A stretch of 35,492 bases of DNA from Phenylobacterium sp. (GTDB lineage: Bacteria > Pseudomonadota > Alphaproteobacteria > Caulobacterales > Caulobacteraceae), in NCBI RefSeq assembly GCF_004799395.1, contig NZ_SSMZ01000025.1, forward strand, positions 1 through 35,492, in the 5' to 3' direction. The notes beneath the pieces were generated by a model. It had not been told where the DNA came from. It searched no databases and worked only from the letters and a program-made list of their open reading frames with translations. How positions within the stretch are numbered: the stretch's first letter is position 1; each line of letters begins with the position of its first letter. A program made the translations under genes and the position numbers. Shown here in pieces: positions 1 to 35,492 of the stretch.

Positions 1-1
1 C

Positions 2-133
2 CTGGAGGCCATGAAGATGGAACACGCACTGACGGCCCCCTTCGACGGGACGGTGGAGGCGGTGTCGGCGACCCTCGGCGCCCAGGTCAGCGAAGGCGCG
101 GTGCTGGCCAAGCTCAGCGCAAGCGAATCCTAG
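2..133 (+). CDS. C-terminal fragment of a biotin-carboxyl-carrier / acyl-CoA carboxylase alpha subunit (5' truncated by window edge)
   Basis: Frame 2 reads LEAMKMEHALTAPFDGTVEAVSATLGAQVSEGAVLAKLSASES*, containing the biotinylation motif AMKM and the second half of the biotinyl domain; stop at 131-133. Confidence 0.85.
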   Translation: MEAMKMEHALTAPFDGTVEAVSATLGAQVSEGAVLAKLSASES

Positions 134-1425
134 TCCCGCCGCAGCAACGCCACCGTGCCCTGCCCGCCGTCGGCGCAGATGCTGACGATGGCCCATGACC
201 CACTCGCCATCGCATATAGCTCCTTGATCCCCTGGCTGAGGATCCGCGCGCCGGTGGCGCCGAACGGGTGGCCTATGGCGGTTGAGCCGCCGTTGGGGTT
301 CAGGCGATCCGTGGGGAACTTGCCGAGCTTGGCGGTGACCTTGGCCTTGTCCTTCAGGAACGCCGGGTCCTGGATCGCTTTGATGTGGGTCGCCACCTGA
401 GCGGCGAAGGCTTCGTGCAACTCCCAGAGCGCCACGTCGCCCAAGGTCAGGCCGTTGCGGGCCAGGAGGCGCGGGATCGAATAGGCCGGCGCCATCAGCA
501 GGTACTCGTCGAACAGGTTGATGGCGTTGACCTCATAGTCCACCAGCCGAACCCGCGGGACCTGGGCCGGCAGGCGCTTCAGCCCTTCGGCGGTCGCCAC
601 CCACATGGCCGCCGCGCCGTCGGTGAGCGGGCTCGAGTTGCCGGCGGTCAGCGTGCCTTGCCCGCTGGTGCGGTCGAAGGCGGGGCGCAGTCTGCCCAGT
701 GCCTCCAGGCTGGTGTCCGGCCGGATGATGTTGTCGCGGCCGACCTCCTCCAGGCGCAGCACCAGGTCGTCGAAAAAGCCGCTGGCCCAGCCGGCGGCGG
801 CGCGTCTGTGGCTGGCCAGCGCCAGTTCATCCTGCTCGGCGCGGCTGATGGCCCAGCCTTTGGCCATCTCCTCGGTATGTTCGCCCATCGACTTGCCGGT
901 CGCCCGGTTCTTGATTTCCGGGATGAACAGGCGGACGTCGCTGAACCGGCTCTGGCGGATCGCGCCCCAGCGGCCGGCGAAGTCACGGGCCTCCATGAAT
1001 TTGCGCAGGTCGTCGGAGAGCGGCTGTGACAGGCCAATCTGGATGCGGCTCATGGCCTCCGCGCCGCCGACCAGGGCGAGGCTGCGGCCTGCCCCGTCGT
1101 CCAGCATTCCGGCCGCCTGGAAGGCGCCCATCATGCTGGTGGAGCAGGCCATCACCGTCGACGAAGCCGGGACCTGTGGATCGCCGCCCGCCGAGATCAG
1201 CGCCTCGCGCGCCAGGTTGCTCATGGTCAGGTTGGGGATCACAGCGCCCCAGTTCATCAGGTCCGGCCGCCCGCCTTTCGCCAGCATGGCCTTGACCACC
1301 GGAACCGACAGATCGAGCGCGTCCAACTTCGCCAGTGGTCCGCCGGCCTTGGTGAAGGGGGTGCGCACCCCCGCGGCCAGCCAGATGTCGGATTTACCTG
1401 AAACCGCCTTCGCCGCGCGCGCCAT
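130..1425 (-). CDS. Acetyl-CoA C-acyltransferase (thiolase, FadI/FadA-like)
   Basis: 431 aa ORF; thiolase signatures VMACSTSMMGAFQAAGML, NPNGGSTAIGHPFGATGARIL, SICADGGQGTVALL. Confidence 0.88.
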   Translation of the reverse strand: MARAAKAVSGKSDIWLAAGVRTPFTKAGGPLAKLDALDLSVPVVKAMLAKGGRPDLMNWGAVIPNLTMSNLAREALISAGGDPQVPASSTVMACSTSMMGAFQAAGMLDDGAGRSLALVGGAEAMSRIQIGLSQPLSDDLRKFMEARDFAGRWGAIRQSRFSDVRLFIPEIKNRATGKSMGEHTEEMAKGWAISRAEQDELALASHRRAAAGWASGFFDDLVLRLEEVGRDNIIRPDTSLEALGRLRPAFDRTSGQGTLTAGNSSPLTDGAAAMWVATAEGLKRLPAQVPRVRLVDYEVNAINLFDEYLLMAPAYSIPRLLARNGLTLGDVALWELHEAFAAQVATHIKAIQDPAFLKDKAKVTAKLGKFPTDRLNPNGGSTAIGHPFGATGARILSQGIKELYAMASGSWAIVSICADGGQGTVALLRRD

Positions 1426-1484
1426 GTGGGCCTCCTGTCAGCCCGCAACAGATGGCCCCGCGAGCCACGCCTGCAATCCCAAAT

Positions 1485-2468
1485 TCAGGGTTTCGTGGCC
1501 GCCGCCTTGTCGCGTTCCTGCCGCCGGGCGCCCGCCAGGATGTTGGGCAGGGAATAGTTGCCCTCGTGACAGGCGAATTCGAAGATCGGCTTGTCGGTCC
1601 GGTAGAGCGAATATTCCGCCAGCCACGGCGCGGTGTAGATCGTCGGATCGACCACCGTGTATTGGTAGAGGAGCTCGGTCTTCGAGACCCGCGTATAGCG
1701 CTCGATCACCTTGGCGTTGGCGGGCACGAAGAGGGTCGGGAAGGGCCGCAAGGCGTCCTTCTCAGGCAGGCCGATGGTCTCGATGACCAGGGTCTCGCCC
1801 TCCCAGTGGGCGATGGCGTCGCCGAGCGCCGAGGCCTGCAGCGGCGGGCCGTGCTTGTCCGTAATGGGGATGATGCGCAGGTCCGGGCCGTATTCGGTCA
1901 GGATCACCACCACGTCGCGGGTCTGGACGATCTGGCGCGGGTTGATGTCGCCGGTGCTGGCGATCGGCGGCTGGCCCCAGCCTACGACGCAGCGCTCCCA
2001 GTTCGGCCGGAGCTCGGGGCCTTCGGTGGGGAACGGCGGCTCGGTCTGGGTGCGCAGCAGTTGCTCGATAAAGCGCATCTGGCCGCGCATGCCGCGGGTC
2101 AGCGGCAGCATGCCGTCGGCAGGCTGCACCACCTGGCGGGTGCGCCGCTGACCGCGCACGATCGCCAGATTCGAACGGCTGGGGTCGCTGCGGATTTCGG
2201 CCACCTCAGGATCCTGGGCGAAGATCGCCAGCTTGCCGGCCTCGACGTTCAGCTTGCGGGCGAATTCAGTGGCCTCAGCCTCCGGCAGGGTCAGGCTCGG
2301 CATGTCCGGCCGGGCTTCCATCGGCAGGATGAAATGGGTGTTCCAGACGCCCTGCAGATCGGGCTGGCCCAGCGCGTTGCGAGGCGCGCGATAGTTGTCC
2401 GCCGCCGCCGCACCGCCGAGCAGCGCCATCGCGATGGCGCCCAGGATCAGCCCTAGCCGTCTCATCAT
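1485..2468 (-). CDS. Secreted protein of unknown function
   Basis: 327 aa; N-terminal signal peptide (MMRRLGLILGAIAMALLGGAAAADN); QPDLQGVWNTHF and HWEGETLVIET motifs as in a common uncharacterised exported family; stop overlaps the upstream CoA-transferase region in an operon-like arrangement. Confidence 0.7.
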   Translation of the reverse strand: MMRRLGLILGAIAMALLGGAAAADNYRAPRNALGQPDLQGVWNTHFILPMEARPDMPSLTLPEAEATEFARKLNVEAGKLAIFAQDPEVAEIRSDPSRSNLAIVRGQRRTRQVVQPADGMLPLTRGMRGQMRFIEQLLRTQTEPPFPTEGPELRPNWERCVVGWGQPPIASTGDINPRQIVQTRDVVVILTEYGPDLRIIPITDKHGPPLQASALGDAIAHWEGETLVIETIGLPEKDALRPFPTLFVPANAKVIERYTRVSKTELLYQYTVVDPTIYTAPWLAEYSLYRTDKPIFEFACHEGNYSLPNILAGARRQERDKAAATKP

Positions 2469-3685
2469 CCGTCCGCTCCCGCGACGACACCGGCGTCATG
2501 CAAGCGTGCGATCTCGCCGGCGCCCATGTCCAGCACCTCCGCCAGAACTTCGTCCGTATGCTGCCCCAGCCGCGGCGCGGGCGCCACCGGGCCACGGGAG
2601 TCCTGGAGAATGGTCGCCATGGCGCCGGGCGCCGGATAGGTCAGGCCGCTCGGGTGGCGGATCGCCTCGAACACTGGATTGTCCTTGTAGAGTCGCGGAT
2701 CAGCAAGCGCGGCCTCCAGCGGCTGGTAGGCGCCCCAGGTGACGCCGCCAGCGTCGAAGGCCGGCGCCAGCTCCGCCGCCGTGCGCCGGGCGAAGGCCGC
2801 CTCGAACAGCGGATAGAGCCGGCTTCGATGGGTGAAGCGCAGGCCCTCATCCGCGGCGAACGACACGCCGAGCTTGGCCTCCAGGGCCGCGACGGCGGCG
2901 CCCAGGCCTAGAGCCTCCAGCGCCTTGCTCCATTGCTTGGGTGTAATCGCCAGCAGCATCAGGGTCTGGCCGTCGCGAGTTCGAAAATCGCGCCCGAAGG
3001 CGCCGAAGATGTCATTGCCCATCCGCGGACGCTGATGGCCCGCGAGCGCCGTCTCGGCGGTGAAACCGAGGTTGGCCATGGTCGCCGCCCCGATGTCGGA
3101 CAGCGGGCAGCGGATCTCGCGCCCTGCCCCTTCACGCGTCCGCGCCAGAAGGGCCGACACCAGGGAAAAGGCGCAGTAGGCTCCGGTCAGCAGGTCCCAG
3201 GCGGCCAGCACGTGGTTCACCGGCCTGAGATCGTCTGCCGGCCCGGTCATCTGCGGCAGGCCGAGCGCGGCGTTGATCGTGTAGTCCATCCCCTGGGAGC
3301 CGTCGGCCCAGCCCATGACGCGCACGCAGATCAAGTCCTCGCGCAGCTTCTTCAGCGTCTCGTAGGACAGGAACCCGTCCGCAGGGAAGTTGGTGACGAA
3401 GAGCCCGGCGTCCTTTCCCGGCGCGGTCGCCAGCCGTTGCGCGATCTCGCGGCCGGCGGGGCTCGAGAGGTTGAGCGCGACCGATTTCTTGCCCTTGTTC
3501 AACCCCTCCCAATAGAGGCTCGACCCGTTCTCCGCGAGCGGCCAGCGGCGGAAATCCGGCCCGCCGCCGATGGCGTCGAAGCGGATCACCTCGGCGCCCA
3601 TCTGCGCCAGATAGAGCCCGCAGGTCGGCGCGGCCACGAAGGCCGAGCCCTCCACCACGCGCAGGCCTTTCAGGAGGTCGTACAT
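2465..3685 (-). CDS. CaiB/BaiF family CoA-transferase
   Basis: 406 aa; LKGLRVVEGSAFVAAPTCGLYLAQMGAEVIRFD, LNKGKKSVALNLSSPAGREI, GRDFRTRDGQTLMLL and GQHTDEVLAEVL are typical of type III CoA-transferases. Confidence 0.88.
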   Translation of the reverse strand: MYDLLKGLRVVEGSAFVAAPTCGLYLAQMGAEVIRFDAIGGGPDFRRWPLAENGSSLYWEGLNKGKKSVALNLSSPAGREIAQRLATAPGKDAGLFVTNFPADGFLSYETLKKLREDLICVRVMGWADGSQGMDYTINAALGLPQMTGPADDLRPVNHVLAAWDLLTGAYCAFSLVSALLARTREGAGREIRCPLSDIGAATMANLGFTAETALAGHQRPRMGNDIFGAFGRDFRTRDGQTLMLLAITPKQWSKALEALGLGAAVAALEAKLGVSFAADEGLRFTHRSRLYPLFEAAFARRTAAELAPAFDAGGVTWGAYQPLEAALADPRLYKDNPVFEAIRHPSGLTYPAPGAMATILQDSRGPVAPAPRLGQHTDEVLAEVLDMGAGEIARLHDAGVVAGADG

Positions 3686-3707
3686 TTATCCCCGCTCGGA
3701 ACCGGGG

Positions 3708-4637
3708 TCACCCGATCAACTCGCCTACTTCCTTCACGTCCTCAGGTGTCAGCGTCCAGCCCGAGGTCGCGGCATTGGTCTTCACCTGCTCCGGCGTTGT
3801 CGCCCCGGCGATCACCGAGGAGACGACCTCATGGCCCAGCAGCCAGGCGAAGGCCAACTCAAGTATCGTGTGGCCGCGTTCGCCCGCCCACGCCTCCAGC
3901 TTCTCGACCTTGTCGAAATTCTTGTCGTTCAGGGCTGCTTGGCCGCGCGGCCCCCAGGCGGCGAGCCGCGTGCCTTCCGGCGGCGCCTCACCGCGCTTGT
4001 ACTTGCCGCTGAGCAGGCCCGAGGCCAGGGGGAAGAACGGCAGGAAGCCCAGGCCGAAATGCTCGCAGGCTGGCAGGACCTCGAACTGCACCTTCCGCTC
4101 CAGCAGCGAGAACTGGTTTTGAGCTGAGACGAACCGCGTGGCGCCCGCCGCCGTCCAGTCGGCGTCGGCGATCTGCCAACCGGTGAAGTTGGAGTTGCCG
4201 ATGTAGCGGACCTTGCCCTGGGTCACGAGATCGTCGAGCGCGCGCAGCGTCTCGTCGATCGGGGTGTCCGGGTCGGGCTGATGGAATTGGTAGAGGTCGA
4301 TCCAGTCGGTGCCCAGGCGCTTCAGACTGTCTTCGACCGCAGTCATGATCCAGCGCCGCGAGCCACCCTTGCGGCGGTCGTCATCGCCGATCCTCATGCC
4401 GAATTTGGTGGCCAGCACGACATCGCCGCGCCGCTTGCCCAGCGCCTTGCCGAGGAATTCCTCCGACTTGGTCCCGCCGTAGATGTCGGCGGTGTCGAAG
4501 AGGGTGATCCCGGCGTCGAGCGCGGCGTCGACCACGGCCTGAGTGGCCTTGTCGTCGATGCGCATGCCGAAGTTGTTGCAGCCCAATCCGACCTCGCTGA
4601 CCTTCAGGCCCGAGGTCCCCAGCCGGCGCAGCTTCAT
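3708..4637 (-). CDS. Aldo/keto reductase
   Basis: 309 aa; MKLRRLGTSGLKVSEVGLGCNNFG, TLFDTADIYGGTKSEEFLGKAL, WIDLYQFHQPDPDTPIDETLRALDDLVTQGKVRYIGNSNF. Confidence 0.93.
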   Translation of the reverse strand: MKLRRLGTSGLKVSEVGLGCNNFGMRIDDKATQAVVDAALDAGITLFDTADIYGGTKSEEFLGKALGKRRGDVVLATKFGMRIGDDDRRKGGSRRWIMTAVEDSLKRLGTDWIDLYQFHQPDPDTPIDETLRALDDLVTQGKVRYIGNSNFTGWQIADADWTAAGATRFVSAQNQFSLLERKVQFEVLPACEHFGLGFLPFFPLASGLLSGKYKRGEAPPEGTRLAAWGPRGQAALNDKNFDKVEKLEAWAGERGHTILELAFAWLLGHEVVSSVIAGATTPEQVKTNAATSGWTLTPEDVKEVGELIG

Positions 4638-4881
4638 CGTCGTCCTCCGCGGAAAGTCCTGAATATCGTAGCGGCCGGCGGAGGTCCGACCGCGCGGCGC
4701 GCTGGGACCCTAACCGCATCCCTTCCTCAGGCAAGGCCGATCGCGGAGCCCGCGCCATGGTCAAGCTTCTTCATGGTTCAGCATGCTTGACGGCCTATTC
4801 ACTAGGTTTGTTGGGGATATCGCAAGCCTCCCCTCCCTAAGGTCACGATCTCAAAAGAGCTTTTTTGGCGGACGGATTCCC

Positions 4882-5856
4882 ATGCGCGTCGTCACCATTG
4901 TCAGCCTCGGAGGTTGCGCCCTGTTCGGGCTGGCCGCCCTGGTGGTCGCCAAGACCATGATCCCCAACCCCGGGACCGTGAAGGTCGCCACGGCGGCGCC
5001 CGTCGCCGGTGTGCCGGTGGTCGTGGCCAAGGGTCCCCTGAAGTTCGGCGACAAGCTGGACGCCAGCAAGATCGAGATCCTGAACATCCCGTCCAACGCG
5101 GTGCCGGAGGGCGCTTTCACCACCACCGCCCAGGTGCTGTCGCAGGACTCGGGCGGGCCGCCGGTGGCGCTGACCCCGATCGCTGCGCGCGAACCACTTT
5201 TGCCGGCCAAGCTCAGCGGACCTGGCGCGCGCGCCTCGGTCGCCGCCGAGATCCGGGACGGCTTCCGCGCCTACACCATCAAGGTCACCGACGTGACCGG
5301 CGTCGGCGGCCATGCCCTGCCCGGCGACCGGGTGGACGTGGTGCTTATGCGTGACACCTCGAGCGATCCGCAGAAGCACAGCTATGTGTCGCAGGTCGTG
5401 ATCCAGGACGTGCGCGTCCTTGGCGTCGACCTTAACGCCGACCTGGCCTCCAACAAACCCGCCACCCCCAACACCGCGACCCTCGAGGTCAGCGTGCCCG
5501 ACGCCCAGAAGCTGGCGGTGGCCGGCGACCTGGGCAAGCTGAGCCTGGCGCTACGCCGCACCGGCTCGACCGAGGTCGCCCAGACCGCGCCGATGAACGC
5601 GAGCTTCGCCGGCGGCGGTCAGGCGCGGCCGATCCACGCCTCTGTGCGCCGCGCCGCGACCGCGCCCTCCGCGCCCGTCACGCCCATGATCCTGATCGTC
5701 GAGGGCGACGGCCGCGGCGACGGTTCGCACAAATCGTCGCACAAGGACCGCGCGCCCAAGCCGCCCGCAGCCCCCGCGCCCCCGGCCGTCCCCGCGCTCG
5801 ACCCGCCCAAGGCGACGGCGTCGCTGTCGGTGGCGTCTTCGGGGCAGCCCTCGTGA
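4882..5856 (+). CDS. cpaB: Flp pilus assembly protein CpaB (SAF domain)
   Basis: ORF 4783..5856; likely start at ATG 4882 (MRVVTIVSLGGCALFGLAALVVAK). SAF-like region VPVVVAKGPLKFGDKLDASKIEILNIP and TGVGGHALPGDRVDVVLMRD are CpaB/RcpC-like; first gene of a tad gene string. Confidence 0.88.
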   Translation: MRVVTIVSLGGCALFGLAALVVAKTMIPNPGTVKVATAAPVAGVPVVVAKGPLKFGDKLDASKIEILNIPSNAVPEGAFTTTAQVLSQDSGGPPVALTPIAAREPLLPAKLSGPGARASVAAEIRDGFRAYTIKVTDVTGVGGHALPGDRVDVVLMRDTSSDPQKHSYVSQVVIQDVRVLGVDLNADLASNKPATPNTATLEVSVPDAQKLAVAGDLGKLSLALRRTGSTEVAQTAPMNASFAGGGQARPIHASVRRAATAPSAPVTPMILIVEGDGRGDGSHKSSHKDRAPKPPAAPAPPAVPALDPPKATASLSVASSGQPS

Positions 5857-5891
5857 GTTTCCCCGCTTCGCGATTCCGGGAGTTCCTGACC

Positions 5892-7361
5892 ATGCCGCGC
5901 CAACTGGCCGCCGCGGCGGCCGCCGCCCTGACCCTGTTCAGCGCCGGCGCCGTCGCCCTGCCGGCCCACGCCGACGCCATGATGAGCGAGCAGGCCCCCA
6001 GCCGCGTCATCACCGTGCCCAAGGACAAGTCGCTGTCCTTCCGCCTTGACGAACCGGCCAGCAAGATCGTCGTCGCCCAGCCGGACATCGCCGAGGTGGT
6101 CGCCACCACCGACCGCAGCTTCTATGTCCGCGGCCTCGACATCGGCTCCACGAACCTCCTGGTCTACGGGCCGGGCGGACGGCTGATGCAGGTGATCGAC
6201 GTCCGTGTCGGCGTCGACGCCCAGGCCCTGGAGCGCGACCTGGCCCAGGCCCTGCCCGCTGAGCACATCAAGGTCCAGTCCCTGGGCGAGGGCGTGCTCT
6301 TGACCGGCGATGTCTCCAGCCCCGGCGTGGCGCTGCGCGCCAAGGCCATCGCCGACAAGCTCGCGCCGGATGGCGTGACCTCGATGTTGCGCACCGCCAA
6401 CGCCCAGGTGGTGCTGGAAGTCCGCGTGCTTGAGGCCACCCGTAACGCGTCCCAGGACATCGGCCTGGGCGCCACGCTCAGCAACAACTCGGTCAACTTC
6501 AGCTTCGGCACCGGATTGATCGGCAACTCCCCGCCCAATGGCGTGCTGAGCTTCTCCGGCCACTCGGGCAACACCACCATCGACGCCACCCTGCAGGCCC
6601 TGGAGTCGAAGGGGGTTATCCGCACCCTTGCGCGCCCGAACCTGGTGGCGCTGTCCGGCGAAAAGGCCAGCTTCCTGGCCGGCGGCGAGTTCCCGTTCCC
6701 GATCCCCAGCGGCCTGGGCCAGATCTCCATCGAGTTCCGCCAGTACGGCGTGAAGCTCGACTTCACGCCGACCGTACAGGAAGACGGCAAGATCAGGCTC
6801 TTGGTGGCCCCGGAAGTCAGCGCTCTCGACCCCACCAACACCGTACGCGTCGACAACGTGACCGTCCCTGCGCTGACCGTGCGCCGCGCCAACACCACTG
6901 TGGAGCTGAGGAGCGGCGAATCCCTGGCGATTGGCGGCCTCTTCCAGCACACCGCCCAGACCGACGTGAACCAGATCCCCGGGCTCGGGAACATCCCCAT
7001 CCTGTCGGCCCTGTTCCGCTCGAGCCGCTATCAGCGCAATGAGACCGAACTGCTGATCGTGGTGACACCGCGCATCGTCACCCAGGCCGATATCGACCGG
7101 GACAAGGACCGCACCCTGAGCGGCGTCGAGCCGGACATGGCCGGCTTCCTGCTGAACGGCAAGGCGCTGGACAAGCCGATGTCCCACGACATGCGCGGTC
7201 CGATCGAGCCTCCTGCCCCGGCGGCGGCTCAGGCCAAGGCCCAGACGCCGGCCGCGGCAGCAACGCCGATCCCGGCCCAGGCGCTGCGCGGCGAGATCGC
7301 GCCGCCGGTTCCGACGGCCGCCTCCCTTGAAACCCCCACGGTTCCCGCGTCCGGAAAGTAA
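5892..7361 (+). CDS. cpaC: Type II/IV secretion secretin CpaC (RcpA)
   Basis: ORF 5853..7361; signal peptide at MPRQLAAAAAAALTLFSAGAVALPAHA; secretin domain with VLEVRVLEATRNASQDIGL, GGEFPFPIPSG, LRSGESLAIGGLFQ and RSSRYQRNETELLIVVTPRIV. A GTG start at 5853 is also possible. Confidence 0.92.
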   Translation: MPRQLAAAAAAALTLFSAGAVALPAHADAMMSEQAPSRVITVPKDKSLSFRLDEPASKIVVAQPDIAEVVATTDRSFYVRGLDIGSTNLLVYGPGGRLMQVIDVRVGVDAQALERDLAQALPAEHIKVQSLGEGVLLTGDVSSPGVALRAKAIADKLAPDGVTSMLRTANAQVVLEVRVLEATRNASQDIGLGATLSNNSVNFSFGTGLIGNSPPNGVLSFSGHSGNTTIDATLQALESKGVIRTLARPNLVALSGEKASFLAGGEFPFPIPSGLGQISIEFRQYGVKLDFTPTVQEDGKIRLLVAPEVSALDPTNTVRVDNVTVPALTVRRANTTVELRSGESLAIGGLFQHTAQTDVNQIPGLGNIPILSALFRSSRYQRNETELLIVVTPRIVTQADIDRDKDRTLSGVEPDMAGFLLNGKALDKPMSHDMRGPIEPPAPAAAQAKAQTPAAAATPIPAQALRGEIAPPVPTAASLETPTVPASGK

Positions 7362-7371
7362 GCGTACTTCG

Positions 7372-8552
7372 ATGAGTCTCCAGTCCCTCAGCGGCAAGCG
7401 TGTCCTCACTCTCGGCCCGGCGCTCGCCGGTCTCGCCGCGGGACCGCTGGCGGGCGCACAGATTGAAGTCGCCGGCCTGGAGCGGCTGATCGGGATCGGC
7501 GCGGCGGACGCCGAACTGATCCTTATCGACGCCGACGCCTGGAGTCCGCCGGCCCTGGCGGCCGCGGTGCAGGCCCTGTCGATCTGCGCGGCGCCACCGC
7601 CCGTCCTGCTCGTCGGTTCGCATCTGCCGACAGCCGTAGTGCGCGGCCTCCTGCGCCTCGAACGCTCCGACGTGCTGGACGCGCCCTATACGCCTGAGGT
7701 GCTGGCGGCCGTCATCGGCACATTGATGGAGCAGAAGCCCGCCCCGGCTGCCCAGCCGGCCGCCCCGCCTCACGCCGTCGATGTCGCCCGTTGCTGGTCT
7801 GTGATCGGCGCGGTGGGCGGCTCAGGCGCCACCACTATCGCCATCGAGGTGGCCACCCAGCTCTGCGCGCGGCAGACCAAGGACAAGAGCGTCTGCCTGA
7901 TCGACCTGCATCTCGCCGACGGCTCGGCCTCGGCCTATCTGGGCGCCCATCCGTCGCTGCGGCTCGCCGAACTGGGCGCCGCTGCGGAAAAGCTCGATGC
8001 GGCCATGCTGCAGGCCTTTGTCACCCCAGTGACCAGCCAGCTCGACCTGCTGGCCGCCCCGCGCGACCCCGACGCCTTCGAGGCCGTCCCGCGCGAGGCG
8101 ATCCTGCGGATGCTGGAGATCGCCTGCGAGAGCTACGACTGGGTGATCCTCGACATGCCGCGCCATCGTCGGAGCTGGAGCCTGGAGGTCCTGGGCGGCT
8201 GCGACGAGGTGCTGGTGGTTTCCGAGCTGACCGTCCCGGCCCTGCTGGCCGCCCGTTCGCTGTCCGATGAGATCGAGCGCGACCTGGGATCCGGTCAGAA
8301 ACCGAGAATCGTCCTGAACCGCCTGGCCAGCCGCATGTTCGGCCCGGCGCCGTCCATGGCCGAAGCCGAGAAGGCCCTACAACGCAAGGCCGAGGCGGGC
8401 GTCAGCTCCGACTGGGAGGCCGCCGCCGCCTCGGTCAACCTGGGCGGACCGATCTCCACCCACCGGCCCAAGTCGAAGATCGTCAAGGACATCCAGACCA
8501 TGGTCGAGCGCCTCGCCAGTCAACCGGCCCGCAACGGCGTGAAGGCCGCCTG

Positions 8553-8553
<1 letters not shown>
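7372..8553 (+). CDS. cpaE: Pilus assembly ATPase CpaE / TadZ (MinD/ParA-like)
   Basis: Start ATG 7372 (MSLQSLSGKRVL); degenerate Walker-type SVIGAVGGSGATTIAIEVA, CLIDLHLADGSASAYLG, YDWVILDMPRHRRSWSLEVLGGCDEVLVVSE; stop overlaps the cpaF start. Confidence 0.88.
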
Positions 8554-9992
<1,439 letters not shown>

Positions 9993-10000
9993 GCCCCGCC

Positions 10001-10960
10001 ATGAAATTCGACGGCCACCTCATCTTCCTGATCCTGGTCTTCGCCGCGGTGTTCACCGCCGGCCAGGCCGTGATCGGCCTCGTGTCGGTGGCCACCCAGA
10101 AGCGCAAGGTCAACAAGCGCCTGAAGGTCGCCGACAAGATCGACGGCGTCTCGGCCCTGGTCATGGAGCTGCGCAAGCAGCGTGGCCTGAACGCCGACGG
10201 TGAGCGCGGCGAACGCTTGCGCTGGCTGTCCAACCTGATCGTCGCCTCGGGCCTGCCGTACAATCCGAAGAAGTGGGCGGTCTATTCGGTCCTGGCGGGC
10301 CTGGTCGGCGGCATGGGCGCGTTCGTCGCCACCAAGAACCCCCTGCTGTTTCCGGTCGGTCTTCTGCTCGTTGGCGTGGGCGGCCCGATCTTCTACCTGA
10401 AGCACTCGGTCAAGAAGCGCGCCAAGGCGCTGGGCTTCCAGCTGCCTCAGGCCCTGGAGATCATCGTGCGCAGCCTTGAGGCCGGCCACCCTGTGCCCAC
10501 CGCCATCAACCTGGTGGGCCGGGAAATGGTCGATCCGATCGGCTCCGAGTTCGGCATGGCCGCCGACGAGATCGCCTATGGCGCCACCATGGAACAGGCC
10601 ATCGCGCGGATGGCCGAACGCTGCCAGCACCCGGACGTCGACCTGTTCGCGGCCACCGTGCGCCTGCAGGAACGCACCGGCGGCAACCTGACCGGCCTCC
10701 TGAAGCTCAACGCCTCCACGGTGCGCGAACGCCACAAGATGCGCCTGAAGATCCAGGCCGCCTCATCGGAAGGCCGCGCCTCGGCGATGATCCTGACCTC
10801 GGCGCCCTTCGTCGCCATCGGCTTCATCGTGATCTCCTCGCCGCATTTCTACGGCGACGTCATCCACGAACCCGTCGTGAAGTGGGGCCTGACCGGCCTG
10901 GGGATCTGGATGTTCATCGGCAACATGGTCATGCGCCGCATGATCGATCTTCGGCTCTAA
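10001..10960 (+). CDS. tadB: Tad pilus inner-membrane platform protein TadB (type II secretion F family)
   Basis: 319 aa; QLPQALEIIVRSLEAGHPVPTAINLVGREM, ERTGGNLTGLLKLNASTVRERHKMRLKIQAASSEGRASAMIL; follows cpaF. Confidence 0.92.
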   Translation: MKFDGHLIFLILVFAAVFTAGQAVIGLVSVATQKRKVNKRLKVADKIDGVSALVMELRKQRGLNADGERGERLRWLSNLIVASGLPYNPKKWAVYSVLAGLVGGMGAFVATKNPLLFPVGLLLVGVGGPIFYLKHSVKKRAKALGFQLPQALEIIVRSLEAGHPVPTAINLVGREMVDPIGSEFGMAADEIAYGATMEQAIARMAERCQHPDVDLFAATVRLQERTGGNLTGLLKLNASTVRERHKMRLKIQAASSEGRASAMILTSAPFVAIGFIVISSPHFYGDVIHEPVVKWGLTGLGIWMFIGNMVMRRMIDLRL

Positions 10961-10976
10961 GCCTGGGGGCCCCGCC

Positions 10977-11921
10977 ATGCAGCTCCAGAACATCATCACC
11001 ATCGTCGGCGCGATCTTCATCCTGGCGGGCCTGGGCGGCGTCGCCTGGCTGGCGGCGGGCGAGTTTCGCCTTCGCGCCATCCGCCGCGGCCGCCTGGCCA
11101 CCGCCGGCGGCCCCGGCTTGGCCACGCGCCGGCGCGATCCCAACAGCGGCATCAGCGGCCAGTTCATGGGCCAGATCCGCCGGCTCGGCCAGCAGAGCGC
11201 GGTGCGCGATCCCGCCAAGCTTTCGGTGCTCCGCTCGCGCCTGATGCAGGCCGGCTTCTACAATCGCGAAGCCCCGGTGATCTATCTGGGCGTCCGCGCC
11301 GCCTCCCTGGCCGTCGCCACCTTGGGCGTGATCCTGGTCCTGCCGCTGGTCGCCGGCGGCAAAGCCAGCTTCATGGGCATCGTGGTCGCCGTCGTCCTGG
11401 CGGGCATCGCGATGCTGGGTCCCGACCGCATCCTGAACATGCGCCGCGGCAAGCGCGAGCGGGAGTATTCCGACGGCTTCCCCGACCTCCTGGACCTCTT
11501 GGTGGCCTCGGTGGAAGCAGGCCTGAGCCTGGACGCCGCGGTGACCCGGGTCACCGAGGAATTGGCCCGGCGCTATCCGAACCTGACGGTGCACCTGAGG
11601 TTCCTGGTGCTCGAGCTGCGCGCCGGCAAGTCGCGCAAGGACGCCTGGTCGGCGTTCGCCGACCGCCTGGGCATCGACGACGCCCGCCAGCTCGCCACCA
11701 TGCTGCGCCAGGCCGAGGAGATGGGCACCAGCCTGGGCGAGACCCTCACCGTGTTTTCGCAGGACATGCGCTCCAAGCGGATGCTGCGGGCGGAAGAGAA
11801 GGCCCTGGCCCTGTCCGCCAAGCTGACCGTGCCGCTGATCCTCTTCATCTTCCCCTGCCTGCTGGGCTCACTGATGCTGCCGGCCGCCGCGCGACTGATG
11901 AAGGTCTTCGGTCACCACTAA
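10977..11921 (+). CDS. tadC: Tad pilus inner-membrane platform protein TadC (type II secretion F family)
   Basis: 314 aa; GFPDLLDLLVASVEAGLSLDAAVTRVTEELA, ATMLRQAEEMGTSLGETLTVFSQDMRSKRMLRAEEKALALSAKLTVPLILFIFPCL. Confidence 0.92.
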   Translation: MQLQNIITIVGAIFILAGLGGVAWLAAGEFRLRAIRRGRLATAGGPGLATRRRDPNSGISGQFMGQIRRLGQQSAVRDPAKLSVLRSRLMQAGFYNREAPVIYLGVRAASLAVATLGVILVLPLVAGGKASFMGIVVAVVLAGIAMLGPDRILNMRRGKREREYSDGFPDLLDLLVASVEAGLSLDAAVTRVTEELARRYPNLTVHLRFLVLELRAGKSRKDAWSAFADRLGIDDARQLATMLRQAEEMGTSLGETLTVFSQDMRSKRMLRAEEKALALSAKLTVPLILFIFPCLLGSLMLPAAARLMKVFGHH

Positions 11922-11942
11922 CCTTCCCGCTGCGCGGGAAGG
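11922..11942. terminator. Bidirectional terminator-like hairpin between convergent genes
   Basis: ccttcccgc-tgc-gcgggaagg, perfect 9-bp stem with 3-nt loop, filling the 25-nt gap between tadC (+) and the 11947 CDS (-). Confidence 0.6.
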
Positions 11943-11946
11943 GAGA

Positions 11947-13026
11947 TCAGAGCCCATAGGGCCGGTAGGGCCCCGCGATCAGCTGTTCGAAAATGCCCAC
12001 GCCTGTCAGCGTGGCTTCGCCGGGCGCCTCGAACGTCGCGGTGGAGATCGCCTGGATATGCCAGTTCTCCGGCGCGGCCATGTCGACGGCGGCCAGGTCG
12101 ATGTCCTCGCGCGCCACCGCCAGCTCGCCCTTCAGCGCCCCATGGCGCCATTCGCCGCCATAGCCGATGCCGCGCATCAGGAAGACGCTCTTCGGAGCGA
12201 TCCGCACCGTCGCCTCGCCCTGCGCCAGGGGGATCCTCAGCGTCCCGCCCAGCGCATGGCGCGTGCCGGCCTTCAGCGTCACCTCCTCCATCCGAGGCGT
12301 ATCGCAATGCCAGCCGCCTTCGGGCCCGGCGCCGTCGGGCAGGATCACCGCACGGGTGTTCCAGGGCTTGCCTTCGGTGTCCGCGTTGACGTGGAAAAAC
12401 ACGCTGCGATCGGCGAAGTTGAGCGGCGCCCACTGCCAGAAGAAACCCATGATTCCGCCGCCCGGCGTCGGTTGCGGGTCCGGCGCGCCGACGGGGCGGA
12501 TGCCCCAGGAACGGTCGCGGGTGCCGGTCCAGCCGGCGGCGCAGACGCGTCGGTCCCCGTCGACCTCTGTCCAGCCGGAGACCCGCACGTTCTGGGTCAG
12601 CCGCGTGTAGTCCATGAACATCCTGGGCCCGCTGCGGCGGGTGAAGCGGGGCTCTTCGATCGGGAAGGCCCGGCCCTCGAAGGTCAGCTCGCAGGCGAGG
12701 CCCTCGGCCTTTTCCAGCGTGACCTTGAGGGTCTGCAGGGGTTCGACCACCTCGATCCGCACCGGCCCGACGATCAGCTCCATCCGCTCCATGCCGAGGA
12801 TCCGCGAGGCGTGCAGGCACCGCTGCCCCCCGTCGCGGATGATCGAGATGTGGGCGTCGGCCACGTTCAGCGCCGGATAGACCCCGAAGGCCACAGCTAC
12901 GAACTCCGACCCGTCCGGCGAATAGCCGTTGAAGAAATAGCGGTCGTAGAAATTGCGGTCCGACCCGGCGTAGGCGATCGGCTCCGGCGTCTGGTGGATC
13001 GGGAAATCGTCGCCCTTGGTCAGCAT
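11947..13026 (-). CDS. CrtC-like (hydroxyneurosporene synthase/lipocalin-like) protein of unknown function
   Basis: 359 aa; RYFFNGYSPDGSEFVAVAFGVYP, GWTGTRDRSWGIRPVG, GFFWQWAPLNFADRSVFFHVNADTEGKPWNTRAVILPDG. Divergent to the P450. Confidence 0.55.
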   Translation of the reverse strand: MLTKGDDFPIHQTPEPIAYAGSDRNFYDRYFFNGYSPDGSEFVAVAFGVYPALNVADAHISIIRDGGQRCLHASRILGMERMELIVGPVRIEVVEPLQTLKVTLEKAEGLACELTFEGRAFPIEEPRFTRRSGPRMFMDYTRLTQNVRVSGWTEVDGDRRVCAAGWTGTRDRSWGIRPVGAPDPQPTPGGGIMGFFWQWAPLNFADRSVFFHVNADTEGKPWNTRAVILPDGAGPEGGWHCDTPRMEEVTLKAGTRHALGGTLRIPLAQGEATVRIAPKSVFLMRGIGYGGEWRHGALKGELAVAREDIDLAAVDMAAPENWHIQAISTATFEAPGEATLTGVGIFEQLIAGPYRPYGL

Positions 13027-13124
13027 TCGTGATCCTCCAGTCCCATTGACGCGCCGTCACGCTTGCGGGTCGCCGCCGGCGCGTATCAAGTGTGCGCGAC
13101 AAGAAGAACACAAGGGAGGGTCAA

Positions 13125-14411
13125 ATGAGCGTCATGACCGCTGCAGACCATCGAATCCCGAAAGACCAGGCCGCGATCCTGGTCGAGCCGGCGGCTTACG
13201 CCGACGGACGCATCCAGGAGACCTACCGCTGGCTGCGCGCCAACGAGCCGCTCGGCGTCGCGAGCATCGAAGGCGTCGATCCCTTCTGGGCAGTCACCCG
13301 CCACGCCGACATCCTGGAGATCAGCCGCCAGAACGACCTGTTCCACAACGGCGACCGCTCGCCGACCCTGGTCAGCCAGGACGCAGATCGGCAGGTCCGC
13401 GAGATGATGGGCGGCAGCCCGCACCTCCTGCGCACCCTGATCCACATGGATGCGCCGGATCACCTGAAGTACCGCCTGCTGACCCAGGCCTGGTTCATGC
13501 CCCAGAACCTGAAACGCCTGGAGGACCAGATCCGGGCGATCGCCAAAGCGGCCGTCGAGAAGATGGCGGCGGCCGGCGGACACTGCGACTTCGTCCAGGA
13601 GGTCGCCCTGCACTACCCGCTCAGGGTCATCATGAGCATCATGGGCGTGCCGCAGTCCGACGAACCGCGCATGCTGAAGCTCACCCAGGAGCTGTTCGGC
13701 GCCGCTGACCCCGAGCTGGCCCGCGACGCGTCCACGCCGCCCGCGGAACGCAAGTTCGACATGAGCGTGGTCATCGACTTCTCGAATTATTTCCGCGCCA
13801 TCTCCGAGGACCGTCGCGCCCACCCGACCGACGACCTGGCCAGCCTGATCGCCAACTCCCAGATCGACGGCCAGCCGATCAGCGACCTCGAGGCGATGAG
13901 CTACTACATCATCGTCGCCACCGCCGGGCACGACACCACCTCGTCCTCCACCGCCGGCGCGCTCTGGGCGCTGGCCGAGAATCCCAAGCAGCTGGCCAAG
14001 GTGAAGGCCGATCCGTCGCTGATCCCCGGCCTGGTGGACGAGTCCATCCGCTGGACCACGCCGGTGAAGACCTTCATGCGCACGGCCACCGCGGACGTCG
14101 CCTTTGCCGACCGCGACATCAAGAAGGGCGATTGGCTGATGCTCTGCTACGCCTCGGGTAATCGCGACGAAGCCGCGTTCGAGGCGCCCGATGAGTTCCG
14201 GGTCGACCGCAAGCCCAACCGGCATCTGGCTTTCGGCTATGGCGCGCACCTGTGCCTGGGCCAGCACCTGGCCAAGATGGAGATGCGCATCCTCTGGGAG
14301 GAACTGCTGCCCCGGCTCTCCGAGCTGGCGCTGGACGGCGTCCCGGCCATGAGCGAGGCCGTGTTCGTCAACGGACCCAAACGCCTGCCGATCCGCTTCC
14401 GGATGGCCTGA
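13125..14411 (+). CDS. Cytochrome P450
   Basis: Start ATG 13125 with upstream gggaggg RBS; I-helix AGHDTTSSSTAG, ExxR as ESIR, haem-binding FGYGAHLCLGQHLAKMEM. Confidence 0.96.
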   Translation: MSVMTAADHRIPKDQAAILVEPAAYADGRIQETYRWLRANEPLGVASIEGVDPFWAVTRHADILEISRQNDLFHNGDRSPTLVSQDADRQVREMMGGSPHLLRTLIHMDAPDHLKYRLLTQAWFMPQNLKRLEDQIRAIAKAAVEKMAAAGGHCDFVQEVALHYPLRVIMSIMGVPQSDEPRMLKLTQELFGAADPELARDASTPPAERKFDMSVVIDFSNYFRAISEDRRAHPTDDLASLIANSQIDGQPISDLEAMSYYIIVATAGHDTTSSSTAGALWALAENPKQLAKVKADPSLIPGLVDESIRWTTPVKTFMRTATADVAFADRDIKKGDWLMLCYASGNRDEAAFEAPDEFRVDRKPNRHLAFGYGAHLCLGQHLAKMEMRILWEELLPRLSELALDGVPAMSEAVFVNGPKRLPIRFRMA

Positions 14412-14414
14412 CGC

Positions 14415-15443
14415 TTGCCGGTTCATCCCCTGGAGCCGCGGCTCGCGGCCTATATCGCCGGCCGCCTGCCAGGCGCCGCCGATGTGACGGTGAGCGGCCT
14501 GGAGCGCATCTCCGGCGGCGCGTCTCGCGAGACATACCGGTTTCTTGCCAACTGGCGGCAGGGCGACGAGATGGTGACGCGGCGGCTGATCCTGCGGCGC
14601 GATCCGCCGGCCAGCCTGATCGACACCGAGCGTCGGGTGGAGTTCGCCGCCTACCGGGCCTTCCACGGCTCGGCCGTGCCGGTGCCGGCCATGTTGTGGC
14701 TGGAGGAGGCGGACGGGCCGCTGGACCATCCGTTCTTCATCGCCGAGGAGCTCGGCGGCTATCAAGCCTCGCCGCAACTGATGTTCGCGGGCGGCTATGA
14801 GGCGGTCCTGCCGCGGCTTGCCGAGCGCAAATGGACCATCCTGGGGCAGATCGCCCGCGCCGACCCGGCCGCGCTTGGCCTGACGCAGGTGATGGAGCCT
14901 GTAGCGCTCGACGGCTGCTGGCGGCGCGAACTGGACCACTGGGAGACGATCCTCGACTCCGACGAGGCCGAACCGCAGCCGATCGCGCGCGCCGCCATCC
15001 GTTGGCTGCGCAAGAACCCGCCGCCGCCCGCCCAGAAGCTGTCGGTCGTCCATGGCGACTACCGCACCGGCAACTTCCTCTACGACGAGACCGGCGAGAT
15101 CCACGGAGTGCTGGACTGGGAGATGGCCCACCTGGGCGACCCGCTGGAGGACCTGGCGTGGGGCTTCAATCCGGTCTGGCAATTCGGACGAAGCCTGGCC
15201 GGCGGCCTGGCGCCCCAGGACGAGGCGATCGCGATCTGGGAGCGCGCCAGCGGGCTCACCGCCGATCCGGGGGCGCTGCACTGGTGGATTCTGTTCAATT
15301 GCGTGAAGGGCCAAGGAATCTGGATAGGCTCGGCGCGGGCGTTCATCGACGGAGGCAATACCGATCCGATCATGGTCTACGCCGCCTGGTGGCTGCTGAA
15401 CGCCCAGGACCGGGCGATTCTGAAGGTGATGGGCAAGCTATGA
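14415..15443 (+). CDS. Phosphotransferase family (APH/ACAD10-like kinase)
   Basis: 342 aa, TTG start; RISGGASRETYRFLANW, LSVVHGDYRTGNFLYDETGEIHGVLDWEMAHLGDPLEDLAW (Brenner and DFG-like motifs). Confidence 0.88.
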   Translation: MPVHPLEPRLAAYIAGRLPGAADVTVSGLERISGGASRETYRFLANWRQGDEMVTRRLILRRDPPASLIDTERRVEFAAYRAFHGSAVPVPAMLWLEEADGPLDHPFFIAEELGGYQASPQLMFAGGYEAVLPRLAERKWTILGQIARADPAALGLTQVMEPVALDGCWRRELDHWETILDSDEAEPQPIARAAIRWLRKNPPPPAQKLSVVHGDYRTGNFLYDETGEIHGVLDWEMAHLGDPLEDLAWGFNPVWQFGRSLAGGLAPQDEAIAIWERASGLTADPGALHWWILFNCVKGQGIWIGSARAFIDGGNTDPIMVYAAWWLLNAQDRAILKVMGKL

Positions 15444-15823
15444 CGCCGCAGGTCCCGTCCGTCCTGGCCGAGATGGCCCAGCTGTTGCTGCGCAACGCCG
15501 CGCCCGACGTTCCCGCAGCCGAACGAGCCAATGCGCTCGGCCTGGCCGCCGCTGTGCTGGGCGTCGCCGCCGAGGTCTGGGACGAGGCCGCGGAGAACCT
15601 GGTCGCCGAGAACCGCGCGCTCGCGGCCTTGCTGGACGACACCGTCGACGAGGCCAGCCTCAGGCTCTCGGCCCTGCGCGTCGAGAACCAGCGCCTGCGC
15701 GAACGCCTGATCGCCGCCCACATCGCCGCCGAAGAGGCCGGCGACTTAAGACGCCAGAACGCCATCTGGGCGGAACTGATCGCCTCGACCGAGCGGCGCA
15801 AGCTCTCGATCTCGCCGGTCTGA
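15440..15823 (+). CDS. Small alpha-helical/coiled-coil protein of unknown function
   Basis: ATG at 15440 overlaps the stop of the phosphotransferase (ATGA); reads MTPQVPSVLAEMAQLLLRNAAPDVPAAERANALGLAAAVLGVAAEVWDEAAENLVAENRALAALLDDTVDEASLRLSALRVENQRLRERLIAAHIAAEEAGDLRRQNAIWAELIASTERRKLSISPV*. The 330-aa ORF in the track is only real from this Met. Confidence 0.75.
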   Translation: MTPQVPSVLAEMAQLLLRNAAPDVPAAERANALGLAAAVLGVAAEVWDEAAENLVAENRALAALLDDTVDEASLRLSALRVENQRLRERLIAAHIAAEEAGDLRRQNAIWAELIASTERRKLSISPV

Positions 15824-15837
15824 CGGGGGGTCTCACC

Positions 15838-17364
15838 ATGGCCTCGCAGCAGGACATCGCCAACCGCATCCCGATCACCGGCGCCTTGATGCTGGCGACG
15901 CTGATGAACACCTTGGATTCGACCATCGCCAACGTCGCCCTGCCGCACATACAGGGCAGCGTCTCGGCCTCGGCCGAGGAAATCGTCTGGGTGCTGACCA
16001 GCTACATTATCGCGACCGCCATCATGACGCCGCTGTCGGGCTGGCTCTCCATGAAGATCGGCCGCAAGACCATGTTCCTGGCGTCGATCGCCGGCTTCAC
16101 CCTGGCCTCGATCCTCTGCGGGATCGCCACCTCGCTGCCGGAGATCGTCATCTTCCGGCTCGCCCAGGGCGTCGCCGGCGCTTCGCTGATCCCGCTCTCA
16201 CAGACGGTGATGCTGGACATCTATCCGCAGCGGATGATCCCGCGGGTGATGAGCATCTGGAGCGCCGCGGTGATCCTGGGTCCGATCATAGGGCCGACCC
16301 TGGGCGGCTGGCTGACCGAGGACTTCTCCTGGCGCTGGGTCTTCTACATCAACGTGCCCATCGGCATCCTGGCCTTCTTCGGCATCTGGACCTTCATGGA
16401 CCGCGACGACGGCGGGCGAGAGCGGCCCTTCGACTTCCTCGGCTTTGGCGCGCTCGTCCTGTTCATCGGCGGCTTCCAACTCATGGTCGATCGCGGCCCG
16501 ACGCTCGACTGGTTCGACTCCAAGGAGGTGTGGTTCGAGGCGGCGATCTGCGCCACGGGCCTTTGGGTGTTCGTGGTCCAGACGATCACCGCTAAGCACC
16601 CGTTCTTTCACCGCGACCTGGCCAAGGACGGCAACTTCATCGGCACCACTATCTTCGGCATGTTCGTGGGCGTGCTGCTGTTCTCCACCAGCGCGCTATT
16701 GCCCTCGATGATGCAGACCCTGCTGGGCTATTCCGCCTTCCAGGCGGGCGTCGCCAGCATGACCCGGGGCCTCGGCTCGCTGATCGCCTTCCTGGCGGTG
16801 CCGATGCTGGTGGGGCGCTTCGGGCCGCGCACCGTCCTGCTGGTGGGCGTTCTGCTGTCCAGCCTGGCGCTCTGGCAGATGGGCCAGTTCGACCTCTCCA
16901 TGACGCCCACGCCCATCGAGATCGCCGGCTTCATCCAGGGCCTCGGCACCGGCCTCCTGTTCGCGCCGCTCAATACGCTGGCCTACGCCAAGCTCGCCCC
17001 GATCCACCGCACCGAAGGGACCATCGTCTCGACCATGGCCCGCAGCATCGGCTCCAGCGCCGGCATCTCGGTGCTGCAGGCCCTGCTGATTCGCGACGCC
17101 GCCACCGCCCATGCCGGCCTGACCACCCACATCACGGTCACCAATCCGGTGCTGCGCTGGGCGCTCCCGTCGATGTTCAGCCTGCAGCCCGGTCCCGGTC
17201 TCAGCGCCCTCAACGGCGAGGTCACCCGCCAGGGGACGATGATCAGCTACGACGCCCTTTTCAGCGGCATGGCTGTTGGCTGCCTGTTCCTCGCGCCCAC
17301 CCTGTTGTTCCTCAAGCCGGTGCGCGCAGCGGCGCCTTCGGCGCACGACTTGGTCGCTGACTAG
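15838..17364 (+). CDS. DHA2 family MFS drug/solute exporter (EmrB/QacA-like)
   Basis: 508 aa; LMNTLDSTIANVALPHIQGSVSASAEEIVWVLTSYIIATAIMTPLSGWLSMKIGRK, GPIIGPTLGGWLTEDFSWRWVFYINVPIG. Confidence 0.95.
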   Translation: MASQQDIANRIPITGALMLATLMNTLDSTIANVALPHIQGSVSASAEEIVWVLTSYIIATAIMTPLSGWLSMKIGRKTMFLASIAGFTLASILCGIATSLPEIVIFRLAQGVAGASLIPLSQTVMLDIYPQRMIPRVMSIWSAAVILGPIIGPTLGGWLTEDFSWRWVFYINVPIGILAFFGIWTFMDRDDGGRERPFDFLGFGALVLFIGGFQLMVDRGPTLDWFDSKEVWFEAAICATGLWVFVVQTITAKHPFFHRDLAKDGNFIGTTIFGMFVGVLLFSTSALLPSMMQTLLGYSAFQAGVASMTRGLGSLIAFLAVPMLVGRFGPRTVLLVGVLLSSLALWQMGQFDLSMTPTPIEIAGFIQGLGTGLLFAPLNTLAYAKLAPIHRTEGTIVSTMARSIGSSAGISVLQALLIRDAATAHAGLTTHITVTNPVLRWALPSMFSLQPGPGLSALNGEVTRQGTMISYDALFSGMAVGCLFLAPTLLFLKPVRAAAPSAHDLVAD

Positions 17365-17373
17365 GCGTTGGGG

Positions 17374-17718
17374 CTAGCCGTTGGCGGCGCGCGAATCCGC
17401 AGGCGCCTCGGCGCGCTCGGTCATGCCGTAGTCGCGCATCACGCTGGCCACCCGCAGGCGATAGTCAGAGAACACCTCCGCCCGTCCGGCGGCCTGGGCG
17501 CGGCGGTGGGCCTCCAGCGTCCGCCAGGCAGCCACCGCCGCCTCGTCGCGCCAAAAGGACAGCGACAGGATCTTGCCGGGCATCGTCAGGCTCTCGAACC
17601 GCTCGATGGACAAGAACCCGTCCATCGCCTCCAACCGGGGCTTCAAGGCCGCGGCGATGTCCAGGTAGTCCTGACGTCGGTCCGGATGCGGCTCGACCTC
17701 AAAGATGACCGCGATCAC
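17374..17718 (-). CDS. Antibiotic biosynthesis monooxygenase (ABM) domain protein
   Basis: [68 protein letters not shown] start at 17716-17718 overlaps the NIPSNAP stop. Confidence 0.8.
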
Positions 17719-18026
17719 CGCGGCCGCACCGGCTGCAGGAAGGTTCGCGTTTCCTCCAGGATGAATTTCCGCTCCTGGGCGAACTTGAGATTGGCCAGCG
17801 AGGCGGCGTCGGAGCGCAGGCGGCCGCGATAAATCTCGTAAGACGCCAGGCATTCGAAACCGATCATCGCGAGCGCGACGTTGTTGGTCCCTTCATGCGG
17901 CAGGAAATAGCCCAGCAGGTCGCCGCCCAGCGCCGGGATGATGGTCAGCCACTTCCTGGCGTAGTCTTCAAAATCGTCCTTCTTGTAGGGGTCGATGACG
18001 TAGCGGATGCAGCAGGTGATGCTCAT
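17715..18026 (-). CDS. NIPSNAP family protein
   Basis: 103 aa; [70 protein letters not shown]. Confidence 0.8.
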
Positions 18027-18090
18027 GGCGGTCTCCAGATTCAGGCCGCCGTCTTGCTACCCGGTTCGCGCTGCCGGACGTTTCGATCGC

Positions 18091-18141
18091 GCTCGAAGCC
18101 TCACCCATGGTCGGGCGACCACGATGCGCCTAGGCTCGAAG
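18091..18141. promoter_or_regulatory. Candidate operator region between the NIPSNAP (-) and ArsR-type (+) genes
   Basis: Perfect inverted repeat TGGTCG-GG-CGACCA at 18108-18121, flanked by direct repeats GCTCGAAG at 18091-18098 and 18134-18141, the latter directly before the regulator ATG. Confidence 0.4.
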
Positions 18142-18142
18142 T

Positions 18143-18850
18143 ATGAAAGTCGGCCCCGACATCGCCACGATCGCCGCGTTGCTGGGCGACCCGGCCCGGG
18201 CCAACATGGTCACGGCTCTCAGCGGCGGCCAGGCCCTGACCGCCGGCGAACTGGCCCGCGAGGCCGGGGTCTCCGCCCAGACCGCCAGCTCGCACCTCGC
18301 CAAGCTCGCAGCCGGCGGGCTGATCGAGGGCCGCAAGCAGGGCAGGCACGTCTACTACGCCCTCTCCGGTCCGGACGTGGCCGGCGTGATCGAGGCGCTG
18401 AGCGGCCTGGCGGCGCGCACCGGCCACACCCGCGTCCGCACCGGACCCAAGGAGCCGGCGCTCCGCCGCGCGCGGGTCTGCTACGACCATCTGGCCGGCG
18501 ACCTGGGCGTGGCCATGCTGGACAGCCTGACCCACCGCGGCATGATCGTCGGGTCAGGCGAGACCCTGGTGCTGACTGCCCCGGGCGAAGCCTTCATGAC
18601 GGCGCTGGGCCTCGACCTGCCGGCGCTCTCCAGCCTGCGCCGCCCGCTCTGCAAAGGCTGCCTGGACTGGAGCGTGCGCCGCTCGCACCTGGCCGGCGCG
18701 CTGGGCGCGGCCCTGCTCGAACGCTTCTTCGGCCTGGGCTGGGCCAAGCGAGAGCCGGACAGCCGGATCGTCAGTTTCAGCCCCCGCGGACTCGAGGCCT
18801 TCCGCGAAATCTTCGGAGTCCCGACGGAGAACGCGCAAGCCTTGGCGTGA
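18143..18850 (+). CDS. ArsR-type winged-helix transcriptional regulator
   Basis: 235 aa; IAALLGDPARANMVTALSGGQALTAGELAREAGVSAQTASSHLAKLAAGGLIEGRKQGRHVYYALSG; Cys-containing C-terminal region CKGCLDWSVRRSHLAGALGAALLERF. Confidence 0.9.
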   Translation: MKVGPDIATIAALLGDPARANMVTALSGGQALTAGELAREAGVSAQTASSHLAKLAAGGLIEGRKQGRHVYYALSGPDVAGVIEALSGLAARTGHTRVRTGPKEPALRRARVCYDHLAGDLGVAMLDSLTHRGMIVGSGETLVLTAPGEAFMTALGLDLPALSSLRRPLCKGCLDWSVRRSHLAGALGAALLERFFGLGWAKREPDSRIVSFSPRGLEAFREIFGVPTENAQALA

Positions 18851-18938
18851 CATTCGTCGCCCGCTCGGCTTTGCTGGCGGCGCCGCCGATTTGGCGCGCC
18901 AAGCCGCAAATCCATTTTCGATAGGGACGGATTTCAAG

Positions 18939-19352
18939 ATGCCACCACCACGGATGTTGCCCGAACCGACGCCCGAGACCCGGAATTTCTGGGACGGCTG
19001 CAAGGCGGGCGAGTTGCGCCTGCAGCGCTGCACCGACTGCGACGGCGGAAGCTATTTCCCGCCCCGGCCCTTCTGCCCCAGGTGCGGCAGTCGCAAGGTC
19101 GAGGCCTACAAGGCCAGCGGCCAGGGCGTTCTCTGGTCCTACGTGATCAACATGCGCCCGCGCCCCGACATGGGAACCGAGCCCTACGCCATCGCGGTGG
19201 TGAAGCTGGCCGAGGGTCCGCAGATGATGACCAACATCGTCGGCTGCCCGCAGACGCCGGAGGCGCTGGTCCTGGACATGCCGGTGAAGGTCACCTTCGC
19301 GCCCCAGAACGACGACATCTCGCTCCCCTTCTTCGAACCGGCGGGAGCTTAA
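18939..19352 (+). CDS. Zn-ribbon / OB-fold DUF35 family acyl-CoA-associated protein
   Basis: ETRNFWDGCKAGELRLQRCTDCDGGSYFPPRPFCPRCGSRKVEAYKASGQGVLWSYVI: CxxC...CxxC rubredoxin-like ribbon plus OB fold; precedes a thiolase-like gene. Confidence 0.9.
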   Translation: MPPPRMLPEPTPETRNFWDGCKAGELRLQRCTDCDGGSYFPPRPFCPRCGSRKVEAYKASGQGVLWSYVINMRPRPDMGTEPYAIAVVKLAEGPQMMTNIVGCPQTPEALVLDMPVKVTFAPQNDDISLPFFEPAGA

Positions 19353-19356
19353 GGCC

Positions 19357-20499
19357 ATGAAGCGCAAATCCATCGCGGTCGTCGGCGCCGCGGAAACCAC
19401 CCAGATGGGCAAGATCCCGAACGTCTCGGTTATCGGCCTGCACGCCGACGCCGCCCTGAACGCCCTGGCCGACTGCGGGCTGAAGCCCAGCGACATCGAC
19501 GGTGTCGCCACCGCCGGTATCAGCCCCGTGGACCTGGCCCACTACATGGGCATCACGCCCACCTATGCGGACGGCACCAGCGTCGGCGGCTGTTCCTTCA
19601 TGCTGCATGTCCGCCATGCCGCCGCGGCGATCAACGAAGGGCTCTGCAACACCGTCCTGATCACCCACGGCGAGAGCGGCCGCTCCCGGGTCGGCGCCGG
19701 CGGCTTCGGCCGCGCGGCCTCCAGCCTCGCCGGCCAGTTCGAGATGCCGTACGGCCCGGCGGGCCCACCGACCATGTTCACGGTTCCCGTGCTCCGCTAC
19801 CTGAAGGCCCGCGGCTACACCGTCGAGGATCTGGCCCAGGTGGCGGTGATCCAGCGCGAGTGGGCGGCGAAGAACCCGCGCGCCAGCTACAAGGACCCGA
19901 TCACCGTCGAGGACGTGCTCAAGTCCGACATGATCGCCTGGCCGTTCACCAAGCTGATGTGCTGCCTGGTCACCGACGGCGGCGGGGCGCTGATCCTCAC
20001 CTCCGCCGAGCGGGCCAAGGACTTCCCGCAGAAGCCGGTCTACATCCTGGGCACGGGCGAGAGCGTCGAGACCCCGATGGTCAGCCAGATGGAGGACTTC
20101 ACCTCGTCGAAGGCCTTCCGCGTCTCCGGCAAGAAGGCGTTCGAGGAGTCCGGCGTCAGCCACGCCGACGTCGACCACCTGATGATCTACGACGCCTTCG
20201 CCCACCTGCCGCTCTACGGCCTGGAGGATCTCGGCTTCTGCAAGCCGGGAGAAGCCGCGGGCTTCATCAAGGGCCGCAACACCGCGCCGGGCGGCAAGCT
20301 GCCGCTCAACACCAACGGCGGGGGCCTCTCCTACATGCACTCCGGGATGTACGGCATGTACGCCCTGCAGGAGAGCGTTCGCCAGATGCGCGGCGTCGCC
20401 CCGGCCCAGGTCCCCGGCGCCAAGATCAGCATCGCCCACGGCGTCGGCGGCATGTTCGCTGCGTCTGGCACCATCGTGTTCTCCAACGAGGCGCCTTAG
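19357..20499 (+). CDS. Thiolase-superfamily lipid-transfer/SCP2-type protein (Ltp-like)
   Basis: 380 aa; SIAVVGAAETTQMGK, SVGGCSFMLHVRHAAAAI, IYDAFAHLPLYGLEDLGFCKPGEAAGFI, PLNTNGGGLSYMHSGMYGMYAL, HGVGGMFAASGTIVF. Confidence 0.88.
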   Translation: MKRKSIAVVGAAETTQMGKIPNVSVIGLHADAALNALADCGLKPSDIDGVATAGISPVDLAHYMGITPTYADGTSVGGCSFMLHVRHAAAAINEGLCNTVLITHGESGRSRVGAGGFGRAASSLAGQFEMPYGPAGPPTMFTVPVLRYLKARGYTVEDLAQVAVIQREWAAKNPRASYKDPITVEDVLKSDMIAWPFTKLMCCLVTDGGGALILTSAERAKDFPQKPVYILGTGESVETPMVSQMEDFTSSKAFRVSGKKAFEESGVSHADVDHLMIYDAFAHLPLYGLEDLGFCKPGEAAGFIKGRNTAPGGKLPLNTNGGGLSYMHSGMYGMYALQESVRQMRGVAPAQVPGAKISIAHGVGGMFAASGTIVFSNEAP

Positions 20500-20509
20500 C
20501 CGCTGTCAC

Positions 20510-20562
20510 GGCTCCTTCTTCCTTGGCTGGGAGAAGGAGCCCGCAGATAAGTCGGGTGAGGG
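20510..20562. repeat. REP-like palindromic intergenic element
   Basis: ggctccttct-(12 nt)-agaaggagcc inverted repeat followed by cgcagataagtcgggtgaggg; resembles dispersed palindromic elements in proteobacterial genomes. Only one copy is in this window. Confidence 0.4.
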
Positions 20563-20570
20563 CGATCGAC

Positions 20571-22067
20571 ATGCTGGGACGGTGGGTCAGGCGGCTTGGG
20601 TTCGCGCTTTTCGCGGTGGGCCTTGCGTCCGCCGTCCAGGCGCAACCGACGCCCGATCTCACCCTCACCGGCGTGATGACCCACGCCGACCATGAGCATT
20701 ACCGCGAGGTTCCGTTCAAAGTGCCGCCCGGCACGACGCGGGTGACGGTTGAGTTCGCCTACACCGGCAAGGACCAGAAATCGGTGATCGACCTGGGCGT
20801 GCGCGACCCCGAGCGGTTCCGAGGCTGGAGCGGCGGCAACAAACAGGGCTTCACGATCAGCGACGCCGAGGCGACGCCGTCTTACCTGCCCGGCCCGATC
20901 CCGGCCGGGACCTGGAAGCTGATGCTGGGCGTCCCCAACCTGCGCGCGGGAGTCGAGGCCCACTACACGGCCAAGGTCTTCTTCGGGCGCGGGACCGGCT
21001 TCGCCGGATTCAGCGCGGCGCCGGTCAAGGCGGGTCCGGGCTGGTACCGCGGCGACCTGCACATGCACACGGCCAACTCCGACGGGACCTGCCTGTCGAT
21101 GAAGGGCGTCCACGTCCCCTGCCCGGTGTTCCGCACCGTGGAGGCGGCCCACGCCCGCGGCCTCGATTTCATCTCGGTGACCGACCACAACGACACGGCG
21201 CAGAACAACGCCTTGCGCGAGCTGGCTCCCTATTACGACGACCTGCTGCTGATCCCGGGGCGCGAGCTCACCACCTTTTGGGGCCACGCCAACATCTGGG
21301 GGCCGAGCGCGCCAATGGACTTCCAGCTTGGCTCGACGCGCGCACCCACCCTGGCGGCGATCCAGACCGAGGTGGAAAGGGCCGGCGGCCTGATCTCCAT
21401 CAATCATCCGGGCCAGCCGTCCGGCGAGGCCTGCATGGGCTGCGGCTGGACGGTCAAGGACACCGACTTCTCCCGCATCCAGGCCATCGAGGTGGTCAAC
21501 GGCGGGGCGCTGCGCCTGCCCGGCGGCGCCGAGAGCGTGATCTCCGGAATTCCCTTCTGGGAGGCGCGGCTGAACGCCGGCTTCCGGATCACGGCGGTGG
21601 GAGGCTCCGACAGCCACGACATCGACATCAGCAAGGTGGCCGCGGCCGGCGTCGGCCATCCGACCACCGTGGTCCACGCCACGGAGCTCTCGCAGCCGGC
21701 CATCCTGGCGGCGATCCGCGCGGGCCACGTCTTCATCGACATCGCCGCCAGCCGCGACCGGCGCCTCGAAGTGACCGCGGCCTCGGGCGGCCGGACCGCC
21801 GAGATGGGAGATGCGATCGCAGCGCCGACGGGTCAGCCGGTGCGGGTCACCGTCCACGTCAGCCATGCGGCCGGCGGCTCGCTGTCGCTGGCGGGCAACG
21901 CGCCGAAACCGAAGCTGGCGGACACGGCGCTGAGCAGCGACGACGAGACCCGCACCTTCGAGGTCTCAGGCGACGGCCAGCATCACTGGCTGCGCATCGA
22001 CGTGCGCGGACCGGACGGAAAGCTCTGGCTGCTGGGCAACCCGATCTACTTCAACGCGGTGCGTTAG
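20571..22067 (+). CDS. CehA/McbA family PHP-domain metallohydrolase, exported
   Basis: Start ATG 20571 with signal peptide MLGRWVRRLGFALFAVGLASAVQAQ; PHP motifs GDLHMHTANSDG, LDFISVTDHNDT, INHPG, GGSDSHD. The upstream part of the 735-aa ORF is shadow sequence. Confidence 0.88.
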   Translation: MLGRWVRRLGFALFAVGLASAVQAQPTPDLTLTGVMTHADHEHYREVPFKVPPGTTRVTVEFAYTGKDQKSVIDLGVRDPERFRGWSGGNKQGFTISDAEATPSYLPGPIPAGTWKLMLGVPNLRAGVEAHYTAKVFFGRGTGFAGFSAAPVKAGPGWYRGDLHMHTANSDGTCLSMKGVHVPCPVFRTVEAAHARGLDFISVTDHNDTAQNNALRELAPYYDDLLLIPGRELTTFWGHANIWGPSAPMDFQLGSTRAPTLAAIQTEVERAGGLISINHPGQPSGEACMGCGWTVKDTDFSRIQAIEVVNGGALRLPGGAESVISGIPFWEARLNAGFRITAVGGSDSHDIDISKVAAAGVGHPTTVVHATELSQPAILAAIRAGHVFIDIAASRDRRLEVTAASGGRTAEMGDAIAAPTGQPVRVTVHVSHAAGGSLSLAGNAPKPKLADTALSSDDETRTFEVSGDGQHHWLRIDVRGPDGKLWLLGNPIYFNAVR

Positions 22068-24562
22068 GCGACCTCAACGGCCGCCTCGACCGGCGGCTGG
22101 GCGGAGATGGCGTCCAGGATACTCTCGATCAGCGCCTGGGCGTGGATCGGCTTGGAGAGGTGCAGGTCGGCGCCGGCGTCCTGGCTGGAACGGATGTGCT
22201 CGTCCAGGGCGTTGGCGGTCAGCATGATCACTGGCGTGCGGGGCGCGCCCGTCTCGCGCTCCCACTCGCGCAGCAGGGCGGTCGCCGACAGGCCGTCGAG
22301 CTCCGGCATCTGCATGTCCATGAGCACCACGTCGAAACGTTCGGTCTTCAGCAGGTCGAGCGCCAGGCGGCCGTTCTCGACGATCACCGGGATCACGCCC
22401 ACCGACTCCAGGATCAGCTCCACGACCTTCTGGTTGGTCGGATGGTCCTCGGCCACCAACACGCGGCAACCCGCGATGTCCAGCTCCGGCGCCGCCTCGG
22501 CGCCCTCGACCGTCTGGCCCTCGGCGATCCGCTCCAGCGGGACATAGACCGAGAACACCGAGCCCTGGCCCGGCGTCGACTGCACGACGATCCGCCCGCC
22601 CATCAGTTCGACCAGCGAACGGCTGATCGCCAGGCCGAGGCCCGTGCCGCCGAACCGGCGACGGATCGAGGCGTCGGCCTGCTCGAAGCGGCGGAACAGG
22701 CGCGCGCCGGTTTCCTCGTCGAAGCCGATGCCGCTGTCGGAGACCTGGAAGCGCACCTCGTCGCCGAACGCGATCACATCGAGGACGACCTCGCCGGCTT
22801 CGGTGAACTTCACGGCGTTGGAAAGCAGGTTGGACAGCACCTGGGTCAGGCGCACGGTGTCGCCCGCGTAGTGGCCGGCCGCGTCGGGCGCCACCGACCA
22901 GTGGAAGTCCAGTCCCTTGCTGTAGGCCGAGGCGCTGTGCAGTTCGGCGATGTGGCCGACCAGACGCTCCATGCTGAAGTCGTCGCGGCTCAAGCTGATC
23001 TCGCCGGCCTCGATCTTGGAGAAATCCAGGATGTCGGTCAGCACTCGCTCCAAAAGGCGGCCCGACGAGACGATCAGTTCGGCCAGCTCACGGCCCTTGG
23101 GCGTCGACTGCTGACCGGCCAGGGTCTCGGAAATGGCAATGACGCCGTTCAACGGCGTGCGCAGCTCATGGCTCATGTTGGCCAGGAAGCGCGACTTCTC
23201 GGTGTTGGCCCGCTCCAGCTGGGCGGTGCGTTCGCTGACGCGGTCCTCCAGCGAGGCGAGCACGGCCTCGGTCTTCTCGCGTTCGGTGCGCAGCGAGGTA
23301 GCCAGCACGCCGATCTCGTCCTTGCGGCGCTCCACGTCGCTGACGTCGACACGCTCGTTCGCGCCCGGCTCGCAGGAGGCCGCCAGGCGCTCCACCGGAC
23401 GCACGATGCTGGAGCGCGCCAGGAGCACGACGGCCAAGGCCTGGATCGCCGAGGCGATGCCGCCGATCAGCAGCACCCAGGACGCCGAGCTCAGGGCGGA
23501 CGCCACGACGTTGGCCTTGGGATAGGTCAACAGCAGATACCAGTTGGGCCCGTTCAGCCGGCCGAAGGCCACGATCTGGCGGCCGTCGCGGCTCTCCACC
23601 ACCCCGTTCTCGCGGCCGGTCTTGGCGGCGCGGGCGACGATGTCGGTGAGGGCGAATTTCTTCTCGTACTCGGCGAGGGTCTTTTCCGGCGAGTGCGTCT
23701 GGTCGGTGAACCCCGGATAGGCGATCAGCTCGCCCTTCGAGGTAATGATCATTGGCGAGGCGCCTGAGGGGGTGTCCTTGAGCGCGTTCAGGAAGAAGTG
23801 GGTCAGGCCCATGGAAGAGCCGAAGGACCCGATGTAGCGGCCGTTCACATATGTCGGCGTGATGCAGGCTGTGGAGAGCCGCTTGCCGACGGTGTCCTGC
23901 ACGAGGCGTTGCAGGTTCGTGCAGCGGGTCGCCCGGCCTGGGTCGTTCTGCGGCAGGGTGATTGTCGCCATCTCCTCCTTGTCGATGGAGAAGTCTGACG
24001 GCGCCTCGTGCCGGTAGTACATCAGGTGGTCGGCCCGGTCGGGGCCGTACATGACCAGGCGGGTCGTCCAGGGCGTGAAGAAATATAGGTTGTCGTAGTC
24101 GTGGCGCGCCGCCGGGCCCAGGTCACTGACCAGCCGGAAGGCGGCGACGAAGGCTCTGAGTTCGTCGATTGGCACGTCCTTGCCGTGCGCCAGATAGGCG
24201 CCCATGCCGTAGGTGAGGTCGCCGTCGCGCACCGCGCCGTCAAAATACTTGTCGCGGCTGCGACGCGTGCCGTCGGGCTGGAGCGGGAAATAGTCGTCGG
24301 CCAGACGGCGGACCTGGGTGTCCGAGAGGGCCTTCATCCGTTGCGCCAGCTCCTCGCCGGCGGCCTTGTGCAGGGTCGAAAGGTTGGAGAACTGACGATC
24401 CACATTGGAGCTGCGCTCCCGGACATAGTCCGTGAGGTAGCCGATCTGGCGGTTCGAGAGCTCGCGCTCGAACACGACGAATGCGCCGAAGGTGCCGAGC
24501 ACCGTCATGATCAGCGACATCAGACCGACGCTGACCAGGAACCGACGCGAGAGCGATTTCAT
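22064..24562 (-). CDS. Hybrid sensor histidine kinase / response regulator with extracytoplasmic sensor domain
   Basis: 832 aa; N-terminal TM and long periplasmic region (Cache-like), second TM, H-box FLANMSHELRTPLNGVIAISETLA, N-box NLLSNAVKFT, GIGFDEETGARLFRRFEQAD, GGTGLGLAISRSLVELMGG, REC domain CRVLVAEDHPTNQKVVELIL...DVVLMDMQMPELDG. Confidence 0.94.
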   Translation of the reverse strand: MKSLSRRFLVSVGLMSLIMTVLGTFGAFVVFERELSNRQIGYLTDYVRERSSNVDRQFSNLSTLHKAAGEELAQRMKALSDTQVRRLADDYFPLQPDGTRRSRDKYFDGAVRDGDLTYGMGAYLAHGKDVPIDELRAFVAAFRLVSDLGPAARHDYDNLYFFTPWTTRLVMYGPDRADHLMYYRHEAPSDFSIDKEEMATITLPQNDPGRATRCTNLQRLVQDTVGKRLSTACITPTYVNGRYIGSFGSSMGLTHFFLNALKDTPSGASPMIITSKGELIAYPGFTDQTHSPEKTLAEYEKKFALTDIVARAAKTGRENGVVESRDGRQIVAFGRLNGPNWYLLLTYPKANVVASALSSASWVLLIGGIASAIQALAVVLLARSSIVRPVERLAASCEPGANERVDVSDVERRKDEIGVLATSLRTEREKTEAVLASLEDRVSERTAQLERANTEKSRFLANMSHELRTPLNGVIAISETLAGQQSTPKGRELAELIVSSGRLLERVLTDILDFSKIEAGEISLSRDDFSMERLVGHIAELHSASAYSKGLDFHWSVAPDAAGHYAGDTVRLTQVLSNLLSNAVKFTEAGEVVLDVIAFGDEVRFQVSDSGIGFDEETGARLFRRFEQADASIRRRFGGTGLGLAISRSLVELMGGRIVVQSTPGQGSVFSVYVPLERIAEGQTVEGAEAAPELDIAGCRVLVAEDHPTNQKVVELILESVGVIPVIVENGRLALDLLKTERFDVVLMDMQMPELDGLSATALLREWERETGAPRTPVIMLTANALDEHIRSSQDAGADLHLSKPIHAQALIESILDAISAQPPVEAAVEVA

Positions 24563-24690
24563 GGACCGATGAGGACTCCGCTTAACCGGCGGACCTTAGC
24601 CATCGAGTGTTAGGGTCAAGTTTACACGGTACAGTGTTTTGCGACCGGGCCGCCAGCGGCCCGCAGCTGACCTCGCTGCGGAGTGCGAGC

Positions 24691-24760
24691 CCTTCCATTC
24701 ATGGAAGGAGAGGCCGCCCGTCGTAGAGCCGGCGGTCGCCTCCCCCGCTGCGCGGGAGAG
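24691..24760. repeat. Tandem hairpin / REP-like intergenic element downstream of lrp
   Basis: ccttccat-tc-atggaagg (24691-24708, perfect 8-bp stem) and ctcccccgc-tgc-gcgggagag (24740-24760, one mismatch). Confidence 0.45.
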
Positions 24761-24764
24761 GAAT

Positions 24765-25190
24765 TCACCGGTCGAACTTTGTCGCCAGGACGATCGAGGA
24801 ATTGGTCCGCTCCACCCCGCGAAGCGCGCCGATCTCGTCGATCAGTCTGTCCATCTCGCCGACGTTGGGCGCCTCGACGGCCGCGATCATGTCCGACGGG
24901 CCGCTGACCGACTGCAGCTTGCGCACGCCTGGCATGCGCTTCAACGCGGCGGTGACCGCGGCGGCCTGCTTCGGTTCGACCGTCAGCATGATGAAGGCAT
25001 GGATCAGAGCGGCCTCGCGCGCCTCCGACAGCTTCACGGCATACCCGGCGATGACGCCGGTGCGTTCCAGCCGCGCCAGCCGGCTCTGCACCGTGGTGCG
25101 CGAGAGGCCGAGCGTGCGGGCCAGTTCCGCCACCGGCGCCCGGGCATTGTCCCGCAGGCGTGCGAGCAGGTGGTCGTCGAGATCGTCCAT
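24765..25190 (-). CDS. Lrp/AsnC family transcriptional regulator
   Basis: Start at 25190 (MDDLDDHLLARLRDNARAPVAELARTLGLSRTTVQSRLARLERTGVIAGYAVKL); RAM-type C-terminus RMPGVRKLQSVSGPSDMIAAVEAPNVGEMDRLIDEIGALRGVERTNSSIVLATKFDR. Confidence 0.93.
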   Translation of the reverse strand: MDDLDDHLLARLRDNARAPVAELARTLGLSRTTVQSRLARLERTGVIAGYAVKLSEAREAALIHAFIMLTVEPKQAAAVTAALKRMPGVRKLQSVSGPSDMIAAVEAPNVGEMDRLIDEIGALRGVERTNSSIVLATKFDR

Positions 25191-25214
25191 GGGCGTTTCG
25201 CCGAATGCTGCAGT

Positions 25215-25243
25215 CGATATGTCCAAATATGCCACGAATATCG
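25215..25243. promoter_or_regulatory. Candidate Lrp-type operator in the divergent lrp / lysine dehydrogenase promoter
   Basis: AT-rich patch in a GC-rich background with dyad cgatat-(17 nt)-atatcg. Confidence 0.35.
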
Positions 25244-25310
25244 CCGAGCTGCGAATTGATACCGACGGCGATGCGAATCATCCTGAACCTGCACAGGAAT
25301 GGAGCAGGAC

Positions 25311-26423
25311 ATGCGCAAGATCGCCGTCGTCGGCGCCGGCAAGATCGGCTCCACCATCGCCAGCCTGCTGGTCGGATCCGGCGACTATGAGGTGCTGCTG
25401 ATCGATCAGAGCCCGGCCGCGCTGGCCGAGGCGGAGGGCGGCGCCCGGACCCTCACCATGGCCATCGACGATCCTGAGGCCTTGGCTAGCGCGCTCACCG
25501 GCGCCTTCGCGGTGATCAGCGCCGCGCCCTATCACCTGACCACCGCCGTCGCCCAGGCCGCCAAGGCCGCGGGCGCGCACTACCTCGACCTCACCGAGGA
25601 TGTGGCCGCCAGCCGTGTGGTTCGCGATCTGGCAAGGGACGCAGGCACCGCCTTCATCCCGCAATGTGGTTTGGCCCCCGGGTTCATCACCATCGCCGCC
25701 TGGGACCTGGGGCAGCATTTCGACGAACTGCACGACGTGCGGCTGCGGGTCGGCGCCCTGCCCCGCTATCCGTCCAACGCACTGAACTACAACCTCACCT
25801 GGTCCACCGACGGGGTGATCAATGAATATTGCGAGCCTTGCGAGGCGATCGTCGGGGGCAAGCTGCGCGAAGTCCCCGCGCTGGAGGAATGCGAGGAATT
25901 TTCCCTCGACGGCGTCACCTACGAGGCCTTCAACACCTCGGGCGGCCTGGGCACCCTTTGCCAGACCCTCGACGGCAAGGTGCGCAACCTCAATTACCGC
26001 ACCATCCGCTATCCCGGCCACGCGGCGATCATGAAGGCGCTGCTCAATGACCTGGGTCTGCGTAACCGGCGCGCGCTGCTGAAGGACATTCTGGAACACG
26101 CCGTGCCGGCCACCCTGCAGGACGTGGTCATCGTCTTCGTGACCGTCAGTGGGCTGAAGGATGGCCGCCTTATGCAGGAGACCTACGTCAACAAGGTCTA
26201 CGCCCAGCCGGTGGGCGGCCGGATGATGAGCGCGATCCAGATCACCACCGCCGGCGCCGCCTGCGCAGTTCTGGACTTGCTTGCCCAGGGCAAGCTTCCG
26301 CAGGCCGGCTTCGTCCGCCAGGAGGACATCCCGCTCGCCGACGTCCTGGGCAACCGCTTCGGTCGGTTCTACGCTGAGGCCGACGCTGTCTTCCAACCCG
26401 CCCTGCGCGCCGCCGCCGAGTAG
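25311..26423 (+). CDS. Saccharopine dehydrogenase family protein, probable L-lysine 6-dehydrogenase
   Basis: Start ATG 25299 or 25311 (MRKIAVVGAGKIGSTIASLLVGSGDYEVLLIDQS, Rossmann); HYLDLTEDVAASRVVRDLARDAGTAFIPQCGLAPGFITIAAWDL; paired with an ALDH7-type dehydrogenase. Confidence 0.82.
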   Translation: MRKIAVVGAGKIGSTIASLLVGSGDYEVLLIDQSPAALAEAEGGARTLTMAIDDPEALASALTGAFAVISAAPYHLTTAVAQAAKAAGAHYLDLTEDVAASRVVRDLARDAGTAFIPQCGLAPGFITIAAWDLGQHFDELHDVRLRVGALPRYPSNALNYNLTWSTDGVINEYCEPCEAIVGGKLREVPALEECEEFSLDGVTYEAFNTSGGLGTLCQTLDGKVRNLNYRTIRYPGHAAIMKALLNDLGLRNRRALLKDILEHAVPATLQDVVIVFVTVSGLKDGRLMQETYVNKVYAQPVGGRMMSAIQITTAGAACAVLDLLAQGKLPQAGFVRQEDIPLADVLGNRFGRFYAEADAVFQPALRAAAE

Positions 26424-26428
26424 ACGAC

Positions 26429-27958
26429 ATGACCCTGCAGACCCCCATCGGCTCGGCCCGCGCCGAGGCCGCTGACGTCCTGATCCGCCTGGGCGTGACC
26501 GAGGCCCTCTGGACCGGCGGCGGCCGCCCGGTGCGCTCGCCCGTCACCGGCGAGATTGTCGCCGAGGTGCATGACACGACGCCCCAGGCGGTCGGCGAGG
26601 CGATCGAGGCGGCCCACGCGGCCTTCCTGGCCTGGCGTGCGACGCCCGCGCCGCGCCGCGGCGAACTGGTGCGCCTGCTCGGTGATGAACTGCGCGCCGC
26701 CAAGGCCGACCTGGCCGGCCTTGTCACCCTGGAAGCCGGCAAGATCGTCTCCGAGGCCGCTGGCGAGGTGCAGGAGATGATCGACATCTGCGACTATGCC
26801 GCGGGCCTGTCGCGGCAGCTGTTCGGGCTGACCCTGGCCACCGAGCGGCCGCAGCACCGGATGATGGAGACCTGGCACCCGCTGGGCGTGGTCGGCGTGA
26901 TCAGCGCCTTCAACTTCCCCGTCGCCGTCTGGTCGTGGAACGCCGCCCTTGCCTTGGTCTGCGGCGACGCCGTGGTCTGGAAGCCGTCGGAGAAGACGCC
27001 GCTGACGGCGCTCGCCGTCCAGGCGTTGTTCGAACGCGCCGCGGCGAAGTTCGGCGATGCGCCGGCCGGCCTCTCCGCCGTGATCGTTGGCGGCCGCGAA
27101 GTGGGTGAAACCCTAGTCGACCACCGAAAAGTCCCACTGGTCTCGGCCACCGGCTCGACCGCCATGGGCCGCGCCGTCGCTCCGCGGCTGGCCGCCCGCT
27201 TCGCCCGCGCGCTCCTCGAACTGGGCGGCAACAACGCCGCGATCGTCGCGCCCACCGCCGATCTGGACCTGACCCTGCGCGGCGTCGCCTTCGCGGCCAT
27301 GGGCACGGCCGGCCAGCGCTGCACGACGCTGCGCAGGTTGTTCGTGCACGACAGCCTCTATGACGCCTTCGTCCCGCGCCTGAGGGCCGCCTACGCCTCG
27401 GTGCCGGTGGGCGATCCGCGCAAGGCGGGAACCCTGGTCGGCCCGCTGATCGACGCTGCGGCCTTCGAGGCGTGCCAGAAGGCCCTGGCCGACGCCCGCT
27501 CGGCTGGGGGAAAGGTCACCGGCGGTGACCGAATCGAAGCCGGCGGCGCCGAGGCGGTCTACGTCCGCCCCGCGCTCGTGGAGATGCCGACCCAGACCGA
27601 CATCGTCCGCCGCGAGACGTTCGCGCCGATCCTCTATGTCATGCGGTACTCGGATATCGCCGACGCCATCGCCGCGCAAAACGACGTGCCGCAGGGCCTC
27701 TCGTCCTCGATCTTCACCAACGATGTGCGGGAAGCCGAGCTCTTCACCTCGGTGAACGGCTCTGACTGCGGGATCGCCAACGTCAACATCGGCCCCTCAG
27801 GCGCCGAGATCGGCGGGGCGTTCGGCGGCGAGAAGGAAACCGGCGGCGGCCGCGAAGCCGGCTCCGATTCCTGGAAGACCTACATGCGCCGGGCCACCAA
27901 CACCGTGAACTACGGCGCCACGCTGCCGTTGGCGCAGGGCGTCAAGTTCGACGTGTGA
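26429..27958 (+). CDS. amaB: Aldehyde dehydrogenase, probable L-2-aminoadipate-6-semialdehyde dehydrogenase (AmaB/ALDH7-like)
   Basis: 509 aa; MMETWHPLGVVGVISAFNFPVAVWSWNAALALVCGDAVVWKPSEKTPL, LELGGNNAAIVAPTADLDLTLRGVAFAAMGTAGQRCTTLRRLFVH, IGPSGAEIGGAFGGEKETGGGREAGSDSWKTYMRRATNTVNY. Confidence 0.88.
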   Translation: MTLQTPIGSARAEAADVLIRLGVTEALWTGGGRPVRSPVTGEIVAEVHDTTPQAVGEAIEAAHAAFLAWRATPAPRRGELVRLLGDELRAAKADLAGLVTLEAGKIVSEAAGEVQEMIDICDYAAGLSRQLFGLTLATERPQHRMMETWHPLGVVGVISAFNFPVAVWSWNAALALVCGDAVVWKPSEKTPLTALAVQALFERAAAKFGDAPAGLSAVIVGGREVGETLVDHRKVPLVSATGSTAMGRAVAPRLAARFARALLELGGNNAAIVAPTADLDLTLRGVAFAAMGTAGQRCTTLRRLFVHDSLYDAFVPRLRAAYASVPVGDPRKAGTLVGPLIDAAAFEACQKALADARSAGGKVTGGDRIEAGGAEAVYVRPALVEMPTQTDIVRRETFAPILYVMRYSDIADAIAAQNDVPQGLSSSIFTNDVREAELFTSVNGSDCGIANVNIGPSGAEIGGAFGGEKETGGGREAGSDSWKTYMRRATNTVNYGATLPLAQGVKFDV

Positions 27959-27975
27959 AAAGCGGCCCAAGGTCC

Positions 27976-28003
27976 GCTCGTCCCGGCCAAGTCCGGGAGG
28001 AGC
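27976..28003. terminator. Bidirectional terminator-like hairpin between convergent genes
   Basis: gctc-g-tcccgg-ccaagt-ccggga-g-gagc: 10 pairs with one G-G mismatch, 6-nt loop, between the ALDH (+) and truncated haemoglobin (-) genes. Confidence 0.5.
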
Positions 28004-28013
28004 GGGATCTGGT

Positions 28014-28532
28014 TCAGCGTTCCACAGCCTGACGCTGCATCGGCGCGAGCTTGGCCAGGAAGCGGTTCTGGTCGCGGAAGCCGATCTTCTCGTGATCCAT
28101 GGCCACCTGCAGGTGCTCCACGAGCGCGTTGAAGTCGGTGTTCTGCAGACCCATGTCCTTGTGCACGGTCTTCATGTCGCGGCCCGAATAGTCGCAGCCG
28201 CCATTCAGCAGATAACAGAATTGCTCTTTCAGCGTGCGGCGCAGGCGCACCATGTCATGGCTCTTGAAGATGTCGGAGATGCGCGGATCCGCCAGGCTGC
28301 GGTCCACGAGCTCGTCCACCACCCGATCCACTCCGGCCTTTTCGTGGAAGGCCTTCCACATGCCATCGCCTTCGAAGGGCGTGGTCCCGGCGTTCGCGGG
28401 CGCGTGGGCGTAGTCGGCGATTTCTTCCTCGCCGGGATACTTCGTTGACGGATGTTCGATCTTGAAGGTGGGAGCGGCGGCGGGCGCCGGCGTGGTCGCC
28501 ACGGCCGCGGCGAACAGAAGAGCTTGGATCAT
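28014..28532 (-). CDS. Group 1 truncated haemoglobin with N-terminal signal peptide (predicted exported)
   Basis: Start at 28532 (MIQALLFAAAVATTPAPAAAPTFK); globin region MWKAFHEKAGVDRVVDELVDRSLADPRISDIFKSHDMVRLRRTLKEQFCYLLNGGCDYSGRDMKTVHKDMGLQNTDFNALVEHL fits the TrHb1 YxG..M...H..L....DF pattern with a proximal His. Confidence 0.85.
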   Translation of the reverse strand: MIQALLFAAAVATTPAPAAAPTFKIEHPSTKYPGEEEIADYAHAPANAGTTPFEGDGMWKAFHEKAGVDRVVDELVDRSLADPRISDIFKSHDMVRLRRTLKEQFCYLLNGGCDYSGRDMKTVHKDMGLQNTDFNALVEHLQVAMDHEKIGFRDQNRFLAKLAPMQRQAVER

Positions 28533-28533
28533 C

Positions 28534-29409
28534 TCAGAACCCCGCTTGCAGTGAGAGATAGCCGCCGCGCTGATTGCGGAAGGTGGCGATCTCGCCAAGG
28601 TCCACATAGGCCGCGGTGACCGACAGGTGCTTATTGAGCGCGTAGGCGACGAAGACGTCTTTCCAGTCGTCCTCCTTCAGGCCAAGGTTGTTCGGCTTGG
28701 TGCGGTACTCTACGCCCGCGGCGAACCGCTTGGTGAGCAGGAGCGCCGCTGAGCCCTCGAACTCGGTGTGGTAGTTGTCGTTGCCCGGACCGCCGAAGCC
28801 CAGCAGGCCCGTCTGATTGGCCTTGGTCTCGCGCACGGCGCCGTTCAGCACCAGGCTTTCGTTGAGGAAGACCTTGGAGGCGGCCACGAACCAATCGACG
28901 CCGGAATTGTCCTTGGCGCCCAGGAAACTCAGCACCCCGCTTTGTGAGGCCCTCTTGTACTGCGCGCCCACCGAGACCTGCGGGACCCAGCTGTCCTGGT
29001 CGTAGACCGCGTCGCCGAGGAGCTTCACCTTCGCGCCATAGACGTCCTGGGAAAAGGTGAAGTCGCGGCCGAGGCCCAGCTTCACGCCAGTGCCCTGGGT
29101 GTCGAATTCCTGGTGCGCGTAGCTCAGCTCCACCCGGTCGCGGATACCGACCGCCGCGCCATAGGCGCGGAACTGATAGTCCTTCAACTGGATGCCGGTG
29201 GCGTGGACATTGGCGCCGATCCCATCGCGGGTCTCGTAGCCGGTGATCAGGGCCCAGGTGGCGATGCCGCCGCCGCCGGCGCCCTCGATGTTGCTCACGC
29301 CCTCGGTCAGCAGCAGCTTGCCGCCTTCCCGCATCTCGGTCTGCGCCTGTGCGGCCTGTGCGCACAGAACCATCCCGGCGCCAAGCAGCGCCGCGCAAAT
29401 TTTTCGCAT
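28534..29409 (-). CDS. DUF3034 family protein (predicted outer-membrane beta-barrel)
   Basis: Signal peptide MRKICAALLGAGMVLCAQAAQAQ; GKLLLTEGVSNIEGAGGGGIATWALITGYETRDGIGANVHATGIQLKDYQFRAYGAAVGIRDRVELSYAHQEFDT; ends in ...QAGF (C-terminal Phe typical of barrels). Confidence 0.82.
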   Translation of the reverse strand: MRKICAALLGAGMVLCAQAAQAQTEMREGGKLLLTEGVSNIEGAGGGGIATWALITGYETRDGIGANVHATGIQLKDYQFRAYGAAVGIRDRVELSYAHQEFDTQGTGVKLGLGRDFTFSQDVYGAKVKLLGDAVYDQDSWVPQVSVGAQYKRASQSGVLSFLGAKDNSGVDWFVAASKVFLNESLVLNGAVRETKANQTGLLGFGGPGNDNYHTEFEGSAALLLTKRFAAGVEYRTKPNNLGLKEDDWKDVFVAYALNKHLSVTAAYVDLGEIATFRNQRGGYLSLQAGF

Positions 29410-29445
29410 CCCTGGAACCCCCAAAGCCCCGCGTTTTGCGGTAGT

Positions 29446-29460
29446 TAGCCTCAGAGGCTA
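29446..29460. promoter_or_regulatory. Perfect 15-nt palindrome in divergent promoter (candidate operator)
   Basis: TAGCCTC-A-GAGGCTA, 7-bp arms with 1-nt centre, between the DUF3034/haemoglobin operon (-) and the cupredoxin gene (+). Confidence 0.45.
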
Positions 29461-29509
29461 TGGGGAAACCATTTACATAGCGTTCAACGAAACACGTTAG
29501 GCGAACGGC

Positions 29510-30160
29510 ATGCGCTTAAATTTCCTGCCCATCGCGGCCCTGGTTGTAGCCCTGGCCTTCGCCGGGCCGGCGCTCGCCGCCGACCTGACCGTCACCGTCA
29601 AAGGCGACGACGGGACCCCGCTTCCGGACGCGGTCGTGCTGGTGCATCCGGCTGGCGGCGCGGGCATGGGCGGGCCGATCCACTACAGCTGGCCCATCGT
29701 GATGACCCAGCAGAACATCTCCTTCAATCCGTACGTCCTGATCGTCCCCGTCGGCTCCACGGTGGCCTTCCCCAACAAGGACAAGGTCCGCCACCACGTC
29801 TATTCCTTTTCCGCGGCCAAGAAGTTCGAACTGAAGCTCTACGGCCAGCAGGAGGAGCGTACGGTCAACTTCGACAAGGCCGGCGTCGTCGCCCTGGGCT
29901 GCAACATCCACGACGTCATGATCGGCTACATCTATGTCGCCGACACGCCCTTCGCGGCGAAGACCAATGCGGCCGGCGAGGCGGTGATCCACGGCCTGCC
30001 CGGCGGCGCCGGGACCCTCACCGTCTGGCATCCCGACATGAAGGCCAAGGCTCCCATCGATCAATCCCTGGCCGCCGGCGCGGACACCGCGGCTGTGGCC
30101 CTGGGCCTGAAGCCGGTCTCGCTGCGCCACAAGAAGTCCACGGCCTCGATGGCGATGTAG
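29510..30160 (+). CDS. Cupredoxin / methylamine-utilisation-type blue-copper protein, exported
   Basis: Signal peptide MRLNFLPIAALVVALAFAGPALAA; FPNKDKVRHHVYSF and GCNIHDVMIGYIYV give an H...C-x2-H-x2-M type 1 copper ligand set as in amicyanin. Confidence 0.87.
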   Translation: MRLNFLPIAALVVALAFAGPALAADLTVTVKGDDGTPLPDAVVLVHPAGGAGMGGPIHYSWPIVMTQQNISFNPYVLIVPVGSTVAFPNKDKVRHHVYSFSAAKKFELKLYGQQEERTVNFDKAGVVALGCNIHDVMIGYIYVADTPFAAKTNAAGEAVIHGLPGGAGTLTVWHPDMKAKAPIDQSLAAGADTAAVALGLKPVSLRHKKSTASMAM

Positions 30161-30161
30161 C

Positions 30162-32483
30162 CTAGCCGTAGGCCTGGTTGCGCTGGTCGTCGGACAGGAA
30201 GGCCAGCAGGTCCTTGATCGGCATCGGGCGGGCGATCAGGTAGCCCTGCGCCAGGTCGCAGCCCATGGCGCTGAGGATCGAATAGCAGTCGTTTGTCTCG
30301 ACGCCCTCGGCGGTGACCTTGAGGCCCAGGCTGTGGGCCAGGTCGATGGTCGAGCGCACGATCAGCGCGTCGCGCTGGCTTTCGGTAACCCCTTCCACCA
30401 GCGACTTGTCGATCTTCAGTTCCTGGCCGTGAATCTGTTTCAGATAGGCCAGCGACGACAGGCCCGTGCCGAAGTCGTCGATGGAGATCGCGATGCCAGC
30501 CGCGGCGAAACGGTTGAGCATGGCCAACGCCAGCTCCGGGTTCTCGATGACCGCGGTCTCGGTGACCTCGATGGTCAGCCCACCGACCGCCCGCTTGGCC
30601 TCGGCCAGGGCGAAATCGGCGAAGTCCGGCTCGCCAAGGGTGCGGCCCGAGACGTTCACCGACATATCGACGACGTGACCGGCCTCGGCGAGGGTCCGCT
30701 GGACGTCGATGGCGCGCTTGAACACCCACTCGGTCAGTGTGCGGATGTGGCCGGTCTCCTCGGCCATGGGAATGAACAGGTCCGGCGGCAGCATCCCGCG
30801 CGCCGGGTGACGCCAGCGTGACAGCGCCTCGACGCCGGTGACCTTGCCCACCCGCATGTCGAATTTCGGCTGGTAGAAGAGGTCGATGGACCCGTCTTCG
30901 ATGGCGCGCAGCATCCCGCTCATCAAGGACAGGTTGGTGGCCGGGTCGCCGTAGGCCACGGCGTCGAAGAAGGCGACCTTCTTCTTGGCGCCGCGGGCCT
31001 GGTCGAGGGCGATGTTCGCCTGCTCGATGGCTGCGCCGGGGCCGGCGCCCCGCTGGATAGGCGCCAGGCCAAGGTGCAGGGTCACGTCGATCACGTCGCC
31101 GCCGACGTTCAGCGGCGCCTCGAGCTCGATCATCAGCTGGGCCGCGCCTTCTTCGGCCGCAACCAGGTCCTCGGCGATCAGCACGAAGCCCAGCACGTCG
31201 CTGGCCACCCGGGCCACGCCGGAAGCCGGCGCGAGGCCGGCCAGCCGGTTGCCGATCATCCGCACGGCCTGGGCCGCCAGCGAATAGCCGATAGCTCCGC
31301 GCAGGTGGTCGAAACGATGGACGCCCAGCGCCGCCACATAGACCTGGCCTTCCGGCAGGTCCGACAGCGCCTCGACCACCCGCTCAAGGGCCAGGCGATT
31401 GGGCAGGCCGGTGTCGCCATCGTGCAGCGCCAGGTGGGTGATCCGCCGCTCGCGGTCTCGAATCTCGGTGGCCATGGTGTTGAAACTACCGGCCAGGCGG
31501 CCGATCTCGTCGTTGGTCTCGATCTCGACCTGGGCTTCCTCGCCGCGCTGCAGGCGGTGCGCCGCCTCGTCCAGCGCGGTGATCGGCCGGGTGATGCCGC
31601 GGGCCAGCACCCAGGAGCCCCAGCCCACAACGGCCAGGCCGATCAGGCCGCCCAGCGCCACGATGGCCAGCATCAGCTGATAGGGCCGAAGCGCGAGCGC
31701 CAGCGGATAGCGCAGCACCAGCACCGACGGCGCGGTCTTGGTCAGGCTGGGCAGGGGTTTCACCAGCGCCAGGGTCGTGCCGCCGCTTTCGTCGATCGCC
31801 TGGGCGGTGGCCAGCTTCCTGGCTGTCGCCTGGTCGATGAAGCGGCTGAGTAATGTGCGGTCGTGCTCGCTGACACGCCCCTCCTGCCGCCAGCCGCGAG
31901 CGTCGCGGTTCAGCACCGAGGCGCTCAGCGGGATCGACGACAGCTTCTCCAGGCTCGACATCTCGTCCCGGTCGAGCTGCACGGCGAACACCAGCCAGCC
32001 GATCTGGTCGGGGGACATCACCGGCGCCGCCACCACCTGGAAGGACTTGCCGCCCAGAGTGACCACGCCGGCCGGGTCTTCGGCGTTGTCGAGCGCCTTC
32101 TCCAGACCGGGGCCGTCAGCGGCCAGCGCCTGGGCGTCCGCGCCGATCATATGGCCGTCCGTGGTGACGATGAATGCCGCGTCGACGTTGAAGCGCGCCT
32201 TGAGGTTTTCCAGCTCCGAACCGATGGTCGGTCCGTCGTGGGTGGCCACGGCCTCGCGGAAGCCGAAGTCCTTGGACAGCAGCGCTGAGCCCTCGCGCAG
32301 GCGGTCCGACCGCAGCGACCAGACCCGGTCGAACACCGTGCCGGTGGCGGTCAATTCGCCGCGCACCTGACGCTGGGCGGCCTGGTTGACCGCGGCCCAG
32401 ATGCTGACCGACACGACCAGCAGCGTCGCGCCGAATAGGGCGACGTAGAGGACGGTCAGACGGGTGCGAAGGCGGGTGAACAC
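30162..32483 (-). CDS. Membrane sensor GGDEF-EAL protein: predicted c-di-GMP phosphodiesterase with degenerate GGDEF
   Basis: 773 aa; TM, periplasmic sensor region, TM, HAMP (ARGITRPITALDEAAHRLQRGE), GGDEF-like HDGDTGLPNRLALERVV with ASDVL at the GGDEF position, EAL domain GVEALSRWRHP, SVNVSG, EVTETAV, IDDFGTGLSSLAYL, LKIDKSLV, AEGVET. Confidence 0.93.
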   Translation of the reverse strand: MFTRLRTRLTVLYVALFGATLLVVSVSIWAAVNQAAQRQVRGELTATGTVFDRVWSLRSDRLREGSALLSKDFGFREAVATHDGPTIGSELENLKARFNVDAAFIVTTDGHMIGADAQALAADGPGLEKALDNAEDPAGVVTLGGKSFQVVAAPVMSPDQIGWLVFAVQLDRDEMSSLEKLSSIPLSASVLNRDARGWRQEGRVSEHDRTLLSRFIDQATARKLATAQAIDESGGTTLALVKPLPSLTKTAPSVLVLRYPLALALRPYQLMLAIVALGGLIGLAVVGWGSWVLARGITRPITALDEAAHRLQRGEEAQVEIETNDEIGRLAGSFNTMATEIRDRERRITHLALHDGDTGLPNRLALERVVEALSDLPEGQVYVAALGVHRFDHLRGAIGYSLAAQAVRMIGNRLAGLAPASGVARVASDVLGFVLIAEDLVAAEEGAAQLMIELEAPLNVGGDVIDVTLHLGLAPIQRGAGPGAAIEQANIALDQARGAKKKVAFFDAVAYGDPATNLSLMSGMLRAIEDGSIDLFYQPKFDMRVGKVTGVEALSRWRHPARGMLPPDLFIPMAEETGHIRTLTEWVFKRAIDVQRTLAEAGHVVDMSVNVSGRTLGEPDFADFALAEAKRAVGGLTIEVTETAVIENPELALAMLNRFAAAGIAISIDDFGTGLSSLAYLKQIHGQELKIDKSLVEGVTESQRDALIVRSTIDLAHSLGLKVTAEGVETNDCYSILSAMGCDLAQGYLIARPMPIKDLLAFLSDDQRNQAYG

Positions 32484-32709
32484 GTTCGGTGAATCTGGTC
32501 TTCGTTTCAGGGCGCGCCGGTCGGCACTGCCTCATCGTCTAACCGACCTTTGGTGAAGCCCCCGTAAACCACGGAAAAGTTTTGGTTTCTGGATTCAACC
32601 GACGCGCGAAACGGGTTCGCGTTTGCCCTGGCGCGGGCCGCTTGGCACAATCAAGAGATTAGAGATCGCTTCCCGCGCGGGATCTTCGCGCACCCATTTT
32701 TGAAAGCTT

Positions 32710-33666
32710 ATGGCTTTGACGATTTCCGCGCCGGCCCCAGTGGGCTCCATCAACCCCTTTGCGTCGGTGGACGCCCTGGTCGAGGGCCTGGGCGGCGTCG
32801 GCTACATCGCCTCGCGCCGCATCGCGACGGCCCTCTACATGGCCGTCCACCTGCAGAAGCCGATCCTGGTGGAGGGCTCGGCGGGCGTTGGCAAGACAGA
32901 GCTGGCGCTTTCGACCGCTCGCCTGCTGGCCCAGCCCTTGATCCGCATGCAGTGCTACGAGGGCCTGGACGAGTCCAAGGCGCTCTATGAGTGGAAGTAC
33001 GGCAAGCAACTGCTCTACACCCAGATCCTGAAGGACCGCATGGGCTCGGCGCTGGCCGACGCGCCGGACATGGACGCGGCCATGGACCGCCTGCACGGCA
33101 TGGGCGACCTGTTCTTCTCCGAGCCCTTCCTGGAGCCCAGGCCCCTGATGCAGGCGCTGCGCCACGACGACGGCTGCGTCCTCTTGATCGACGAGATCGA
33201 CAAGTCCGACGAGGCTTTCGAGGCCTTCCTGCTGGAGGTGCTGTCGGCCTACCAGGTCTCGGTGCCCGAACTGGGCGTCATCGTCGCCAAGACCCCGCCC
33301 CTGGTGTTCCTCACCTCCAACAACGTCCGTGACCTGGGCGATGCGTTGAAACGGCGCTGCCTGCACCTGCACATCCCCCTTCCGGAGCCGGCGCTGGAGG
33401 AGCGGATCGTGGCCACTCGCGTGCCGGGGATCGAGCAGGCGTTGACCGGCCAGCTGGTGGCCTTCGTCCAGTCGTTGCGCATGCTCGACTTGCGCAAGGC
33501 CCCTTCGATTTCCGAGACCGTCGACTGGGCCCGCGCGCTGATCCTGCTGCACGCCCGGGACCTCGACCCGGCGATGGTGCGCGACACCCTGAACGTGATC
33601 CTGAAGTTCGAGCAGGACATTGCCGCCGTCGAACCCCAGATCGTCGAGCTGCTCGCGCGGCGCTGA
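32710..33666 (+). CDS. MoxR family AAA ATPase (CoxD-like)
   Basis: 318 aa; Walker A VEGSAGVGKTELAL, Walker B CVLLIDEIDKSDEAFEAFLLEVLSAYQVSVPELG, sensor VFLTSNNVRDLGDALKRRCLHLHI. Confidence 0.93.
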   Translation: MALTISAPAPVGSINPFASVDALVEGLGGVGYIASRRIATALYMAVHLQKPILVEGSAGVGKTELALSTARLLAQPLIRMQCYEGLDESKALYEWKYGKQLLYTQILKDRMGSALADAPDMDAAMDRLHGMGDLFFSEPFLEPRPLMQALRHDDGCVLLIDEIDKSDEAFEAFLLEVLSAYQVSVPELGVIVAKTPPLVFLTSNNVRDLGDALKRRCLHLHIPLPEPALEERIVATRVPGIEQALTGQLVAFVQSLRMLDLRKAPSISETVDWARALILLHARDLDPAMVRDTLNVILKFEQDIAAVEPQIVELLARR

Positions 33667-33677
33667 GGGCTCAGGCC

Positions 33678-35036
33678 ATGCAGCACACCCTCGAAGAGTT
33701 CCTCCGCGCGCTCCGCGCCGCCGACGTGAAGGTCTCGCCGGCCGAGGCGATCGACGCGGCGCGGACGGCGGCCACGGTGGGCTACGCGGACCGCGAACTC
33801 TTCAAGGACGCGCTCTGCGCCACCCTGGCCAAGTCGAAGGACGAGGTGGTCCGCTTCGACCAGGCCTTCGAGACCTTCTTCACGCGCGCACCCTTCGCCC
33901 TCGGCGCGCCGCCGCCGGACGAGGGTGAAGGTCGGGAGGGCGGTCAGGAAACGCCCGGCCTGGCGCAATCGCCGCTTGCCCAGATGCTGCTGAAGGGCGA
34001 CGCCGCTGGGCTCGCCCAGTCGATGGAAGAAGCCGCCGCACGCGCCGGCGTCGCCGAGATCCGCCTCTCCACCCAGCGCAGCCGCCTGACGCGGCGCCTG
34101 CTGGACGAGATGGGCCTCGCCGAAATCGAGAAGATCATCGCCAATGCGCGCCGCATGCCCGACGGCCAGGGGGTCGCCGACCGCCTGGACGCGGCGAAGA
34201 AGGGCCTGGTCGCCCAGGCCCAGGCCTTCGTCGAGCGACAGCACGAGCTCTACGCCTCCGGCTCCGGCAAGCAGTTGCGCGAGGAGATGCTGGCCAAGAA
34301 GGCGCTGAACGCCGACGGCGGCATCGATCCCGTCGACCTCGTCATGATGCAGGCCCTGGTCAAGCGCATGGCCAAGCGCCTGGCCGACCGCTATTCGCGC
34401 CGCCGCCACACCGCCAACCGAGGCCACCTCGACGTGCGCAAGACGCTCCGCAAATCCATGGCCCACGGCGGTGTGCCCTTCGAGATCGAGTGGAAGGTCA
34501 AGAAGGTCGACAAGCCGTCGATCGTCGCCATCTGCGACGTCTCCAAATCGGTGGCCGCCGCCGCCCAGTTCCTGCTGACCTTCCTCTATGCCCTGAACGA
34601 GGTGGTCGACCGGCTGGACGCCTACGCCTTCTCCGGCCGGCTGATCCCGGTCAACGCCATCCTCGACGACAACGGCGTCGAGGGCGCGATCCTCAAGGTG
34701 CTGCAGACCATCGGCTTCCAGCAAACCGACTACGGCCGCGCGCTGGAGGACTTCGTCGACAACCACATCGACCGCCTCGACCGCCACACCACGGTGATCA
34801 TCCTGGGCGACGGCCGCTCCAACTTCGCCGACCCGCGCCTGGACCTGATGCACCTGATCCAGCAGCGGGCCCGCGCGGTGATCTGGCTGAACCCCGAGCC
34901 CGAGAGCTATTGGGGCCAGGGCGACAGCGTCATGTACCGCTACGTCCGCTTCACCCACGTGGCCAAGCAATGCAACACGCTGGGCCAACTGGAGCGGATC
35001 GTCGAGGACGTGCTCCGGACCTACTCGGCCCACTAG
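33678..35036 (+). CDS. VWA domain-containing CoxE-like protein
   Basis: 452 aa; MIDAS motif VAICDVSKSVAAAAQFLLTFLYAL (DxSxS), RKTLRKSMAHGGVPFEIEWKVKKVDKP, TVIILGDGRSNFADPRLDLMHLIQQRARAVIWLNPEPESYWGQGDSVMYRY. Confidence 0.92.
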   Translation: MQHTLEEFLRALRAADVKVSPAEAIDAARTAATVGYADRELFKDALCATLAKSKDEVVRFDQAFETFFTRAPFALGAPPPDEGEGREGGQETPGLAQSPLAQMLLKGDAAGLAQSMEEAAARAGVAEIRLSTQRSRLTRRLLDEMGLAEIEKIIANARRMPDGQGVADRLDAAKKGLVAQAQAFVERQHELYASGSGKQLREEMLAKKALNADGGIDPVDLVMMQALVKRMAKRLADRYSRRRHTANRGHLDVRKTLRKSMAHGGVPFEIEWKVKKVDKPSIVAICDVSKSVAAAAQFLLTFLYALNEVVDRLDAYAFSGRLIPVNAILDDNGVEGAILKVLQTIGFQQTDYGRALEDFVDNHIDRLDRHTTVIILGDGRSNFADPRLDLMHLIQQRARAVIWLNPEPESYWGQGDSVMYRYVRFTHVAKQCNTLGQLERIVEDVLRTYSAH

Positions 35037-35038
35037 GC

Positions 35039-35492
35039 CTATTGGCGCATCCGCCAGGGGGATCGATCGTCCCACTTGGCGATCTCGCCTGTGGCCCAGG
35101 CGGTCGTCTTGTCGGCGTGGCAAACGTTGCAGGCGTTGGGGATGCCGAGATTCTCCGTCGCGGTGGGCGTCACGAAGTGGAACGTGTGGCTGGCGACATT
35201 CACCTTGCCCAGCGTCTGTTCGATCTTCGGCATGTGACAGGCCACGCAACTGTCCCCGGCGCTTCCGACCGCGTGATGGGTGTGCGCCTCGATCGTCGCC
35301 GCGCGGGGCCCGTTGCGGCCATTGGCGCTGTGGCAGGTCAGGCAGACCTCGTTGACCGGCTTGCGAAGCATGGCTTGATTGTCCGTACCGTGCGGATCGT
35401 GGCAGCTGAAGCAGGTCACGCCCCGCGCGTACATCAGGCTCTGAACGAAATCGTTGCCCTGCATCCGGTTCTTGTGGGCCGTGTCGTCCGGG
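35039..35492 (-). CDS. Multihaem c-type cytochrome, C-terminal part (5' end beyond window)
   Basis: Reading frame stays open through the window end (PDDTAHKNRMQGNDF...); four CxxCH motifs CFSCH, CLTCH, CVACH, CNVCH. Confidence 0.88.
   Translation of the reverse strand, partial: PDDTAHKNRMQGNDFVQSLMYARGVTCFSCHDPHGTDNQAMLRKPVNEVCLTCHSANGRNGPRAATIEAHTHHAVGSAGDSCVACHMPKIEQTLGKVNVASHTFHFVTPTATENLGIPNACNVCHADKTTAWATGEIAKWDDRSPWRMRQ

Follow-up and report, generated by a model that had tools for sequence, protein, structure and literature searches.

Four conserved neighbours at the proteobacterial envelope: an exported globin, a DUF3034 barrel, a cupredoxin and a predicted c-di-GMP phosphodiesterase

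Between positions 28014 and 32483 of the window, the whole 35,492-nucleotide stretch of Phenylobacterium sp. DNA that was analysed, lie four adjacent genes for an exported truncated haemoglobin, an outer-membrane protein of the DUF3034 family, a type 1 copper protein and a membrane protein with an EAL domain, just where a preliminary description had placed them. This raises the question of whether the four are parts of a single system and, if so, what it might do. No description of the four-gene cluster was found in the open-access literature, and a search for structured RNA and tRNA found none.

The suggested linkage of the four families was assessed by a gene-neighbourhood survey, which supported it strongly. 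At 146 of 148 distinct DUF3034 loci the globin gene comes directly after DUF3034 on its 3' side, in the same orientation, and at 110 of the 148 the whole set of four fits inside 6 kb. Among 399 Pseudomonadota genomes, the cupredoxin is present in 38 of the 39 with DUF3034 and in 15 of the 360 without it (p = 1e-39, a value not corrected for phylogeny); counted by genus, the figures are 27/28 and 10/184. Nearly all genomes that have this globin subfamily also have DUF3034 (39 of 41 at E<1e-39). Five genomes with no cupredoxin gene at the DUF3034-globin locus have it elsewhere, either on a different contig or at a great distance, and about two dozen loci contain DUF3034 and globin only, with neither cupredoxin nor EAL gene nearby. 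The four-gene set is kept in alpha-, beta- and gammaproteobacteria with differing flanking genes, among which comparison across loci revealed no fifth conserved partner beyond local relatives. Because the set persists across three classes while its flanks change, the four genes probably form one unstudied system that couples envelope chemistry to biofilm and motility decisions.

The gene order varies: there are two sub-operons, which change places from lineage to lineage yet remain neighbours. The gamma-type order is cup>EAL>DUF>globin and that of Caballeronia/Burkholderia is DUF>globin>cup>EAL, while in alphaproteobacteria EAL<cup< is divergent from DUF>globin>. The divergence of cupredoxin (plus strand) from DUF3034 and globin (minus strand) is seen in the window too, in agreement with the earlier reading. 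The convergence of cupredoxin and EAL genes, also reported there, is real in the window but proves to be a derived order: the inverted EAL gene is confined to Phenylobacterium and near relatives, and elsewhere in the alphaproteobacteria the two genes form an operon, cup>EAL. An assembly artefact was rejected as the cause of the convergence since 14 other loci of the genus and near relatives share it, some of these being two copies of one genome. Five loci of the same group retain an intermediate order, cup2>EAL>OMP> cup<DUF>globin>. There is, in addition, a second flavour of the module, in the order cup>EAL>other OM protein, where cupredoxin and EAL accompany a different outer-membrane protein of ~410 aa and there is no globin. 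The existence of this parallel flavour points to cupredoxin, outer-membrane protein and EAL protein as the common core, and shows the globin not to be essential to the wider theme.

The divergent intergenic region between DUF3034 and cupredoxin (29410-29509) contains no sigma-70 consensus promoter that we could find, nor any FNR/DNR or CueR box. When 79 intergenic regions were searched, none of the FNR/DNR-, FixK- or CueR-type boxes was meaningfully enriched, and gas- or copper-responsive transcription was rejected on that basis.

The globin gene (28014-28532, minus strand) encodes 172 residues and, as had been noted, a truncated haemoglobin (group 1; Pfam Bac_globin, E = 1.5e-9) with a signal peptide. 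Its open frame reaches 28607, but the ATG at 28532 is taken as the start since it yields a signal peptide and the 1-nt spacing from DUF3034 that had been described. Profile alignment with Mycobacterium tuberculosis HbN (PDB 1idr) is gapless over the globin core, and both residues by which that core was judged are in place: the proximal His (F8) is H124, present in 146/146 loci, and the CD1 Phe is F89 (conservation 0.99). The distal side is quite different. HbN has Tyr and Gln at B10 and E11 (Y33 and Q58), whereas the pocket of the window globin is apolar (V76, L97, L101), B10 being V, L, I or M in 141 of 156 loci and E11 being Leu in 146; the polar pocket typical of HbN-type O2 binders is thus not found in this globin family. 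This apolar pocket argues against a classical role as O2 carrier or NO dioxygenase. Also unlike HbN, the cluster globins are predicted to be exported, and in most gammaproteobacterial loci to be lipoproteins (a strict pattern finds the lipobox in 22), and they have a conserved Cys pair, Cys106 and Cys113, with both present in 136/156 loci.

The DUF3034 gene (28534-29409, minus strand; 291 aa) matches PF11231 at 339 bits (1.8e-101) against a curated cut-off of 25, which places it in the family. A signal peptide and an AlphaFold2 model of a 12-strand barrel (pLDDT 80.7) agree in predicting an outer-membrane protein, as the preliminary description did. The protein has a conserved Gly-rich N-terminal segment, modelled with low confidence, and a C-terminal Phe. 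The best Foldseek matches are barrels of the FapF, OmpG and OmpF types. FapF, an amyloid secretion barrel (PDB 5o65), is the best solved structural match and shares the 12 strands and an N-terminal segment; it differs in sequence (~10% identity, at a TM-score of ~0.5), and no fap genes accompany DUF3034. A lone mention of 'DUF3034', in a retron paper, appears to mean DUF3037.

The cupredoxin (29510-30160, plus strand; 216 aa) is indeed an exported type 1 copper protein, with a signal peptide and the full set of copper ligands, H95, C131, H134 and M137, all found in 125/125 homologues. It had been called amicyanin-like, a label that is sound for the type 1 copper fold but no further: it scores 17 and 16 bits with the pseudoazurin and amicyanin models, respectively, far under cut-offs of ~110. 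Identity as amicyanin (TIGR02657) was rejected on this score and on the absence of methylamine dehydrogenase from the conserved neighbours. Amicyanin and pseudoazurin share its His-Cys-His-Met ligands and cupredoxin fold, but the cluster protein carries an added C-terminal part resembling carboxypeptidase regulatory domains, and its partner is the EAL gene rather than methylamine dehydrogenase.

The fourth gene (30162-32483, minus strand; GTG start) encodes a 773-residue protein whose architecture of TM, periplasmic dCache, TM, HAMP, degenerate GGDEF and intact EAL (1e-65) matches the membrane sensor previously described, the Pfam searches adding dCache_3 (48.8 bits, cut-off 25.7). The catalytic set E552, N610, E639/E642, D669, D670, K690, E726 and Q746 is present in 100% of 112 homologues, so that c-di-GMP hydrolysis is predicted from the residues. 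The window protein has RVASD in place of GGDEF, the active-site motif of diguanylate cyclases. This motif is variable among the homologues and intact (RLGGDEF) in a minority, roughly 40%, some of which may therefore be bifunctional. The ectodomain model (pLDDT 92.8) has a double-Cache fold and finds dCache proteins with Foldseek. The invariant EAL residues and a genuine periplasmic double-Cache sensor support the link to c-di-GMP hydrolysis made earlier. No Cys or His is conserved in the ectodomain across homologues, and direct metal handover to it is consequently not indicated; with no FNR/DNR-, FixK- or CueR-type box found in the shared intergenic region either, the proposal of an O2/NO or metal-responsive pathway stands unproven.

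How, then, might the four products work together? Our preferred reading, held tentatively, is of one trans-envelope module whose barrel, globin and cupredoxin supply information to the dCache sensor, and c-di-GMP hydrolysis would be set by chemistry at the outer membrane or in the periplasm. The globin would be the dedicated envelope partner of the barrel, lipid-anchored in most gammaproteobacterial loci and putatively in physical contact with it, and the two might jointly admit or bind a small ligand. Given the apolar haem pocket, the best guess would be nitric oxide or another ligand which, unlike O2, needs no hydrogen-bond stabilisation. The cupredoxin would be the soluble periplasmic element common to both flavours, relaying to a dCache ectodomain that may read its copper redox state, its occupancy or a complex that it forms. 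From dCache the signal would presumably pass by way of HAMP and then the GGDEF-like domain before reaching the EAL phosphodiesterase. A local shift in c-di-GMP is the likely output, from which, we propose, a change in attachment, dispersal or motility would follow.

Two known systems offer functional analogies. In E. coli, RcsF and its OMP partners, an outer-membrane lipoprotein and a barrel, report the state of the envelope to inner-membrane signalling (PMC4942254), much as lipoprotein and barrel might feed inner-membrane signalling here; there is, however, no sequence relation, the output of the cluster would be c-di-GMP hydrolysis, and the contact of barrel and globin is one that we infer. 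Similarly, some membrane EAL/GGDEF proteins, such as STM3615 with DsbA/DsbB, are tied to the periplasmic redox state (PMC4143323), and periplasmic redox chemistry may likewise act on a c-di-GMP enzyme here, although the cluster ectodomain lacks conserved Cys and a copper protein is the candidate for the relay.

The strongest rival, credible but in our judgement doubtful, is uptake or processing, with DUF3034 as a porin specific for some small molecule, globin and cupredoxin as redox catalysts that act on this molecule or guard against its by-products, and the dCache domain sensing the same metabolite directly in the manner of a chemoreceptor. The nearest solved relatives of the ectodomain, McpH, PctA and DctB, bind purines, amino acids and (di)carboxylates and so favour a small-molecule signal; no metal ligand is conserved in the sensor, and loci with DUF3034 and globin only fit an independent function. 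Yet transporter, enzyme and catabolic genes are not conserved with the set, and the cupredoxin stays with the EAL gene even where the barrel is swapped.

A more specific form of the preferred module, rather unlikely in all its details, would make it an undescribed class of c-di-GMP receptor spanning the envelope. A barrel-anchored lipoprotein haemoglobin of the outer membrane would detect NO, or something similar, before it enters the cytoplasm and would signal through the periplasmic blue copper protein to the dCache-EAL protein. Swappable barrel modules would bring differing inputs to the same copper-protein/EAL core, one made up of DUF3034 and the globin, the other of the ~410-aa protein with no globin.

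Cupredoxins are electron carriers, and one could instead pass electrons to an outer-membrane globin turning over NO, O2 or peroxide, in detoxification or an electron chain with which the phosphodiesterase is simply co-regulated. Some precedent comes from cable bacteria, where truncated haemoglobin domains occur as fusions with multihaem cytochromes and have been proposed to be periplasmic oxidases (PMC11976967). Nevertheless, it is quite unlikely: the pocket lacks the O2-stabilising Tyr/Gln pair of HbN, the second flavour dispenses with the globin while keeping the cupredoxin, and no FNR/DNR-type box was found in the shared intergenic region. Less probable again is export or matrix assembly, with DUF3034 as a FapF-like polypeptide channel tuned locally by c-di-GMP hydrolysis; FapF may be the top solved match, but OmpG and OmpF barrels are nearly as close and no amyloid or secreted-substrate gene is conserved nearby. 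Finally, neighbours may be unrelated in any one genome and the co-occurrence statistics take no account of phylogeny, but association by chance or shared ancestry only is largely refuted, and most improbable, for a set kept in three classes, in at least three gene orders.

The known haem inputs to c-di-GMP signalling (DosP, globin-coupled sensors, H-NOX) are mostly cytoplasmic. If the preferred module is correct, two envelope proteins, a haemoglobin and a blue copper protein, would stand upstream of a c-di-GMP phosphodiesterase, and bacteria would have a new route from NO or redox chemistry outside the cell to decisions about biofilm formation. Functions would also be gained for DUF3034, for the undescribed ~410-aa outer-membrane family and for the copper protein, which is widely annotated as 'methylamine utilization protein'.

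The four genes lie where the preliminary description had placed them, and in the order that it had stated. A gap of 1 nt separates DUF3034 (28534-29409, reverse strand; PF11231, 339 bits) from the truncated haemoglobin gene downstream of it (28014-28532, reverse strand), for which a longer version of the frame, from 28607, overlaps DUF3034, while the ATG at 28532 leads into a signal peptide. The cupredoxin gene (29510-30160, forward strand) diverges from DUF3034, with about 100 bp between them, and converges with the gene for a dCache_3-HAMP-GGDEF-EAL protein (30162-32483, reverse strand), with a single nucleotide between the two stop codons. As a complete contig (C168), the window belongs to a 4.4 Mb assembly from a member of the Caulobacteraceae.

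Conservation was assessed with PF11231 searches of 399 Pseudomonadota genomes, where DUF3034 was found in 39 (28 of 212 genera), and of 299 genomes from the family of the window, where it was found in 74. Neighbourhoods were taken from the DUF3034-positive genomes and from 80 named loci, and their ORFs searched with profiles that took the window's proteins as seeds. Of 148 distinct DUF3034 loci, 146 have the globin gene as the immediate 3' neighbour in the same orientation, never more than 200 nt away, and 110 of the 148 hold all four genes inside 6 kb. The cluster is real beyond the genome of the window, and the gene-neighbourhood survey that the preliminary description had proposed bears out a conserved four-gene set. 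One of the two exceptions to adjacency is a degenerate second DUF3034 copy. At L040 (G078:C3:72638-73313) a second DUF3034 copy is in pieces with an in-frame TAG; the globin beside it also has a TAG, and an intact pair lies elsewhere in that genome.

Gene order varies. The arrangement cupredoxin>EAL>DUF3034>globin is seen in the more distant 'same phylum' genomes, presumably gammaproteobacterial, DUF3034>globin>cupredoxin>EAL in Caballeronia and Burkholderia, and EAL<cupredoxin<|DUF3034>globin> in Caulobacterales, Sphingomonadales and Hyphomonadaceae; about two dozen loci have DUF3034>globin without the other two genes. Additional EAL copies adjoin the cluster on the outer side of the cupredoxin at loci L041, L042 and L048, and between cupredoxin and DUF3034 at L128. 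Clustering of all other neighbours at the loci revealed no fifth partner family common beyond close relatives, so the set acts as a unit with changing flanks. It can also travel as a unit, since both plasmid records examined for gene content, from Caballeronia sp. SBC2 and Novosphingobium sp. EMRT-2, hold all four genes, annotated as DUF3034, group 1 truncated hemoglobin, EAL domain protein and, for the cupredoxin, methylamine utilization protein or carboxypeptidase regulatory-like protein. DUF3034 is present on large plasmids of Caballeronia, Paraburkholderia and Novosphingobium (NZ_CP049320.1, NZ_CP039697.1 and 11 more).

The families also co-occur across independent genomes, a point that the preliminary description had named as able to refute its reading. 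Among the 399 Pseudomonadota, the cupredoxin (alignment A2) is found in 38 of the 39 DUF3034 genomes versus 15 of 360 others (Fisher p 1e-39, not phylogeny-corrected); by genus the counts are 27/1/10/174 (p 9e-25, likewise uncorrected). Five DUF3034 genomes without a cupredoxin at the DUF3034-globin pair (G213, G225, G261, G390, G126) have one on another contig or far off, usually with an EAL gene or the outer-membrane protein of the second flavour described below. Scores for the globin subfamily have a bimodal distribution: each of the 39 DUF3034 genomes has a hit at E<1e-42, two others have one at about 1e-40, and the remainder score 1e-26 or weaker. Those two (G154 and G328) carry orphan lipoprotein globins with DUF3034 absent nearby (L250:6558-7154 and L251:6249-6695 are two such lipoprotein-signal globins away from DUF3034).

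The cupredoxin residues H95, C131, H134 and M137 are kept in all 125 homologues, and a type 1 copper site is therefore expected; the protein had been called amicyanin-like, and the copper ligands stand but the NCBIfam cut-off rules out amicyanin itself. The EAL catalytic set, described earlier as intact, is invariant in 112 homologues, while the GGDEF motif is degenerate in the window, as noted before, and intact in only a minority, so that the predicted common output is hydrolysis. The ectodomain of the EAL protein is modelled as a double Cache fold (pLDDT 92.8) and has no conserved Cys or His. DUF3034, previously predicted to be an outer-membrane protein, is modelled as a 12-stranded barrel (AlphaFold2 with 32 homologues; pLDDT 80.7, pTM 0.78) ending in Phe, its conserved Gly-rich N-terminal segment being poorly modelled. 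The best solved matches are FapF, an amyloid secretion barrel, OmpG and OmpF, at around 10% identity.

The globin aligns without gaps to Mycobacterium tuberculosis HbN, placing V76 at B10, L97 at E7 and L101 at E11; proximal His124 is invariant. HbN has Tyr at B10 and Gln at E11, which stabilise bound O2, whereas here B10 is V, L, I or M in 141 of 156 loci and E11 is Leu in 146. Cys106 and Cys113 are jointly present in 136 of the 156 and both absent in 18, a pattern as expected of a disulfide in an exported protein. In part of the window's genus (L152, L154 and relatives) both are replaced by A/V, as if a disulfide were lost pairwise; the window's globin keeps both. A lipobox is found in 22 loci, nearly all in gamma-type genomes (L041-L043, L046-L052 and others), and three further gamma-type globins are lipobox-like by eye. 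Since no Asp follows the Cys in the 22, the E. coli sorting rule predicts outer-membrane anchoring for them.

A second flavour of the system lacks the globin and has instead an exported protein of about 410 residues, here OMP, with an aromatic or hydrophobic C-terminus (L070:5786-7048; L154:10000-11235, reverse strand) and no Pfam or NCBIfam match. At L222, L223, L227, L229, L233-L237 and L241-L243 its gene directly follows cupredoxin>EAL or cupredoxin alone: cupredoxin>EAL>OMP operons without DUF3034 are seen at L222, L227, L229, L233-L236 and L242, and cupredoxin>OMP without an EAL gene at four more (L223, L237, L241, L243). From the operons without DUF3034, it seems that the core shared by the two flavours consists of an exported cupredoxin, an outer-membrane protein and an EAL phosphodiesterase; DUF3034-globin would be one barrel option.

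The best-supported reading is that the four genes form a trans-envelope signalling module. Its demonstrated parts are the gene set, the export signals, the metal, haem and catalytic residues and the persistence under rearrangement; models supply the barrel and dCache folds. The globin would work together with the barrel, its apolar haem pocket suggesting an NO-like ligand, and the dCache domain may read the cupredoxin, which both flavours have, with lower c-di-GMP as the proposed outcome. The main rival is that the dCache domain reads a small metabolite entering via the barrel, as suggested by the solved sensors closest to the ectodomain model, McpH, PctA and DctB. The signalling module resembles cytoplasmic haem sensors of c-di-GMP, RcsF-barrel sensing and redox-linked EAL proteins in function only. 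A search of 5.39 million open-access papers found no description of the cluster or of DUF3034 function. Although every part has a known fold, no earlier account was found, within the scope of that search, of their combination, of a lipoprotein globin of this kind or of a barrel that can be exchanged.

The convergent cupredoxin/EAL order in the window is best read as a remnant of a hybrid arrangement. Five loci from its genus and near relatives (L070, L071, L154, L164, L166) read cup2>EAL>OMP> and then cup1<, DUF3034>, globin>, which explains the derived order. In the EAL tree the window gene falls in a genus clade that mixes these five with plain loci and is nested among Caulobacteraceae DUF3034-type EALs. 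Most simply, a single inversion would have accompanied the gain of cup2 and OMP in the ancestor of the genus, and both genes would later have been lost repeatedly. That the order is an artefact was rejected on the hybrid loci and the tree placement.

Divergent from the EAL gene, a MoxR-type ATPase and VWA (CoxE-like) pair (32710-35036, forward strand) resembles MadB/MadC, scores under their cut-offs, and adjoins the cluster in several genus members too. A multihaem cytochrome c fragment with a doubled CXXCH follows (35039-35464, reverse strand), cut by the contig end. Some 18 kb away from the cluster lie genes for a secretin, a T2SSE ATPase and a T2SSF protein (approximately 5853-10960, forward strand), which have the appearance of a Tad/Flp-type pilus locus.
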